Of a DNA stretch of 64,000 nucleotides, positions 1 to 64,000 are shown piece after piece. The position numbers were made by a program, and so were the translations under genes. A model generated the notes under the pieces. The model was not told where the DNA came from, searched no databases, and saw nothing but the letters and a program-made list of their open reading frames with translations. The stretch covers positions 1 to 64,000 of the forward strand of contig NZ_FMXC01000009.1 in the NCBI RefSeq assembly GCF_900103655.1, in the 5' to 3' direction. Within the stretch, counting starts at the first letter, position 1; every line of letters starts with the position of its first letter. This stretch comes from Lactobacillus kefiranofaciens (GTDB lineage Bacteria; Bacillota; Bacilli; Lactobacillales; Lactobacillaceae).

Positions 1-129
1 GTTCGTGCCAGCCTAAGAAAGACGCATGAAGCTCATCTGGGCATTCATCACGGCGCCATTGAAAGCTTAACAGCAGGACATAGCTATTTAAACGATTTTA
101 GCAGAAAAATAAATCAAATAAATATTTAA
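1..129 (+). CDS. C-terminal end of an unidentified protein (partial)
   Basis: An open frame runs from base 1 to a TAA at 127-129, giving 42 residues that end in RKINQINI. The start lies outside the window. The peptide is basic and histidine-rich, but I recognise no family. It could be a chance frame; only its uninterrupted run into the window edge supports it. Confidence 0.35.
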   Translation, partial: VRASLRKTHEAHLGIHHGAIESLTAGHSYLNDFSRKINQINI

Positions 130-269
130 GAAATTAAGGTCAGACTAATGGTTAATAGCCTACCGCAAAAATATTGACACTTACATTGTAATCAATTTGT
201 CATCTAGCAGTTTCAAAGAAGCTTATAATATAGGTAAGAGAAAAAACGTTAGGTAAGAAAGGAATAATT
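130..269 (+). promoter_or_regulatory. intergenic promoter region upstream of 270
   Basis: A TTGACA hexamer lies at 174-179 and a TATAAT-like stretch near 223-228, too far apart to be one promoter. The second, with TTGTCA near 198, gives a spacer of about 20 bases. A short palindrome TTACATTGTAA at 181-191 could be a protein site. The exact promoter is not decided. Confidence 0.3.
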
Positions 270-653
270 ATGCCACTTTGCCAATTATTTATTAATCATG
301 AGCAAAACCAGTTCATAGTAGTGCAAATGCCGGATGAAATCACACCAGACAAGTATCAAGGCTGGATTACCCAGGAGGAACAGGTAGAGCATGTGCAAGC
401 ATTTGATTTTTCACAGCAATTACTTGATCGGGTGACCTTGAAATATGTTGCTGCTCAATACGAAGCCAAATATGTAATGATGAAGGCCCCAGATGAGGAG
501 CAATTATTTGTTTCTAGTTTGGAAATTAGCAAACAAAACGAAGAAAAATTAGACGTTGTTCGCAATGGGCTACTAATTGTGTTTGACAAAGAAGAGTTAG
601 AACATTTCATCTCATTTTTGCAGGAGGCTTGGAATGAAGCGCGCATGCAATAG
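270..653 (+). CDS. hypothetical protein, 127 aa
   Basis: Intact 127-residue acidic soluble protein with no signal peptide or membrane segment. The ATG at 270 follows AAGAAAGGAA at a good distance. I do not recognise the family. The sequence reads as a mixed alpha/beta fold with a glutamate-rich middle (KAPDEEQLF) and a helical C terminus. It sits 38 bases ahead of a metallophosphatase on the same strand and may be co-transcribed with it. The function is unknown; the call as a real gene rests on ribosome binding site, codon use and length. Confidence 0.7.
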   Translation: MPLCQLFINHEQNQFIVVQMPDEITPDKYQGWITQEEQVEHVQAFDFSQQLLDRVTLKYVAAQYEAKYVMMKAPDEEQLFVSSLEISKQNEEKLDVVRNGLLIVFDKEELEHFISFLQEAWNEARMQ

Positions 654-691
654 AGTATTTTCTTTTCCAGTCAAGAGAAAGGGGCATAAAA

Positions 692-1567
692 TTGACCCAG
701 AGAATTATCAATAATACGTTAATCAGTGACCGTGAACAAAATGGTTATATCTTTATTTCAGATATTCATGGTAATTTGGAGACATTGACTTTAATTGAGC
801 AGGCTCAAAAAGATTACCCTAAAGCTAAATTGGTGGCAGGTGGCGATTACGTTGATGGTCGTAGTCACGTTAAGGAAGTTTTGGACTATCTAATTGAACA
901 AAAAGCTGAAGGGGCGATCATTTTACGCGGCAATCATGAGCAGATGCTGCTTAATTATGCCGATCAAAATGAACACCAAGATGGGATTTGGTTTTATAAC
1001 GGTGGCAATAAAACATTAGCCAATTTATTAGGACCAACAGCTTCTGCCACTGACTTGCATGATAGCAAGTATTATCGCTTCTTAAACGGCTGTCCGATTA
1101 TGTATGAAACGCCACATTTGATTTTTGTTCATGCTGGGGTGCGACCTGATAAAAAATATAATGATCCGGCAACTTATACTGAGACAACTTATGGCTTAAA
1201 GTATGATTATGATTTCTTCCGTATTTGGGCACGCGAACGGTATTGGTACTCTAATCGAGAACATGAAATAATCGCCCATAATTTAACAGGCAAGACAATT
1301 GTGACGGGACATACGCTAACCGCTGGATTAGAGGGTAAATTTGATGATGGCCGGATACTCAACAATTTGTCTGTTGATCATTGTGTCGTGCGGTCACTGC
1401 AGTATCCAGGTGAACCAGCGAGAATCTTTACTGATGGTGGTTCACACTCGAATCCACTGATTTATCCCCATAATGATGGCAATGTAGTGGTATTAGATAG
1501 TGAAGGAAAGATTGTCCGGGTTTATAATTGGGATAATCCACAAGGCACGGAATTTAAGAATAAATAA
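692..1567 (+). CDS. calcineurin-like metallophosphoesterase (Ser/Thr phosphatase type)
   Basis: 291-residue protein of the PPP/metallophosphatase superfamily. The two-metal signature blocks are in order: DIHGN near residue 25, GGDYVDGRS near 51, RGNHEQ near 79, and later histidines in VHAGV and TGHT. Such enzymes hydrolyse phosphomonoesters, often on phosphoproteins or nucleotides, in the cytoplasm; the substrate here cannot be read from sequence. The start is a TTG at 692 with AGAAAGGGG just upstream; no ATG fits the motif spacing. A terminator follows at 1571. The full domain is present, with nothing missing. Confidence 0.85.
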   Translation: MTQRIINNTLISDREQNGYIFISDIHGNLETLTLIEQAQKDYPKAKLVAGGDYVDGRSHVKEVLDYLIEQKAEGAIILRGNHEQMLLNYADQNEHQDGIWFYNGGNKTLANLLGPTASATDLHDSKYYRFLNGCPIMYETPHLIFVHAGVRPDKKYNDPATYTETTYGLKYDYDFFRIWARERYWYSNREHEIIAHNLTGKTIVTGHTLTAGLEGKFDDGRILNNLSVDHCVVRSLQYPGEPARIFTDGGSHSNPLIYPHNDGNVVVLDSEGKIVRVYNWDNPQGTEFKNK

Positions 1568-1570
1568 GGA

Positions 1571-1600
1571 AAATGCTTCTGGGGAGGAGCATTATTTTTT
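1571..1600 (+). terminator. intrinsic terminator after the phosphatase gene
   Basis: AATGCT (1572-1577) pairs with AGCATT (1588-1593) around a G-rich loop, followed by a T run. It ends the 270-1567 transcription unit. Confidence 0.75.
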
Positions 1601-1607
1601 GTTGCTA

Positions 1608-1680
1608 ATTTACAATATCGTAATCTTGTAAATCATAAACTACAATATTATAATATTGTAAATGATAATCTTGTAAATTT
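1608..1680 (+). promoter_or_regulatory. operator-like repeat array before the AAA ATPase
   Basis: This AT-rich stretch holds four copies of one 8-base word: ATTTACAA at 1608-1615 and its reverse complement TTGTAAAT at 1626-1633, 1656-1663 and 1671-1678. It also holds a perfect 20-bp palindrome at 1641-1660, centred on TATTATAATA. A longer direct repeat, TAATCTTGTAAAT, occurs at 1621-1633 and 1666-1678. The array ends just before the ribosome binding site of the next gene, so bound protein would block its expression. The binding protein is unknown. Confidence 0.6.
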
Positions 1681-1691
1681 GAGGTGATTGG

Positions 1692-3089
1692 ATGTTTGTG
1701 GGCAGAGAAAAAGAATTAACAAGTTTAACAGAGCATTATCAAACGAATAAGTTTCAATTTGCAGTTATTTACGGTAGACGTCGAATTGGAAAAACAGCAT
1801 TGATTAATAAATTTGTCCAAGATAAAAAAGTGATTTATTTTACGGCAATTGAGGAAAATGCTAATGATAATTTGCAACGTTTTTCTAAAGCAATTCGACA
1901 TTTTATCAATCCACAAATCAACGATGATTCATCCTTTGCTTCATTTGAGCAAGCTTTTCAGGAAATTGGCGAGGTAGCTAAAAAAGAACGGGTAGTTTTA
2001 GTCATTGATGAATATCCTTATTTGGCACAAGTATATCCAGCAGTTAGTTCGATGCTTCAATCTTATATTGATCATGTATATTCTGAGACTAATATGTTTT
2101 TGATTTTGTGTGGTTCATCAATGTCATTTATGGAATATCAAGTTTTAGGCTATAAAAGTCCTCTTTATGGTAGAAGAACTGTGCAATATAAGTTGCATCC
2201 CTTTACCTTAAAGGAAACACAAGAGCTTTTACCTAATTACAGTAAAATGGATGCTTTTGAGATCAATTCAATTATGGGCGGCATTCCTAAATATTTAAGC
2301 TTAGTTTCTGATCAAGTTGATGTGATGACTAATGTTAAGAATACTTTCTTAAATACTGATTCTATTCTGTTTGAAGAGCCTAATAATTTATTAAAGCAAG
2401 AGTTGCGCGATCCCGCTACGTATAATTCAATAATTAATGCTATTGCAGCTGGAGCTTCTAAATTAAGTAAAATTGCAACTAAAGCCCATTTAGCTTCTGG
2501 TGCCATTTCGACATATTTACAAAATTTAATTTCTTTAGGAATTATTGCTAAAAAAATCCCGGTAACGGAGCAGGACAAACCTAATTCTAAAAAGACACTT
2601 TATTACATTAAAGATGGGATGTTCCGTTTTTGGTATACTTTCATTAGTAAAAATATTAGTTTAATTGAGATGGGCTATTCTGAACCGGTAATTGAACAAA
2701 TTAAACAGCAGCTATCGGTCTTTTTAGGTCCGTCTTTTGAAGAACTTAGTCAAGAATATCTTTGGGACCATATGATGGATAAGGAAATTGTTCCTGAATA
2801 CTTTCGGCGTTTAGGCTATTGGTGGGGCACGGATCAGAGAATAAAACAGAAAGTTGAAATGGACGTTGTGGGAATTTCAATGGATGATTCCGCCGGTTTT
2901 TTTGGCGAGTGTAAATGGAAGAATGAACCAATTAGTCGTTCAATTTTAGAAACATTGATTAGTAGGAGCAACCTCTTTAATTATCCTAAAAAATATTATT
3001 ACTTATTTTCTAAAGTAAGTTTTACAGATTCATGTAAACAGCTGGCCCAGGAAGTAAATTGTCATCTGATTACTTTTGAGCAAATGTAA
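1692..3089 (+). CDS. AAA ATPase, archaeal-type with DUF234-like C terminus
   Basis: 465-residue protein starting with the FVGREKEL box, then a Walker A GRRRIGKTA at about residues 29-37 and a Walker B VLVIDEYP near 112-119, matching the archaeal-type ATPase family (STAND-like, Pfam ATPase_2). The C-terminal third, with FRFWYTFI and FGECKWKN, fits the DUF234 region, which resembles a nuclease fold; ECKW may be the E-x-K part. The family is widespread in lactobacilli, and no defined role is known to me. RBS GAGGTGATT precedes the ATG. The gene stands alone between two terminators and is read from the repeat array at 1608-1680. The frame is intact. Confidence 0.85.
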   Translation: MFVGREKELTSLTEHYQTNKFQFAVIYGRRRIGKTALINKFVQDKKVIYFTAIEENANDNLQRFSKAIRHFINPQINDDSSFASFEQAFQEIGEVAKKERVVLVIDEYPYLAQVYPAVSSMLQSYIDHVYSETNMFLILCGSSMSFMEYQVLGYKSPLYGRRTVQYKLHPFTLKETQELLPNYSKMDAFEINSIMGGIPKYLSLVSDQVDVMTNVKNTFLNTDSILFEEPNNLLKQELRDPATYNSIINAIAAGASKLSKIATKAHLASGAISTYLQNLISLGIIAKKIPVTEQDKPNSKKTLYYIKDGMFRFWYTFISKNISLIEMGYSEPVIEQIKQQLSVFLGPSFEELSQEYLWDHMMDKEIVPEYFRRLGYWWGTDQRIKQKVEMDVVGISMDDSAGFFGECKWKNEPISRSILETLISRSNLFNYPKKYYYLFSKVSFTDSCKQLAQEVNCHLITFEQM

Positions 3090-3092
3090 AAA

Positions 3093-3119
3093 AGACATCC
3101 CCACGCGGGATGCCTTTTG
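3093..3119. terminator. bidirectional terminator
   Basis: CATCCC (3096-3101) pairs with GGGATG (3107-3112). T-rich sequence follows on the plus strand and a run of six T follows on the minus strand. It can therefore serve both the ATPase gene and the convergent small gene at 3142-3258. Confidence 0.7.
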
Positions 3120-3141
3120 ATTTAGAGATCCAAAAATTTAA

Positions 3142-3258
3142 TTAGTCTTCCACTTTCTTAGCTTCGTTCATGGCCTTCATGATTGAAGGGTTCTTTGAAT
3201 GGCAGTCCTTAATCATTTGTAAATCTTCTTCACTCAACTTAATAACATATTTACTCAT
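3142..3258 (-). CDS. small hypothetical protein, 38 aa
   Basis: A 38-residue frame on the minus strand starts MSKYVIKLSEEDL and ends AKKVED. It is preceded by GCGAGGAA at 6-7 bases from the ATG and followed by the bidirectional terminator at 3093-3119. The peptide is charged and mostly helical in character, with one cysteine. No known family comes to mind. Good RBS, own terminator and sensible composition make it a credible small gene. Confidence 0.6.
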   Translation of the reverse strand: MSKYVIKLSEEDLQMIKDCHSKNPSIMKAMNEAKKVED

Positions 3259-3421
3259 AGTTTTATTCCTCGCTTTTATTTAAAAATACAGTTTAACTAT
3301 AGCACTTCAGTGGGGAGCTGCAAAGGTTAAACTATTTTGATTTATTAGGGAAATATTTTTCATTAAATTTTGAAAAAATGCTAGTTATTAAATCGCTTTC
3401 ATGGTGCTATATTGTCATAAA

Positions 3422-3431
3422 GGTATATACC
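3422..3431. promoter_or_regulatory. GGTATATACC palindrome, GntR-type operator candidate
   Basis: A perfect 10-bp palindrome lies 46 bases ahead of the PTS gene start. Its form matches sites bound by GntR/HutC regulators (GGTNTANACC type). A GntR/UTRA regulator is encoded at 21630-22331, but no link between the two is shown. Confidence 0.4.
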
Positions 3432-3476
3432 AAAATGAAAGGGCTTAATTTTTTGTAGATTGAAGAGGGAAATACT

Positions 3477-4814
3477 ATGACTAGTAAAAAATCAAGTGGG
3501 GGCTTGAATGCTTGGGTCAACAAGCATGTTATGCCTGTCGCTGCCAAGATAGGTGGTTTTAAACCATTAATTGCTGTGCGTGATGGTATTGCAATGGCGA
3601 TGCCATTAATTATCGTTGGATCATTATTCATGATCATCAACTCATTCCCGGTTTATGGCTGGTCCGACTGGCTCGCTAAGACTGCTGTTAATGGTACCAG
3701 CATTGCACAAATCTTGGCTAAAATTACCAATGGTTCATTCGGAATCATGGGTTTAATTGCAGCTTTTGGAATCGCTTGGAGTTATGCTAACCAACACAAA
3801 ACAGATGGCGTTTCTGCAGGGATTATTTCTGCATCAGTATTCTTTATTTTAACTCCAAGTATTATGAGTGGCGACAAAGTGCCCGTAGAAGGTTTCCCTT
3901 ACACTTACTTAGGTAGTAGAGGTTTATTCGTAGCCATTATCTTTGGCCTTTTGTCAGCTTGGATCTTCCAATGGTTCATTAACCATAATATTCAAATTAA
4001 GATGCCAGCCGCAGTTCCGCCTGCAGTTTCCAAGAGTTTCTCAGCTTTAATTCCAGGTGCAGTTATTCTTGCTATTGCTGGTTTAGTATACTAGCTCTTT
4101 GCTTGGACTGGCTGGGGCAATATCCACGACGTAATTATGCATATTTTGGCTAAGCCATTAGGTGCTTTAGGTAATACTTTAATTGGGACTTTAGTTTCAA
4201 TTATATTGGTAAGTTTATTCTGGTTCGTTGGTATCCACGGTGGTAACGTGGTTAACACTGCGATGTCACCAATTTGGTTAATGCAGACTGTTGCTAACCG
4301 TGTCTTAAGCCAAGCAGGCAATCTAGACTTAGAACACGGCGGCCACATTATTACGCAACCATTCATCGACAACTTCGTTTACATGGGTGGTGGTGGTGCC
4401 ACTATCGGTTTGGTATTATGTATCGGTTATTTAGTATGGCGCAAGCGTGCAAGTAAGCAAAATGAAGTTTTAGCACCAATTACGATTGTGCCAGGTTTAT
4501 TCAACATTAACGAACCAACTATGTTTGGTTTGCCGGTTGTTTTAAACGTTAGCTTGATTATTCCATTCATTTTGGCACCAATGGTTAACGCCATTGTTAC
4601 TTACATTGCGATGAAGACTGGTATTGTACCATTGTGTAATGGTACAGTTATTGCTTGGACAATGCCGCCAATTATTTCAGGCTTTTTAGCTACTGGTAGC
4701 ATTGCCGGGTCAATCTTGCAATTAGTCAATATTATTTTAGACGTATTAATTTACTTACCATTTATGTCCGCATTGAATAAGAGACAAAAGATCCAAGAAG
4801 AGAAGGTAAAGTAA
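3477..4814 (+). pseudogene. PTS EIIC, cellobiose/lactose family, broken by a nonsense codon
   Basis: Read through, this is a full EIIC permease of about 445 residues with many membrane segments and the family blocks FWFVGIHGGNVV and FNINEPTMFG, which mark cellobiose/diacetylchitobiose-type EIIC. An in-frame TAG at 4092-4094 stops translation after 205 residues, in the middle of the membrane domain. The frame before and after the stop is the same and reads as clean homologous sequence, so this is one recent point mutation. RBS GAAGAGGGAA precedes the ATG at 3477. The next gene starts directly at 4815. The sugar is not known. Confidence 0.85.
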
Positions 4815-5714
4815 ATGGTCAAAAGATTATTAAGTGCTAGTTCTAGTGAACTATTAAAAATGAACGGGAAAGAATTAGCTCAAAGTATCAAAGCTAGCGA
4901 AGGCCGGACGGTTTTAAGCGAAAACGTGGTAGTGCAGCCTGCACCAGATGGACTGACAATGTCTGAAATTGCAGCAGCTTTTGGTGCTGATTTACTACTA
5001 TTAAATTTATTTAACGTCTTCGATCCGCAAGTATGTGGTTTGGACGTTAACGATCCTGATGATACAGTTAAGCGACTGCAAGAATTAACTGGACGACCAA
5101 TTGGCGTCAATTTAGAGCCAGTTGATTCCGATGCTAAGATGGAGTCGACTAAGTTTAAACTCCCTGAAGGCAGAATTGCGACGGCTAAGTCGATGAAAAA
5201 AGCGGAAGAATTAGGTTTTAGTTTTGTCTGCTTTACCGGCAATCCAGGTAGTGGCGTGACTAATAGGATGATTGTCGAGGCCGTGAAGACAGCTAAGGCC
5301 AACTTCTCTGGCATGATTATTGCTGGCAAGATGCATGGCGCTGGCGTCGATGAACCGGTGGCTGATGAAGAATCAGTTAAGGCCATGATTGACGCTGGTG
5401 CAGATGTAATTTTGACCCCAGCTGTTGGGACCGTTCCAGGTTTTATTAGCGATGAATTAATCAAAATTGTTAAGTTAGTTCATGCGCACAATGGCTTGGT
5501 AATGAGTACGATTGGTACCAGGCAAGAAGGTGCAGGCAGAGACGTTATTCGTGAGATTGCACTGAAAAACAAGATCTGTGGTGTAGACATCCAACATATT
5601 GGGGATGCTGGCTGGGGCGTAGTGCCGCCAACCGAGACAATCTTTGAATTAAGTAATGCCATTCGCGGATTAAGACATACAATTGCGAGAATGGCGCGTT
5701 CAATTAATCGTTAA
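4815..5714 (+). CDS. TIM-barrel-like protein of the PTS operon (DUF7916-like, often annotated PEP phosphonomutase)
   Basis: Intact 299-residue cytoplasmic protein beginning directly after the EIIC stop codon. Alternating hydrophobic strands (LLLLNLF, IGVNLEP, FVCFTGNPG, GMIIAGKMHGAG, VILTPAVGTVPG) followed by helices suggest a (beta/alpha)8 barrel. In lactobacilli and listeriae such proteins sit next to cellobiose-type PTS permeases and are annotated as phosphonomutase-like. I believe the family is DUF7916, from memory. The reaction is not established. The position suggests work on the imported phospho-sugar, which would be idle here because the permease is broken. Confidence 0.65.
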   Translation: MVKRLLSASSSELLKMNGKELAQSIKASEGRTVLSENVVVQPAPDGLTMSEIAAAFGADLLLLNLFNVFDPQVCGLDVNDPDDTVKRLQELTGRPIGVNLEPVDSDAKMESTKFKLPEGRIATAKSMKKAEELGFSFVCFTGNPGSGVTNRMIVEAVKTAKANFSGMIIAGKMHGAGVDEPVADEESVKAMIDAGADVILTPAVGTVPGFISDELIKIVKLVHAHNGLVMSTIGTRQEGAGRDVIREIALKNKICGVDIQHIGDAGWGVVPPTETIFELSNAIRGLRHTIARMARSINR

Positions 5715-5720
5715 ACAGTA

Positions 5721-5750
5721 ATGGGAAGGTTTCGACCTTCCTATTTTTTT
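5721..5750 (+). terminator. intrinsic terminator of the PTS operon
   Basis: GGAAGGT (5724-5730), a TTCG loop and ACCTTCC (5735-5741) are followed by a run of seven T. This is a classical strong terminator. Confidence 0.85.
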
Positions 5751-6052
5751 GCATTTTTATGTCATGATGTTAAATACGAACGTGCTTTTGTACATACCAA
5801 ATATCATAAATAAATGGCGCAAACCATTGATCTATCAACGCTTTGTATTATCTAAAATAATTTACATAAATGTTACAAATGTTACAAAAATGACATATTC
5901 AGTAATGCTTTCTTAACCAGGGAGTGATATTCCTGTTATGATTCTGAAACGAAAGCCTTGTAATATATAAGCTGTCAATTGAATCAAGACAGACGAATAA
6001 GTGAAAATTCGTTACCCAAATAACATTTCTAAACTTTAAGGAGATAATTTTT
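5751..6052 (+). promoter_or_regulatory. long upstream and leader region of the apf gene
   Basis: About 300 bases without a gene. It holds a tandem 9-bp repeat TGTTACAAA at 5871-5879 and 5880-5888. A hairpin, ACGAAT (5993-5998) with ATTCGT (6007-6012), lies 27 bases ahead of the Shine-Dalgarno AAGGAG at 6039-6044. A possible promoter is TTAACC near 5912 with a -10-like TTATGA 17 bases downstream. Long structured leaders are usual for abundantly made surface proteins of this group and often stabilise the mRNA; that role here is inference. Confidence 0.4.
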
Positions 6053-6757
6053 TTGAAAATCAAATCTATCTTAGTTAAGTCAATTGCAGTAGCTGCTTTG
6101 TCAGTTACAGGTTTAGTAGCAGCTGAAGCTACTGCTCAAACAGCAGACGCTGCTACAGTTCAAAACGATGCAAGCGTAGTAACTGTAAACTACGTTTCAG
6201 ATAACTCAATTACTGTTTACAACAATTACGAAAACCCAGTAGCAACTGGTCAAACTTTAGCAAGTAACACTTCATGGAAAGTTATTAAGACAGCTTACGA
6301 TTCAAAGGGTCACAAGTGGTACGACTTAGGCAAGAATCAATGGGTTCGTGCTAAGTACGTAACCAGCGGTCACCATGCTGCAACAAATGCAACCACTCAA
6401 GCAGCTCCTAAGACTACTACTAACACTCAAGCTCATTCACAAGCTTCAGCTGCAGTAGCACCAAAGGCTCAAACTCAAACTACTAACTATGCTTCAGCTG
6501 CTAAGAGTACTTCATACACTTCAAACGCAACTGGTTCAGAAGCTAGTGCCAAGGCATGGATTGCTGGTCAAGAATCAGGTGGCTCATACAGTGCTTCAAA
6601 TGGTCAATACGTAGGTAAGTACCAACTTTCAGCATCATACTTGAACGGTGACTACTCAGCTGCCAACCAAGAAAGAGTTGCTGACCAATACGTACAAAGC
6701 CGTTACGGTTCATGGACTGCTGCTAAGTCATTCTGGCAAGCAAACGGCTGGTATTAA
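6053..6757 (+). CDS. apf: aggregation-promoting factor, secreted
   Basis: 234-residue exported protein. A signal peptide is at residues 1-34 (basic start, long Ala/Val core, ending near TADAA). A SLAP/SH3-like module follows (SDNSITVYNNYE to WVRAKYV, about 47-101), then a Thr/Gln/Ala-rich linker, then the conserved Apf C terminus with AKAWIAGQESGGSYSA, VGKYQLS and the final WQANGWY. Apf proteins of the acidophilus group are surface-bound and affect cell shape, aggregation and adhesion; the C-terminal region resembles a lysozyme-like fold. The start is TTG at 6053, chosen because AAGGAG is 8 bases upstream and it gives a complete signal peptide. A terminator follows. Confidence 0.9.
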   Translation: MKIKSILVKSIAVAALSVTGLVAAEATAQTADAATVQNDASVVTVNYVSDNSITVYNNYENPVATGQTLASNTSWKVIKTAYDSKGHKWYDLGKNQWVRAKYVTSGHHAATNATTQAAPKTTTNTQAHSQASAAVAPKAQTQTTNYASAAKSTSYTSNATGSEASAKAWIAGQESGGSYSASNGQYVGKYQLSASYLNGDYSAANQERVADQYVQSRYGSWTAAKSFWQANGWY

Positions 6758-6790
6758 TCAGTTAAAAACTAAATAACAATTGAATAATAA

Positions 6791-6832
6791 GAAAGGGCAC
6801 TTTTTCCAAATTCGGAGAGGTGTCTTTTTTGT
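6791..6832 (+). terminator. terminator after apf
   Basis: AAAGGGCAC and GGTGTCTTT form an imperfect stem, with CCAAATTCGG in the upper part, followed by a T run. Confidence 0.6.
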
Positions 6833-6895
6833 AATTCAAAATAGTACGATATAATTAAACTATAGCTATGACAGTGCTAGAAAGTGAGGACAATT

Positions 6896-7954
6896 ATGAG
6901 AAAGAAAATGATGGTGACATTGCTCACTAGTGTCTGTTTAATGGGACCTGTTAGCATGCTTACGCAAACTCATCCTCAAGTAGTACAAGCGGCCAGCAAA
7001 GGTAAACTGCGAGTAAAAGGAAATAAAAAAGTACGTCTTTATACAAATCGCGGTAAAAAATCTAAGTATTACGCTTATACAAGCAGAACATATTCCTATT
7101 CTGCTAAGAAATATCTAAAAATTGGCAAGAAAAAGCATTTGGCTTATAAAATTGGTAATAATTCACATTGGATTTTAGCTAAAAATGCTAAATTGGTGAA
7201 GAAGACAGTGGATAGATATAGTCAAGCTGTCATTAAATTGCCAAGTGGCTATACGCGTTCTGCACTTTTAGAAGCATATAAGGGCCATCCAAGTGAAGAA
7301 TTTATTGCAGCTTCAATGAAAGGCATGGAAGAAAATAATTTCTCACGGGTTGCAACTGGTGAAAGTGCAAGCGATAAAAAGCTAATTAATCCGGATAAGC
7401 TTTCTGCGAGTGAACAACATGAATTAGCCGATTTTTCATTAAGAGTAATTAATAGTGCTCGTGAACAATTAGGACTTGAACCTTGGATTTATAGTACTGG
7501 TACGCAAGAATTGGCAGATGATATTGCCAAAGAATATGAAGAACATGGACGTAGCATTAAAGATCAAGGACATTATGTAGAAGGTATTGTCAAAGCTTGT
7601 CAAAAGCATGGCCTTGAATTAGATGATAATTATGTTGAAGATATGGCTGGTTTTACTATTAATAAAACCACTATGCCAATGGGTGAAATGAAGCGCAATG
7701 TCTACTTTGGCTTGAAACAAATGATTTTTGGCTTCGCTGGATCTGGTGAAGATGAGCGTAAAAACAAGTCTTTGTACCGTGAATGGGAACATGCTGGCGA
7801 TTTGTTTAATACTCAAGGATCAAGCCATGATGGCGATCATAATTATTATGGCTTTAGTATTTCTAAGACGGGCAAGATTTACTCAATGCACTTTATTAGT
7901 GTCCCGAATTTCATTGTGGAAAGCGAGAAGTATAACACAAATTTTAGGCCGTAA
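6896..7954 (+). CDS. SEC10/PgrA surface exclusion domain protein
   Basis: Secreted protein of 352 residues. It has a signal peptide (MRKKMMVTLLTSVCL, cleavage near VVQAA), a lysine- and tyrosine-rich SLAP-like stretch (about residues 35-100), then the SEC10/PgrA region with ADFSLRVINSAREQLGLEPW and a late SMHFISVPNF block resembling a CAP-type fold. The family is named after conjugative surface exclusion proteins, but lactobacilli carry many chromosomal copies of unknown role. ATG 6896 is preferred over GTG 6884 because the Shine-Dalgarno GTGAGGA covers the GTG. No LPXTG anchor is seen; attachment probably uses the SLAP part. Confidence 0.8.
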   Translation: MRKKMMVTLLTSVCLMGPVSMLTQTHPQVVQAASKGKLRVKGNKKVRLYTNRGKKSKYYAYTSRTYSYSAKKYLKIGKKKHLAYKIGNNSHWILAKNAKLVKKTVDRYSQAVIKLPSGYTRSALLEAYKGHPSEEFIAASMKGMEENNFSRVATGESASDKKLINPDKLSASEQHELADFSLRVINSAREQLGLEPWIYSTGTQELADDIAKEYEEHGRSIKDQGHYVEGIVKACQKHGLELDDNYVEDMAGFTINKTTMPMGEMKRNVYFGLKQMIFGFAGSGEDERKNKSLYREWEHAGDLFNTQGSSHDGDHNYYGFSISKTGKIYSMHFISVPNFIVESEKYNTNFRP

Positions 7955-7963
7955 AAATTAAAT

Positions 7964-7990
7964 TAAGCACGTAATAGGCGTGCTTTTTTG
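7964..7990 (+). terminator. intrinsic terminator after the SEC10/PgrA gene
   Basis: AAGCACG (7965-7971) pairs with CGTGCTT (7979-7985), followed by a T run. Confidence 0.8.
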
Positions 7991-8023
7991 ATATGATAGA
8001 TAAAAAATACTACGGAGAGAGAT

Positions 8024-8602
8024 ATGACAAAAACTTTATATTTAGTGCGGCACGGACAAACATATTTTAATTATTATCACAAGGTGCAAGGAAGATGTGA
8101 TTCTCCATTAAATGAGATGGGAATTCGTCAAGTAGAGATGGCACGTGACTATTTCCAAAAGCATGATGTTCATTTTGACAAGGCTTTTTCATCAACCCAA
8201 GAACGTGCCTGTGACACTTTAGAAATTATTACAGATCATAAGATGCCATATAAGCGACTAAAGGACTTGCGTGAAAAATGTTACGGCATTTTTGAAGGTC
8301 GAGATGAATTTTTGCTTCCTTGGAACTACAATAATCCCAATGTTGATCCAACTATGGAAAAAGATGAAGATGTTGTGGGTAGAATGCATCGCGCTATTAC
8401 GCAAATCTTGAAGGGTGTAAATGATGGTGAAACTGCATTAGTTGTTGGTCACGGTGATATTTTAGCTAAATATGTTAGAGATGTTGCCGATCCTAACTTT
8501 GCTGGTTTTGCCAATGCTTCTATTGTTAAGTTGTCAGTTGATGGCAAAAATGTTCATTTGGATACTTATGTATGGCCTGCGGAGGGTTTGAAACAAATTT
8601 AA
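8024..8602 (+). CDS. histidine phosphatase family protein (copy 1)
   Basis: 192-residue protein of the phosphoglycerate mutase-like superfamily. The catalytic block LVRHGQT is at residues 6-12 with nucleophile His9. The second arginine is in STQERA, an acidic ECYG-like KCYGIFEG lies near 86, and the second histidine is in VVGHGD near 143. Small members are broad phosphatases of the cytoplasm and not true glycolytic mutases; the substrate is unknown. RBS GGAGAGAG precedes the ATG. Its stop codon is followed immediately by the ATG of a second, clearly related gene. Confidence 0.85.
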   Translation: MTKTLYLVRHGQTYFNYYHKVQGRCDSPLNEMGIRQVEMARDYFQKHDVHFDKAFSSTQERACDTLEIITDHKMPYKRLKDLREKCYGIFEGRDEFLLPWNYNNPNVDPTMEKDEDVVGRMHRAITQILKGVNDGETALVVGHGDILAKYVRDVADPNFAGFANASIVKLSVDGKNVHLDTYVWPAEGLKQI

Positions 8603-9190
8603 ATGGCGATAAATTTATATTTAGTACGACATGGACAGACATTATTCAATGCTCAACAAAGAATGCAAGGCAGCTGTGACTCTGCTTTAACTAAGTTAGG
8701 TATTAAGCAGGCTGAGGCTTTGCGAGATTATTTTAAGAAAAAGCGAATAGTCTTTGATAAGGCGTATTGTTCAACGCAGGAGCGTGCCAGTGATACGTTA
8801 GAGATTATTGCTGGTCCTGAAATGGATTACGAGCGCTTGAAAGATTTAAAAGAGAAAAATTATGGGCCATTTGAGGCTAAGAAAAACTTTTGGTGGCCAC
8901 TAATGAAGTTTAGATCAGGTTCAATGGAAGATAATCGCGAAGTAGTTGAGCGGATGGAACGCGGAATTAATTTGATTTTGTGGGATGCTAAAGATGGCGA
9001 GAATATTTTAATAGTCGGTCACGGCGATAGCATGGGACAATACATTCGTGAAAAGGCGGGTAATCGCAAATTCCATGGCTTTCGTAATGCTGAATGCGTT
9101 CAACTGAAGAGCAATGGTCATGAAGTCGAATATGTGAAAAGCTATTGGCCTGCAAAAAAAGTGAAAATTGAACAATTAACTGAAAAATAA
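8603..9190 (+). CDS. histidine phosphatase family protein (copy 2)
   Basis: 195-residue paralogue of the gene directly upstream, sharing LVRHGQTLFN, STQERASDTLEII, the KNYGPFE block and IVGHGDSM. The two genes abut with no spacer, so the pair arose by tandem duplication and is translated from one message. They share the framework but differ in the residues around the substrate-binding middle (NFWWPLMKF here), suggesting separate substrates. The catalytic residues are complete. Confidence 0.85.
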   Translation: MAINLYLVRHGQTLFNAQQRMQGSCDSALTKLGIKQAEALRDYFKKKRIVFDKAYCSTQERASDTLEIIAGPEMDYERLKDLKEKNYGPFEAKKNFWWPLMKFRSGSMEDNREVVERMERGINLILWDAKDGENILIVGHGDSMGQYIREKAGNRKFHGFRNAECVQLKSNGHEVEYVKSYWPAKKVKIEQLTEK

Positions 9191-9256
9191 AGGGTTCATT
9201 TTTCAGCGTTAGCTTATAATTAAGTATGTAAATAATATAAAAACGAGGCAAGAAAA

Positions 9257-9916
9257 ATGGATGAAACACCAATTTTTAAAATTACTAAATTAAATATTGC
9301 AGAAAATGATCGCGATGAATATATTCGCAAAGCTGAAAAATATATGCATGATTCTATTCCAGCCGAAGAAGGAACTTTGGTTATCGGTAGTGCTCATGAT
9401 GATGCTAAGGGCGAAGATAATTACAAGATTGAATTGTTCCGCAATAAGGAAGCAGAAGATGTGCATATTGCATCAATGTCAGCAGTAGATTTCGAAGAAA
9501 CTGTGGATAGCATTAGCACAGATAAGAAGATTGTCAACTTAAAGCCAGAAGTAATCACAACTCATGCACAAAAGGCTTTGAACAGCTATGCAGATAATTT
9601 TGTTATGCGTCTGGTAACTGTCGAAGTTAAAGAGAAAGATGCTGAAAAGTTCTCACATTCAGTTAAGAAGGAAATGACTACCAGTATTGCATCTGAACCA
9701 GGCATGGAAATTATGATGTCGGGTACTAACAAAGATGATCCTAACGAATGGTACTTTGTTGAAGTTTATGCAAACAATGAAGCATATGATTCCCATGTTC
9801 AAACTCCTCACTATAAGGAATACATTGAGGAAACTGACGGAATGGTTATTAGAAGAGACGTTAAGACTCTTGTACGCGATGCATTGGCAACTCAAGGTGC
9901 AATTGTATTAGATTAA
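9257..9916 (+). CDS. tandem antibiotic biosynthesis monooxygenase (ABM) domain protein
   Basis: 219-residue soluble protein made of two dimeric alpha/beta-barrel repeats. Each repeat has the ABM pattern of a first strand, a YIRKAEKYM- or FSHSVKKEM-type helix, a SIPAEEGTL or SIASEPGME turn, and a final HxxSM or HVQTPHYKEY segment. The family includes quinol monooxygenases and haem-degrading enzymes but also many proteins without known reaction. Fusion of two copies in one chain replaces the usual dimer. It is preceded by a Shine-Dalgarno-like GAGGC and has its own terminator. Function uncertain. Confidence 0.7.
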   Translation: MDETPIFKITKLNIAENDRDEYIRKAEKYMHDSIPAEEGTLVIGSAHDDAKGEDNYKIELFRNKEAEDVHIASMSAVDFEETVDSISTDKKIVNLKPEVITTHAQKALNSYADNFVMRLVTVEVKEKDAEKFSHSVKKEMTTSIASEPGMEIMMSGTNKDDPNEWYFVEVYANNEAYDSHVQTPHYKEYIEETDGMVIRRDVKTLVRDALATQGAIVLD

Positions 9917-9927
9917 TTTTGAAAAAG

Positions 9928-9956
9928 GGATGCTGCCGGGAGGCGGCATTTTTTTG
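9928..9956 (+). terminator. intrinsic terminator after the ABM gene
   Basis: TGCTGCC (9931-9937) pairs with GGCGGCA (9942-9948), followed by seven T. Confidence 0.8.
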
Positions 9957-9967
9957 TGGGATAAAAT

Positions 9968-10663
9968 ATGACAGAAACAATTATTTTTGCTCACCGGGGA
10001 TTGCCGGTGAAATTCGCTGAAAATTCATTAGAAGGCTTTCGCTATGCGGCAACGCATGGGGCTGAAGGCGTCGAATTTGATGTGCATTTGACTAAAGACA
10101 AGGTGCCTGTGGTAATGCACGATGAAGAAATTGATCGTACTACTGATGGCAGCGGCTATATCAAGGATTATACGTTGAGTGAAATCAGAAAGTTCCATTT
10201 AAAAAATGGCGAACCTGTGCCTATGTTGAGAGAACTTTTTGAAGTTTTGCAAGATAAAGACTTGTACATTAACTTAGAATTCAAAACTAATAAGGTTCAT
10301 GATAAGGGCATTGAAGCTATTGTTTTGGCACTGGCAAAAGAGTATCACTTCGCGCATCCTATTATCTTTTCGTCTTTCAATTATCAGACGTTGAAAAATT
10401 GCCAGCGTGTTGATCCACATCAGCAATATTGCTTTTTAACCAAAATTCCGATTCTTTTTCCACAAAGATTCGTTAGAAAAAATCATTTTGCGGCGATTCA
10501 TCCACATTGGTATTTGCCAAGTAAAATTACTCAGCGCATTTGGACTGTGGATAATCCTAAATTAGCTAAGCGATATTTTAAGCGGGGCGTAGCGGGCATT
10601 TTTACTAATAATTTTGAATTGATGAATAGAGTGAAGAGAAAGATGTTTGTTAATACAAAATAG
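9968..10663 (+). CDS. glycerophosphodiester phosphodiesterase
   Basis: 231-residue GDPD-family TIM barrel. It shows the AHRG start block (residues 8-11), a metal and catalytic set in ENSLEGF, GVEFDVHLT and VVMHDEEIDRTT, and the later NLEFKT. The family hydrolyses glycerophosphodiesters to glycerol-3-phosphate and an alcohol, in lipid or teichoic acid turnover. There is no signal peptide, so it acts in the cytoplasm. It is slightly short compared with typical 240-250 residue members but ends with the expected WTVDN and GVAGIFTN blocks, so it is complete. The RBS is weak. Confidence 0.88.
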   Translation: MTETIIFAHRGLPVKFAENSLEGFRYAATHGAEGVEFDVHLTKDKVPVVMHDEEIDRTTDGSGYIKDYTLSEIRKFHLKNGEPVPMLRELFEVLQDKDLYINLEFKTNKVHDKGIEAIVLALAKEYHFAHPIIFSSFNYQTLKNCQRVDPHQQYCFLTKIPILFPQRFVRKNHFAAIHPHWYLPSKITQRIWTVDNPKLAKRYFKRGVAGIFTNNFELMNRVKRKMFVNTK

Positions 10664-10690
10664 CGGGACGTTAATGACCTGCTATTTTAT
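10657..10690 (+). terminator. terminator overlapping the GDPD stop codon
   Basis: AAAATAGCGGG (10657-10667) pairs with CCTGCTATTTT (10678-10688), with one G-U pair. The left arm includes the stop codon. Confidence 0.7.
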
Positions 10691-10708
10691 GTTTGATATA
10701 ATTTTAAA

Positions 10709-10787
10709 AACCAAAAATATAATTTAGGTTCTCCGCTTTATTATGGTCGGTATACCCTGGCGTGTTGTCTCCACAACACGCTTTTTT
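10709..10787 (+). ncRNA. candidate small RNA with own promoter and terminator
   Basis: An extended -10 (TG at 10694-10695, TATAAT at 10697-10702) is followed about 58 bases later by a perfect 9-bp hairpin: GCGTGTTGT at 10760-10768, loop CTCC, ACAACACGC at 10773-10781, then six T. Transcription from one to the other gives an RNA of roughly 79 bases with no reading frame. No gene follows for 175 bases, so it is not obviously a leader. I know no RNA family that fits. It could instead be the remains of a deleted gene. Confidence 0.45.
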
Positions 10788-10964
10788 GTTCGGCGTCATT
10801 ATAGCATGAAAGCCAAAATATTTTCCTGCTAAAATAATCGTCGTATACACAGGTCTTATTTTAGTTAAGAAGATGGAATAATAGATTATTAAAAGATGTT
10901 TTTGCTTAATATTCTTAATTCTAGAAGTATAATGAAAAAGATGACTCAGAAGAGGTGATAAAAA

Positions 10965-11936
10965 ATGGCAACAATGAAAGATGTTGCACAAAGAGCAGGA
11001 GTAGGAGTTGGTACAGTTTCTCGTGTGATTAATCGTGTTCCAGGAGTTAAGGAAAGTACCTTAATTAAGGTTAATCAAGCGATTAAGGAATTGAATTATA
11101 TTCCGGATGAGTATGCCCGAGGATTAAAAACTAATTCCTCAAGAACTATAGCTCTTATTTTGCCTTCAGTTTGGTATCCATTTTTCTCAGAATTTGCTTA
11201 TTACGTAGAAAAAAGATTAGATAAAGAAGACTATAAACTATTATTATGTAATTCTAATGGTATTCCAGCAGAAGAAGCAAAATATATTAAGATGCTTAAG
11301 CAAAATAAAATTGATGCAATTATTGCGATTACTTATAGTGATATTGAACAGTATATTTATTCAAATATTCCTTTTATCAGTTTAGATCGTTATTTTGATA
11401 AAAAAGTATCTTACGTTACTTCAGATAATTATGAGGGTGGAAAACTAGCAGCTAAAAAATTGTTAGAGCATGGTGCCAGAAACCTTGCCTATGTTGGTAG
11501 TCACAGTAAATATCCTAACGGGACTCTGTTAAGAAGAGATGGTTTTAGAGATTATCTTGAGGATATGGGAATTGATTATAAAGAGATTTTTTTACAGGAA
11601 CCTGTTAATGATTTCACACCTTATATTTTAGAAATGTTAAAAGCTCATCCGGAAATTGATGGGATTTTTTGTCATACAGATTCACTATTATTGAAATTAA
11701 GAAAAATCCTTACCCAACATGGATATAAAGTCCCAGAAGATATTCAATTGATAGGGTTTGATGGCATGAATTTATCCTCTGATCTTCCTTTAGGAATTTC
11801 CACAATTGCGCAACCTGTTGAACAACTAGCTAATGGTGCAGTTGATTTGGTTTTGCGTAAAATTGCTGATCCTAGTTTGAAAAATGAAGCAAAAATGTAT
11901 CCGGTAAAATATGTTGATGGAAATACCACAAAATAA
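10965..11936 (+). CDS. msmR: LacI-family regulator of the fructo-oligosaccharide operon (MsmR-type)
   Basis: 323-residue LacI/GalR regulator. The N-terminal helix-turn-helix is at residues 3-25 (TMKDVAQRAGVGVGTVSRVIN), with hinge region near 45-60. The periplasmic-binding-like effector domain contains LIGFDGM and ISTIAQPVEQL. RBS AGAGGTGAT precedes the ATG. It lies directly before the sugar-transport genes, and three GAAACG-type palindromes sit in the 200 bases between, so it most likely represses this operon until the sugar is present, as its relative does in L. acidophilus. The gene is intact although its operon is broken. Confidence 0.85.
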   Translation: MATMKDVAQRAGVGVGTVSRVINRVPGVKESTLIKVNQAIKELNYIPDEYARGLKTNSSRTIALILPSVWYPFFSEFAYYVEKRLDKEDYKLLLCNSNGIPAEEAKYIKMLKQNKIDAIIAITYSDIEQYIYSNIPFISLDRYFDKKVSYVTSDNYEGGKLAAKKLLEHGARNLAYVGSHSKYPNGTLLRRDGFRDYLEDMGIDYKEIFLQEPVNDFTPYILEMLKAHPEIDGIFCHTDSLLLKLRKILTQHGYKVPEDIQLIGFDGMNLSSDLPLGISTIAQPVEQLANGAVDLVLRKIADPSLKNEAKMYPVKYVDGNTTK

Positions 11937-11950
11937 CTGTTGACAAGTTA

Positions 11951-11964
11951 TGAAAGCGGTATTA
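11951..11964 (+). promoter_or_regulatory. probable cre site (CcpA)
   Basis: TGAAAGCGGTATTA matches the catabolite-responsive element pattern TGWAANCGNTNWCA except at one position. Its place ahead of a sugar operon fits carbon catabolite control. Confidence 0.45.
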
Positions 11965-11979
11965 TTATTTAAGTGTAAA

Positions 11980-12122
11980 TTGAAACGCTTCCAAAAGGAA
12001 ATGAAAATAGTTTTGTGCTAATAATTATTTTTTTAAGACAAAATAGAAACGTTTCAATTAATTAGAGTTGTGTTAGAGATAAGAAGCGTTTTATTTTTTT
12101 GAATAGAATTGAAACGTTTCAA
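11980..12122 (+). promoter_or_regulatory. three LacI-type operators ahead of msmE
   Basis: Palindromes of one type lie at 11980-11994 (TTGAAACGCTTCCAA), 12046-12055 (GAAACGTTTC) and 12109-12122 (TTGAAACGTTTCAA). The last is perfect and ends a few bases before the msmE ribosome binding site AAAGGAGAG. Spacings of about 64 bases, close to six DNA turns, would allow looping by a tetramer or by two dimers. The likely ligand is the MsmR-type protein encoded just upstream. Confidence 0.75.
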
Positions 12123-12134
12123 AGGAGAGAGACT

Positions 12135-13424
12135 ATGAAAAAGTGGAAATTAGGAGTTGCAACAGTTGCCGCTATTGCAGCACTAGGTTTAGCAGGATGT
12201 AGCAATAACCAAGGGAGCAGCAATACTAAGAACGTGACAATGTGGGTACACGTTTCAAATACTGACCCTGAAGGTAAGGCTCTTCAAAAAAACATTAATG
12301 ACTTTAACAAGGAAAACAAACATGGTTATAAAGCCAAGGTTTAATTTATTCCTCGTTCCGGTTCAGGTGGTGGTTATGAAGATAAAGTAAATGCCGCTTT
12401 GAACTCCGGAAGTTTACCAGATGTTTTGACTTTGGATGGTCCTAATACTGCTGCTTATGCTCATTCAAAGATTATTCAACCTATTGATAAGTACATTACT
12501 AATAAGAGTGATATTTTACCAACAATTATTAAGCAAGGTACTTATAAAGGTAAGTTATATGCAGCTGGTTATTCAGAATCAAGTATTGGTTTCTACTACA
12601 ATAAGAAGATGTTTAGAGAAGCTGGCATTAAAGATTCAGAGGTCGCTACATTGAAGCATCCATGGACTTGGACTCAATTTGAAAGTATTTGTAAGAGACT
12701 TAAGAATCACTTCCATGAACCAGCAATTAATATGAACTTAAACGATCACTCAGAAATGGCTCTTTACTCATTTGCACCATTTGTTTGGTCAGCTGGCGGT
12801 AGCATTACTAACCCCGCAGGTACTAAAGCAGTTGGTTACTTTAACTCAAAGCAAACCACTTCAGCATTCCAATTAATTCAAGACATGGTTAAGAATGGTT
12901 ACACTACTATTTCACCAAAGGATAAAGGCTTTGAAACTGGTAAGTACGCAATGATGATGACTGGTACTTGGGAAGTCCAAACCTTGCAAAATCAATATAA
13001 GCATTTGCAATGGGGTGTAATGCCATATCCTGTATCTCCAGCTACTCATAAGGAAGTTTCACCAACTGGTTCATGGCAATACGCAATGTCTTCTGCAGCT
13101 AAGAACAAGAAGGCAGCTGGTGCTTTGATTAACTTCTTAATGAGCAAGAAGTGCATGTACCGCAGTGACATGGCTAACACTGTTTTGCCAGCACGTAAGA
13201 GTGTATCAAAGATGATGATTCCTAAGGTTAATGCTCAAATGAAATTCTTCATTAAGCAAAACCAAACTACAGGTCACGCTCGTCCAGTCTTAGTAAACTA
13301 TCCACAAGTAACTAGAACATTTGCTGATACTGTTCAAAACGTAACTTTGTACAAGAAGAATCCTAATGTTCAAAAGGTAATGAACGAACAAGCTAAAGTT
13401 ATTCAAAAGTACCTTCAGAAATAG
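12135..13424 (+). pseudogene. msmE: msmE, sugar ABC transporter substrate-binding lipoprotein, nonsense mutation
   Basis: Read through, this is a complete extracellular solute-binding protein of about 429 residues. It has a lipoprotein signal with lipobox LAGC at residues 18-21, MWVHVSNTDPEGKAL after the linker, GFYYNKKMF in the middle and a C-terminal domain to YLQK. A TAA at 12342-12344 stops it after 69 residues; the frame continues unchanged with FIPRSGSGGG. CAA to TAA is the simplest explanation. Without it the importer has no receptor. The ATG at 12135 follows AAAGGAGAGA. Confidence 0.9.
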
Positions 13425-13444
13425 AGAAGTAAAGGGGAATCTTT

Positions 13445-14329
13445 ATGCAAGCTAAAGGTATAAAGAGACAGATCGGATGGCTGTACGTTTTCCCAGCAAT
13501 TCTGATTCTGTTAACGTTTTTAATCATTCCGTTCCTGATGTCATTTAGCTATTCTTTTACGAACTACAACATTTTGACACCATGGGCTAAACAATATGTA
13601 GGTTTTACAAATTACATTAATACTTTTAAAGATCCCGTATTTCTACAAAGTTTAAAAAACATTGCACAATTCGTCATCTTTATTATGCCAATTCAGGTTG
13701 GTGCAGCTTTAGGATTAGCTTTAATTGTTAATAAAAAGAGACCTGGAAATACATTTTTTAAGATTTCATTCTTTGCACCACAAGTTGTTTCATTAACTGT
13801 TGTTTCTATTCTTTGGATGTACATTCTTAATCCAGATCAAGGTTTGTTAAATGGTATTTTAGGTATTTTCCATATTAAACCCCAACCATTTTTGACTTCA
13901 CCTAAACAAGCTATGTTTGCCATCATTGGGGTATCTGCTTGGCAAGGTGCTGGTTATCAGATGCTAATCTTCTTAGCAGGATTACAAAATATTCCAGATT
14001 CACTTTATGAAGCAGCTGAACTGGATGGCGCTAATGGTTGGCAAAGATTTTTACACATCACATTGCCAATGCTTAAACCAACTTCAATCATGATTTTAAC
14101 GACTACTTTCATCAGTGCATTCAACTTGATGATTCAGCCAATGATCATGACGCAAGGTGGACCACAAAACGCCACAATGACACCAATCTACTACATTTAT
14201 CGTACTGGTTTTACTGACCGTCAATTAGGTTATGCAAGTGCTATGAGTGTAATCTACGGCATTATCATTATTATCTTTACTATTATTCAAAGAAAGATCA
14301 CAAACGCCGGAGGTGACGAGAATGCATAA
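13445..14329 (+). CDS. msmF: sugar ABC transporter permease MsmF
   Basis: 294-residue MalF-type permease with six likely membrane segments, beginning WLYVFPAILILLTFLIIPF. It carries the EAA loop, here EAAELDGANGWQRF near residue 196, which contacts the ATPase. It would pair with MsmG to import fructo-oligosaccharides. RBS AAAGGGG is 9 bases from the ATG. The frame is intact, but partners msmE and msmG carry stop codons and the ATPase msmK is cut, so it is probably without function and at an earlier stage of decay. Confidence 0.88.
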   Translation: MQAKGIKRQIGWLYVFPAILILLTFLIIPFLMSFSYSFTNYNILTPWAKQYVGFTNYINTFKDPVFLQSLKNIAQFVIFIMPIQVGAALGLALIVNKKRPGNTFFKISFFAPQVVSLTVVSILWMYILNPDQGLLNGILGIFHIKPQPFLTSPKQAMFAIIGVSAWQGAGYQMLIFLAGLQNIPDSLYEAAELDGANGWQRFLHITLPMLKPTSIMILTTTFISAFNLMIQPMIMTQGGPQNATMTPIYYIYRTGFTDRQLGYASAMSVIYGIIIIIFTIIQRKITNAGGDENA

Positions 14330-15179
14330 ATTTATGACACGTAGAAGGTTTCATATAATTTGGACCACGGTGTTAATTACAATTTTAGCTTTATTCTTCT
14401 TGTTCCCATTGGTTTGGATGATCGTTTCTTCAATGAAACCTGAATCTCAAATTTATGCCAACATTAGTAACTTTAAGGCGTTCTTACCTTTAGGCAATAT
14501 CTCTGATTGGGGTAAAGCTTATGTAAGCATCTTCCATAGATTCCCAGTAATGAGATATATTTTGAACAGTGTATTTTATGCAACAAGTGTAACGGTAGGT
14601 TCAATTGTAATAAATGTGCTCGCTGGATATGGTTTTGCTAAATTTAATTTTACAGGACGTAAATTACTTTTCGGTTTATTGATTGCTTTACTGGTTATTC
14701 CAGGTACTACGCTTTTGATTCAGCAATTCCAAATTGCTAAAACTATTGGTATTTTGAATACGCCTTTGGCAGTTATTTTGCCAGGTATGTCTAGTCCATT
14801 CTATATTTACATGTTTAGAAATGCTTTCGCAGCAATTCCAGATAGTATTACAGAAGCTGCTTAACTAGATGGGGCAAGTAATCTAAGAATTTTCTGGAAT
14901 ATCCTTTTGCCAATGACGCTTCCTACAGTTGCGACAGTTGGAACGTTATCATTCATAGGTAGTTGGAACGACTATGTATGGCCATTAATGGTTTTGACCA
15001 ATTCTGATCAATTCCCACTACAAGTGGCTATTACGAATATTAACAGCACGAACCCAGTTTACATGAATCAAGTTATGGCTATTTTGACCATTTCTACTGT
15101 TCCTTTGGTTTTAGTTTATATCTTCTTCCAAAAGTACCTTACTCAAGGAATGGGTTCTGCAGGTAATGGTGATAAATAA
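14322..15179 (+). pseudogene. msmG: msmG, sugar ABC transporter permease, nonsense mutation
   Basis: Second MalG-type permease, about 285 residues when read through. A TAA at 14862-14864 falls inside the EAA motif: the sequence reads ITEAA, stop, LDGASNLRIF. In intact relatives this codon is Glu (EAAELDGA), so GAA to TAA is the likely change. The ATG at 14322 lies 5 bases after GGAGGTGA and overlaps the end of msmF. The downstream part is clean in the same frame to 15179. Confidence 0.9.
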
Positions 15180-16471
15180 TGAAAGAAAATTCTTACTTAT
15201 ATGAAAAAATAAGAAAAATTGATAATGATGAATTGCGACCACTTTTCCATTTCACTGCTCCAGTGGGTTGGATCAATGATCCTAATGGATTGATTCATTA
15301 TAAGAATTACTATCAACTATATTATCAATATAATCCTTATGCACCTCATTGGGATAACATGCATTGGGGTCATGCTCGTAGCAAAGATGGCCTTCATTGG
15401 GAAGACATGCCAATTGCAATGAAGCCTGATCACGAATATGACAAGACTGGCGTATTTTCAGGTTCCGCAATTGAAAAAGACGGTAAGTTATATGTCCTTT
15501 ACACGGGACATGTGGATGAAAATGATCAAATCACGGAAACTCAATGTGTAGCTGTTTCGGATGATGGTGTTGATTTTAAGAAATATGAAAATAACCCAGT
15601 AATGACGGTAGCAGATTTGCCTGAAGAAACAGACGAAAGCAACTTCCGTGATTCTAAGGTCTTTAAGCACGGCGACAAGTACTATTGTGTAGTTGCCGCT
15701 GCACTGGAAAAGCATGGTAGCTTAGTTTTATTTGAATCAGATGATTTGCTTCACTGGTCATTTAAATCTGTTCTGCTTCAAGGTGAAGAATATGGCATTA
15801 TGACTGAATGCCCTGATTACTTTAATCTTAATGGTCAAGATTATTTAGCCTTTAGTGTGATTTTAGGTGATGGCAGAAATAGTGTTGTTTATCTTGCTAA
15901 GGGGCATATGGATTGGCAAAACTTTAAGTTTAAGTTAGAAGAACAACATCGTTTAGATGATAGCGATGACTTCTATGCTTCTCAAAGCTTTGTAGATGAA
16001 AAAGACAATCGAATTATTATTCCTTGGTTGAGAAGTGCTGATCATGTTAACTATCTTGAAGAATCAGGTCACCTTTGGAATGGAATGATGGGCATTCCAA
16101 GAAGATTAACAACAAATGATGGCCAATTAATTCAAAAGACAATTGGATCAATCAATGATTTATCATTGACTGATAATGAAAAGATTGGTTTGGGCAGTTA
16201 TAAGTTGACAGAAGAAATCCCTGTTGATGATAGCCTGATATTGAAAGGTGATAACGGCGAAGTTCATATTAACCGTATCAAAGAAGATCAATATGTAATT
16301 GAAATTCATTCACCTGTATTTATTAAGACTGTTTCATGGAATCCAGATAATCATCATTTGACAATAGTCATTGATAATTCGAGCTTGGAACTCTTTGGTC
16401 AAAGTAAGACTTTAAGTATTGTTACTTTTGTTGCTGGAATAAAACAAGCAATGCTTAAAGAGATAAATTAG
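15179..16471 (+). CDS. bfrA: beta-fructofuranosidase, GH32
   Basis: 430-residue intracellular GH32 enzyme that releases fructose from sucrose or short fructo-oligosaccharides. The three acidic blocks are present: WINDPNG (nucleophile Asp, about residue 33-39), NFRDSKV (RD block, normally RDP) and TECPDYF (acid/base Glu). After the five-blade propeller a short beta-sandwich ends the protein. The ATG overlaps the msmG stop codon (TAATG), so translation is coupled. The frame is intact, in contrast to the transport genes. The RDS form of the second block is a small deviation. Confidence 0.9.
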   Translation: MKENSYLYEKIRKIDNDELRPLFHFTAPVGWINDPNGLIHYKNYYQLYYQYNPYAPHWDNMHWGHARSKDGLHWEDMPIAMKPDHEYDKTGVFSGSAIEKDGKLYVLYTGHVDENDQITETQCVAVSDDGVDFKKYENNPVMTVADLPEETDESNFRDSKVFKHGDKYYCVVAAALEKHGSLVLFESDDLLHWSFKSVLLQGEEYGIMTECPDYFNLNGQDYLAFSVILGDGRNSVVYLAKGHMDWQNFKFKLEEQHRLDDSDDFYASQSFVDEKDNRIIIPWLRSADHVNYLEESGHLWNGMMGIPRRLTTNDGQLIQKTIGSINDLSLTDNEKIGLGSYKLTEEIPVDDSLILKGDNGEVHINRIKEDQYVIEIHSPVFIKTVSWNPDNHHLTIVIDNSSLELFGQSKTLSIVTFVAGIKQAMLKEIN

Positions 16472-16485
16472 CAAGGAAATGAAAA

Positions 16486-16635
16486 ATGACAGAAGTAGAT
16501 TTAAACCATATTTATAAAAAATATGATGGCAATGACAAGTATTCTGTAAATGACTTTGATTTGCACATCAAGGATAAGGAATTTATCGTTTTTGTCGGTC
16601 CTTCAGGTTGTGGTAAATTGACAATTCAGAACTGA
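16486..16635 (+). pseudogene. msmK: msmK fragment, N terminus of sugar ABC transporter ATPase
   Basis: Only the first 45 or so residues of an MsmK/MalK-type ATPase remain: MTEVDLNHIYKKYDG up to the Walker A GPSGCGK. At about 16618 the sequence departs from the expected GKST and runs into a stop at 16633-16635, then into a tRNA promoter. The rest of msmK and the gtfA gene that follows it in L. acidophilus are absent. The break is a deletion end and not a point mutation. Confidence 0.85.
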
Positions 16636-16653
16636 AAAAATTTAAATTTTCCC

Positions 16654-16682
16654 TTGACCTTTTTGCCTGATTCTCCTATACT
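16654..16682 (+). promoter_or_regulatory. promoter for tRNA-Gln copy 1
   Basis: TTGACC (16654-16659), a 17-base spacer, and TATACT (16677-16682). It lies about 65 bases ahead of the tRNA and 19 bases after the msmK fragment stop. Confidence 0.7.
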
Positions 16683-16746
16683 AATATCTGTTGAGTGATT
16701 GAGAGGTCATTCAAATAGAACCAATCAAGTAAAAAGGTTTGAAGAT

Positions 16747-16818
16747 TGGGTTATAGCCAAGTGGTAAGGCAATGGTTTTTGGTACCATCATGCGCTGGTT
16801 CGAATCCAGCTAACCCAA
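16747..16818 (+). tRNA. tRNA-Gln (TTG), copy 1
   Basis: 72 bases. The acceptor stem is TGGGTTA with TAACCCA and discriminator A, the anticodon stem ATGGT/ACCAT with loop TTTTGGT (anticodon TTG), and the T arm GCTGG TTCGAATCCAGC. It is nearly identical to the second copy at 20214-20285; one anticodon-stem pair differs (G-C here, A-T there). Confidence 0.95.
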
Positions 16819-16824
16819 TAAGTA

Positions 16825-16853
16825 AGATCAGGTAGTAAGCCTGATCTTTTTTT
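16825..16853 (+). terminator. terminator after tRNA-Gln copy 1
   Basis: AGATCAGG (16825-16832) pairs with CCTGATCT (16840-16847), followed by seven T. Confidence 0.85.
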
Positions 16854-16913
16854 GTGCCTAAATAAAAACTAACCTTAAAATAATCTTAACTATATTAAAA
16901 ATAAAAAGTACAG

Positions 16914-17038
16914 TATAATATTTATCAGGGGAAAAATTAGGATGAGAATTTAATATTATTGCAGAGAGAGTCTGCGTTCTCGACTAGTTTTTCAAGTACA
17001 AGTGAAGCTCCAGAGACGTAAGTCCCTGGGGCTTTTTT
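16914..17038 (+). promoter_or_regulatory. promoter and terminator-bearing leader ahead of the second PTS gene
   Basis: TATAAT at 16914-16919 is followed by about 110 untranslated bases ending in a strong terminator: AAGCTCCAG (17005 on) pairs with CTGGGGCTT, ending at 17034, before six T. Inside the leader GCAGA and TCTGC form another hairpin. The PTS start codon at 17065 lies beyond the terminator, so read-through must be controlled or constitutive. No T-box motif or riboswitch family I know is visible. It could equally be a free-standing small RNA. Confidence 0.45.
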
Positions 17039-17064
17039 CATTAAAATGAATTGAGGGAAGTTAT

Positions 17065-18104
17065 ATGCGAAAAGATTTCAAAGAAAACCTTTTGAACATA
17101 TTGAATGGTGTAAGTACTGGCGTAGTGATCGCCTTGGTGCCTGGTGCGTTAGTTAATGAATTGATGAAGAATATCGCACACTCTTGGTCTGGTGCACAGA
17201 ATATTTTGACAATGACATCGTTGATGGGCAGCTTGCTAGCTGTATTTGCGGGATTGTGCGTGTCATATTTGCTTAAGTTCAACTTGATTCAGTCAGGTTC
17301 AATTACAGCGGCTGCGATGATTGCAAGTGGCGCATTTCAGGTGAAAAATGGTCAGATTATCTTGTCGGGTTCTGGAGATGTAATTAATATTGCATTGACT
17401 ATTTTCTTTGCGGCATTCTTGGTGAAGTTTTTGACACCAAAATTGGGCAGTTATACTGTGCTTTTGTTGCCATTGATCGTGGCAGTAGTTGCTGGTGGCG
17501 TGGGCCAATTCATGCTTCCTTACACAAAGATGGTAACTGGAGCTGTAGGACAAACAATCGGCACTTTGACTAACTTCCAACCGCTCGTGATGGGCATGCT
17601 CATGGGAATTGCCTTTGCAGCATTGATTGTGTCACCAATTCTTCAGTAGGAATTGCCATGGCAATTGGTGTTGAAGGCATCGCTTCTGGTAGTGCCAACT
17701 TGGGTATTACTGCATGTGCATTCACTTTGGCTATTATGAGCAGCAAGGTGAACGGCTTTGGTACGACAATTGCTCACTTCATTGGAACTCCTAAGATTCA
17801 GATGGCTAATATGTTGAAAAATCCGCGCTTGTTCTTGCCGGTGATTACATCTGCGGGTATTGCTGGATTAGTTGGTGCAATCTTTGAAATCAGCGGTACA
17901 GCTAATTCCGCAGGATTTGGTTCTGCAGGATTGATTGGTCCGATGGCAGCATATCAAGAGATGGCTGGTGGACCGCTTGCAATTGGATTCATTATGTTGT
18001 TATTTGCGGGGATGCCAATTTTGTTAGGATTTGCCATGAGATATATCTTCATTCAAAAGTTACAATTTGTTCGTGAAGAGGATCTTGTTATTGAAGATAA
18101 GTAA
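17065..18104 (+). pseudogene. PTS EIIC_2-type membrane transporter, frameshifted
   Basis: A membrane protein of about 345 residues in two frames. The first part (17065-17649) runs ALVPGALVNEL to AALIVSPI and then hits TAG; the second frame starts before 17658 and reads SSVGIAMAIGVEGIASGSANLG to the end at 18104. Adding one T near 17640 joins them as SPISSVGIAM, the expected EIIC_2 (PF13303) block. So one base is missing from a short T run. Nine or ten hydrophobic segments are present overall. The substrate is unknown. RBS GAGGGAAG precedes the ATG. Confidence 0.85.
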
Positions 18105-18388
18105 AATGTGTAGACTGATTTTGGGTGAAAGTCAACACTTTGTGGAAAAGTTCACAAAATTGTAAAGCTTTGATTTTATTTTGTAACAGTACGGTAACTA
18201 CAGCTTAATAGTAGAGAGCTAACCTACTATATGCAATATAAAGGCATGTATCTTTATATTGTGTACTCGTCTAAAAGCCGATTCTTTTGAATCGATAAGG
18301 CGTGATGGTATAATATATTCACAAGTGAACAGGAGATATTACTGCTTACTTATATGTATTTTTATACAAAAAATGGGGGACCACATTT
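18105..18388 (+). promoter_or_regulatory. slpX: promoter and structured leader of the SlpX-like gene
   Basis: An extended -10 (TG at 18306-18307, TATAAT at 18309-18314) sets a leader of about 65 bases. Upstream lie two perfect inverted repeats: CAATATAAAG with CTTTATATTG (18234-18243 and 18252-18261), and CGATTC-TTTT-GAATCG (18279-18294). Neither has a T tract, so they look like protein-binding sites or decoys and not terminators. RBS GGGGGACC precedes the ATG at 18389. Confidence 0.55.
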
Positions 18389-19921
18389 ATGAAAAAGAAT
18401 AGAAAAATGTTAGGCGTGGCTGCCGCTGCTTTGTTGGCTGTTGCTCCAGTTGTAGCTTCAACTGTGCCTGTTAATGCTGATGTTGCTGTAAATATTGGTT
18501 CTGCTGCTGGTACTGCTGTAAATACAACTAATACATCAACTCAAAAACCTGTTAATAAACCTTACTTTACTTACAATAATGAAATTATTGGTGAAGCTAG
18601 TCAAAGTAATCCTTTAGGTAACGTGGCTCGTACAACTGTAAGTATCAAAAAAGGTGATAAAGTATCATCTTTAATTGATACAATTTCTAAAGCTGTTTTG
18701 TTCCATGAAGCAAATCAAGATGCTGGTCAAAAAATCACTATTAACAAAGATAACTTTATTACTCAATTAAAGGCTAACCATGTATCTGTAAAAACTATTA
18801 ATGTTGACAAGGATGGCAAGCCAACTAAGAATAATAAAGTTGATAAAAAAGGAAGTAGCTACGAAGAGATTGAAAGTGTTCCAAATACTTCATTCAATAT
18901 TACTTTAAGTGCAAGTGCTAATAATCAAACAGTTTCAGTTCAAATTCCAATTGTTCCTGAAGGTGTAAGTACTCCTGTTGATACCTTACAAAATCCACAG
19001 ATCAATTGGAGCTTTAATGGTCAAGCACAAAAAGATAAGTCTTTAAATGGACAAGTATTCCAAGTGGCCGTTAACTCTAGCTTTAATCCTTTGAATTTTA
19101 CTAATAGTAATGGTGAAAGTATTATTATTTCAGCTCAACAAAGTCCAGCTAATACAACGTTTGCAAGTGTTGAAGCAACGTCAAATCCTGTTAATACTTC
19201 TGAAGCAGGGCGTTATTATAATGTAACAATAACCGCTACCGGTTATACTGGTAAGAAGACTACCGCTACTTATACTGTATTGATTACTTCCAGCCATAAG
19301 CAAACTTTATATGCTAATGGAGCAAGTTCAATTACAACCTATAACTTCTATGGTAATAATCCTTTGAGTGGTTCAACTACTTTCAAGGATGGTGATCAAG
19401 TTTACGTTGCTGATCAAACTAAGACTTATAATAAAGAATCTTATTCACAGGTTTCAACCAAGTCTAAGTCAGATGCTAACTCAAGCAACATTTGGGTAAA
19501 GACGTCATCACTTGTAAAACCAGCTGCTACTGAAAAAGGTGAATCTCACGTTGTAATGGTAGCTTCAAAGGCTTACGACAAGAATGGTAACTTCTTGGGT
19601 CACATGTATGACACTTACACTAACATTGACATCGTTCCAACTGTTGTAACTATCAACGGCAAGACTTACTACAAGGTAGCCAACAAGGACGAATACGTTC
19701 GTGTAACCAATATTACTGGTACTCAACGTAAGTTGCGTCACAATGCTTACATTTACTGGTCATCATACCGTCGTACCCCAGGTACTGGCAAGATGTACAA
19801 GGGCCAAACTGTAACCACTTATGGTGCTTCATACAGATTCAAGAATGGTAAGAGATACTACAGAATTGAAGGCTGCAGAAACAACAATAAGCGTTACATC
19901 AAGGCTGTAAACTTCTATTAA
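18389..19921 (+). CDS. slpX: S-layer associated protein with SLAP domains (SlpX-like)
   Basis: 510-residue secreted protein. The signal peptide is at residues 1-31 (MKKNRKMLGVAAAALLAV to VNA). A long Asn/Thr-rich beta-type region follows, then two C-terminal SLAP modules: one from SHKQTLYANG to WVKTSSLVKP, and one with KAYDKNGNFLG, TINGKTYYKV and TTYGASYRFKNGKRYYRI, ending AVNFY. Such modules bind cell-wall teichoic acids. The end resembles SlpA of L. acidophilus. In that species the minor S-layer protein SlpX lies near the same operon, so size and place favour SlpX. It contains one cysteine near the end, unusual for S-layer proteins. The gene is intact with its own promoter and terminator. 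Confidence 0.82.
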   Translation: MKKNRKMLGVAAAALLAVAPVVASTVPVNADVAVNIGSAAGTAVNTTNTSTQKPVNKPYFTYNNEIIGEASQSNPLGNVARTTVSIKKGDKVSSLIDTISKAVLFHEANQDAGQKITINKDNFITQLKANHVSVKTINVDKDGKPTKNNKVDKKGSSYEEIESVPNTSFNITLSASANNQTVSVQIPIVPEGVSTPVDTLQNPQINWSFNGQAQKDKSLNGQVFQVAVNSSFNPLNFTNSNGESIIISAQQSPANTTFASVEATSNPVNTSEAGRYYNVTITATGYTGKKTTATYTVLITSSHKQTLYANGASSITTYNFYGNNPLSGSTTFKDGDQVYVADQTKTYNKESYSQVSTKSKSDANSSNIWVKTSSLVKPAATEKGESHVVMVASKAYDKNGNFLGHMYDTYTNIDIVPTVVTINGKTYYKVANKDEYVRVTNITGTQRKLRHNAYIYWSSYRRTPGTGKMYKGQTVTTYGASYRFKNGKRYYRIEGCRNNNKRYIKAVNFY

Positions 19922-19940
19922 AATAGAATCTAAATAAACG

Positions 19941-19971
19941 AAAAGTTGGTGCGAAAGCATCGGCTTTTTTG
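19941..19971 (+). terminator. terminator after the SlpX-like gene
   Basis: AGTTGGTGC, a GAAA loop and GCATCGGCT pair with several G-U pairs, followed by a T run. Confidence 0.75.
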
Positions 19972-20053
19972 CTGTAACAAATAAAGAAAGCTTACTAAAA
20001 ATCAAGGCAATGATTAGGAAATACTTTTTTTCAAAAAAATTCAAAAATACCCT

Positions 20054-20086
20054 TGCATTTTCTGTAGATTTTACTTATTATAATTA
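20054..20086 (+). promoter_or_regulatory. promoter for tRNA-Tyr and tRNA-Gln
   Basis: TTGCAT is followed 17 bases later by TATTAT, with TATAAT overlapping three bases further on. The same TTGCA-TATTAT form precedes tRNA-Leu at 33844. Confidence 0.6.
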
Positions 20087-20097
20087 AGTCAGCTAAC

Positions 20098-20179
20098 GGA
20101 GGAGTAGCGAAGTGGCTAAACGCGGCGGTCTGTAAAACCGCTCTCTCTGAGTTCGGCGGTTCGAATCCACCCTCCTCCA
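20098..20179 (+). tRNA. tRNA-Tyr (GTA)
   Basis: 82 bases with a long variable arm. The acceptor is GGAGGAG with CTCCTCC and discriminator A. The anticodon loop CTGTAAA has anticodon GTA, and the T arm is GGCGG TTCGAATCCACC. The discriminator A matches the TGGT of the T-box at 47833-48062. Confidence 0.95.
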
Positions 20180-20213
20180 TTGTTGAACGACAAGTAAAAA
20201 GTTCAGCTGGTAC

Positions 20214-20285
20214 TGGGTTATAGCCAAGTGGTAAGGCAATAGTTTTTGGTACTATCATGCGCTGGTTCGAATCCAGCTAACCCAA
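20214..20285 (+). tRNA. tRNA-Gln (TTG), copy 2
   Basis: 72 bases, 34 bases after tRNA-Tyr and in the same transcript. Same cloverleaf as copy 1 except the anticodon stem ATAGT/ACTAT, where both members of one pair are changed together. The 11-base sequence CAAGTAAAAAG precedes both tRNA-Gln genes. Confidence 0.95.
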
Positions 20286-20313
20286 TAGTTCTAATAGAAC
20301 ACCCAACCCGAAG

Positions 20314-20344
20314 AAGAAGCGTCATTATGACGTTTCTTTTTTTG
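20314..20344 (+). terminator. terminator of the tRNA-Tyr/Gln unit
   Basis: AGAAGCGTC (20315-20323) pairs with GACGTTTCT (20329-20337), followed by T residues. Confidence 0.8.
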
Positions 20345-20422
20345 TGTTAATGCAAATTTTACCCGTAAACACTAAAAAACAAGTACAATAGTACCTGACT
20401 TTTCAATAGGAAGGGATATAGA

Positions 20423-21541
20423 ATGCCTAGAATAATTAGAGTTGGTGGCTCAAGCAGCGAGACTAGCTGGCATGAAGTCTTGAAGGACTTACGTGCTGAC
20501 GATGTTTTGATGCTGGGTCCCGGATTTTATTATCTGCCTCAAGGTCTAACTTTAACAGATATTACCATCAAGGGGACAGGATCTGTACCAGAAGCAACTA
20601 CAATCTATGGCTATCTTAGCGTGTCAGAAGATAGTCGCTATGTTACTTTAGAAAATCTATGTATTAATACTAATACAGACAATAACTGTCTCTCGGTGCC
20701 AGCTGAGACCGATGGTTACTTAACTTTGAGGAATTGTCAGGTTAAGGGATACAATACGGACACCGCCGCGATTGCCATTAATGGGAAGGCAACGATTGAA
20801 CTGTATTCAACCAAGATAATTGGCGGTTCAGTTTCCATGTATGCCAGTGCCGATTTTCGGCTAGAGATGAATGATTCAGAGATTGATTATCCTTCAGACA
20901 AGTTTTGCGCCCTGGCACTTGAAGGTCACGGCACTGCAATTATTAATAATTCGCGCGTTCATGGCAGTATTAATACTTTTGACAAGACCAATGCAGAGTT
21001 AGATCTTAATAATTCTGAAGTTGATTATGTTTTATTGCATGGTCAGACTTGGATGAATATGCTTAATACGACAGTGAAGGCCAAGGATGACGCCTGCCTC
21101 TATCTCAGTGATGACAGCTGGAGCAATATTGTTCATTGCAAATTTAATGGTGGCATTTATATTGATAAAAAGACGCATACGATTATTCAAAATTCTGTCA
21201 TTAATCGCATGGTCGTGATTAATGAGGCTAAGGTAACAATGAATAACTCCGTAGTGATTGCTCACGCTGATTTTCAAGATACGGCTGATTGTGAGGCTAC
21301 TCGTGTAACTTTCATGGGCAACATGGATTACGAGTACTTTTTAGCCTTAAATGGTGCGGTCAGGTTAAAGGGGCACGATCTTGTTTTACATCCCAACGGC
21401 GCCGAACTTGCTGTTCAAGACGATGCCAAGTTGAACGCCAACATTTTGCCAGATCATAAGAATGATAATTTGAATGTGGAATGCGATAAAAGACCGAATG
21501 TGTATATTTTAGGGATGCACTGGACCGCTAAGAAAAAATAA
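20423..21541 (+). CDS. right-handed parallel beta-helix protein, cytoplasmic
   Basis: 372-residue protein made of repeated short strands with Asn, Asp and small residues at the turns (for example LTLRNCQVKGYN, IELYSTKIIGGS, MNDSEIDYPS, IINNSRVHGS, LDLNNSEVDY), typical of a pectate-lyase-like beta-helix with about 10-12 coils. There is no signal peptide or membrane anchor, so unlike most family members it should stay inside the cell. No catalytic set is evident. RBS AGGAAGGGAT precedes the ATG. It stands 88 bases ahead of a GntR regulator. Function unknown. Confidence 0.65.
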   Translation: MPRIIRVGGSSSETSWHEVLKDLRADDVLMLGPGFYYLPQGLTLTDITIKGTGSVPEATTIYGYLSVSEDSRYVTLENLCINTNTDNNCLSVPAETDGYLTLRNCQVKGYNTDTAAIAINGKATIELYSTKIIGGSVSMYASADFRLEMNDSEIDYPSDKFCALALEGHGTAIINNSRVHGSINTFDKTNAELDLNNSEVDYVLLHGQTWMNMLNTTVKAKDDACLYLSDDSWSNIVHCKFNGGIYIDKKTHTIIQNSVINRMVVINEAKVTMNNSVVIAHADFQDTADCEATRVTFMGNMDYEYFLALNGAVRLKGHDLVLHPNGAELAVQDDAKLNANILPDHKNDNLNVECDKRPNVYILGMHWTAKKK

Positions 21542-21629
21542 TCTGCTAAAATCCTAATTCCATATTAAATGCAATCTAGACCAATTTATTTTATAATAAA
21601 ACTAAGCATTAGACTTTGGAGGTAGGACC

Positions 21630-22331
21630 ATGGAAGAACCGATGTATATCAAGATCCATAATCAAATTAAGCGTGATATTGAAAACCACGTTTATCGGGT
21701 AGGAGATCGTATTCCAGCTGAACGGCAGCTGTCTGTAAAGTTTGGCGTGTCGAGAATGACTCTGCGCCAGGCAATTAAGACATTGGAAGAAGAAGGAATA
21801 TTAGAGCGACGCCTAGGCAGCGGTACTTATGTTGCCAGCCAGAAGGTACAAGAAAGAATGTCGGGGATCATGTCCTTTACCGAGATTACCAAGGCCAATG
21901 GTCAGGTCCCATCTAGCAAGTTGATTTCTTATCAAATTGGCAATCCATCTTTATCTGAAAAAGAGCGCTTATCATTGAAAAAAGGTGAAAACGTATTGCA
22001 GATGGAAAGAATCCGTTATGCCGATAGCACGCCAATCTGTTACGAAGTGGTTACTGTCCCCTATTATTTGGTAAAGAATTTTACCAAGGAAGATGTTTCT
22101 ACTCATCTATATGAAACGCTAGAAAAGCGTGGCGGCTTTGATATCGGTAGAGTAACCGAGCATATCTCAGCATCCATTGCCAATGAACAGGATGCACGCT
22201 TATTGAAGGCGAGAAAAGGTGAAGCTCTTATTACAAGACGACAGGTAACAGAACTTGCTAATGGTCAGCCTTTTGAATATACGCGTGCGCGCTACGTGGC
22301 TGAACGCTTCGAATTTACTTTTTCAAAATAA
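21630..22331 (+). CDS. GntR/HutC-family regulator with UTRA domain
   Basis: 233 residues. The N-terminal winged helix-turn-helix (about residues 1-70) contains RIPAERQLSVKFGVSRMTLRQA and LERRLGSGTYV. The UTRA ligand domain (about 85-230) contains MSFTEI, LQMERIRYADSTPICYE and FEYTRARYVAERFEF. HutC-type regulators usually sense phospho-sugars or amino-sugar phosphates and bind GGT-TA-ACC palindromes. One such palindrome lies at 3422-3431 in this window. Here a CTAGACC half lies in the 60 bases upstream. The RBS is GGAGG. The target operon is not decided. Confidence 0.88.
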   Translation: MEEPMYIKIHNQIKRDIENHVYRVGDRIPAERQLSVKFGVSRMTLRQAIKTLEEEGILERRLGSGTYVASQKVQERMSGIMSFTEITKANGQVPSSKLISYQIGNPSLSEKERLSLKKGENVLQMERIRYADSTPICYEVVTVPYYLVKNFTKEDVSTHLYETLEKRGGFDIGRVTEHISASIANEQDARLLKARKGEALITRRQVTELANGQPFEYTRARYVAERFEFTFSK

Positions 22332-22334
22332 AAA

Positions 22335-22367
22335 GACTCCAACTATGATGAAAAGTTGGAGTTTTTT
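22335..22367. terminator. bidirectional terminator between the GntR gene and tagD
   Basis: ACTCCAACT (22336-22344) pairs with AGTTGGAGT (22354-22362). T runs follow on both strands, so it serves both convergent genes. Confidence 0.8.
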
Positions 22368-22369
22368 GA

Positions 22370-22756
22370 TTATTTCAGATCTTCCTTGATCTTAGTAGTT
22401 GAAATGCCGGGCGTTCTTGGCAGGTAAATTACATCGCAATATGGTTTAAGAAAATCAAACTTGCCTTTCCAATCATCTCCCATTACGAAGGTGTCGACGT
22501 CGTATTTTTTTACGTCGTCGATTTTTTGATCCCAATCTTTTTCAGGAATCACTTGGTCGACATAGCGAATAGCTTCTAGGATATATTTTCGTTCAGGATA
22601 AGTATTGTAGGCTTCCTTGTGCTTCTTGAACTCGTTGAATTCGTCGGTGGATAGCCCCACGATTAGATAATCGCCTAATTCTTTAGCTCTCTTAAGCAGG
22701 CGCACGTGGCCGTAATGAAGCAGGTCAAAGGTGCCATAAGTAATTACTTTTTTCAT
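22370..22756 (-). CDS. tagD: glycerol-3-phosphate cytidylyltransferase
   Basis: 128-residue enzyme making CDP-glycerol from CTP and sn-glycerol-3-phosphate for wall teichoic acid. It shows YGTFDLLHYGHVRLLKRA (the HXGH-type nucleotide site), GLSTDEFN, YPERKYILEAIRYVD, and the late RTPGISTTKIK block (RTxGISTT) that completes the active site. The length equals the family norm. The start is ATG at 22756, chosen because AAGGAGATATT lies directly upstream; longer starts lack a ribosome site. It is divergent from tagA, with about 130 bases between. Confidence 0.95.
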   Translation of the reverse strand: MKKVITYGTFDLLHYGHVRLLKRAKELGDYLIVGLSTDEFNEFKKHKEAYNTYPERKYILEAIRYVDQVIPEKDWDQKIDDVKKYDVDTFVMGDDWKGKFDFLKPYCDVIYLPRTPGISTTKIKEDLK

Positions 22757-22886
22757 AATATCTCCTTTTTCTTCAAATAATCTTACCATATTTGAAGAAA
22801 AGCTAAAACTTACGCTTCATTTTTATGCTTGCCTTTTGAAATGGTAAAATAGAAACTAGATTAGAAGACGCATGAGGTGTGGAAAA

Positions 22887-23618
22887 ATGGATAAGGTTAA
22901 TGTGCTAGGCGTTAATTTTGATAATAAGACTTTTAATCAATTTCAAAATGAATTTATTGAACGATTAAACAATCATCTATCGACTTTTGTAGTGACGGCT
23001 AATCCGGAAATTGTGATGGCTGCTAATGAAAATCCAGAATTTATGAAAATTCTTAAACAGGATACGGACTATATTACTGCTGATGGCATTGGTATTGTGA
23101 AGGCAGCTAAGATGCTAGGCAAGCCACTTCCTGAGCGAGTTACAGGCTATGATCTGTTTACCTGGCTAATGAGCGTAGCCAATGATCGCGGCAGTCGCGT
23201 TTACTTAATTGGAGCCAAGCCGCAAGTGATTCATGCCGTTCAAGCTAAGGTGGCTAAGGAATATCCGAATATCAACCTAGTTGGTGCTGATGATGGTTAC
23301 TTTAAGACAGATCTAGAGCTGGTAGCAAGACGCATTCAGAAAGCTCAACCAGATATGGTTTTTGCGGCTTTAGGTTTTCCCAAGCAGGAAAAATTACTGG
23401 CAATTTTGCGTAGAAATGAGACGCCGGCTCTGATGATGGGCGTCGGTGGCAGTTTTGACGTCTTTTCCGGTATAGTTAAGCGAGCACCAGAGGCTTTTCA
23501 AAAGACGCATTTGGAATGGTTTTATCGGTTGATAACTAATCCATCACGATTTAGACGAATGTTAGTGTTACCACAATTTGTGGTACGTGTTGAGCAATCG
23601 AAGAGAGGGAAGAAATAA
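22887..23618 (+). CDS. tagA: WecG/TagA/CpsF glycosyltransferase (N-acetylmannosaminyltransferase)
   Basis: 243-residue GT26 enzyme that adds ManNAc to undecaprenyl-PP-GlcNAc, the first committed step of wall teichoic acid linkage. Family blocks are VLGVNFDNKTF, TANPEIVMAA, TADGIGIVKAA, RVTGYDLF, LGFPKQEK and the GVGGSFDVFSG region near the end. ATG 22887 is preferred to 22872 because GAGGTG lies 7 bases before it. It is divergent from tagD and followed within 4 bases by a GT4 glycosyltransferase gene, forming a cell-wall polymer group. Confidence 0.92.
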   Translation: MDKVNVLGVNFDNKTFNQFQNEFIERLNNHLSTFVVTANPEIVMAANENPEFMKILKQDTDYITADGIGIVKAAKMLGKPLPERVTGYDLFTWLMSVANDRGSRVYLIGAKPQVIHAVQAKVAKEYPNINLVGADDGYFKTDLELVARRIQKAQPDMVFAALGFPKQEKLLAILRRNETPALMMGVGGSFDVFSGIVKRAPEAFQKTHLEWFYRLITNPSRFRRMLVLPQFVVRVEQSKRGKK

Positions 23619-23622
23619 TTTA

Positions 23623-24714
23623 ATGAAGGTTTTGCATGTAAATGCTGGTCTTGAAAATGGCGGTGGTTTGTCGCACATTGTCAACTTGTTGACAGAGGCA
23701 AAAATTGAACATAAAGATTTTGACTTGCTAACTTTGGCCGAAGGACCAGTGGCTGAAGCAGCTCGGCGAGAGGGAATTAATACTTCTGTCTTGGGAGCAA
23801 GCAGTCGTTATGACTTAGCCAGTTTGAAGAGACTGACTAAGTTTATTAATGATGGACATTATGATATTGTGCATACTCACGGAGCACGGGCTAATTTGTT
23901 TTTATCTTTGATTCACAAAAAAATCCACGCTACATGGTGCATCACGGTTCATTCTAATCCTTATTTAGACTTTGCTGGGCGCGGTTTACTAGGCAAAATT
24001 TTTACTAAATTAAATATTCGTGCTCTAAGAAAGGCCGATTGTATCTTTGCCGTAACTGAGCATTTTGCTAATTTATTAATAAATAAAGCACATGTGGATA
24101 AAACTAAAGTGCATGTGATCTATAATGGCATTTTTTTCCACAGCGATAGCGAAATCCCAGCCAAGTATGAACATACATACTTTAATATTGTGAATGTGGC
24201 ACGTACCGAGAAAGTTAAAGGGCAAGATCTGTTATTAAAGGCGGTTAAGCAGTTAGATGATCAACATATTCGTTTGCATATTGCGGGTGATGGCAGTCAG
24301 CTGGAGCCGCTAAAGGCCCTAATGCGCGAGCTGGACATGGCCCCACAAGTAACTTTTCATGGTTTTATGACGCATCATCAATTAAGCGGCTTATACAAAA
24401 GAATTGATTTAGCCGTGCTTACTTCTTATTCGGAGAGTTTCCCACTGGTTTTGCTGGAAGCAGCAGATAATTTAATCCCTATTTTATCCACAAATATTGG
24501 CGATATCAGTAAGATGATTCCTAGTCTAGACTATGGCTTTATTGCTAAGGTAGGAGATGTGGATTCAATCGCAGAGGCGATCAAGGCAGCTGTGAATAAG
24601 TCTCCTAAAGATTTGCGAGCTATGGCAGAACGCGAGAAACGCTATGCCGAGGAACATTTTTCTGTCAAAAATCAGCTAGCTTCAATTGAAAAAGTTTATG
24701 ACACTTTAGTGTAA
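23623..24714 (+). CDS. glycosyltransferase family 4 protein
   Basis: 363-residue GT-B glycosyltransferase. The N-terminal domain starts MKVLHVNAGLENGGG with the glycine-rich loop and contains DIVHTHGARANLF. The C-terminal domain has NVARTEKVKGQDLLLKA, IAGDGSQLEPL, FHGFMTHHQLSGLYKR and the donor-binding SYSESFPLVLLEA (E-x7-E type). It acts on the inner face of the membrane in wall or exopolysaccharide assembly, most likely with tagA. The start at 23623 is chosen because the conserved N terminus begins there. The sugar and acceptor cannot be read. Confidence 0.88.
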   Translation: MKVLHVNAGLENGGGLSHIVNLLTEAKIEHKDFDLLTLAEGPVAEAARREGINTSVLGASSRYDLASLKRLTKFINDGHYDIVHTHGARANLFLSLIHKKIHATWCITVHSNPYLDFAGRGLLGKIFTKLNIRALRKADCIFAVTEHFANLLINKAHVDKTKVHVIYNGIFFHSDSEIPAKYEHTYFNIVNVARTEKVKGQDLLLKAVKQLDDQHIRLHIAGDGSQLEPLKALMRELDMAPQVTFHGFMTHHQLSGLYKRIDLAVLTSYSESFPLVLLEAADNLIPILSTNIGDISKMIPSLDYGFIAKVGDVDSIAEAIKAAVNKSPKDLRAMAEREKRYAEEHFSVKNQLASIEKVYDTLV

Positions 24715-24811
24715 ATCGTTTGATAAAGATGATTTCAAAAATAGCAATACAATAATAATGGCTGTATAATTAAAACTAAATTGATAATTTTTAATTACAG
24801 AAAGGGAAACA

Positions 24812-26289
24812 ATGTTTTACCCAGAATTAGACAAAGACGATTCACTCGCTTTGCACACTGATTTATATGAAATCAACATGATGTACACCTATTTCAAGAA
24901 GGGGATTGCTGATCGCAACGCTGTTTTTGAAACGTTTTACCGCCAAGAGCCATTTGGCAATGGTTATGCCGTATATGCGGGCTTGGAGCACGTCATTAGA
25001 TATTTAAAGAATTTAAAATTTAAAGAAAGCGACCTGCAATATCTGAAAGAGCAGGAAGGCTACGATGATGACTTTATAGACTATTTGCGCAATTTACAAC
25101 TAAAATTAACTATTCGCTCAATGAAGGAAGGGGAGTTGGTCTTTGCCAATGAACCAATTCTGCAAGTTGAAGGGCCACTAGCTCAATGTCAATTAGTAGA
25201 AACCGCAATTTTGAACATTATTAACTTCCAAACTTTGCTGGCTACTAAGGCTGCTCGAATCAAGTTAGCCGTTCAAGATGATAGTCTAATGGAATTTGGC
25301 TCCCGTCGTGCACAAGAAACGGATGCTGCTATCTGGGGTGCCCGGGCTGCTTATATTGGTGGCTTTGATTCGACTAGTAATGTTCGTGCTGGGAAGCTAT
25401 TTGGCATTCCAATTTCTGGTACGCATGCGCATGCTCTAGTTGAAGCTTTTGGTAGCGAATATGAAGCCTTTAAGGCATATGCGGAAACTCACAAGGACTG
25501 CGTCTTTTTAGTTGATACCTATGATACCGTTCGTAGCGGCGTGCCTAACGCAATCAGAGTAGCTAATGAGATGGGCGACAAGATTAATTTCTTAGGCGTG
25601 CGGATCGACTCTGGCGATATGGCCTATATGTCTAAGCAGGTTCGCAAAGAACTAGACGATGCTGGTTATCCTAATGCTAAGATTTTTGCTTCTAATGACT
25701 TGGATGAAAACACGATCACTAACTTGAAGATGCAGGGTGCTAAGATTGATGTCTGGGGCATTGGGACCAAGTATATTACTGCTTATGACCAGCCAGCTTT
25801 GGGAGCCGTCTACAAGCTAGTCGCAATGGAAGATGAAGTTCATGCCATGCGTGATACCTTGAAGATCTCTCTAATGCCATTAAGGTTTCAACTCCAGGCA
25901 AGAAGCAAGTATGGCGGATTAGCGCGAACACCGCTAAGAAGAATGAAGGCGATTGGGTATCTCGCTATAATGAAGATCCACGTAAGTTTGATGCCTTGTT
26001 CATGTTCCACCCACAATATACCTATATCAATAAGGTGGTTACGAATTACACTGCGATTCCGCTTTTACACGATATTTTTAAGGATGGTAAATTGGTTTAC
26101 CAACAGCCAAGTTTGGACGAGATTAAAAAGTTTTGTGTCCAAAATCTTGATGGCTTGTGGGATGAATATAAGCGTAGCTTGAATCCACAAGAATACCCGG
26201 TTGATTTGTCCCAAAACTTGTATGAAAGCAAGATGGATCTGATTCAAGATATTCGTCGTAAGATTAGAGAAAGAAGCATTGGTCGATGA
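24812..26289 (+). pseudogene. pncB: pncB, nicotinate phosphoribosyltransferase, frameshifted
   Basis: The first 355 or so residues (LHTDLYEINMMYTYFKKG, EFGSRRAQETDAAIWGARAA, SGTHAHALVEAFG, RIDSGDMAYMSKQVRK) are a normal nicotinate phosphoribosyltransferase. After LKIS the frame is lost near 25868-25875 and the remaining 130 residues continue one base off, ending SIGR at 26289. A missing T in a TCT repeat explains it. The truncated protein ends at 26182 with a nonsense tail. The enzyme makes nicotinate mononucleotide for NAD salvage. The gene overlaps nadE by 4 bases (ATGA). A sequencing error is possible. Confidence 0.8.
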
Positions 26290-27116
26290 GAGAATTACAA
26301 AGAGAAATTATTGCCTATGAACATGTTTTGCCAGAAATTGATCCTAAGAAGGAAATCAGACGTTCAATTGATTTCTTAAAGGATTATTTGAAGGCTAACC
26401 CATTTTTGAAGTCTTATGTTTTGGGTATTTCTGGTGGTCAAGATTCAACTTTGACTGGAAAATTATGTCAAATGGCCATTGAAGAAATGCGCAAAGAAAC
26501 TAGCGATGATTCCTACCAATTTATCGCTGTTCGTTTGCCGTATGGCGTCCAAGCCGATGCGGATGATGCGGCCGATGCAGTTAAATTTCAACATCCTGAT
26601 CAAGATTTAATTGTGAACATCAAAGAACCAGTTGACGCAATGGTTAAGGCAGTTGAAGCTACTGGTCAAAAGATTGCCGATTTTAACAAGGGCAACATCA
26701 AGGCCCGTGAAAGAATGGTGGTTCAATACGCTATTGCTGGTGCTAACAAGGGTGCCGTTGTCGGTACTGACCACGCTGCCGAAAACTTCAGTGGTTTTTA
26801 CACTAAGTTTGGCGATGGTGCCGCTGACCTGACGCCACTATTCCGCTTAGATAAGCGTCAAGGTAAAGCCTTGCTTAAAGAATTAGGTTGTCCTAAGCAC
26901 CTTTATGAAAAAGCTCCAACTGCTGACTTGGAAGAAGAAAAGCCAGATTTGCCAGATGAAGTTGCATTGGGTGTAACTTATCAAGAGATCGACGACTACC
27001 TTGAAGGCAAAGAAGTGTCCGACAAGGCAGCTGAACAAATTGAAAAATTATGGAATAAGAGCAAACACAAGCGCCACTTGCCTGTAACCGTATTTGACGA
27101 TTTTTACAAAAAGTAA
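26286..27116 (+). CDS. nadE: NAD synthetase, ammonia-dependent
   Basis: 276-residue N-type ATP pyrophosphatase enzyme that amidates nicotinate adenine dinucleotide to NAD. It shows the P-loop [16 protein letters not shown] near residue 45-60, [44 protein letters not shown], and [20 protein letters not shown]. It is complete and of normal length. The ATG lies within the stop of pncB, so its translation is normally coupled to pncB; the pncB frameshift, with its early stop at 26182, may lower nadE expression. It is essential for NAD synthesis. Confidence 0.95.
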
Positions 27117-27130
27117 TTATTCGCTAAAAC

Positions 27131-27159
27131 TTGTTAATGGGTGAAAACTTTCTTATAAT
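27131..27159 (+). promoter_or_regulatory. promoter of the P-type ATPase transcript
   Basis: TTGTTA (27131-27136), a 17-base spacer, and TATAAT (27154-27159). Transcription would begin near 27166, just ahead of the leader RNA. Confidence 0.75.
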
Positions 27160-27167
27160 GAACTTAT

Positions 27168-27285
27168 TCATAAGGGAGTAACGGCAATTTGCTTGCGATA
27201 AATCCAACAGCCGAAGATTTTACACTTCTGGATTTATCTTAATTTGTGAGACTTATGTGCTACAAGCATGTAAGTCTCTTTTTCT
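27168..27285 (+). ncRNA. yybP-ykoY-like (manganese) riboswitch leader
   Basis: The leader begins AAGGGAGTAACGGC, then CAACAGCCGAAG, fitting the conserved loops of the yybP-ykoY element (GGGGAGUA and the second purine-rich loop). It ends in a terminator-like hairpin, GAGACTTA with TAAGTCTC (about 27247-27278) and T residues, directly ahead of the Shine-Dalgarno AGGAGG. This RNA family binds Mn2+ and often controls P-type ATPases in Lactobacillales. The alignment is by eye from memory of the consensus. Confidence 0.65.
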
Positions 27286-27303
27286 TTTAATTAAGGAGGG
27301 AAA

Positions 27304-29976
27304 ATGATGGCTAAGAAATATTATACTGAGTCGATTCCCGATGTGGAAAAAGAGTTAACTACTTCTATTGCCAATGGTTTAACTGACCAAGAAGCTAAAA
27401 ATAGGTTAGCTAAATATGGCCCAAACGCGCTGACATCCAAGAAAAAAGAGAGCATGTTTATGCGTTTTATCGATCAATTCAAAGATTTTATGATCATTGT
27501 GCTGATCGTTGCCGCAATTTTGAGTGGCGTGGTCGCACATGAGTGGATCGATGCGGCAATTATTATGATCGTGGTTATCTTGAATGCAATCTTAGGAGTG
27601 ATTCAAGAGGCACGTTCAGAAGCCGCAATTGAAGCATTGAAGGAGATGGCGACGCCAGATGCGCATGTTCGGCGCGGCGATGCAATTATCACTGTTCCAA
27701 GTACTGAATTGGTACCGGGCGATATTGTACTGCTTGAGGCCGGCGACGTTGTCCCCGCTGATTTACGACTAGTAAAAGCCCACAGTTTAAAGATTGAGGA
27801 ATCAGCTTTAACTGGTGAATCGGTTCCTGTTGAAAAGAGCAATGAAACTCTGCAAGACGGCGACATTGCTTTAGCTGATCGACTCAACATGGCATATTCC
27901 AACACCAATGTTACTTATGGTCGTGGTGAAGGGATCGTTACTGAAACTGGAATGAACACCGAAGTCGGTAAGATTGCGACGATGTTGAACAATGCCGATG
28001 AAACGGATACGCCACTTAAGCAGAATTTGAACCACTTAGGCAAGATCCTGACTATTATGATCTTGGCAATCTGTGTGATTGTCTTTGCCGTAGGGATGTT
28101 CACCAAGCAAGGAACGATGCCAACGGATAAATTGGTAATCGAAATGTTTCTGGTCGCCGTTTCCTTGGCTGTTGCTGCAATTCCAGAAGGTTTGCCAGCA
28201 ATTGTCACAATTATTTTGGCCCTGGGAACACAGACCATGGCTAAGCACAAAGCCTTAGTTAGAAAATTGCCTGCCGTAGAAACGTTGGGTGCGACGGATA
28301 TCATTTGTTCTGATAAAACTGGGACATTAACACAGAACCGCATGACCGTGGAAAAACTTTATTACCAGGGAAATATTCATGATAATTCTGAAAAAATAGA
28401 GGATACTAACCCAGCGCTACTGGCAATGATCTTGGCTAATGATACGAAGATTGAAAACGGCGGTGACTTATTAGGTGACCCAACTGAAACTTCGTTGATT
28501 CAATATGCTTTCGATCAGGATATTGATGTGGATGCATTGCTTAACAAATATAAGCGGGTTCAAGAAGTACCGTTTGATTCAGAAAGAAAATTGATGTCCA
28601 CCGTTAATCAAGATGGAAATAGATTTTTCGTTGCAGTTAAGGGTGCACCTGATGAATTATTAAAGCGAGTAACCTCTGTAGCAATAAACGGAGAGCTTTC
28701 ACCAATTACTGATACGCAACGACAAGCAATTCTCGCTACTAACCGATCAATGGCTAAAAAAGCTCTACGTGTCTTAGGCTTAGCTTATAAGCGTGTTGAC
28801 CAGCTGTATGATAATCCAACAACTGATAATGTTGAACAAGATTTGATTTTTGCTGGACTAGTGGGCATGATTGACCCTGAACGGCCTGAAGCTAAGGCTG
28901 CTGTAGCGGAAGCACATAGTGCCGGGATTAGAACTGTCATGATTACTGGTGACCACCAAACAACGGCTCAAGCCATTGCGGAAAGATTAGGAATTTTACA
29001 GCCAGGTCAAGACGAACGTGTTTTAACTGGTGCACAATTAGATGAATTAAGCGATGATTACTTTGTTAAGCACGTCCAAGACTATAATGTCTACGCTCGT
29101 GTTTCACCAGAGCACAAGGTGAGAATTGTAAAGGCCTGGCAAGCCAATGATAAGATCGTAGCCATGACTGGTGACGGTGTTAACGATGCCCCAAGTCTGA
29201 AGCAAGCCAACATCGGTATTGGCATGGGGATCACAGGTACTGAAGTTTCAAAAGGTGCCAGTGATATGGTCCTAGCCGATGATAATTTTGCAACTATCGT
29301 AGAAGCGGTCAAGCAAGGGCGCAAGGTCTTTAGCAATATTCAAAAAGCCATCTTGTACTTAATGAGTTGTAATGTTGGTGAGGTTTTAACCGTCTTTATG
29401 ATGACGATGTTAGGTTGGGATATCTTGCAACCAGTGCAATTATTATGGATCAACTTGGTAACGGATACTTTGCCAGCGATTGCCTTAGGGGTTGAACCGG
29501 TTGAGCAGGGAATTATGAAACGCAAGCCGCGGGGTAAGAAGTCTAACTTCTTCAGTGGCGGTGTGGCTAGCTCAATTATTTATCAAGGGATCCTGGAAGG
29601 GGTCTTGGTATTAGGCGCTTACCAATTAGGTCTGCATGTTGGTCCGCATATTAATGAGCCAGCCTTGCAGCATGGGGATGCCTTAACCATGGCTTTCCTG
29701 ACCTTGGGCCTAATTCAATTATTCCATGCGATTAACTCGAAGCACTTGCGGCAATCTATTTTCAGCAAGGGTACTTTTGTGAATAAATGGTTTAACGGTG
29801 CGATTATTATCTTAGCTTTAGTGATGGCTGGAGTTGAACTGCCATTTATGACCAGATTCTTCGATGTGACAGAGCTTGATGGCGGTCAATGGGCAGTCGT
29901 TCTTATTGCTGGAATCTGCATGATTTTGATTGTCGAAATCGTCAAGTTCTGCCAAAGAAAAGCTGAAAAAGAATAA
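27304..29976 (+). CDS. cation-transporting P-type ATPase (Ca2+ or Mn2+ export type)
   Basis: 890-residue P2-type ATPase. The N-terminal cation ATPase domain contains LAKYGPNALT. The actuator domain has ALTGESVPVEKS, and the membrane PEGLPAIVTIILALG follows. The phosphorylation site DKTGTLTQNRM has Asp near residue 337. MITGDHQTTAQAIAERL and MTGDGVNDAPSLKQANIGIGMGITGTEVSKGASDMVL follow, with about ten membrane segments. This type exports Ca2+ or Mn2+. The riboswitch-like leader argues for Mn2+ homeostasis. ATG 27304 and ATG 27307 are both possible; the second has the better distance from AGGAGG. A terminator follows. Confidence 0.9.
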   Translation: MMAKKYYTESIPDVEKELTTSIANGLTDQEAKNRLAKYGPNALTSKKKESMFMRFIDQFKDFMIIVLIVAAILSGVVAHEWIDAAIIMIVVILNAILGVIQEARSEAAIEALKEMATPDAHVRRGDAIITVPSTELVPGDIVLLEAGDVVPADLRLVKAHSLKIEESALTGESVPVEKSNETLQDGDIALADRLNMAYSNTNVTYGRGEGIVTETGMNTEVGKIATMLNNADETDTPLKQNLNHLGKILTIMILAICVIVFAVGMFTKQGTMPTDKLVIEMFLVAVSLAVAAIPEGLPAIVTIILALGTQTMAKHKALVRKLPAVETLGATDIICSDKTGTLTQNRMTVEKLYYQGNIHDNSEKIEDTNPALLAMILANDTKIENGGDLLGDPTETSLIQYAFDQDIDVDALLNKYKRVQEVPFDSERKLMSTVNQDGNRFFVAVKGAPDELLKRVTSVAINGELSPITDTQRQAILATNRSMAKKALRVLGLAYKRVDQLYDNPTTDNVEQDLIFAGLVGMIDPERPEAKAAVAEAHSAGIRTVMITGDHQTTAQAIAERLGILQPGQDERVLTGAQLDELSDDYFVKHVQDYNVYARVSPEHKVRIVKAWQANDKIVAMTGDGVNDAPSLKQANIGIGMGITGTEVSKGASDMVLADDNFATIVEAVKQGRKVFSNIQKAILYLMSCNVGEVLTVFMMTMLGWDILQPVQLLWINLVTDTLPAIALGVEPVEQGIMKRKPRGKKSNFFSGGVASSIIYQGILEGVLVLGAYQLGLHVGPHINEPALQHGDALTMAFLTLGLIQLFHAINSKHLRQSIFSKGTFVNKWFNGAIIILALVMAGVELPFMTRFFDVTELDGGQWAVVLIAGICMILIVEIVKFCQRKAEKE

Positions 29977-29994
29977 AGTTTAACAAAAATAAAG

Positions 29995-30025
29995 AAAAAA
30001 GCTTGGTTTACTCAAGCTTTTTTTA
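29995..30025 (+). terminator. terminator after the P-type ATPase
   Basis: AAAAAAGCTTG pairs with CAAGCTTTTTT across a short loop, followed by more T. Confidence 0.85.
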
Positions 30026-30061
30026 TATGCTTAACTCAGATTATTTTGAGGAAGTAAATTG

Positions 30062-31216
30062 ATGAAAAGTTTTTTATTTCGCCTTTATTTGGCATTCATG
30101 AAATTTAGAGCGCGTTTTACCACGATGGAGAACAATAACGTGGTAATTCTAAATGGTTCAGGTCGCTCTGGTTCTAATGGCTATGCTTTTTATAAATGGC
30201 TATTGCTTAACCATCCCGAATATAACGCTACGTTAGTTGAACCTTGGCCATCATCGCATTTGAAGTGGGAGGCCTGGCAAAAAATTGGGGCAGCACGCTA
30301 CGTGATTACGACGCACCAGCCGTTTAAGGTACGCAAGCATCAGATCAACGTGCAATTATGGCACGGCGTACCGCTAAAGCGGATGGGTATCATGGCTAAC
30401 AATACTCGTTACCGCGACAATAAGCGCAATGAAAAATTATGGCATAAAAATGCGGATATCGTAGCCTCCAGTTCAGATCTTTACGAGACATTGATGAGTG
30501 CCTGCATGGCAATTGAAACTAAGAAATACCATAAATTAGGTTTCCCTAGACTAGATCTGTTAAAGCAGCCAGTGATTAGCAAGCAGCAACTGCTAAAAGA
30601 TTTATTTAATATTGCTGATCAGGATGCTCAAATTGGGATCTACATGCCTACTTTTAGATATGAATTAGAAGATAAAACCATTATGGATAAAATTAAAAAA
30701 GGCAACTTCTTTGCTTTTACTGACTTTGATGGGGAAAAATTAAACGGGGAGCTTAAGAAACGCCACCAATATCTGATTGTCAAGCTGCATCCCTATGAGA
30801 TGCGCTTATTTGCCAACTTAAAAAGCAATTACTCCAACATCGCTTTTTTAAACAATGATTATCTGTTTGATCATAATTATGATCTGTATGAATTATTAGG
30901 CGATACGGACTTCTTGATGACAGACTTTTCATCGATTTATTTTGATTATTTGCATTTAAATAAGCCAATCGTCTTTGTCACGAACTTTTTGCGTCAGTAT
31001 GAAAAAACACGGGGCTTGCTGCTGGGGCCTTATGCTGAGATTGTGCCGGGTATCTGTATTAATTCTGAACAAGATTTGATTAATAATTTGGATCATTTGG
31101 ACAACCAGCAAATAGCCAATCGGCGACTCTATTGGCTTCATTTGACTAGTCAGGTGCAAGACGATTCGTATTGTGAGAACGTCTTTAAGTACATGACGCA
31201 AGAGTTTAGAGGGTGA
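30062..31216 (+). CDS. CDP-glycerol glycerophosphotransferase family protein (TagB/TarF-like)
   Basis: 384 residues with the family blocks VQLWHGVPLKRMG (general base histidine), FPRLDLL, GIYMPTFRYE, LIVKLHPYE and DFLMTDFSSIYFDYLHLNKPIVF, which bind CDP-glycerol. Members add glycerol-phosphate units to wall polymers on the inner membrane face. A hydrophobic N-terminal segment may bind the membrane. ATG 30062 is preferred because GAGGAAG lies 7 bases upstream. It starts a four-gene cluster with a flippase, a GT32 transferase and a SprT-like gene. Confidence 0.88.
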   Translation: MKSFLFRLYLAFMKFRARFTTMENNNVVILNGSGRSGSNGYAFYKWLLLNHPEYNATLVEPWPSSHLKWEAWQKIGAARYVITTHQPFKVRKHQINVQLWHGVPLKRMGIMANNTRYRDNKRNEKLWHKNADIVASSSDLYETLMSACMAIETKKYHKLGFPRLDLLKQPVISKQQLLKDLFNIADQDAQIGIYMPTFRYELEDKTIMDKIKKGNFFAFTDFDGEKLNGELKKRHQYLIVKLHPYEMRLFANLKSNYSNIAFLNNDYLFDHNYDLYELLGDTDFLMTDFSSIYFDYLHLNKPIVFVTNFLRQYEKTRGLLLGPYAEIVPGICINSEQDLINNLDHLDNQQIANRRLYWLHLTSQVQDDSYCENVFKYMTQEFRG

Positions 31217-31220
31217 GTAC

Positions 31221-32651
31221 ATGCGCAGAACATTTTTAAATATACTCTATAACGCGGTTTACCAGATTTTTATTGTTCTTGTACCGCTAATTACTGTTCC
31301 TTATTTATCTAGGGTATTGGGCCCAAAAACTTATGGTATCTATAGCAGCGTTAATAATACCGTGCAATTTTTAATGATCTTCTGTATCTTATCTGTCTCT
31401 TATGTAGGGATGCGGACAATTTCTAGAATGCGCACCTATGGCACGCCAGCTGAGCTTACTCAGGCTTTTTGGGGCTTATGGTACTTTCAGGGAATCGCTG
31501 GATTGATTACTATTGCAATTACGGTTTTAGTGACTACTCTTTTTCATATTCAATATTGGTTCTATTTGTTGTTAATGGTGCCATATTTGATTAGTGCCCA
31601 AGTGGATATCTCCTGGTTCTTTCAAGGACTAGCCGATTTCGGCCGGGTGGTGTTAAAAAATACTGCGGTTAAGCTAGTCAGCGTAGTCTTGATTCTGTTG
31701 TGGGTAAAAGGTCCAACGGATCTATGGAAGTATTTGTTGATTATGTCTGTCTCTACGATGCTGGGCTCCTTTGTCTTCTGGTTTGACATTCGCCGTTATG
31801 TCGGCGGACCAGTGGCGCATTTTTATAAATTTAAAAAGACGGCGATTGCGATTGGTACTCTAATGATTCCGCAGATCGCGACGCAAATTTATACATCATT
31901 AGATAAACCAATTTTAGGTATTTTCTCTAATTCAACGCAGGTATCTTTTTATGATAATTCACAGAGAATTTCTAATATGATTTTGGGAGTAATCACCAGT
32001 ATTTCTTTGGTAATTATGCCGAAAATGGCTAGTGAAGGGGTAAAAGCTCAGAAGGTAGTCATGAAAAAATCGTTAGAAGCGACAGTGATGCTAGGGACGT
32101 TATTTGCGGTGATTATTATGGCGAATACGAAGCAATTCGTGCCGTTCTTTTTTGGCGATAAATATATTTCGATGACGCCTCTCATGTTTTGGTTCACGCT
32201 GACGATTATCATGATTCCAACTGGTGGCGTCTTTGCCAATCAATTTGCTTTAGCTAATCAGCGCGATAAAGATTATGCTGTTCCCGTGGTAATTGGGGCT
32301 ATACTTGAAATTGTCTTAAGCTATCTGCTTGATCGACCATATGGCGCGATGGGCGCAATGATTGCCATTTTAATTACGGAAGCCGTAGTTTTAGTATTGC
32401 GTTTATGGGTTGTGCGCGATGGCTATCAATTTACCTATGTTTTCCATGATGTGCCCAAATATTTATTAATTGCAGTAATTACTTTAGCAATTGGAATGTA
32501 TTTGCCTAACTTAATTCCATCTGCTTTCTTTAATATGGCTGTCAAGTCAATTATCATGTTAGCGATTTATCTAGGTTTGATGTTTTTGTTTAAGCTGGAC
32601 TTTAATCAAGATATAGTTAAATTGCTTAAGAATTTCTGTAAAAGGGGATAA
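31221..32651 (+). CDS. polysaccharide flippase (Wzx/MATE-like transporter)
   Basis: 476-residue membrane protein with about 14 hydrophobic segments and the polysaccharide-synthesis start YNAVYQIFIVLVPLITVPYL followed by SRVLGPKTYGIYS. The family moves undecaprenyl-linked oligosaccharides from the inner to the outer face of the membrane. It lies 4 bases after the glycerophosphotransferase gene and 3 bases before a GT32 gene, so the three are co-expressed. The RBS is AGAGGGTGAG. The polymer moved is not known. Intact. Confidence 0.9.
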   Translation: MRRTFLNILYNAVYQIFIVLVPLITVPYLSRVLGPKTYGIYSSVNNTVQFLMIFCILSVSYVGMRTISRMRTYGTPAELTQAFWGLWYFQGIAGLITIAITVLVTTLFHIQYWFYLLLMVPYLISAQVDISWFFQGLADFGRVVLKNTAVKLVSVVLILLWVKGPTDLWKYLLIMSVSTMLGSFVFWFDIRRYVGGPVAHFYKFKKTAIAIGTLMIPQIATQIYTSLDKPILGIFSNSTQVSFYDNSQRISNMILGVITSISLVIMPKMASEGVKAQKVVMKKSLEATVMLGTLFAVIIMANTKQFVPFFFGDKYISMTPLMFWFTLTIIMIPTGGVFANQFALANQRDKDYAVPVVIGAILEIVLSYLLDRPYGAMGAMIAILITEAVVLVLRLWVVRDGYQFTYVFHDVPKYLLIAVITLAIGMYLPNLIPSAFFNMAVKSIIMLAIYLGLMFLFKLDFNQDIVKLLKNFCKRG

Positions 32652-32654
32652 AAA

Positions 32655-33353
32655 ATGATTCCGAAAATAATTCATTATGTGTGGGTAGGTCGCAATCCGA
32701 AATCTCCTTTGATTAAGGAATGCATTGCTACCTGGAAAAAGAACTTGCCAGATTTTAAAATTATTGAATGGAACGAAGATAACTTCGATATGCATGAAAA
32801 TAAGTATATCGAGCAGGCCTACAAGGCAAAAAAATGGGCCTTCGTGTCAGATTATATTCGTGCACGAGCTATTTATGAACAAGGTGGCATTTATCTTGAT
32901 ACGGATGTGCGGGTAATTGCTGATTTGACTCCGCTATTAAATGATCGAGCTTTTATTGGCTTTGAGAATAATGATTATCTGTCGGCTGCAATTTTTGGCG
33001 CGGAAAAAGAACATCCTTTCATGCAGGATATTCTAGATTATTACAAGGATCGCAGTTTCGAATTTGATAATAATAATCAGATGGCAGGAGTTAACAGTGT
33101 TTCTGTTACTGATATTTTAATTGACAAATATGGTTTAAAAATCGGTAATCAAGAACAAATGCTAAAAGAGGGGATTCATGTTTATCCTGATGGCGTCCTG
33201 TGCAATCCCTCTCCAGAATCTAAATCGATCCATTTGTTTACCGGGACCTGGATGAATGGCAAGCACTCTTTTAAGCATAAGATTGTAACGACTCTGAAGC
33301 GCCACATTAATACGCCTAAAGGGGCAGGAAGATACGCCAAGTGGATTCGATGA
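32655..33353 (+). CDS. glycosyltransferase family 32 protein
   Basis: 232-residue GT32/capsular polysaccharide-type enzyme. It starts IPKIIHYVWVG, contains WKKNLPDFKIIEWNEDN, then AFVSDYIRARAIYEQGGIYLDTDVRVI with the metal-binding DXD (DTD, near residue 86) and a late HLFTGTW. It transfers a sugar from a nucleotide donor to a lipid-linked acceptor in the cytoplasm. The RBS AAAAGGGGAT is good. It overlaps the next gene by 4 bases. Confidence 0.9.
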   Translation: MIPKIIHYVWVGRNPKSPLIKECIATWKKNLPDFKIIEWNEDNFDMHENKYIEQAYKAKKWAFVSDYIRARAIYEQGGIYLDTDVRVIADLTPLLNDRAFIGFENNDYLSAAIFGAEKEHPFMQDILDYYKDRSFEFDNNNQMAGVNSVSVTDILIDKYGLKIGNQEQMLKEGIHVYPDGVLCNPSPESKSIHLFTGTWMNGKHSFKHKIVTTLKRHINTPKGAGRYAKWIR

Positions 33354-33826
33354 ATCAGCAAGAACTGCAGCAATTAGTTGAGCAGATATCGCGGCAGTAT
33401 TTTCATAGACCGTTTATTCATCAAGTAAAGATTAATCGCCGCATGACGACTACTGGAGGCCGTTATCATCTTGATGATCATCATTTAGAGATCAATGCTC
33501 ATTTTTTGACGCCACAATATCATGATTATTTGATTGGCATTATCAAGCATGAGCTCTGTCATTATCATTTGCATCGATTGGGCTTGGGCTATCAGCATAA
33601 GGATCGCGACTTTAAAACTTTATTGCAAAAAGTGGGTGGCAGCTGTTATGCGCCAGATATCGGCTTGCGTAGGCAGAAAAAATATAATTATCTTTATGTT
33701 TGCGCAAACTGCGGTTTGCATTATCCTCGCATGCGCAAAATCAATACGCGAAGATATCGCTGCGGTAAATGCAAGGGGGCCTTGCGTTTAGCTACAGTTT
33801 TTGAAAGAAAAAAGAATAAAATATAA
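33350..33826 (+). CDS. SprT-like zinc metalloprotein
   Basis: 158-residue SprT family member. The zinc site is HELCHYHLHRLG (HExxH followed by a third histidine), and a C-terminal zinc ribbon runs from CANCGLHY to CGKCKGAL. Bacterial SprT-like proteins are presumed metalloproteases related to Spartan; their substrates are unknown. ATG 33350 overlaps the stop codon of the GT32 gene (ATGA), which favours it over the GTG at 33341. It is probably only a transcriptional neighbour of the wall genes. Confidence 0.85.
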   Translation: MNQQELQQLVEQISRQYFHRPFIHQVKINRRMTTTGGRYHLDDHHLEINAHFLTPQYHDYLIGIIKHELCHYHLHRLGLGYQHKDRDFKTLLQKVGGSCYAPDIGLRRQKKYNYLYVCANCGLHYPRMRKINTRRYRCGKCKGALRLATVFERKKNKI

Positions 33827-33843
33827 TTAATTTCAATTTTCCC

Positions 33844-33872
33844 TTGCACATCTGCTGTTTTTAGGCTATTAT
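33844..33872 (+). promoter_or_regulatory. promoter for tRNA-Leu
   Basis: TTGCAC (33844-33849), a 17-base spacer, and TATTAT (33867-33872), 12 bases ahead of the tRNA. Confidence 0.7.
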
Positions 33873-33884
33873 AGTTAATGTTCC

Positions 33885-33969
33885 GCGGGCGTGGCGGAAT
33901 GGCAGACGCGCAAGACTAAGGATCTTGTGATCGCTTTAGATCGTGGAAGTTCGAGTCTTCTCGCCCGCA
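33885..33969 (+). tRNA. tRNA-Leu (TAA)
   Basis: 85 bases with a long variable arm. The acceptor is GCGGGCG with CGCCCGC and discriminator A. The anticodon stem CAAGA/TCTTG has loop CTAAGGA-type with anticodon TAA, and the T arm contains TTCGAGT. Confidence 0.93.
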
Positions 33970-33975
33970 CTAATT

Positions 33976-34004
33976 AGAAGTCGCAGTCAGCGACTTCTTT
34001 TTTT
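33976..34004 (+). terminator. terminator after tRNA-Leu
   Basis: AGAAGTCGC pairs with GCGACTTCT across AGTCA, followed by seven T. Confidence 0.85.
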
Positions 34005-34053
34005 ACAAAAAAATCGGGTATACTTGTCTTAATGGATTAAAGGAATTGAAATT

Positions 34054-34701
34054 ATGGCAAAAAAGCGTAAATCAAGAATACCCAAGAGCGTAAAAATCGT
34101 TGTTCGCGTATTCATCATTTTATTTATTTTATTGGTTGCTTTTATTGGTTTTCATTATTACCGCAGGTACGCGATTCAGTCTGAACAGATTCGCCAGGCT
34201 CAATTGCAGCGCCAGCAAGAGGCAGCGAAATTATTAAAGCAGCGCAAGGCTTTTATTAAAAAGATTGGTCCTATTGCACGTGAGGTGGACAAGTCTTATG
34301 ATTTATTGCCCAGCATCACTATTGCTCAGGCCTGCTTAGAGAGTAATTATGACCAAAGTGCTTTGTCTCAAAAGTATAATAACTTGTTTGGGGTAAAAGG
34401 CAGCAATCCTAATACTTCTGCCGTGATGACCACTAAGGAATACGTCAAGGATAAATGGGTCACGGTTAAGGCGAGATTTCAAATATATGACTCATATGAG
34501 GCTTCAATTAGAGCGCACGCTAGATTATTCCAGAATGGAACAACGTGGAATCACGACCAGTATAAGCATGTTCTTGCCTCTAAGAATTATCAGACGCAGG
34601 CCAAGGCATTAGTTACTGATGGCTACGCGACAGATCCTAATTATGCGGATAAGCTGATTAATTTAATTGAGCAGTTTAATTTAGAAAAATATGACAAGTA
34701 G
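34054..34701 (+). CDS. membrane-anchored glucosaminidase, GH73
   Basis: 215 residues. A short basic N terminus and one membrane segment (about residues 13-35) serve as an uncleaved anchor. A Gln/Arg-rich coiled stretch is followed by the GH73 domain with LPSITIAQACLESNYDQSAL, in which the Glu is the expected acid, then YNNLFGVKG and a C-terminal YATDPNYADKLINLIE. GH73 enzymes cut the GlcNAc-MurNAc bond of peptidoglycan. The catalytic domain faces outward. It has its own terminator. Confidence 0.88.
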   Translation: MAKKRKSRIPKSVKIVVRVFIILFILLVAFIGFHYYRRYAIQSEQIRQAQLQRQQEAAKLLKQRKAFIKKIGPIAREVDKSYDLLPSITIAQACLESNYDQSALSQKYNNLFGVKGSNPNTSAVMTTKEYVKDKWVTVKARFQIYDSYEASIRAHARLFQNGTTWNHDQYKHVLASKNYQTQAKALVTDGYATDPNYADKLINLIEQFNLEKYDK

Positions 34702-34703
34702 TT

Positions 34704-34732
34704 CAAAGCAGCAAAAATTTAGCTGCTTTTTT
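34704..34732 (+). terminator. terminator after the GH73 gene
   Basis: AAAGCAGC pairs with GCTGCTTT across AAAAATTTA, with a T run. Confidence 0.8.
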
Positions 34733-34784
34733 GCTATAATATTTAAGTTACATTAGAGATTTTATTTAGGTGAAGGGGACAATA

Positions 34785-37031
34785 ATGAGCGAAGAATCTA
34801 TTTTAGCTGGATTAAATCCGCAACAGAAAAAAGCAGTCGAGACTACTGAAGGACCGCTTTTGGTCGTTGCCGGAGCAGGTTCTGGCAAGACTTCTGTTTT
34901 AACAAGACGTATTGCTTACTTAGTTGAAGAGAATCATGTTGCGCCATGGAATATTTTGGCCATTACCTTCACTAACAAGGCGGCAGCTGAGATGCGCGAA
35001 CGTGAACAAAAATTGCTGGGTCCGGCTGCTGAAAATATTTGGATGTCGACCTTCCACGCCTTGTGCGTAAGAATTTTGCGTCGGGATGCCGATAAGATTG
35101 GCTATGACCATAATTTTTCAATCGCGGATTCTGCGGAACAATTGACTCTAGTTAAGCATATTGAAAAGGATCTGAACATTAATCCTAAGATGTATGATCC
35201 ACGTGGAGTCTTATCAGCGATTTCTAACGGTAAGAATGATCTGTTGACTCCGGAGGCCTTTACTGCGAGTGCTTCATCGCCTTTTGAGAAGATGACGGCT
35301 AAGATTTATCAAGAATACCAACGCAGATTGCGTCGCGATCAAATTATGGATTTTGATGATTTGATCATGCAGACCTTAGTTTTATTTAAAAAAGATCATG
35401 AAGTTTTAAAGCATTATCAAAATAAGTTCCGTTATATTCTTGTTGATGAATACCAGGATACCAACCAAGCACAATATGAGTTGTGTCATGCTTTAGCTGC
35501 GCAATATAAGAATATCTGCGTCGTGGGGGATGCTGACCAGTCAATTTATGGTTGGCGCGGCGCCAATATGGAAAACATCATGAATTTTGAGCAAGATTAT
35601 AAGCAGGATGGCGTTAAAACGGTTAAATTAGAGCAGAATTATCGTTCAACCGGTCATATCTTGTCTGCTGCCAACTCAGTTATTAAGAATAATCAAAATC
35701 GTAAAGATAAAAACCTGTGGACTGATCAAGGCGATGGTCAAAAAGTGACCTATTATCAAGCTCAAAGTGGTGATGATGAGGCGCACTATATTATTGCCAA
35801 AATTCAAGAAGAGGTAAAAGACAAGCACCGTTCTTATAAGGACTTCGCGATTTTGTATCGGACTAATGCTCAGTCTCGAACAGTCGAAGAAGCCTTCGTT
35901 AAGTCAAATATTCCTTATCAAATTGTGGGCGGACATAAATTCTATGATCGAAAGGAAATCAAAGATATTATGGCTTACTTGAAGCTGGTAGCTAACCCAG
36001 CGGATACAATGAGCATGAACCGGATTATTAATACTCCTAAGCGAGGAATTGGTGCCGCAACTGTGGAAAAGTTATTAACTTTTGCGGATAATAATCATTA
36101 TGACATGTTAGATGCGATGACTTACGTGGGCGAAAGTCCAATTAATACGCGGGCAGCCAAGAAATTAAGCGATTTTGGCATGAAAATGCGTGATGCCATT
36201 GCCTATGCGCAGAATCATGGCGTAACCGGCTTAACTGAAAAAATCTTAACGGATTTTGACTATACTGATGCATTAAGAAAAGAAAATACTATTGAATCAG
36301 AAACCCGTTTAGAAAACTTGGATGAATTCTTATCCGTTACCAAGCGTTTTGACGATCATTATGAACCAGAAGAGGATGATTCTAATCCGTTGAGCGATTT
36401 CTTAGCTGAAGTATCGTTATTAAGCGATCAGGATGACTTGGATGAAAATGATGATCAAGTAGCTTTAATGACCTTGCATGCCGCCAAGGGGCTAGAATTT
36501 CCAGTGGTATTCTTAATTGGCATGGAGGATGGGCTATTTCCTCTTCAGCGGGCAATGATGGATGATAATGAATTAGAAGAAGAACGTCGTTTGGCTTATG
36601 TGGGCATCACGCGGGCTAAGCAGGAGCTATTTTTGACGAATGCATATTCACGCATGATGTATGGCAGAATGCAGAATAACTCACCTTCAAGATTCTTAGA
36701 TGAAATTGATGCTAAAGACTTGCATAAAGAAGAAAATGAACAGCTAGAACATAGTTTTATTAAGTCTAGTTTTACCGCGCAAGCCGCACCTTTTGCCAGA
36801 AAAGAAGAACGTGCTCGTGCTCAGGTTTATACTGCTAAGAAAGCCGCTGGTGCTGTCGGTGCTGAAAAGAAGGGTTGGAGCGTTGGCGATCAAGTAGAAC
36901 ACAAGGCCTGGGGGCGTGGCGTGGTCACCAAGGTTAACGGAACAGGTGACGATATGGAACTGGATATTGCCTTCCCAGCTAAGGGGATTAAGAGACTCTT
37001 AGCTGCGTTTGCACCGATTAAGAAGGTATAA
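34785..37031 (+). CDS. pcrA: ATP-dependent DNA helicase PcrA
   Basis: 748-residue UvrD/PcrA superfamily 1 helicase with all motifs: LNPQQKKAV (Q motif), GAGSGKT (residues 30-36), ITFTNKAAAEM, ILVDEYQDTN (near 217-226), GDADQSIYGWRGA, QNYRSTGHIL, TLHAAKGLEFPVVF and RRLAYVGITRAK. It unwinds DNA 3' to 5' in repair and plasmid replication. The Tudor-like C-terminal end (DQVEHKAWGRGVV) binds RNA polymerase in relatives. ATG 34785 follows GAAGGGG; the in-frame GTG at 34770 lies in the ribosome site. Followed by ligA, the usual order in Firmicutes. Confidence 0.96.
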   Translation: MSEESILAGLNPQQKKAVETTEGPLLVVAGAGSGKTSVLTRRIAYLVEENHVAPWNILAITFTNKAAAEMREREQKLLGPAAENIWMSTFHALCVRILRRDADKIGYDHNFSIADSAEQLTLVKHIEKDLNINPKMYDPRGVLSAISNGKNDLLTPEAFTASASSPFEKMTAKIYQEYQRRLRRDQIMDFDDLIMQTLVLFKKDHEVLKHYQNKFRYILVDEYQDTNQAQYELCHALAAQYKNICVVGDADQSIYGWRGANMENIMNFEQDYKQDGVKTVKLEQNYRSTGHILSAANSVIKNNQNRKDKNLWTDQGDGQKVTYYQAQSGDDEAHYIIAKIQEEVKDKHRSYKDFAILYRTNAQSRTVEEAFVKSNIPYQIVGGHKFYDRKEIKDIMAYLKLVANPADTMSMNRIINTPKRGIGAATVEKLLTFADNNHYDMLDAMTYVGESPINTRAAKKLSDFGMKMRDAIAYAQNHGVTGLTEKILTDFDYTDALRKENTIESETRLENLDEFLSVTKRFDDHYEPEEDDSNPLSDFLAEVSLLSDQDDLDENDDQVALMTLHAAKGLEFPVVFLIGMEDGLFPLQRAMMDDNELEEERRLAYVGITRAKQELFLTNAYSRMMYGRMQNNSPSRFLDEIDAKDLHKEENEQLEHSFIKSSFTAQAAPFARKEERARAQVYTAKKAAGAVGAEKKGWSVGDQVEHKAWGRGVVTKVNGTGDDMELDIAFPAKGIKRLLAAFAPIKKV

Positions 37032-37040
37032 TAAAAGTAA

Positions 37041-39071
<2,031 letters not shown>

Positions 39072-39084
39072 AGGAACAATCATT

Positions 39085-40233
39085 GTGAAAAAATATTTGC
39101 AAATTATGGCTTTAGTCGGAGCTGCACTGACCTTGAGTGGCTGCGGTAAGTTAAAGGATTCTAGTTTAGCCAATAATGCAACCACTACTTCAACTACTAG
39201 AAAAAAGAGTTATCAAACAACGAATACTGGTAAGAATGGCTATACCGTTTTGATGAAAAATGGACGCTATGTGATTAGTGAAATTGCAGGTTTAACGGCA
39301 ACGGATAATGATAATTCTGTTGATACGCGAGAATTAGAACGAGGTCTGATCAAGATTTCCCAAAACCAGTTTTCACCTAATCAATATGTTTTTCAAGAAG
39401 GACAATATCTTGATACATCAACGGTAACGGATTGGTTAAGTAGAAAGTCTAAATCTAATCCTAATGGATTAAATCCAGTAAATAATGGCAAGAAAGATGC
39501 TAATAAGCGTAATCCAATTTATTTGGAAGAGATTATTGAGCAAGATTATTTGACCGGTTTAGGATCTAAGTATCAAATTGGTGGCATGAGCTTAGGTTTA
39601 GCCATGAATTCCGTTGATTATTACCAAAAGAAGCGTAACGGCGCTGAATTTCAAACAGATATTTCGAGAGCCGAGCAACGTGCCCAAGGCGAAAAAATGG
39701 CCAATGAGATTGTTGCTCGGTTGCGTAAGAAAAAGGCTTTGAAGAAGATTCCGATTACGATTGGTTTATTCTCAAAAACTGGAAAAGATTCATTAGTTGG
39801 CGGAACTTACTTCGCTTACGGGACAGCGGCGTCTAATAGTAGTAAAATAACTAAATGGAAATCCGTGTCGGAAAAAATGCAAGTTTTGCCGACCACTGGT
39901 AATGAAAAAGCAATTAATAGCGACGATGCATCGCACTTCAACGATTTTAAGACAGCTATTCAAAATTATTTCCCTAATATTAGTGGGGTAACGGCAACTT
40001 TGCGTTATGATAATGGCAAGCTGGCGCAAGAGAATATTTCGATTACGACCCAGTTTTATGGTTATGAACAAATTCAAAGTTTTACGCGTTTAGCTCTGTC
40101 AACGGCAAAGAAGTATTTGCCTAATAATATTCCAATCGAAATTAAGATTGGTTCAGTTGATGATGTACAAGCATTAATTGCCAAAGAAACCGGCGATAGT
40201 GATTATCTAGTCCATGTATATGGCGGCGAATAG
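39085..40233 (+). CDS. camS: CamS family sex pheromone lipoprotein
   Basis: 382-residue lipoprotein. The signal peptide [20 protein letters not shown] has the lipobox LSGC. The mature part carries the CamS region with [25 protein letters not shown] and [11 protein letters not shown]. In enterococci and staphylococci the cleaved signal gives a peptide pheromone; whether it does here is unknown. GTG 39085 is preferred because AAGGAAC lies 7-8 bases upstream and the signal starts there. It sits between ligA and gatC, as in many Firmicutes. Confidence 0.88.
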
Positions 40234-40246
40234 GAGGTATTTCTTA

Positions 40247-40555
40247 GTGGAAATCACAAAAGATACCATTAAACACGTTGCGACTCTTTCGCGACTTGCG
40301 TTTAATGAAGAAGATTTAGATAAATTTACAGATCAAATGGGATCAATTATCAACATGGCCGATCAACTTAGCGAAGTTGATACTGAAGGCGTTGCTGAAA
40401 CGGTTCAAGTTGTTGATCGTGATACTGTCTTAAGAGAAGACAAACCTGAACACTGGCAAGGTGAAGACAGAGAAACATTAATGGCCAACGTTCCTGAAAA
40501 GGCTAACGGCTACATTAAGGTTCCTGTAATTATTAATAAGGATGAGGACGAGTAA
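40247..40555 (+). CDS. gatC: Asp/Glu-tRNA(Asn/Gln) amidotransferase subunit C
   Basis: 102-residue GatC. It starts [18 protein letters not shown] and contains LREDKPEHW and [11 protein letters not shown]. It stabilises GatA and links it to GatB. The start is GTG 40247, since AGGAGGT lies 7 bases upstream and the conserved family start is there. Its stop overlaps the gatA ATG (TAATG). Confidence 0.94.
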
Positions 40556-41994
40556 TGAATTACTTAAACGAAAATATTGATTCATTAAACAAAAAGCTTG
40601 CCAGCGGTGACTTATCAGCAGATAAGCTAGCTAAAGACACTGTGGCAAACATTAAAGACACAGATAAGAAGTTAAATGCTTGGATCACTGTTTTAGCTGA
40701 TGCTAAGCCTGCAGAAAATCTTGACTATTCAAAGAGCAAGCTTGCAGGTATTCCAATTGCTATCAAGGACAACATCATCACTAACGGTGTAAAGACTACT
40801 GCTGCTAGTCATATTTTGTACAACTACATGCCAATGTATGATGCTACAGTTATTTCTAAGTTGAAGAAGGCTGGCGCTACCTTTGTTGGTAAGACTAACA
40901 TGGATGAATTTGCCATGGGTTCTTCAACTGAACATTCATACTACGGTGCTACTCACAACCCATGGAACTTAGACAAGGTTCCTGGTGGTTCATCTGGTGG
41001 TTCTGCAGCTGCAGTTGCCAGCGGTCAAGTTGTTGCCGCACTTGGTTCAGATACTGGTGGTTCAATTCGTCAACCTGCCGCATTCAACGGTATTTTTGGG
41101 ATTAAGCCAACCTACGGCCGTGTATCACGTTGGGGCTTGATTGCCTTTGGTTCTTCTCTTGACCAAATTGGTGTGATGACTAAGCGTGTTAAGGATTCAG
41201 CTGAGGTTCTTAATGTGATTGCGGGTGCAGATGACCACGATTCTACTGTTTCAACTCGTGAAGTTCCTGACTTTACTAAGTTCATTGGTCAAGATGTTAA
41301 GGGCTTGCGTGTTGCTGTTCCTAAGGAATATATGGAAGCAGTTAGCGGCGAGATGCGTGAAGTTATCCAGAAGCAAATTGATGCTTTAAAGGATGCTGGC
41401 GCAGTTATCAACGAAGTATCATTGCCACATACTAAGTATGTTGTTCCTGACTACTACATCATCGCTTCAAGTGAAGCTTCATCAAACTTGCAAAGATATG
41501 ATGGTATCCGTTACGGCTACCGTGCTAAGGATACCAAGAACTTGCTTGATGTTTACGTTAAATCACGTTCTGAAGGCTTTGGTACAGAAGTTAAGCGTAG
41601 AATCATGCTTGGCTCATTTGCACTTTCTGCTGGTTCATACGACAGATTCTTTAGACAAGCTGCCAAGGTTAGAACTTTGATTTGCGATGACTTTGACAAG
41701 ATCTTTGCCGAAAACGATGTTATCGTTGGGCCAACTACTACTGAACCTGCATTTGATATTGGTAGTGAAGTTTCAGACCCAATCAAGATGTACAACAACG
41801 ATATTTTAACTATTTCTGCCAACTTAGCAGGTATTCCTGCAGCTAGTGTTCCAGCTGGTTTAGTTGATGGTATGCCTGTTGGCTTACAAGTTATGGCTAA
41901 GCGCTTTGATGAAGGCAACGTCTTCAAGACTGCTGACTTTATTGAACGCACTAACAAGTTTTATAAAAAAACACCAACTGGAATGGAGGATTAA
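40555..41994 (+). CDS. gatA: Asp/Glu-tRNA amidotransferase subunit A
   Basis: 479-residue amidase-signature protein that releases ammonia from glutamine for transamidation of Glu-tRNA(Gln) or Asp-tRNA(Asn). The Ser-cisSer-Lys triad is visible: [10 protein letters not shown] for Lys, [16 protein letters not shown] for the serine loop, and [14 protein letters not shown] for the nucleophile. Complete and translationally coupled to gatC. Codon choice is strongly biased toward preferred codons, as in highly expressed genes. Confidence 0.97.
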
Positions 41995-41998
41995 TTGA

Positions 41999-43429
41999 AT
42001 GAATTTTAAATCGACTATCGGACTTGAAGTCCACTTCGAATTAAAGACAAAGAGCAAGATTTTCTCTCCTTCACCAGTAACTTATGGTGCTGAACAAAAC
42101 ACGGAGACTAACGTTATTGACTGGGCTATGCCTGGTACCTTGCCAATGGTTAACAAGAACGTTTACCGTTTAGGTATTATGGTTGCCATTGCAACCCACG
42201 CTCACATTTTGCCAACTACTCACTTCGACCGTAAGAACTACTTCTATCCTGATAACCCAAAGGCTTACCAGATTACTCAGTTCTTCCAACCACTTGCTCG
42301 TGATGGTTACATCGAAGTTGAAGTTCGCGGCAAGAAGAAGAGAATCGGTATCCACGAAATGCACATCGAAGAAGATGCCGGTAAGAACACTCATGGAACC
42401 AACGGCTTCTCATACGTTGACTTAAACCGTCAGGGCGTGCCACTACTTGAAGTTGTTTCTGAACCTGACATGGAAGACCCAGAAGAAGCTTACGCTTACC
42501 TTGAAAAGTTACGTAAGATCGTTCAATTTACTGGTGCTTCTGACGTTAAGATGGAAGAAGGTTCAATGCGTGTTGATACCAACATTTCTATCCGTCCTGT
42601 AGGTCAAAAGGAACTTGGTACTAAGGTCGAAATGAAGAACTTGAACTCATTTGACCACGTACGTCGTTCACTTGCTTATGAAGAAAAGCGTCAAGAACAA
42701 GTATTGCTTGCTGGTGGTCACGTTCAGCTTTCAACTCGTCGTTTCGACGAAGCAACTGGCAAGACTGTTTTGGAACGTGTTAAGGAAGGTGCTTCCGACT
42801 ACCGTTACTTCCCAGAACCAGATATTGCTCCTGACCACATCAGTCAAGATTGGATTGATGAAATTGCTAAGGAATTACCAAAGGGGCCATTTGCTCGTTA
42901 CGACGACTATGTCAACAAGTATGGCTTAAAGCCTTATGATGCAAATGTTTTGCTTCAAACTAAGGAAAGCTCAGACTTCTTTGATAGTGCCGTTGCAGCT
43001 GGTGCTGATCCAACTTTGGCAGCTAACTGGATGAACACTCAAGTAAATGGTTACTTGAACGATCACCGCGTAAGCTTGAATGATATTAAGCTTACTCCTG
43101 AACACTTGGCAGAAATGATTAAGTTGATCAAGGATGGTACTATTTCATCCAAGATCGCTAAGAAGGTCTTTGCCGAAACTATCAAGAATGGTACTGATCC
43201 TAAGAAGTACGTTGAAGACAAGGGTATGGTTCAATTATCAGATACTTCAGTCTTAGCTCCAATGGTTAAGAAGGTCGTTGACGATAACCCACAATCAGTT
43301 GAAGACTTTAAGAATGGTAAGGACCGTGCAATTGGTTACTTGGTTGGTCAAATCATGAAGCAAACTCGTGGTAAGGCTAACCCTAAGATGGTTAACAAGT
43401 TGCTTAACCAAGAATTGCAAAGTCGTTAA
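41999..43429 (+). CDS. gatB: Asp/Glu-tRNA amidotransferase subunit B
   Basis: 476-residue GatB that binds the mischarged tRNA and activates its carboxylate with ATP. Blocks are [68 protein letters not shown], and a C-terminal YqeY-like helical domain ([21 protein letters not shown]). RBS GGAGG precedes the ATG. Normal length. It completes the gatCAB operon. Confidence 0.97.
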
Positions 43430-43452
43430 TTTTAGAACGTTAGGTAGTAATT

Positions 43453-44373
43453 ATGACTAGTAAAGCAAGATTAATTTATAATCCTGTATCCGGTCACGAG
43501 CAGATGCCCAAGAATGTGGCCGATATTTTAGATGTGTTAGAGCAGGCCGGATATGAGGCTAGTGCTTTTAGAACAACACCTGAAGAAAATAGTGCTCGCA
43601 ATGAAGCTACTCGTGCTGCTAAGGAAGGTTTTGAGCTAATCGTGGCAGCTGGTGGCGACGGGACAATCAATGAAGTAGTTAACGGAATTGTCTTTTTGGA
43701 AAAAAGACCTAAGATGGCAATCATTCCGGCAGGGACTACCAATGATTATGCCCGTGCATTAGCTATTCCGCGTGATAATATTCCAGATGCTGCTAAGGTA
43801 ATCTTAAAGAATAAGACACGCAAGATGGATATCGGTAAGGCAATTTTTGGCAATCAAACTCAATATTTTGTAAATATTGCTGCCAGCGGTTCTTTGACAG
43901 AATTAACTTACGGCGTGCCATCTGAAGTAAAGTCAGCTTTAGGTTATGCGGCATACTTAATCAAAGGTGCAGAAATGTTGCCACATTTGACTGAGAATGA
44001 GATGCGCTTAACCTATGATGATGGTGTTTATGAAGGTAAGCTTTCCATGTTCCTGTTAGGGATGACCAATTCAATTGGTGGTTTTGAACAGGTAATGCCT
44101 GATGCTGAATTGAGCGATGGTTTATTCCAATTGATCGTGGTTAAGCCTTCTGATCCTGTCAGCATGATGAAGCTGATGGCTTTAGCCTTGAATGGGAAGC
44201 ACGTCGATGATCCGAACATCATTTATACCAAGACGCGTAGCTTGAAGGCTGAGCTAATTGGTAAGAGTGCAGGACAAGATTTGCCAGTTAACCTTGATGG
44301 TGAAATTGGTGGGTATTGTCCGGTAGAATTCAAGAACTTGCAACAACGTATTGAATTCTATGTTGGTAAATAA
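43453..44373 (+). CDS. dgkB: diacylglycerol kinase (lipid kinase DgkB type)
   Basis: 306-residue soluble lipid kinase. The catalytic domain is N-terminal, with IYNPVSGHE, VAAGGDGTINEVVNGI (the GGDGT motif near residues 64-68) and IPAGTTNDYARALAI, and the C-terminal beta-sandwich contains GMTNSIGGFEQVMPDAELSDG. It phosphorylates diacylglycerol released by lipoteichoic acid synthesis and returns it to phospholipids. It follows gatB by 23 bases, as is usual in lactobacilli. A terminator follows. Confidence 0.92.
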   Translation: MTSKARLIYNPVSGHEQMPKNVADILDVLEQAGYEASAFRTTPEENSARNEATRAAKEGFELIVAAGGDGTINEVVNGIVFLEKRPKMAIIPAGTTNDYARALAIPRDNIPDAAKVILKNKTRKMDIGKAIFGNQTQYFVNIAASGSLTELTYGVPSEVKSALGYAAYLIKGAEMLPHLTENEMRLTYDDGVYEGKLSMFLLGMTNSIGGFEQVMPDAELSDGLFQLIVVKPSDPVSMMKLMALALNGKHVDDPNIIYTKTRSLKAELIGKSAGQDLPVNLDGEIGGYCPVEFKNLQQRIEFYVGK

Positions 44374-44393
44374 AAGTTGAAATTGTAAAAATA

Positions 44394-44430
44394 AATGGAG
44401 CTTAGTCAATCGTGCTAAGCTCCATTTTTT
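44394..44430 (+). terminator. terminator after dgkB
   Basis: TGGAGCTTAG (44396-44405) pairs with CTAAGCTCCA (44415-44424), followed by a T run. Confidence 0.85.
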
Positions 44431-44439
44431 AGGTGAAAA

Positions 44440-45132
44440 ATGTTTAAGTTGCATAAAGTATTCGATAGTCGACATTATCGAAGATTATCGTCAGTTCAGA
44501 AAGAAGAATTAAAAGAGGCGCGGGATAAAGTACATCAGGCGCAACAAAAAGAACCTGAGAGATTGCGAGAACACCTCGAAACTTTCAATGATGCCGTGAT
44601 TGCGATCATTATTACGATAATTGTTTTGCAAATACAGCCAGCTTTTAAGGCAAGTCAATATTTAGAATTTTTAGGAAATATCGTAATTTTCATTATTGCT
44701 TTCTTTATTATTGCGGATTTTTGGTATGATTTGCATATAGCTTTTTCTTATTTCATCTTTAAGCCTGACAAAATTACTGCAATTTGTGATTTTTGTTTGT
44801 TAGCTACTTTATCTCTTTTGCCCGTGATGACCAAGTGGATCATGATGCGTGATTCTGCTTTTGCGGTAACAAATTTTGGGATAGTGTATTTCATTGCTCA
44901 GATTTTAAAGGTTTTTGTGCAATACTTTGGAGCAAAGCCACTAATGCGTAGCTCACAGGTGATGAATATAATGATGGTAAAAACGTCAGTGCATAGAATT
45001 ATTCTCGTGTTTCTTTTGACATTATTTTTAATATTGTTATCACTAGTTGTGCCTAAGGTGGCTATGTTCTTATATATTCTTATTCCATTTATTTCATTTT
45101 TGATGCCAAATAATAGTCGTGGCTTTAGATAA
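44440..45132 (+). CDS. TMEM175-family (DUF1211) membrane protein
   Basis: 230 residues with five or six membrane segments. The first carries the family hallmark in the form ETFNDAVIAIIITIIVLQI (usual form FSDGVFAIIIT), after a charged cytoplasmic N terminus (about 45 residues). Bacterial TMEM175 proteins are potassium-selective channels built as tetramers; the Phe of the FSD block is replaced by FND here. RBS AGGTGAAAA precedes the ATG. The gene lies between two terminators. Confidence 0.75.
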   Translation: MFKLHKVFDSRHYRRLSSVQKEELKEARDKVHQAQQKEPERLREHLETFNDAVIAIIITIIVLQIQPAFKASQYLEFLGNIVIFIIAFFIIADFWYDLHIAFSYFIFKPDKITAICDFCLLATLSLLPVMTKWIMMRDSAFAVTNFGIVYFIAQILKVFVQYFGAKPLMRSSQVMNIMMVKTSVHRIILVFLLTLFLILLSLVVPKVAMFLYILIPFISFLMPNNSRGFR

Positions 45133-45169
45133 AAAAATAGATGCAGATTTTTTCTGCATCTATTTTTTA
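45132..45169. terminator. bidirectional terminator
   Basis: AAATAGATGCAGA pairs with TCTGCATCTATTT, with A and T tracts on both sides. It serves the TMEM175-like gene and the convergent BI-1 gene. Confidence 0.85.
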
Positions 45170-45175
45170 TTAAAA

Positions 45176-45880
45176 TTAATCGCGATCTCCGCCCATGCCG
45201 AAAATTTGAAGCAAGAACAAGAAGATGTTCACGAAGTCTAAGTAAAGTTGCAAAGCACCAAGTACGGCTAAACCATTAGTTGAAACTTGGCTACCGTAGT
45301 TGTTGTAAATTGCCTTCATCTTTTGTGCATCGTAAGCAGTCAATCCAGTGAAGATTACTACACCGATGATTGAGAAGACGAAGCTGGCAACGGAATTGCG
45401 CAAGAAAATGTTAACAACCATTGCAACTAACAAACCGATCAAGGCAGCACTTAGGTAAGAACCCATGTTGTTCAAGTTCTTCTTAGTAAATGTACCAAAA
45501 ACGGCCATTGCTCCGAATACAGCGGCAGATGATACAAATGCCGTACCGATTTGAGCTTGGGTATAGAAGCCAGCTAAAAGTGCAAATTCAAAGCCATAAA
45601 TGACAGCTAAGATCATTAACATCACAAAACCTGCAACTGGATTTCTAGTAGCTTTGAAATTGATGCCCAATGATAAACCGATTGGAACAAAAAGAATAAT
45701 CCACATCATTGCAGGTGGCATTTGCATCACTGCTGATCTAAAGACAGTCATGGTCAAAAATGCGGCAAGTGCTGAAACTAAAACGGATAGTCCCATGTAG
45801 CCGTACATTTTTGAAAGAAAACCGTTTACTTCTGAAACGTCATGAACTTCACGACGTCCAGGATTTGAAAAGTTATCCAT
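45176..45880 (-). CDS. Bax inhibitor-1/YccA family membrane protein
   Basis: About 234 residues with seven hydrophobic segments and a short hydrophilic start (MDNFSNPGRREVHDVSEV). Family blocks are FLSKMYGYMGLSVLVSALAAF, YGFEFALLAG, and the late FTGLTAYDAQKMKAIY with LALYLDF-type LGALQLYLDFVNIFLFLLQIF, which carries the conserved aspartates. Relatives act as pH-dependent calcium leak channels; the role in lactobacilli is unclear. ATG 45880 is chosen; a GTG at 45892 would add four residues. Confidence 0.88.
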   Translation of the reverse strand: MDNFSNPGRREVHDVSEVNGFLSKMYGYMGLSVLVSALAAFLTMTVFRSAVMQMPPAMMWIILFVPIGLSLGINFKATRNPVAGFVMLMILAVIYGFEFALLAGFYTQAQIGTAFVSSAAVFGAMAVFGTFTKKNLNNMGSYLSAALIGLLVAMVVNIFLRNSVASFVFSIIGVVIFTGLTAYDAQKMKAIYNNYGSQVSTNGLAVLGALQLYLDFVNIFLFLLQIFGMGGDRD

Positions 45881-46061
45881 ATTATATGTCACTCTTTCTT
45901 TTATTTAGTTGTCTTATATATTTTAACGTATTTAGAAAAAAAGTATAGTATTGCTGTTTGTAGCACTAGTTTTTAAGGTTTTCTTATAAATGAGTTATTT
46001 GAGGCAAAGAAATTTTTTATAAACAATATTTCCCGTATAGTTAGATTAAGGAAGTGATTGT

Positions 46062-46403
46062 ATGGATAAAAAATATTCAGATAATGAAGTGCGTGGAGAA
46101 CGCAGCAGCCGACCAAAGCAGGTGGAAAAACAAGCTTTAACTTTAAGTTTTACCAAAAATGCTTGGGACAAATATCGACAACTAACAGGGTCACAGAAGA
46201 CGTTTATTGATCGTGAATTAGACGATTTAAAATTTAATCAAAATAGACAAAAAAGTAAACAGGTTAATGCAGAGCTTGATCAGGTACTTGTTTTTGAGAA
46301 AAATGGTGCAGAGATAGTAATTACGGATATTGTGTATGAACCATATCGTGAAAGCAAAGAGCATAAGAAGGCTCAAATCAGGATGGAAGATATGAATAAC
46401 TAA
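46062..46403 (+). CDS. hypothetical protein, 113 aa
   Basis: Intact highly charged soluble protein. The first 25 residues are disordered and basic. The rest reads LSFTKNAWDKYRQLTG, a lysine-rich helix, then VLVFEKNGAEIVITDIVYEP. The order of helix, helix, then beta strands is loosely like RelE/YoeB-type toxins, but no antitoxin gene is adjacent and catalytic residues cannot be assigned, so I do not call it a toxin. RBS AAGGAAGTGATTG precedes the ATG. A terminator follows. Confidence 0.6.
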   Translation: MDKKYSDNEVRGERSSRPKQVEKQALTLSFTKNAWDKYRQLTGSQKTFIDRELDDLKFNQNRQKSKQVNAELDQVLVFEKNGAEIVITDIVYEPYRESKEHKKAQIRMEDMNN

Positions 46404-46430
46404 AAAAGAGTGCTTTGGGCACTCTTTTTG
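46403..46430. terminator. bidirectional terminator
   Basis: AAAAAGAGTGC pairs with GCACTCTTTTT around TTTGG. It lies between convergent genes. Confidence 0.85.
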
Positions 46431-46439
46431 TCTTAAAAT

Positions 46440-47816
46440 CTATTTCTTGTCCTTAGCCCACTTCAAACCGATACCAGTAAATCCACTGATGATTGAGAAT
46501 ACTGGTGAAAGCAAACTGAAGAATGCAAATGGCAAGAATTGAAGTACAGGTACGCCCAAGGTAGTAGCGGCAAATGAACCAGCAACACCCCATGGGATTA
46601 AGTAGTTGATAACACTACCACCATCTTCAAGCACGCGGCTAAGTGCAAGTGGTGAAAGCTTAATTTTATCAAAGGCAGGCTTAAATGCACGACCTGGCAA
46701 AATTACTGATAAGTATTGTTCACCAACAAACAAGTTGATACAGATACCTGAAAGAATAGTAACGGTAATTAAACGACCTGGTTTTCTTAAATGCTTAACA
46801 AGTGGTTCCATTGCACTTTGAACTACGTTAAATTTCATTAACATCCCACCTAATGAAAGAGTAGAGATGATTAAGGCGACTGTCGCCATCATGCTGGAAA
46901 TACCACCACGAGTAAGCAGAGCGTTAACAGAAGCATCGCTAGTTTTAGCTACGAAACCATTCATAATTAAATTATTCAATGATTGTACTGATTCATGAGG
47001 ATTTTGAACGAAAATCATGATCACAGTTGCTGCAATGTTGATGAAAAGAGTAGGGATAGCTGGTACTTTACGCCAAGCGCAAAGGAGCATAAAGACGATA
47101 GGTACAACTGCCCACCAAGAAATAGAGAAGTTGGTTTGTAAAACGTGAGAAGTACGTTCAATCTTAGTTGGATCCATATGACCACTATTGCCAAGAATCC
47201 AGAACAAAATCAAGGAAACAACAAATGATGGAATAGTTGACCACATCATGTTCTTGATATGGGCAAATAACTCACTTTCGGCAACTGCAGATGACAAATT
47301 AGTTGAATCTGATAATGGAGACATTTTATCGCCAAAAACGGCACCTGAGATGATTGCACCGGCAACCAAAGCTGGATTGGCGTTCATGCTGGCACCAATA
47401 CCAAAAAGGGCGATACCAACTGTAGAAATAGTAGTAAAACCACTACCAATAGCGACACCAACAATGGCACAGGCGATAAAGACTGATGGAACAAAGAAGC
47501 TGCCACTGATTAAATGAAAACCAAGAACCATGATGGAAGGGATGATTCCGGCTTTAATCCAAAGACCAATCAAGGCCCCAATTAAAATAAAGATAAAAAT
47601 CGGAATGATTGCAACGCCGATTCCCTCTTTAATACCATCTTGCACGTCTTTCCAAGTGAAGCCGCGAAATCTTGCCCAAAAGGTGAGCAAAAGAACCGTG
47701 AATAAAACAGGGACTTCTGGTGAAAGACCGAATTTAATTACTGAAATACCTAGAATAGCTAATAAAGCTATGAGGATGATAATTGATTCCGTAAAGGAGA
47801 CCTTTTCCTTTTTCAT
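46440..47816 (-). CDS. NhaC-family antiporter, predicted tyrosine transporter
   Basis: 458-residue membrane protein with about 11 segments and NhaC features: LIGLWIKAGIIPSIMVLG, GSGFTTISTVGIALFGIG, AVFGDKMSPLSDSTNLSSA (highly conserved loop) and GWINLFVGEQYL-type ICINLFVGEQYLSVI. NhaC proteins are annotated as Na+/H+ antiporters. The T-box leader directly upstream has TAC (Tyr) as specifier, and comparative work on Firmicute T-boxes predicted that the YheL/NhaC subgroup carries tyrosine. So tyrosine uptake is more likely here than sodium efflux. RBS GGAGGAAAA. Confidence 0.82.
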   Translation of the reverse strand: MKKEKVSFTESIIILIALLAILGISVIKFGLSPEVPVLFTVLLLTFWARFRGFTWKDVQDGIKEGIGVAIIPIFIFILIGALIGLWIKAGIIPSIMVLGFHLISGSFFVPSVFIACAIVGVAIGSGFTTISTVGIALFGIGASMNANPALVAGAIISGAVFGDKMSPLSDSTNLSSAVAESELFAHIKNMMWSTIPSFVVSLILFWILGNSGHMDPTKIERTSHVLQTNFSISWWAVVPIVFMLLCAWRKVPAIPTLFINIAATVIMIFVQNPHESVQSLNNLIMNGFVAKTSDASVNALLTRGGISSMMATVALIISTLSLGGMLMKFNVVQSAMEPLVKHLRKPGRLITVTILSGICINLFVGEQYLSVILPGRAFKPAFDKIKLSPLALSRVLEDGGSVINYLIPWGVAGSFAATTLGVPVLQFLPFAFFSLLSPVFSIISGFTGIGLKWAKDKK

Positions 47817-47832
47817 ATGTTTTCCTCCAAAT

Positions 47833-48062
47833 AAAAAATCCCGTTGACTATTTAAGTCAACGGGACGACGATAGCCGTGGTACCACCCACTCTTTCAAGC
47901 GTAAGAGCTTGAATCTCTATCAGATGGTAACGGTTCTGAAAAGTTATCCGAACAATATTGAATCACGATGTAATTCGTCTAACTTCGCCTGACTGGTTCG
48001 CACTAACCACCAGATCTCTGAACGCTTAACGAAGTAGCTACTTTGTCGTTGATTGTTGGAAA
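47833..48062 (-). ncRNA. T-box leader, tyrosine type, ahead of the NhaC-family gene
   Basis: Read on the minus strand, Stem I has the base helix AATC-ACGA with TCGT-GATT, an AGTA specifier-loop strand and the AGAGA bulge. The specifier is TAC (plus-strand 47970-47972), followed by A. The T-box block GGGTGGTACCACGGC lies at 47872-47890, with TGGT complementary to an ACCA tRNA end. A perfect 10-bp terminator stem (CCCGTTGACT type, 47840-47864) with six T follows. Uncharged tRNA-Tyr would favour read-through. The tRNA-Tyr in this window has discriminator A, as TGGT needs. Confidence 0.88.
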
Positions 48063-48181
48063 TTATAATAGCAAGATTAAAAAAATATGTCAATACTTTG
48101 GATAAATAATTTTGTAGTAGCTTTGGATCAAGTATTATAATAATAAAGAATTAAATGGTTTATTAAAAAGGCTGGTTGTTT

Positions 48182-49552
48182 ATGGAAAAAAATCAAATTA
48201 TCGATTTAGAGATTACTGATCTTTCATATGAGGCAATGGGTGTTGCCCATTACAATGGAATGACAGTATTTGTAACTAATGCTCTTCCAGGAGAAGTAGT
48301 TAGTGCCAAAATTTTAAAAGTTAAGAAGAACTTTGCTTTTGCTAAAATTGAAAAAATCAAAAAAGAAAGCCCTGACCGAGTAAAGGTTAAGTTAAATCAA
48401 GGGGTCCAATCAGGCTTGGCTTCTCTTGCTCATATTAAATATGATAAGCAGCTTGATTTTAAGCGTAATCAAGTGGTTAACCTCCTTAAGAAGGCCCATC
48501 TTGAAAATATTGAAGTGGGGGAAACTTTAGCTAGTCCCGAAGAAGTAGGTTATCGTAATAAGGCGCAAGTTCCTGTGCGTGAAGTAAATGGTCAACTAGA
48601 AATTGGTTTCTTTAGACGTCATTCACATGATTTGATGCCTTTGACCCACTTCTTTACCACTGATCCTGAAATTGATCGCGTGTTAGTAGCAGTAAGAGAT
48701 ATCTTGCGTAAATACAAGGTACCTGCTTATGATGAGATCAATAATAATGGTGAGGTGCGTTACCTTGAAGTTCGCCGTAGTAAATCGACTGGCGAGATGA
48801 TGGTAATTTTAGTTTGCTTGCATAAAGATTTTATGCAATTACCAAATGTAGCTGCAGAAGTTAGTCAAATTCCAGGTGTTTCTGGCTTGATTCTAAATCA
48901 TAACCCTAAGAAGACTAATGTCATTTTAGGGCCAAAGGATTATTTGGTCTTTGGTAATGATCAAATTAATGACCAAATTGGAGACTTGAAGTTTAGAATT
49001 TCATCTCAAAGTTTCTTCCAAATTAACTCTTTGCAAACGCCACGTTTGTATAATTTAGCAATCAAACAGGCTGATTTGAAGCCAGATGATGTAGTAATTG
49101 ATGCTTATTCAGGTATCGGAACTATTGGATTAAGCGTTGCTAAGCATGTTAAGGCTGTGCGAGGAATTGAAGTAGTTCGGGATGCGATCAAGGATGCCAA
49201 AGATAATGCTAAGCTTAATGATATTACTAATGCTAAGTATTATTTAGGCAAGGCAGAAGAAATTATGCCACGTTGGGCTAAGAGCGGCTTAAAGACAGAT
49301 GTGGTATTCGTTGATCCGCCAAGAAAGGGATTAACTCCTGAATTTATTAACGCTGCTGTTAAGACAGGACCTAAGAAGATTGTTTATATTTCATGCAATC
49401 CAGCAACATTGGTGCGTGATTTGCAATTGTTCCAAGAAAAAAGTTATGAATTTAATCGAATTGATCCTGTTGATATGTTCCCACAGACTCCACATGTTGA
49501 GAGCGTTACTGTCCTGAAACGTACAAAAAATAGCCGACAAACCGCGCTCTGA
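48182..49552 (+). CDS. rlmD: 23S rRNA (uracil-C5)-methyltransferase, RlmD/RumA family
   Basis: 456-residue RNA m5U methyltransferase. The TRAM RNA-binding domain is N-terminal (about 1-60, ITDLSYEAMGVAHYNGMTVFV). The Rossmann methylase domain has VIDAYSGIGTIGLSVAKH (SAM loop), VVFVDPPRKGL, and catalytic Cys in YISCNPATLVRDL near residue 404. The final base Glu is in PHVESV. Firmicutes often carry two such genes for U747 and U1939, so the exact target is unsure. There is no iron-sulfur cysteine set near residue 60-80. ATG 48182 is preferred to TTG 48176. Confidence 0.9.
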   Translation: MEKNQIIDLEITDLSYEAMGVAHYNGMTVFVTNALPGEVVSAKILKVKKNFAFAKIEKIKKESPDRVKVKLNQGVQSGLASLAHIKYDKQLDFKRNQVVNLLKKAHLENIEVGETLASPEEVGYRNKAQVPVREVNGQLEIGFFRRHSHDLMPLTHFFTTDPEIDRVLVAVRDILRKYKVPAYDEINNNGEVRYLEVRRSKSTGEMMVILVCLHKDFMQLPNVAAEVSQIPGVSGLILNHNPKKTNVILGPKDYLVFGNDQINDQIGDLKFRISSQSFFQINSLQTPRLYNLAIKQADLKPDDVVIDAYSGIGTIGLSVAKHVKAVRGIEVVRDAIKDAKDNAKLNDITNAKYYLGKAEEIMPRWAKSGLKTDVVFVDPPRKGLTPEFINAAVKTGPKKIVYISCNPATLVRDLQLFQEKSYEFNRIDPVDMFPQTPHVESVTVLKRTKNSRQTAL

Positions 49553-49570
49553 CGGCATTTATAGATGATT

Positions 49571-49620
49571 GAAAGTGTACTTTTTCCCTTCTGAACTATT
49601 GGAAATAGTACACTTTTTCT
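49571..49620 (+). terminator. terminator after the methyltransferase gene
   Basis: AAAGTGTACT pairs with AGTACACTTT across a 25-base loop, followed by T residues. Confidence 0.7.
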
Positions 49621-49893
49621 ATTTGAAGCTAGCGGGTCGAGTGTTCTATGTCCTATTTCGATAGTCGAGTAGTCGAATGTCCAGTTTGGTAGGTCGTGTC
49701 GATTAGGGTAGTGAAAGTAGAAGTGAGCCTTGATATGGTAGCGTTTGTGGTATGTACGAATCGGTCAGTTTGGTACTAAGGAGTGAGTTAACGAAAATAA
49801 TATTGAATTTATGCTAATTCGGTTAAAATATCGAAAATTCGCAGGAGAGTTGTATACTCGACGTATATGACAAAAATTATTCTTTTTAAATAC
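49621..49893. other. gene-free stretch with clustered GTCGA words
   Basis: About 270 bases without a credible gene. Composition is G+T rich on the plus strand and unlike its surroundings. The word GTCGA occurs at 49636, 49664, 49672 and 49698 within 67 bases. I see no hairpin with a T tract and no protein-coding remains that I can name. It may be degraded accessory DNA at the island border. Confidence 0.4.
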
Positions 49894-50947
49894 GGCAGAT
49901 TGTAAAATTTAAGTTGAACATTTAAGTGGACAGAAAAACCCATCAAGGTCTTTAATGGTGTTACCGCACAATCCATTAGAAAGAAGGACCTTGATGAGCA
50001 CCACTATTTTATCATTACAGAACCGTGTTGTCATTGAAACGCTTCATAATGAAGGACGTTCCTTGCGATACATCGCTAACTACTTAGGCTTTAGTAAGAC
50101 CACCATCTTTAACGAACTTCACCGGCTAAATAGTGAGTACCAGGCTGGGCTAGCGCAAACTGACTTTGAACGAAAGGTTAGTCAACGGGGGCGGAAGTCT
50201 TCGCTCACTAAAAACCTTAAACACTTGATCGAGGAAAAGATTCAAGTCCAGAAGTGGTCCCCTGAACAAGTTGCCCATGTGGTGGGGATTGCCTACAAGA
50301 CAGTCTATAACTGGATTGATCAAGGATGGCTTGATATACAGTTGCCCGATTTGCCTGATCATGGAATTCGTCGTCATCGTGCTAAAGAAAAGCGTGGTAC
50401 GTTCAATCACGGCCGCTCCATTGAGGAGCGGCCTCATAAAGTCGAAACTCGCCAGGAATTCGGCCACTTTGAAGCTGATACCGTATTTTCTGGTAAACGT
50501 AAAGGTCAAGCTGTGGCTACTTTTGTGGAGCGTAAGAGTCGCCTGACAATTGTTAAACGGCTCCATGGTCGCGACAGTCAGTCCATGACTCAAGCCGTAC
50601 TTGAACTAGCTAGTCAACTTCAAGACAAGCTCAAGACGCTTACCGTAGATCATGGTAAAGAGTTCGCTAACTATCAGACAATTGAACGGCGAACTGGTAC
50701 ACAGGTTTATTTTGACCATGCCTATTCACCACATGAACGCGGTAGTAATGAGAACCGTAACCGAGTTTTGCGGCGCTTTATTTCCAAAGGCCAAGCCATT
50801 GAAGAACTAAGTGATTACCAACTGGTTCAAATTAATTGGTATCTGAATTCACGGCTACTTAAATGTCTTAATTGGCATACACCAATCGAGAGCTTCTTGC
50901 TTAATCTACGTCACTAAATTCGTTCAAGTTATTTCTTGCAATCTGCC
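49894..50947 (+). mobile_element. IS30-family insertion sequence, complete
   Basis: The inverted ends begin GGCAGATTG (49894-49902) and CAATCTGCC (50939-50947); the match extends imperfectly inward to TTGAAC on both sides over about 26 bases. One intact transposase gene lies between. Length is about 1054 bp, normal for IS30. No clear target duplication is visible: the flanks are TAC and ATT. Confidence 0.85.
49994..50917 (+). CDS. IS30-family transposase
   Basis: About 307-residue transposase. The helix-turn-helix is N-terminal, with EGRSLRYIANYLGFSKTTIF. A second DNA-binding segment contains WSPEQVAHVVGIAYKTVYNWI. The DDE domain carries GHFEADTVFSG (first Asp), TVDHGKEFANY (second Asp), and YSPHERGSNENRNRVLRRF with the final Glu (33 residues later, DDE spacing of IS30). 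ATG 49994 follows AAGAAGGACC. Intact, so the element may be active. Confidence 0.92.
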   Translation: MSTTILSLQNRVVIETLHNEGRSLRYIANYLGFSKTTIFNELHRLNSEYQAGLAQTDFERKVSQRGRKSSLTKNLKHLIEEKIQVQKWSPEQVAHVVGIAYKTVYNWIDQGWLDIQLPDLPDHGIRRHRAKEKRGTFNHGRSIEERPHKVETRQEFGHFEADTVFSGKRKGQAVATFVERKSRLTIVKRLHGRDSQSMTQAVLELASQLQDKLKTLTVDHGKEFANYQTIERRTGTQVYFDHAYSPHERGSNENRNRVLRRFISKGQAIEELSDYQLVQINWYLNSRLLKCLNWHTPIESFLLNLRH

Positions 50948-52388
50948 ATTTAAAATAAAAAACGAAAGATGGCTCGAACCCCCGTCTTCGTTTAAAGAAA
51001 GGACCATCTTTCATGGATTATTCTACCAGAACTGCCCTTGGGATTAAAGATTCCCACTTAGAATTAGATACTGCCCATTTCAAAAATGTGATTGAAAGCC
51101 ATGATAACCAAGTGGTTGTTCATCTCATTCAGTCTTATCCTTTACGCTGCCCGCGTTGCGGCCAATTAATGCTTAAAAATGGCTTCAAAATAGTTAACGT
51201 ACTGGGACCAAGTCTACATTACCAACCAACTATTTGGTCGATTCGTAATCAAAAGTATCTTTGTAAACCTTCATCAGCTTGTCCATCAACGATTACGGAG
51301 TTGGCTAAGGTCAAGGACATTAAATATCGTCATCACATCAGCCAAGCAATTAAACAACAGGTGATGATACAACTAACTGCCAATGAGTCCCAAATTGATA
51401 TCGCCAAGGAACTGGGAATCTCTGACTGGACTGTTAGACGGGTTATCTTTAACCTGGATCAATTTTTCAAACCAAACTATCATTGGTTACCTCGCCATAT
51501 TGCCTTTGATGATTTTAAATCTGGTCGCTTTGCACCCAGTGGAATGAGTATGATCCTGATGAACATTGAAAATCATCGTACCATTGATATTATTCTGTCA
51601 CGACGTAATCGCTACTTGCGTAATTACTTTCTGCGCTACGATCGTGCGGCTCGTCTGGCAGTGCGCACGGTTACGGTTGACCTGTATACGCCTTATCGTC
51701 ATCTTATTCATGGACTATTTCCCCATGCCATAATTATTGCCGACCACTTTCATGTGGTCGCTCAAGCTTACCGGGCTTTGAATAAAATTCGGGTTAAAGC
51801 TATGAACCAAGCTGGCAATGGGAGCCATCAATGGCGGGCACTCAAGCATTTCTGGAAATTAATCCTAACCCCAGCGGGGTTACTCAAATATGATAACTAT
51901 TGGTCACGTCGTAATTTTGGCTATACTCAGTTGACCGACGTTGAAGTTATTCAACGCTTACTGGCTTTCAATGATGATCTTAAACAAGCTTATCGTTATT
52001 ATCAGGACCTTATTCTCGCGATCAATCATCGTAGTAAGGATGAACTCAATCATTTACTCGCGATTAAATGGACCCAGCTTCCCCAATCACTTCAAAAAGT
52101 TCAACGGACTCTCCGGAGGCATCGTAAAGAGATTATCACCAGCTTTAAATATGGTGACTACACGAATGGTCCAGTCGAAGGAACTAACAATAAGATCAAA
52201 GTTATTAAACGAACTGCTTATGGCTTTCGTAACTTCTTTAATTTTCGGGCTCGAATCCTGCTTGCCCTTCCTAACTCATACTTTGCCATCAACTGGAAGA
52301 ATAAAAGAACAGCTCATGTCCAATCTCAGACACGAGCTGTTTGAAAAGTTATTCAAATTTTTCTATCAGTACTTCTTGACGAAGAGCC
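50948..52388 (+). mobile_element. ISL3-family insertion sequence, left end not found
   Basis: The right inverted end is visible at 52363-52388; its reverse complement begins GGCTCTTCGTCAAGAAG, the usual ISL3 terminus. No matching copy lies before the transposase gene. Only 66 bases separate the IS30 end (50947) from the transposase start, so the left end was probably removed or displaced when the IS30 element arrived. A short inverted repeat (AAACGAA with TTCGTTT) precedes the gene. Confidence 0.65.
51013..52344 (+). CDS. ISL3-family transposase
   Basis: 443-residue transposase. The N-terminal zinc finger starts LRCPRCGQLMLKNG and ends with the second pair near CKPSSACP. A helix-turn-helix has IDIAKELGISDWTVRR. 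The DDE_Tnp_ISL3 domain starts HIAFDDFKSG (first Asp), has the central IIADHFHVVAQAYRALNKIR (second Asp), and ends GPVEGTNNKIKVIKRTAYGFRNF with the final Glu. Full length. If the left end is lost the element cannot move alone. Confidence 0.92.
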   Translation: MDYSTRTALGIKDSHLELDTAHFKNVIESHDNQVVVHLIQSYPLRCPRCGQLMLKNGFKIVNVLGPSLHYQPTIWSIRNQKYLCKPSSACPSTITELAKVKDIKYRHHISQAIKQQVMIQLTANESQIDIAKELGISDWTVRRVIFNLDQFFKPNYHWLPRHIAFDDFKSGRFAPSGMSMILMNIENHRTIDIILSRRNRYLRNYFLRYDRAARLAVRTVTVDLYTPYRHLIHGLFPHAIIIADHFHVVAQAYRALNKIRVKAMNQAGNGSHQWRALKHFWKLILTPAGLLKYDNYWSRRNFGYTQLTDVEVIQRLLAFNDDLKQAYRYYQDLILAINHRSKDELNHLLAIKWTQLPQSLQKVQRTLRRHRKEIITSFKYGDYTNGPVEGTNNKIKVIKRTAYGFRNFFNFRARILLALPNSYFAINWKNKRTAHVQSQTRAV

Positions 52389-52389
52389 A

Positions 52390-52424
52390 TAAAAAAGAAC
52401 TGCTCCATCAAAAGCAGTTCTTCA
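52390..52424 (-). terminator. terminator of the cold-shock gene
   Basis: On the minus strand GAACTGCTTTTGATGGAGCAGTTC forms a hairpin followed by six T. It begins two bases beyond the ISL3 right end. Confidence 0.75.
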
Positions 52425-52438
52425 TAATATTAGACAAA

Positions 52439-52639
52439 TTATTGTGGAACAACATTAGTCGCTTGAGGTCCTCGACCGCCTTGTTCAACATCGTAACTAA
52501 CTTTTTGCCCTTCCTCAAGACTCTTAAAACCGTCAGTTTTAATTGCTGAAAAGTGTACGAATACATCTTTACCATCTGAACCAGTGATAAACCCAAAGCC
52601 CTTATCAGCATTAAACCATTTTACAGTACCAGTTTGCAT
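52439..52639 (-). CDS. cspA: cold-shock protein
   Basis: 66-residue Csp with RNP1 KGFGFITG and RNP2 VFVHFSAI and the canonical start [14 protein letters not shown]. It binds single-stranded nucleic acid and melts RNA structures. Start chosen at 52639 since AGGAGGATATAT lies directly upstream and the family begins there. It is intact and separate from the surrounding mobile DNA, with its own terminator. Confidence 0.95.
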
Positions 52640-52799
52640 ATATATCCTCCTAGGAATCAAACCAAAGTAACCAAATTGAATTAACATCTAAGAAAATAAT
52701 AGATAGCAAAGATGAATGATACTTATAACTTCCGTATATGTCAATTTAACTAACTTTAACACTTTAATTCGCTGTATGCAACCCTAAATAATTCAAGCG

Positions 52800-53294
52800 C
52801 ACAGTTTTTCATATGACTATAATGATGTCCAATCGGAGTTGCTCAGTGTGATAAATAATTGGGTAAGTTCCTCAAAAGAGTTACAGTTACTGGTGGATGA
52901 CTATTTGTTAACGGTTAACTACAGGTCGGTAATTGAAAATGATCTTGTCAATTATACACAAGGCATTGAATCGTATTTTAGAAATGAACGTCTTACTTTG
53001 AGGGATAAAATAAACAAATTTATTGAGGAATTGCCTGAATCCTATAGAGAACTATTATCTGAACACGTTGGAAATACAGATGATTGGATTGGAAAGCTTG
53101 TAAGCACAAGGGTATTCCTAACACACGGAGATAGAGAAAATATGGCGGTATCTAATCCTTATAAGTTAGTGCAGATGACAAAAATATTCGGCTTTATGGT
53201 TAGAATATTTATTTTACAAAAATTAGGGATAACCATTGATAAACCAAAGATACTTAATAAATTTAAGAATGTTTTAACTACTCATTACTATTAA
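52800..53294 (+). pseudogene. 5'-truncated HEPN-domain protein (ApeA-like)
   Basis: The frame is open from about 52788 to TAA 53292-53294 and reads protein-like before any start codon (FSYDYNDVQSELLSV), so the N-terminal part has been lost; TTG 52839 is the first possible start, giving 151 residues. The helical region ends with STRVFLTHGD, an R-x4-H motif (R91, H96 from 52839) as in HEPN ribonucleases. Order and context resemble the C-terminal HEPN of ApeA-like abortive-infection proteins. No Shine-Dalgarno is visible. Family assignment is by motif only. Confidence 0.55.
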
Positions 53295-53344
53295 GTAACA
53301 CGAACTTACTGTAAATTAGGTTTAATAAAGATCAGAATGTTTAA

Positions 53345-53374
53345 AATAGCACCCAGCCAAAATAGCTGAGTGCC
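53345..53374 (-). terminator. minus-strand terminator, repeat copy A
   Basis: On the minus strand GCACTCAGC pairs with GCTGGGTGC around TATTTTG, then T-rich sequence. A related copy lies near 54178-54203. A 15-codon remnant (MEFTFKNGEVIRVNM) precedes it. Confidence 0.5.
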
Positions 53375-53524
53375 GTACACCATAAATTTCACATATTAAC
53401 TCTAATTACTTCACCATTTTTGAACGTGAACTCCATGTAGCGTTAAAAGATGGTGATTTTTCGTGATATAAAGAGGTGTAAAATAACAATAGAGATTAGT
53501 ATTCATTCGATGAGGTGACGCACC

Positions 53525-54170
53525 ATGCAAAAATACATTAAAGTGATAATAATGACTGTCGTGATTTTAGCCTTGACGGTTGGTGGGCAAGTTGCACCAT
53601 TGGCCGTCGCTGATTAGCTAAACCTTTCGGAGAACGCCGCCATAATTACTATGACGATTACTTATCCGATCATTGTGATTGGTGGTGGCTACCTGCTGAA
53701 TCGCTTCTTGTTTCACTAGCGACTCCCCCTGATTATAAAGTGGCACTTTCAATGGTGGCCGATTGCTTACGCGATTTTGGCGGACGTTTTGATTTATCTA
53801 GTATCTTGGGTAGTACGAACTGGTTTCCATTCATCAGTGACAACAATGAATGATTGGTGGTTACAGTTAACCTTCACGGTGATCAGCGCGCCTTTAGTTG
53901 AGGAATATACCTTTCGTGGTTACATCTTTGGTGTCTTAGATAATATTTTCAACCAAACGGCTACAATTTGGATAACGTCTTTTATCTTCAGCCTGATTCA
54001 CCTCTCTTCGCTGGGCAAGGCCGCTTGGTATAATGCTGTCTTTCTGGTGGTCGCTTATACCGCCAATGGGAATGTTCTTTACCTTAGTCGCTGTTGCAGC
54101 ACAGAGTATGTGGGCAAGTTTTACTGCGCATGTAGTAAATAACTTATTAATTTACCGGTTCATCATTTGA
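53525..54170 (+). pseudogene. CPBP-family intramembrane protease, multiply broken
   Basis: Reading from ATG 53525, in-frame TAG codons occur at 53615-53617 and 53717-53719, and an extra A near 54064 shifts the last part. Put together this gives a CPBP (CAAX protease/bacteriocin-processing) protein of about 215 residues: EEYTFRG (motif 1), FIFSLIHLSS (motif 2) and SFTAHVVNN (motif 3), then LLIYRFII and stop at 54168-54170. Several membrane segments are present. Such proteins often give bacteriocin self-immunity in lactobacilli. Three lesions show an older inactivation than elsewhere in the window. Confidence 0.8.
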
Positions 54171-54480
54171 AGAAAAAACGACACCTAGCCAGAATAGCTA
54201 AGTTCCACATATCCTTAGTATTACATATTAATTGTTCGTCGATTAATTCGTACTCGCTGTTGTTAAAATTCATTAAAAAAACTCCGTTCCGGATCTCTCC
54301 CGAAACGAAGGCAAAGGACAAAAAGAGCCACTGGTAGTGTGCAAAACAGTCCAAAACTTGTTCGTTTCGGGACTGCAGCAAACCTTCCAGTGGCTGGTTG
54401 CAGTAAAAGTATTCAGTTGAATGCGCATGCTGGAACACCGTTAGCTTGACGATGCATGCTGAATTAAATAGACAAAATTC
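54171..54480. other. gene-free region with a compact structured element
   Basis: A minus-strand terminator copy (ACTTAGC with GCTAGGT, then six T) lies near 54178-54203. At 54326-54395 AGCCACTGG and CCAGTGGCT (9 bp) enclose a second stem CAGTCC with GGACTG. At 54299-54309 and 54361-54371 CCCGAAACGAA and TTCGTTTCGGG are exact complements that would form an alternative pairing. A 91-codon minus frame crosses the region but has no ribosome site. The nature is unknown: structured RNA, or remains of a mobile element. Confidence 0.45.
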
Positions 54481-54498
54481 ACGTTCGCCGAATTAATA

Positions 54499-54527
54499 TT
54501 GAGAAGCGCGTATGTAAGCGGTATACT
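54499..54527 (+). promoter_or_regulatory. promoter of the defence gene run
   Basis: TTGAGA (54499-54504), a 17-base spacer, and TATACT (54522-54527). ATTCAC occurs at 54477-54482 and 54556-54561 and its complement GTGAAT at 54534-54539, placed around the start site like half-operators. The Xre-type protein encoded at 55320 could bind them; this is inference. Confidence 0.55.
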
Positions 54528-54649
54528 TAAATGGTGAATGGATTTATTATTTTTAATTCACAATCAGTATATTGGAAAAGAAAATATGAACTCGGACAGT
54601 TTGGGACAAAATCGCCCCTTTTTTGGTCCGAAAGTTGAGCGTGATTGAT

Positions 54650-55339
54650 ATGGAATTTTCTGATTTTTTTGACATGCTATGGACTTATTTAGGTGACCCT
54701 GATGAGAGTAAAGATAATAAAGGTCGCCCTAAATTCTTTTGTCACCTAATAGATTTGATTATTCGTACTCCACAGACTGATGTGGAAGATAAAAAAGCAG
54801 AATTAAAGCAATTAGAAGACGAAAATAAAAATTATCAGAAGAAGAAAAAACTACAACAAGACAAAAAAGATCAGCGAGATGCTTTAAATGCAACTGTTAA
54901 TAATGAATTATCAGAAGTACAGCATTCTTTGAACACTAAAATGGCCAGTTTAAACGAACAGGTCTGCGGATCTAATTCATTTCAACCTCCACGAATTGAA
55001 TTAAAACCAAAAGAATACAATTTTGAAACGATTAATGACCAAGGTACAGGGACATCATTCAAAGGATTAATAATTTTTGATCAAGCTTGTCTTGACTTAA
55101 CACGTTTACCATTCTTTATTCATGATTCACTACTATTTTCAAATATTGAGATTGATCGTAGAAATAGAATTATTGAAATGTATGCTCAAGAAACTAAGCA
55201 GATATTTATTTCAATTGATAGTATTGAAGTATTATCAGAAAAAGCACAAGAGATTATTAGAGAGAATACGGTTCTGACACTTGAACGTGGTGGTAAAGAA
55301 CTGTTTGGGAGATCATGGAATGAGCAAGCAACCAAATAA
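54650..55339 (+). CDS. DUF2326-type protein, C-terminal portion
   Basis: 229 residues from ATG 54650. A coiled-coil stretch at about 45-100 (KAELKQLEDEN, QKKKKLQQDKKDQRD) is followed by the DUF2326 signature GTGTSFKGLIIFDQACL, LPFFIHDSLLFSNIE and the end GKELFGRSW. Full-length DUF2326 proteins are SMC/ABC-like ATPases near 580 residues with an N-terminal P-loop; that half is missing, so this is probably a truncated gene or a short variant. A 20-codon frame at 54587-54649 precedes it. It overlaps the next gene by 20 bases. DUF2326 proteins are often found near defence genes. Confidence 0.6.
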   Translation: MEFSDFFDMLWTYLGDPDESKDNKGRPKFFCHLIDLIIRTPQTDVEDKKAELKQLEDENKNYQKKKKLQQDKKDQRDALNATVNNELSEVQHSLNTKMASLNEQVCGSNSFQPPRIELKPKEYNFETINDQGTGTSFKGLIIFDQACLDLTRLPFFIHDSLLFSNIEIDRRNRIIEMYAQETKQIFISIDSIEVLSEKAQEIIRENTVLTLERGGKELFGRSWNEQATK

Positions 55340-55565
55340 CCTAAAAATTAAATACAAGGTTAGCTACAAGAAATTGTGGAAATTATTGATTGATAGGGGA
55401 TTACAGAAAAAAGATTTACAAACTAAATGCGATGTTAGCGCTGCTTCCGTTGCTAAGTTAGGAAAAGATGCTAATGTTACTACAGATCTTTTGATGAAAA
55501 TATGCACTGGCTTAGATTGCAACCTTAATGACATTTGCGAAACTGTACCAATTAACGAAGAATAG
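55320..55565 (+). CDS. Xre/Cro-type helix-turn-helix regulator
   Basis: 81-residue protein. The HTH region (about residues 15-75) has YKKLWKLLIDRGLQKKDLQ, the recognition part CDVSAASVAKLGKD and TTDLLMKICTGLDCNLNDI, as in the short HTH_26-type regulators. It starts inside the DUF2326 gene (GGGAGATC is 5 bases upstream) and ends 10 bases ahead of mod, so it is co-transcribed with the restriction system. It probably tunes the operon, like C proteins of R-M systems. The ATTCAC/GTGAAT sites near 54477-54561 are possible targets. Confidence 0.8.
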   Translation: MSKQPNNLKIKYKVSYKKLWKLLIDRGLQKKDLQTKCDVSAASVAKLGKDANVTTDLLMKICTGLDCNLNDICETVPINEE

Positions 55566-55575
55566 GAGAAATTTC

Positions 55576-57481
55576 ATGCAAACGGATAATGAAAAATACA
55601 ATGAAACTGTACAGCCGAACACTGCTTTCTTAAATGAACTTAAAGAAAAGCTGCCTGAATTCTTTACCAAGGAAGGATCTTTTGATTTAGATAAGTTTAG
55701 GAACCAACTAAAAGATAAAAATGTTAATGAGCTGAGTGAGGGCTATCAGCTAGATTTCATTGGTAAAGATTATGCGCGTCGTCAGGCAGGTGAAATGCCG
55801 AGTACTGTAATTGTCCCCGATGAAAAGCAAAATCAAGGTGAAGGTAAGAACAGTAAAAATTTATTCTTTACTGGGGATAATTTGGAAGTTTTACGCCATT
55901 TGCAAACGTCTTACCAAAATAAGATTGATGTTATCTACATTGATCCCCCTTACAACACAGGCAGCGACGGATTCGTATATCCGGATTCTTTTGAATACAG
56001 CGATGAGCAACTGAAAGACATGTTTGGCTTAGATGATGATCAGGTAGAGCGATTAAAGAGTATTCAAGGCAAGTCTAGTCACTCCGCTTGGTTGACATTT
56101 ATGTACCCAAGATTAGTACTCGCTAAAAGACTTTTAACTGACAAAGGTGTAATTTTTATTTCAATTGATGATAATGAACAAGCTGATTTACGCTTTGCTT
56201 GTGATGAAATATTTGGAGAAGCAAATTTAATATCGCAAATATGTCACAAATCCCGAGCATCGATTTCAAATGATAAGATTGTATCAAATAGCCATAATCA
56301 AATATTACTTTACGCAAAAAATGAAAGATTAGTATTTGATAGTAGAAAAGAAATTGGTACCACACCAAAACTCAATGGTTTTAATCATCAAGATGGAAAT
56401 GGTAAATATAAATTGGTACCTGTAGATGGTCCTGGCGGGGCCAAAAAAGGAAATCCATTTTATAATTTCTTAGGTGTATCCGGTTATTGGAGATTTTCTA
56501 AAGAACGTATGCAGAAAATGTATGATCAGGGATTAATAGTAAAAACTGATAATAACTTACAACAGAAATATTATTTATCAAAAGCTAAAAAGTCGAGGAA
56601 GACTGTTGATTCTTGGTGGGACGAAAAGTTTTATACTTCTTCTGCAACTTCTAGACTATCAAAGCTGATGGGGGGGGAATTACTTCGATACTCCTAAACC
56701 AGTAAGCTTAATAATTAAAATGTTACAGATGTTTACATGCTTCAATAAAAATGCTACTGTATTAGATTTTTTCGCAGGCTCATCTACAACCGCCGATGCG
56801 GTTATGCAGCTGAATTCTGAAGATGATGGTCATCGCAAATTCATCATGGTGCAACTTCCAGAGAAAACTTATCACATTAATAAGGATGGTAAAGAAGTAC
56901 CAACTAAGGGAGGCCAAGCGGCATATGATGCTGGCTTTAAATCCATCGACGAAATCTCTCGTGAACGTATTCGTCGTGCTGCCAAAAAGATTCGTGAAGA
57001 TAACGAATTAACTCTGCCAGAAAACTTTGATGGAAGTTTTAAACATTATCGAGTAGTAAAGCCAGTTAAACAAACGCTTGAAGAGATTGATGACTTTGAT
57101 CCAAATAATACTAATTTATTCACTAATATGGTGGATGGATTTTCTAGTCATGCCTTGGCCGTTGATGGGGATGCTACAGGTGAAGAAACCATTCTAGCAA
57201 CTTGGTTAGCTAAAGATGGCTATTCATTTGATGCTGATGTTGAAGAAATTAAATTTAGTAATTATACTGCTTACAAAGTTGAAGACAATCGTCTGTACTT
57301 AATTAATGAAGGTTGGAGAGCAGAGCAAACTAAAGAGCTGTTAAATAAACTTGGAACTTACCAATTAGAAATACAGTCTGTTGTACTATTTGGTTATTCA
57401 TTTAATGTAGCTGAACTACGTGAACTTGAAAATGGTTTGAAGCAATTAGACAGTAAAGTAACTTTAATCAAGAGGTACTAA
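55576..57481 (+). pseudogene. mod: type III DNA methyltransferase Mod, out of frame at a G8 tract
   Basis: A beta-class adenine-N6 methyltransferase of about 635 residues, read in two frames. The first part (365 residues) holds NLFFTGDNLEVLRHLQ, the catalytic IDPPYNTGSDGF (DPPY near residue 123), and the target-recognition region. A run of eight G at 56670-56677 then shifts to a stop at 56695-56697. With seven G it continues NYFDTPKPVSLI and then LDFFAGSSTTADAVMQLN, the SAM-binding motif, to 57481. As sequenced Mod lacks SAM binding and should be inactive. G tracts are classic slippage sites, so the gene may be phase-variable. RBS AGGAGAAA precedes ATG 55576. Confidence 0.85.
56670..56677 (+). 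repeat. G8 homopolymer inside mod
   Basis: Eight consecutive G following AT. Seven restores the full Mod frame, eight stops it 21 bases later. Only lengths of seven, four or ten give a complete protein, so gain or loss of one G switches it. Confidence 0.85.
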
Positions 57482-57484
57482 GCC

Positions 57485-60460
57485 ATGAAGATTAAATTAG
57501 AAACTTTACAACACCAAACCGCTGCCCTGGCAGCCATTGATAAAGCTTTTCCTGGTATGGACACGATGTCCAGTGATCCTAATGCTAATTACATTTATGC
57601 CAATCCTTTAATTAAATATCGTTATAACGATAAAGCTAATATCGATATCAAGATGGAAACAGGTACTGGCAAGACCTATGTCTATACCAGAATGATGTAT
57701 GATCTTCATCAAAAATATGGCTTATTTAAATTTGTGATTGCGGTGCCGAGCCCTAGCATTAAGGAGGGTACCCGTAGCTTTATTACCAGTGATTATGCTA
57801 AACAGCACTTTAGTGAATTCTACGAAAATACCCGGGTTCAATTAAACGTTATTAATGCGGGTGATTTTAGTGCACGTTCAGGACGACGAAACTTTCCTGC
57901 GCAATTATCAGAATTTGTCGAAGCTACGCGGCAAAATGCGAACCAAATTGAAGTCTTGTTGGTTAATCAGGGAATGCTGCACTCTAAGTCGATGCACCGT
58001 GATGACTATGATCAAACTTTACTCGGTGGTGAGACATCACCAATTAAAGCGATTGCAGCTACTCGACCAGTCGTTATTATTGACGAACCGCAACGTTTTC
58101 CACGTGGTAAAAAGTTTTATGAAGATATTGAAGCAATGAAGCCACAATTAATTGTGCGTTTCGGTGCTACTTTCCCAGAAACTACCACTGGTCGGGGCAA
58201 GAACAAAATCACTAAGATTGATTATTACCGTGGTGAACCTCAATTTAACTTGGACGCCGTGGCCAGTTTTAACCAAGGCCTGGTTAAGGGTATCGATATT
58301 GATTATCCTGATATGCCAGAAGAACAGGCAAATAACTGGTATAAAGTTAAGCAAGTCAAAGCTAAAGAATTAGTTTTGACCAAGGGTGGCAAAGACTATC
58401 CATTAAACGTAGGTGAAAATCTGGCTGATGTGGATGCTGGCTTTGAAGGCAATATTACTTACGCTGGTGGGACTGACCGGGAACTTTCCAATGGTTTGGC
58501 TTTATCCAAAGATATGAAATTGATCCCTGGTACCTTTGCGGAAAACTATCAGGATGAAATTATCTCACAGGCATTAGATTGCCACTTTAAGGCTGAGGAA
58601 GAAAACTTCCTACGTTTAAATTCAGGGGAGAATGCTCCAAAGATTAAGACTCTATCCTTATTCTTTATTGATAGTATTTCCAGCTTCCGTGGCGAAAACA
58701 GTGGTAAGGGTTGGCTTGCTCAGCACTTTGAGGATATTTTAACCAAGAAACTCAAAAAATTAATTGATCGTTTTGAATTGGCGATTGATGATCGGGAAAA
58801 AGAGTACCGCTCCTTCTTACAGGCTACCTTGAAGAGTTTGCAGTCAGAACATCAGGATGTTTATGCCGGTTACTTCAGTGAAGATCGAGGCAGTTCTGAT
58901 GCCGACATTCAGGCTGAAGTTGAAGACATTCTAAGTAATAAGGAAAAATTGCTCAGTTTTAAAGATAAAGATGGTAATTGGCTGACCCGGCGCTTTCTGT
59001 TTTCTAAGTGGACACTGCGTGAAGGTTGGGACAATCCAAATGTCTTCACAATTGCAAAGCTACGGACTTCTGGCTCTGAAATTAGCAAAATCCAGGAAGT
59101 TGGTCGGGGGTTACGGCTGCCTGTTGATGAAACCGGCCACCGTTTGAATCAGGATGAATGGCCAAGTCGCCTTTCCTTCCTAATCGGCTATGATGAACGA
59201 GACTTTGCTCAGAAACTTGTTGGTGAAATTAATGATGATTCCCCAATTCAATTAAACCAAGAAGAGTTAACTGATGACATGATCAAGCTGATTGTTAAAG
59301 CCAAACAAAAAACTGACCCTAAATTTGATGAGGATCAGTTGCTTGATGATTTGGATGATCATAATGTGATTACCCGTTCTAATAAGTTTAAGGACGAAGT
59401 AAAACTTGATGGTCAAACAATGTCTGGCTATGATGCTTTATGCCATCTTTACCCAGAATTAGTACAAGAAACTAAGGTCGCCAAGGATAAGGTTCGCGAT
59501 AAAAACTCGAAAGATAGCACAACGGTTAAATTACGGAAGCAAAACTGGCAGCAACTGAAGAATTTGTGGTTGCAGTTAGCTAAACGTCAAATGATTAGGT
59601 TTGATCCGTCAGTGAACAAGGATGCTGAAACGGTGGCTTGGAACGTATTTAACGATAGCGATAATAAGATTTTTGTTTTGCAATGTCCGCAAATGGTTCA
59701 TCAAGAGGTTGATACTACTAGCGGCAATGCTATTGTCAAAGAGACGCAAGCGGATTATAGTACTGAATATTTAACTATGAAATATGGTAAGTTTCTCAAA
59801 ATTTTGGCTAAGCAAACGGACTTGTCAGTTAACTTGTTGAACAACCTAATGATTAAAGCAATTAAGAGGTTAAGGAACAATACCAACTATATCAATGAAA
59901 AGACACTGGGAAACTTAATACAAACATTTAACAATCAATTTAACGAACGAATCAAAACTTCTTATAGTTATGAACCTTTGAAGTTTTCAGCCTCTACCTC
60001 GATTTATAATGCCAAGAAACATGAATTTGTAGATTCGATTCCTGCTAGTGTTCTGGGCGTATATCAGTCAAATTCGACTTCTGATGAAAAATACTTGTAT
60101 GATCGACCACCACTGCGTTATGACAGTGCGGATCCAGAATTGAAAATTTTGCAGCGCTCATATGGACCTAAGATCAGTGTTTTTGGCAAGCTACCAAAGA
60201 AAGCAATCAAAATTCCACGTTTCGATAACGGGACGACGACACCGGACTTTATTTTTAAGATTGAGCATGGTAGTAAGCCGATCTATTTGGTGATTGAAAC
60301 TAAAGCTGAAAACATGCGTTTAGGTGATGAAGAAATCCGGATTATTCAACAAAAGTACTTTGATCATTTAAAGGAATCTGGAGTTTACTATCAGATGGCT
60401 ACTAGTGAGCAAGAAGTACATGATTTGATCAATAAATTGGAGAATGGGGAGTTGAACTAA
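57485..60460 (+). CDS. res: type III restriction enzyme Res subunit
   Basis: 991-residue SF2 helicase-nuclease. Motifs: METGTGKTYVYTRMMY (Walker A, near 57-72), VIIDEPQRF (DEPQ form of motif II, near 200), FGATFPE (motif III type), WTLREGWDNPNVFTI and EVGRGLRLPVD (motifs V and VI). The C-terminal nuclease is TPDFIFKIE to LVIETKAEN (PD-ExK form, about 919-945). It starts 3 bases after mod. Res cuts only together with Mod, so it should be idle while mod is off. The frame is intact over its full length. Confidence 0.93.
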   Translation: MKIKLETLQHQTAALAAIDKAFPGMDTMSSDPNANYIYANPLIKYRYNDKANIDIKMETGTGKTYVYTRMMYDLHQKYGLFKFVIAVPSPSIKEGTRSFITSDYAKQHFSEFYENTRVQLNVINAGDFSARSGRRNFPAQLSEFVEATRQNANQIEVLLVNQGMLHSKSMHRDDYDQTLLGGETSPIKAIAATRPVVIIDEPQRFPRGKKFYEDIEAMKPQLIVRFGATFPETTTGRGKNKITKIDYYRGEPQFNLDAVASFNQGLVKGIDIDYPDMPEEQANNWYKVKQVKAKELVLTKGGKDYPLNVGENLADVDAGFEGNITYAGGTDRELSNGLALSKDMKLIPGTFAENYQDEIISQALDCHFKAEEENFLRLNSGENAPKIKTLSLFFIDSISSFRGENSGKGWLAQHFEDILTKKLKKLIDRFELAIDDREKEYRSFLQATLKSLQSEHQDVYAGYFSEDRGSSDADIQAEVEDILSNKEKLLSFKDKDGNWLTRRFLFSKWTLREGWDNPNVFTIAKLRTSGSEISKIQEVGRGLRLPVDETGHRLNQDEWPSRLSFLIGYDERDFAQKLVGEINDDSPIQLNQEELTDDMIKLIVKAKQKTDPKFDEDQLLDDLDDHNVITRSNKFKDEVKLDGQTMSGYDALCHLYPELVQETKVAKDKVRDKNSKDSTTVKLRKQNWQQLKNLWLQLAKRQMIRFDPSVNKDAETVAWNVFNDSDNKIFVLQCPQMVHQEVDTTSGNAIVKETQADYSTEYLTMKYGKFLKILAKQTDLSVNLLNNLMIKAIKRLRNNTNYINEKTLGNLIQTFNNQFNERIKTSYSYEPLKFSASTSIYNAKKHEFVDSIPASVLGVYQSNSTSDEKYLYDRPPLRYDSADPELKILQRSYGPKISVFGKLPKKAIKIPRFDNGTTTPDFIFKIEHGSKPIYLVIETKAENMRLGDEEIRIIQQKYFDHLKESGVYYQMATSEQEVHDLINKLENGELN

Positions 60461-60461
60461 A

Positions 60462-61754
60462 ATGTTGTCGCTAATCGAATTAGCTAAAGAGGGAAAGTTA
60501 GAGAAAACTGGTGCCAAGCCCAAGTTACCGATTAAGGTTGATGGGGTTAGCTCTGAAACGCTGGATGTTTACAAGATTCCACTAGAATATGTCTATTACA
60601 ATGACAAAAATGGTCGGATTGCAACCGGTATTTCACAGTATCAGGATGAATTGAATCCAGCCAATGATCAAGAAGATCCACAATATAACAATTTTGTTGC
60701 TAAATTAATCGAACAAGACAATTCATCAGCCTTGAAGCGGACAGAAAAATCGATACAAGAGTCTGGTCAGCAAGTTTATGGGTACGTACTGGATGACGGA
60801 CGGATTGTAGATGGCAATCGTCGCTATACGGCATTACGTAATATTCGTCAATCTACTGGTAGGACAGTATATTTTGAAGCTGTTGTTTTGCCGTTTTCAT
60901 ATGGTAACACTACTGAGCGTGCTAAGATCAAAAAGCTAGAGTTAGCCATTCAGATGGGTGTTGAAGAGCGCTAAGATTATGATCCAGTTGATCTGGCTGT
61001 GGATATTTATCAAACCACTAGCGGTGATGATCCAATTATGACTCAGGCCGATTACGCAGCTGATTCTCATATGCGACCAACAGAAGTTAAAAAATATTAT
61101 GATGGTGCGGTCTATATGAAGAAGTTTCTGGAATTTATTGGTGCTTCAGAGAATAATTTCAACATTATCAAGGAAAGTAAAGTGTGGTCACTTTTCTATG
61201 AAATGGGTAAATCGTTATCTAAGAATTTTGGCGACGATCCTGAATCTCAAGTTCGCAAGAATGAAACGATGAATTCATATTTTGGCGTTATTCTTTATCA
61301 AATTCATGTTGGCGTTAGTGGTAATACAGCCAGGACTCATATTCGTGAATACGGTAAAAATATCGTTAATAGTGTTGACAATGAAGATTTCAATGATGAT
61401 GTAGCTGACATGATTGATGATCTTTCAGAATCACTTCAGGACGAGGAAATTCACACTACCTCTGATCTGATGCAGAGTTTGACGGATGAAAACGAAACCG
61501 TTGAAGAGCTTGGTGATACCTTTGACACCTATATGCGAAATGCCCGTAATAGTGAGTCTGTAGATAAGTTCATCCGCAATATAAAGCAGAATGTGAAGTA
61601 CTACCACGACTTAAATGAAGATGGTGGCCTGATTGGGAGTCTTCGTTACAACGAGGTTAGTGAAGATCAACTAAAGGAACTGCAGAAATATATGCGTGAC
61701 CTAAACCAATTTAGTAAGGAGTTGTTCAGCAAGTATGGGGATGAAATCAGATAA
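60462..61754 (+). pseudogene. ParB-like domain protein with an in-frame stop
   Basis: About 430 residues when read through. The N-terminal ParB/Srx-like domain includes IPLEYVYYNDKNGRIATGI and GRIVDGNRRYTALRNI (near 114-129), the DGN-RR-A-R pattern of that fold, which can bind CTP or cut DNA. The C-terminal half is acidic and helical. A TAA at 60972-60974 ends it after 170 residues; DYDPVDLAVDIYQ follows in the same frame, so CAA to TAA is likely (VEER-Q-DYDP). It starts one base after res and overlaps the SNF2 gene by 20 bases. Confidence 0.75.
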
Positions 61755-63628
61755 TCCAATCATTATCAAGAATGATGACGGCTTGTTTCAGCTGGTAGAT
61801 GATGATCACCATACACTGGAAACCAAGGTTGCCCAACGCGGATTAGATATCTTTGCTCCATATTTTAAGGATCCTGAGCAACGTAATTTTAAGGAAGACT
61901 TGACTTATGTTCAGTTGCTGGAGCTAGTCAAAAAGCTTAATCGTCGACTACAACGAAAAGGATTACCAGAAGTCCAAACTAGTAGCAAATTCGATCGGTT
62001 TGTGCAGCAACGCCAATACTACATCAAAGAGCAAAGCCAGGCGGGGTTAACAATTAAAGACGGTGATCCTCGTTGGCAGCAAGAGTTTGACAATTTTAGG
62101 GCGATTGTCAGTCAAGAATTTACCCGGTCATTAAAGCCTGAACAAGAAAAGGCCAGCTTCTTCATGACTATCATGAAGCGAGCTGCTAACTTTTCGGTGC
62201 CAGGTGCTGGCAAAACTGCTATGATGTATGGCACTTTTGCTTACTTATCTAGTCCTAGAGTTAATGAAGTTGATAAGCTGTTAGTCGTTTCTCCATTGAA
62301 TGCTTTTGCTGCATGGCGGACAGAATTCCAGGAGGTTTTTGGGTCAAAGCGTGAACTTCATTATCTCAATATGCGGGACAAAAAGTACAACAATAATGTC
62401 GGAGCCGTTAAGCATGATTGGATTAAGTCAGATGTGATCACGATCAACTACGAAGCCTTGCAGAGCAAATTAAATATCATCAATGACTTGTTGGACTCGA
62501 AAACGATGCTGGTTTTTGATGAGGTTCACCGGGTTAAAGGCGTCGGTGGCCAGCGAGCTAAAGCTGCTCTCAGTCTCAGTAGGGCACCACATTATCGATA
62601 TGTGTTAACTGGAACACCGATTCCCAATGGCTTTAGAGATATTTATAATTTCTTGCATTTAATGTATCCTGATGAATACTCTTCATTCTTTGCCTGGGAT
62701 CTGACTACTCTTAATAATATTGATCCAGAAGATGTTAATAAGAAGTTATCACCATTTTTCTGGCGGACCAACAAGCAGGATCTTCAGGTTCCTAAACCGG
62801 ATCCAGATATTATTAAAGAAGTAGCTCCATCAAAAAATCAGGAGCTGCTGGCACAGGCGATTTATGAAAATAAAAACGGAATATTGGCGACCTTTATCAG
62901 GTTACTTCAGGCTTCGACAAACCCGGAGTTGCTGAGCACTAACATCAACTATAAAGAATCAGGACTGGTAGATGCTGATTCTGGAGTGTGGGATAAACAG
63001 ACGGCCACGGTTGAAAAAGAGAATTTCAGTAGCGGAGAAGCTTATAAGAAATATGATTTAACTAAGATAGAGGCGCCTAAGTTTGAAATGGGCATTGATC
63101 TGATTGATAAGCTGGTCAGTCAAGGCAAAAAGGTCCTGGTGTGGGGTATGTTTGTCGGTACTATGCAAAAGATTACTGATACTCTTAATGGCATGGGCAT
63201 TAAAACTACCTTGGTTTATGGAGCGACACCAAAACAGGATCGAGAAGGAATGATTAATAAATTCCGGACCGGTGATGCACAAGTACTGGTATCGAATCCT
63301 AACACTTTAGGGGGAATCCATTTCGTTGCATCAAACTGTACACGACGCGGTTTACTTCGAATACAACTTTAATTGGACCTTCATGTTGCAGTCCCGAGAT
63401 CGGATTAACCGTCTGGGACTACCAGCAAATCAATACACAAGGTACTACTATTTGATGACCAAGGGCGATGTTGCACATATGGGCTTTATCGACAGGATAG
63501 TTTACAAGAAACTAAAAGATAAAGAAAAAGTGATGCTGGATGCAATCGATGGTCAGCTGCTTGTTCCTGAATATACTGACGATTACTTGCAGGAAGTTAA
63601 GGACATTGTGATGGGGAGGTATAAGTGA
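61735..63628 (+). pseudogene. SNF2/DEAD-family helicase, frameshifted at a G5 run
   Basis: Superfamily 2 ATPase of about 630 residues. SVPGAGKTAMMYGTFAYL (Walker A, near 155-163), VVSPLNAFAAWRTEF (Ia), MLVFDEVHRVKG (DEVH motif II, near 260), VLTGTPIPNG (III), and a helicase C domain with VLVWGMFVGTM and VLVSNPNTLG. There five G (63310-63314) shift the frame and it ends at 63372; with four G it reads ESISLHQTVHDAVYFEYNFNW and then MLQSRDRINRLGL (motif VI) to 63628. It lacks any nuclease domain. The expected partners are ParB-like and the next gene. Confidence 0.82.
63310..63314 (+). repeat. G5 run at the SNF2 frameshift
   Basis: Five G where four restores the frame. This is short for an active slippage site but shares base and direction of change (+1 G) with the mod tract. 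Confidence 0.6.
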
Positions 63629-64000
63629 TGGAAACTATACAACTAATAAAAGATATAATACTCAACGAACTCCAAGATAGAGTGAAATATATTTTAAGCT
63701 TTAAAAATAAGTTAGAAATATTAGAGGAAAACGATATACAGCAAGGGGTTACTGTAGCTAGGGCATTACAAAGTTTTATTAATGCTGAGGATAAAGAAGT
63801 AACCAAAACAAGGTACGACCGTTTGATGAAGAGCAACAATTATTTATTAAATTACAAGGGCTTTATTCTGGAGTTCCGACAATTTAACGGTCAAATTACT
63901 AAAAGAAACCTGCATAGTTTTATTTTTGAAATAACATCAGCTCATGAGTCAACAGTACTTAATGCATTATTTCCAAATGGAAATGTGCAGTTTAAGGATC
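63628..64000 (+). CDS. unknown last gene of the defence run (partial, N terminus)
   Basis: The frame is open to the window end (124 residues seen). It starts METIQLIKDIILNELQDRV, is rich in helix formers and lysine, and contains SFINAEDKEVTKTRYDRLM and FRQFNGQITKRNLHSF. ATG 63628 overlaps the upstream stop (TGATG) and follows GGGGAGGT, so it is translationally coupled to the SNF2 gene. No family is recognised. The rest lies outside the window. Confidence 0.65.
   Translation, partial: METIQLIKDIILNELQDRVKYILSFKNKLEILEENDIQQGVTVARALQSFINAEDKEVTKTRYDRLMKSNNYLLNYKGFILEFRQFNGQITKRNLHSFIFEITSAHESTVLNALFPNGNVQFKD

Follow-up and report, generated by a model that had tools for sequence, protein, structure and literature searches.

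A G8 run places a type III methyltransferase gene of Lactobacillus kefiranofaciens out of frame: recent loss or phase-variable switch?

Repeat tracts in described type III methyltransferase genes

The repeat of the type III methyltransferase gene (mod) modH in Helicobacter pylori is reportedly a G tract, while the repeat unit of modS in Streptococcus suis is said to be longer than a single nucleotide. Like the mod gene analysed here, modH carries a homopolymer run in its reading frame. However, H. pylori is Gram-negative, and both switching and a phasevarion have been reported for modH (PMC5700931, PMC3230613), whereas the present gene is known from sequence alone. The modS gene of S. suis is closer in that a Gram-positive type III mod carries a repeat in its reading frame, and it is described as the first methyltransferase of a Gram-positive bacterium to be switched by a repeat; unlike here, variable tract lengths have been shown for it (PMC6265453, as excerpted). 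In Mycoplasma mycoides subsp. capri, a coding-region repeat likewise leads to early termination of a type III mod, although this repeat consists of 12 AG dinucleotides and the lineage is a different one (excerpt of PMC3498834). Bifidobacterium breve UCC2003, a gut commensal, resembles the present case in its in-frame G tract, but there the tract lies in surface pilus genes, and a mixture of lengths was detected by Maximum Depth Sequencing (PMC9187656, accessible part).

As quoted in the accessible text of PMC7394358, 17.4% of type III mods carry repeats. A cut-off of 7 has been applied to G/C tracts in Campylobacter, and homologues of phase-variable genes in that genus are often without the tract (excerpt of PMC6321876); excerpts of related literature are found under PMC12707154, PMC13076061, PMC3231926, and PMC11868660. 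No report of a G-tract-switched methyltransferase in lactobacilli was recognised among the papers listed in the literature searches, although the main survey of repeats in type III mods (10.1093/nar/gky192) may name some.

The G8 run and the operon of mod

The window analysed here comprises 64,000 nucleotides (nt) of contig C54 in a draft genome of L. kefiranofaciens (G000; 2.28 Mb, 84 contigs), and all operon coordinates refer to its + strand. Reading the sequence together with its open reading frames (ORFs) places a run of eight G at 56670..56677, inside a type III mod gene that is thereby put out of frame. The first frame runs from an ATG at 55576 to a stop at 56695-56697, soon after the G run, and this 5' part (55576..56697) carries the N-terminal region, the DPPY motif (IDPPYNTG), and the target-recognition region. 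The 3' part (56669..57481) lies in the next frame, which is open between about 56669 and 57481. It carries the SAM motif (DFFAGSSTT) and the EcoP15I-type C-terminal domain, ahead of both of which the first frame stops. Of the 657 positions in a single PADLOC type III methyltransferase model, the 5' part matches 1-390 and the 3' part 408-657; jointly, in two frames, the pieces present the type III order of DPPY motif, recognition region, SAM motif, and EcoP15I-type C-terminal domain. The initial annotation had stated that mod holds one G too many and that eight G yield a product without the SAM motif. The second statement agrees with the end of the first frame before DFFAGSSTT, and the first is borne out by the closest allele found (L086), which is in frame across the site and one nt shorter, with GGA GGA in place of the run.

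Adjacent to mod lies res (57485..60460), encoding the restriction endonuclease subunit of 991 amino acids (aa) expected of a type III system. It is open, contains ResIII and RE_endonuc domains, and scores above the cut-off of NCBIfam NF012027. Two further genes belong to the operon, and their lesions were read against genome G014, which is 82% identical in nucleotides across 7.2 kb and in which both are open. Gene 3 (60462..61754) has an in-frame TAA at 60972-60974 where G014 has CAA, which is a substitution and not a homopolymer indel; the G014 copy gave no family match in Pfam, NCBIfam or PADLOC. In the SNF2-type helicase gene (61735..63628), a G run near 63310 holds one base more than its G014 counterpart, which shifts the frame. 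If the bases are right, mod, gene 3, and the helicase gene would together constitute more than one independent inactivating lesion, as expected of a decaying operon. As a separate observation, gene 3 is broken as well in L073, L079, L085, and perhaps L086.

Relaxed constraint, which would also be expected of decay, was not seen in 12 Nei-Gojobori comparisons of the sequence before and after each lesion (four more found no counterpart). The dN/dS values were 0.012-0.099, and 0.018-0.099 in the compared pieces of the two mod halves, both of which are thus conserved; with dS at 0.6-2.1, near saturation, these values are rough and blind to recent decay. As the sequence around the lesions is conserved, the lesions are either recent or base errors.

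Recent loss, maintained switch or base error

Recent loss at a slippage-prone spot is favoured here, with a probability of about 0.5, over a maintained switch and over a base error. Two GGG codons in a Met-Gly-Gly stretch may by chance have made a G7 run prone to slippage, in which a single slip to G8 would have inactivated Mod by ending it before the SAM motif. Without Mod, the Res of a type III enzyme should neither methylate nor cleave. A cell with an open res and no Mod would then probably hold a silent system that does it no harm, and a further slip could in principle restore the frame. Programmed or transcriptional slippage might conceivably rescue it as well. We infer that the change is real, recent, and made by slippage, and that it is not kept as a switch.

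The closest alleles weigh in favour of loss. L086, found on a contig from a viral collection, shares 92% aa identity with the window mod over residues 1-367, including the recognition region, and 86% nucleotide identity over 5.9 kb, and at the tract site it reads ATG GGA GGA AAT. Its own mod is broken by another lesion, a nonsense TAG, and its res is open. Four other mods with Met-Gly-Gly, from three genomes (two copies in G037, one in G008, and L130), have mixed Gly codons and no long run. A tract kept in close homologues, which is not obligatory for phase variation, was thus not found in L086 or in these four. The absence of the tract from L086 counts only mildly against a switch, and the argument for loss is weakened accordingly, since homologues of truly phase-variable Campylobacter genes commonly lack the tract (PMC6321876, in the excerpt available).

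The state of the operon and of the genome points the same way. Gene 3 and the helicase gene are broken in the window and open in G014, and these lesions fit erosion better than a contingency locus that is being maintained, although they could themselves be base errors. The mod G8 is the only G/C run of at least six in the window. However, a Markov chain based on the dinucleotides of the window predicts 0.235 G/C runs of at least eight per window, so the one observed is not beyond chance, and the same rate scaled to 2.28 Mb gives about eight runs of eight, so the three seen in the genome are no excess. These three lie in mod, in a membrane gene (G000:C51:26350-26357), which we take to be DUF441-like, and, in frame, in a gene for a surface protein with a YSIRK-like signal. 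The run in the DUF441-like gene (L031) is two nt longer than in 18 of 18 aligned relatives. Inspected by eye, the five G7 runs of the genome look like ribosome-binding sites or sit in a tRNA-like stretch. Three mutS-like genes, of which the top match has a frame of 865 aa, and one mutL-like gene of 634 aa are also present in the genome. At least three other genes are split, namely a LacI-type regulator gene, the DUF441-like gene, and, on the contig of the window, pncB; the mismatch repair genes and the split genes likewise favour loss. On the other side, GGG accounts for 99 of the 920 Gly codons in the long ORFs of the window, which gives a chance of only about 1% for two GGG in a row. Both mod halves are conserved, as would be expected also of a switch.

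The strongest alternative is a truly phase-variable mod, in which the tract would be kept because changes in its length turn methylation and restriction on and off across the population, perhaps together with a phasevarion. This is unlikely, although several observations speak for it. The tract lies inside the reading frame as a simple repeat long enough to slip, at or above published cut-offs (excerpt of PMC6321876), and no other long G run occurs in the window. Judged from L086 and from the two frames of the pieces, one length gives an open gene and another a truncated one. In addition, both mod halves are conserved while res is open. In a table of 34 loci, where three pairs (L088/G014, L069/L089, and L091/L094) look like the same locus twice, a split mod stands beside an open res for the window, for G014 (L088), and for L086. 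That the mod of G014 is out of frame also counts for loss; its ORFs overlap in a stretch with a G6 run, at which the break presumably lies. As for the other tabulated loci, mod is broken in G034, where only 99 aa of res fall within the stretch; both genes are broken in L075, L085, and L097; res is interrupted and mod open in L098; no res is seen in L071, L092, and L095, for L071 and L092 because the contig ends; and in the remainder mod is open, as is res as far as the stretch reaches.

Against a maintained switch stand the tract-free closest allele, the two further lesions in the operon, and the length of the run, which at G8 is at the low end of the range. The contig moreover holds a 1-nt deletion in a core gene (pncB), and the mutS- and mutL-like genes have long open frames. 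Of the phase variation proposed in the initial annotation, two elements stand, the frame change at a G run prone to slippage and what this does to Mod; a maintained switch does not follow, given L086 and the other lesions. Same-species or near-identical strains were sought for a comparison of tract lengths, and none were found in a collection that has one genome per species and may omit near records. A DNA pattern spanning the tract had a single match in viral contigs (L099), which was dissimilar to the window.

A base-calling or assembly error, with mod in frame in the organism and one G too many in the draft, is supported by pncB (nicotinate phosphoribosyltransferase; window 24788-26286). 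This gene lacks one nt near 25869 relative to 6 of 6 aligned relatives; its DNA has a single match in the genome, the family model covers only the part before the break, and it is either a pseudogene or a base error. The helicase gene, too, has its extra base in a G run. Similar errors are visible elsewhere, as in plasmid mod L097, which is broken by three homopolymer indels relative to L098, read here as probable base errors (plasmid mods L093-L096 and L098 are open), and in the drafts L075 and L085 with their breaks in mod and res. A coding-potential scan, which missed the mod and helicase breaks and so gives a lower bound that includes false positives, raised 16 frame-change flags in the G000 sample against 9 in that of G014. 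Family searches supported a split LacI-type regulator among 20 ORFs from 11 of the 16 G000 flags and a split AraC-type regulator among 10 ORFs from 5 of the 9 G014 flags, and in G000 a nitroreductase (first half searched) and a mucin-binding protein are possibly split as well. Frameshifts thus seem somewhat more frequent in G000, whether from real decay or from base error. Against an error, a sample of 399 kb of G000 that includes regions picked for G runs has 47 G5/C5 runs, of which 28 are safely within long ORFs and one is at an ORF junction; three runs of at least five (C5, C7, and the mod G8) lie at junctions, as counted by a scan that misses breaks beside short ORFs, such as that of the helicase. 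Also against it, the 3 kb of res are unbroken, and the gene 3 lesion is a substitution and not a homopolymer indel. An error at the mod G8 is the least probable of the three readings, a little behind a switch.

G tracts in restriction-modification genes of related lactobacilli

Within the genus, 14 of the 75 genomes have a DNA match to the window mod. Eight of these 14 supplied the ten mods that were judged, with six in frame and four broken; the matches in the other six genomes were short, and two of them came from more distant mods that were left unjudged. G runs of at least eight occur in three of the ten judged mods, that of the window and both mods of L. psittaci DSM 15354 (L082:6001-12891). 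The latter are arranged in tandem ahead of one open res, the one with G8 being in frame and the one with G9 out of frame. They are homologous to the window mod, from the same genus, and with runs of similar length, one in frame and one out. The position of the tract differs, since both paralogues have it at nucleotide 91, within an inserted stretch of Gly near codon 31, and in the window it lies on the conserved Gly-Gly near codon 366. The N parts of the pair are 82% and the C parts 67% identical, while the recognition regions are unrelated (33% over 39 aa, E 0.21), making the tandem mods a candidate two-specificity switch. Near copies of the L. psittaci mods were not found by megablast against plasmids.

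At the level of the family, 58 of 397 sampled genomes match mod at E ≤1e-30. Among 60 fetched mod regions, taken from 67 drawn up and in part overlapping, a single one has a run of at least eight, which counts against a switch in the window. This is the G11 of a Limosilactobacillus mod (L186:1315, G437), which is split out of frame at the tract and preceded by a stretch that in part consists of N. L. reuteri plasmid homologues read EVGADEPF at this place, with no G run, and the L. reuteri plasmid mods L317-L321 contain no G run of at least five (the frame of L320 was left out). Other types of restriction-modification gene are affected as well. A type IIG gene of L. colini (L195, tract 2001-2010) is split at G10, with no near copies found by blastn against plasmids, and a C5-methyltransferase gene of G018 (L210:2001) is split at G8, with none found by megablast against phages. 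All of these relatives are represented by single assemblies and share the doubt about bases that attaches to the window. Tracts of 8 to 11 G in methyltransferase genes of other lactobacilli nevertheless lend some weight to a switch in the window and tell against loss, and as candidates for restriction-modification genes switched by a G tract, those of the relatives are stronger than the window mod itself.

It could be expected that G tracts in the genus sit in genes, but this rule failed. From 60 regions picked among the matches listed and covering 18 of the 39 matching genomes, 64 tracts of G8 or longer were collected, of which 21 lie in long ORFs or at their junctions and 43 in neither, under an ORF rule that places some surface-protein tracts (e.g., L190) in "neither" and scores the split L210 C5-methyltransferase as in frame. 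The tracts thus show no concentration within genes, a result that speaks against a simple "contingency genome" and against a switch in the window mod. Among the surface-protein genes with a YSIRK-like signal, L192, L193, L197, L220, L224, and L240 have early tracts of G8-G10, which are in frame in three of the genes and at a frame junction in the other three; all six are candidate switchable adhesins. Two similar HTH regulator genes from different species (L214 and L232, start MTIGEALK) have tracts at about the same place, one a G8 in frame and the other a G10 at a frame junction.

A wider proposal is that lactobacilli switch restriction-modification genes by G-tract slippage, with the window mod among them, on at G7 and off at G8, and with a choice between two mods in L. 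psittaci. It is rather unlikely as a whole. If it were true, independent slips at the two L. psittaci mods, which share one res, could select either specificity, both, or neither. If switching is real in the window mod, a lactobacillus population would have a mixed methylome and mixed phage resistance, with a bearing on transformation, phage control, and strain typing. If no switching occurs, the case is a caution against reading phase variation from one isolated G8 in a draft genome, where such a run carries little weight as evidence. In both cases, better targets emerge from the comparison, namely the mods of L. psittaci, the Limosilactobacillus mod, and the L. colini gene.
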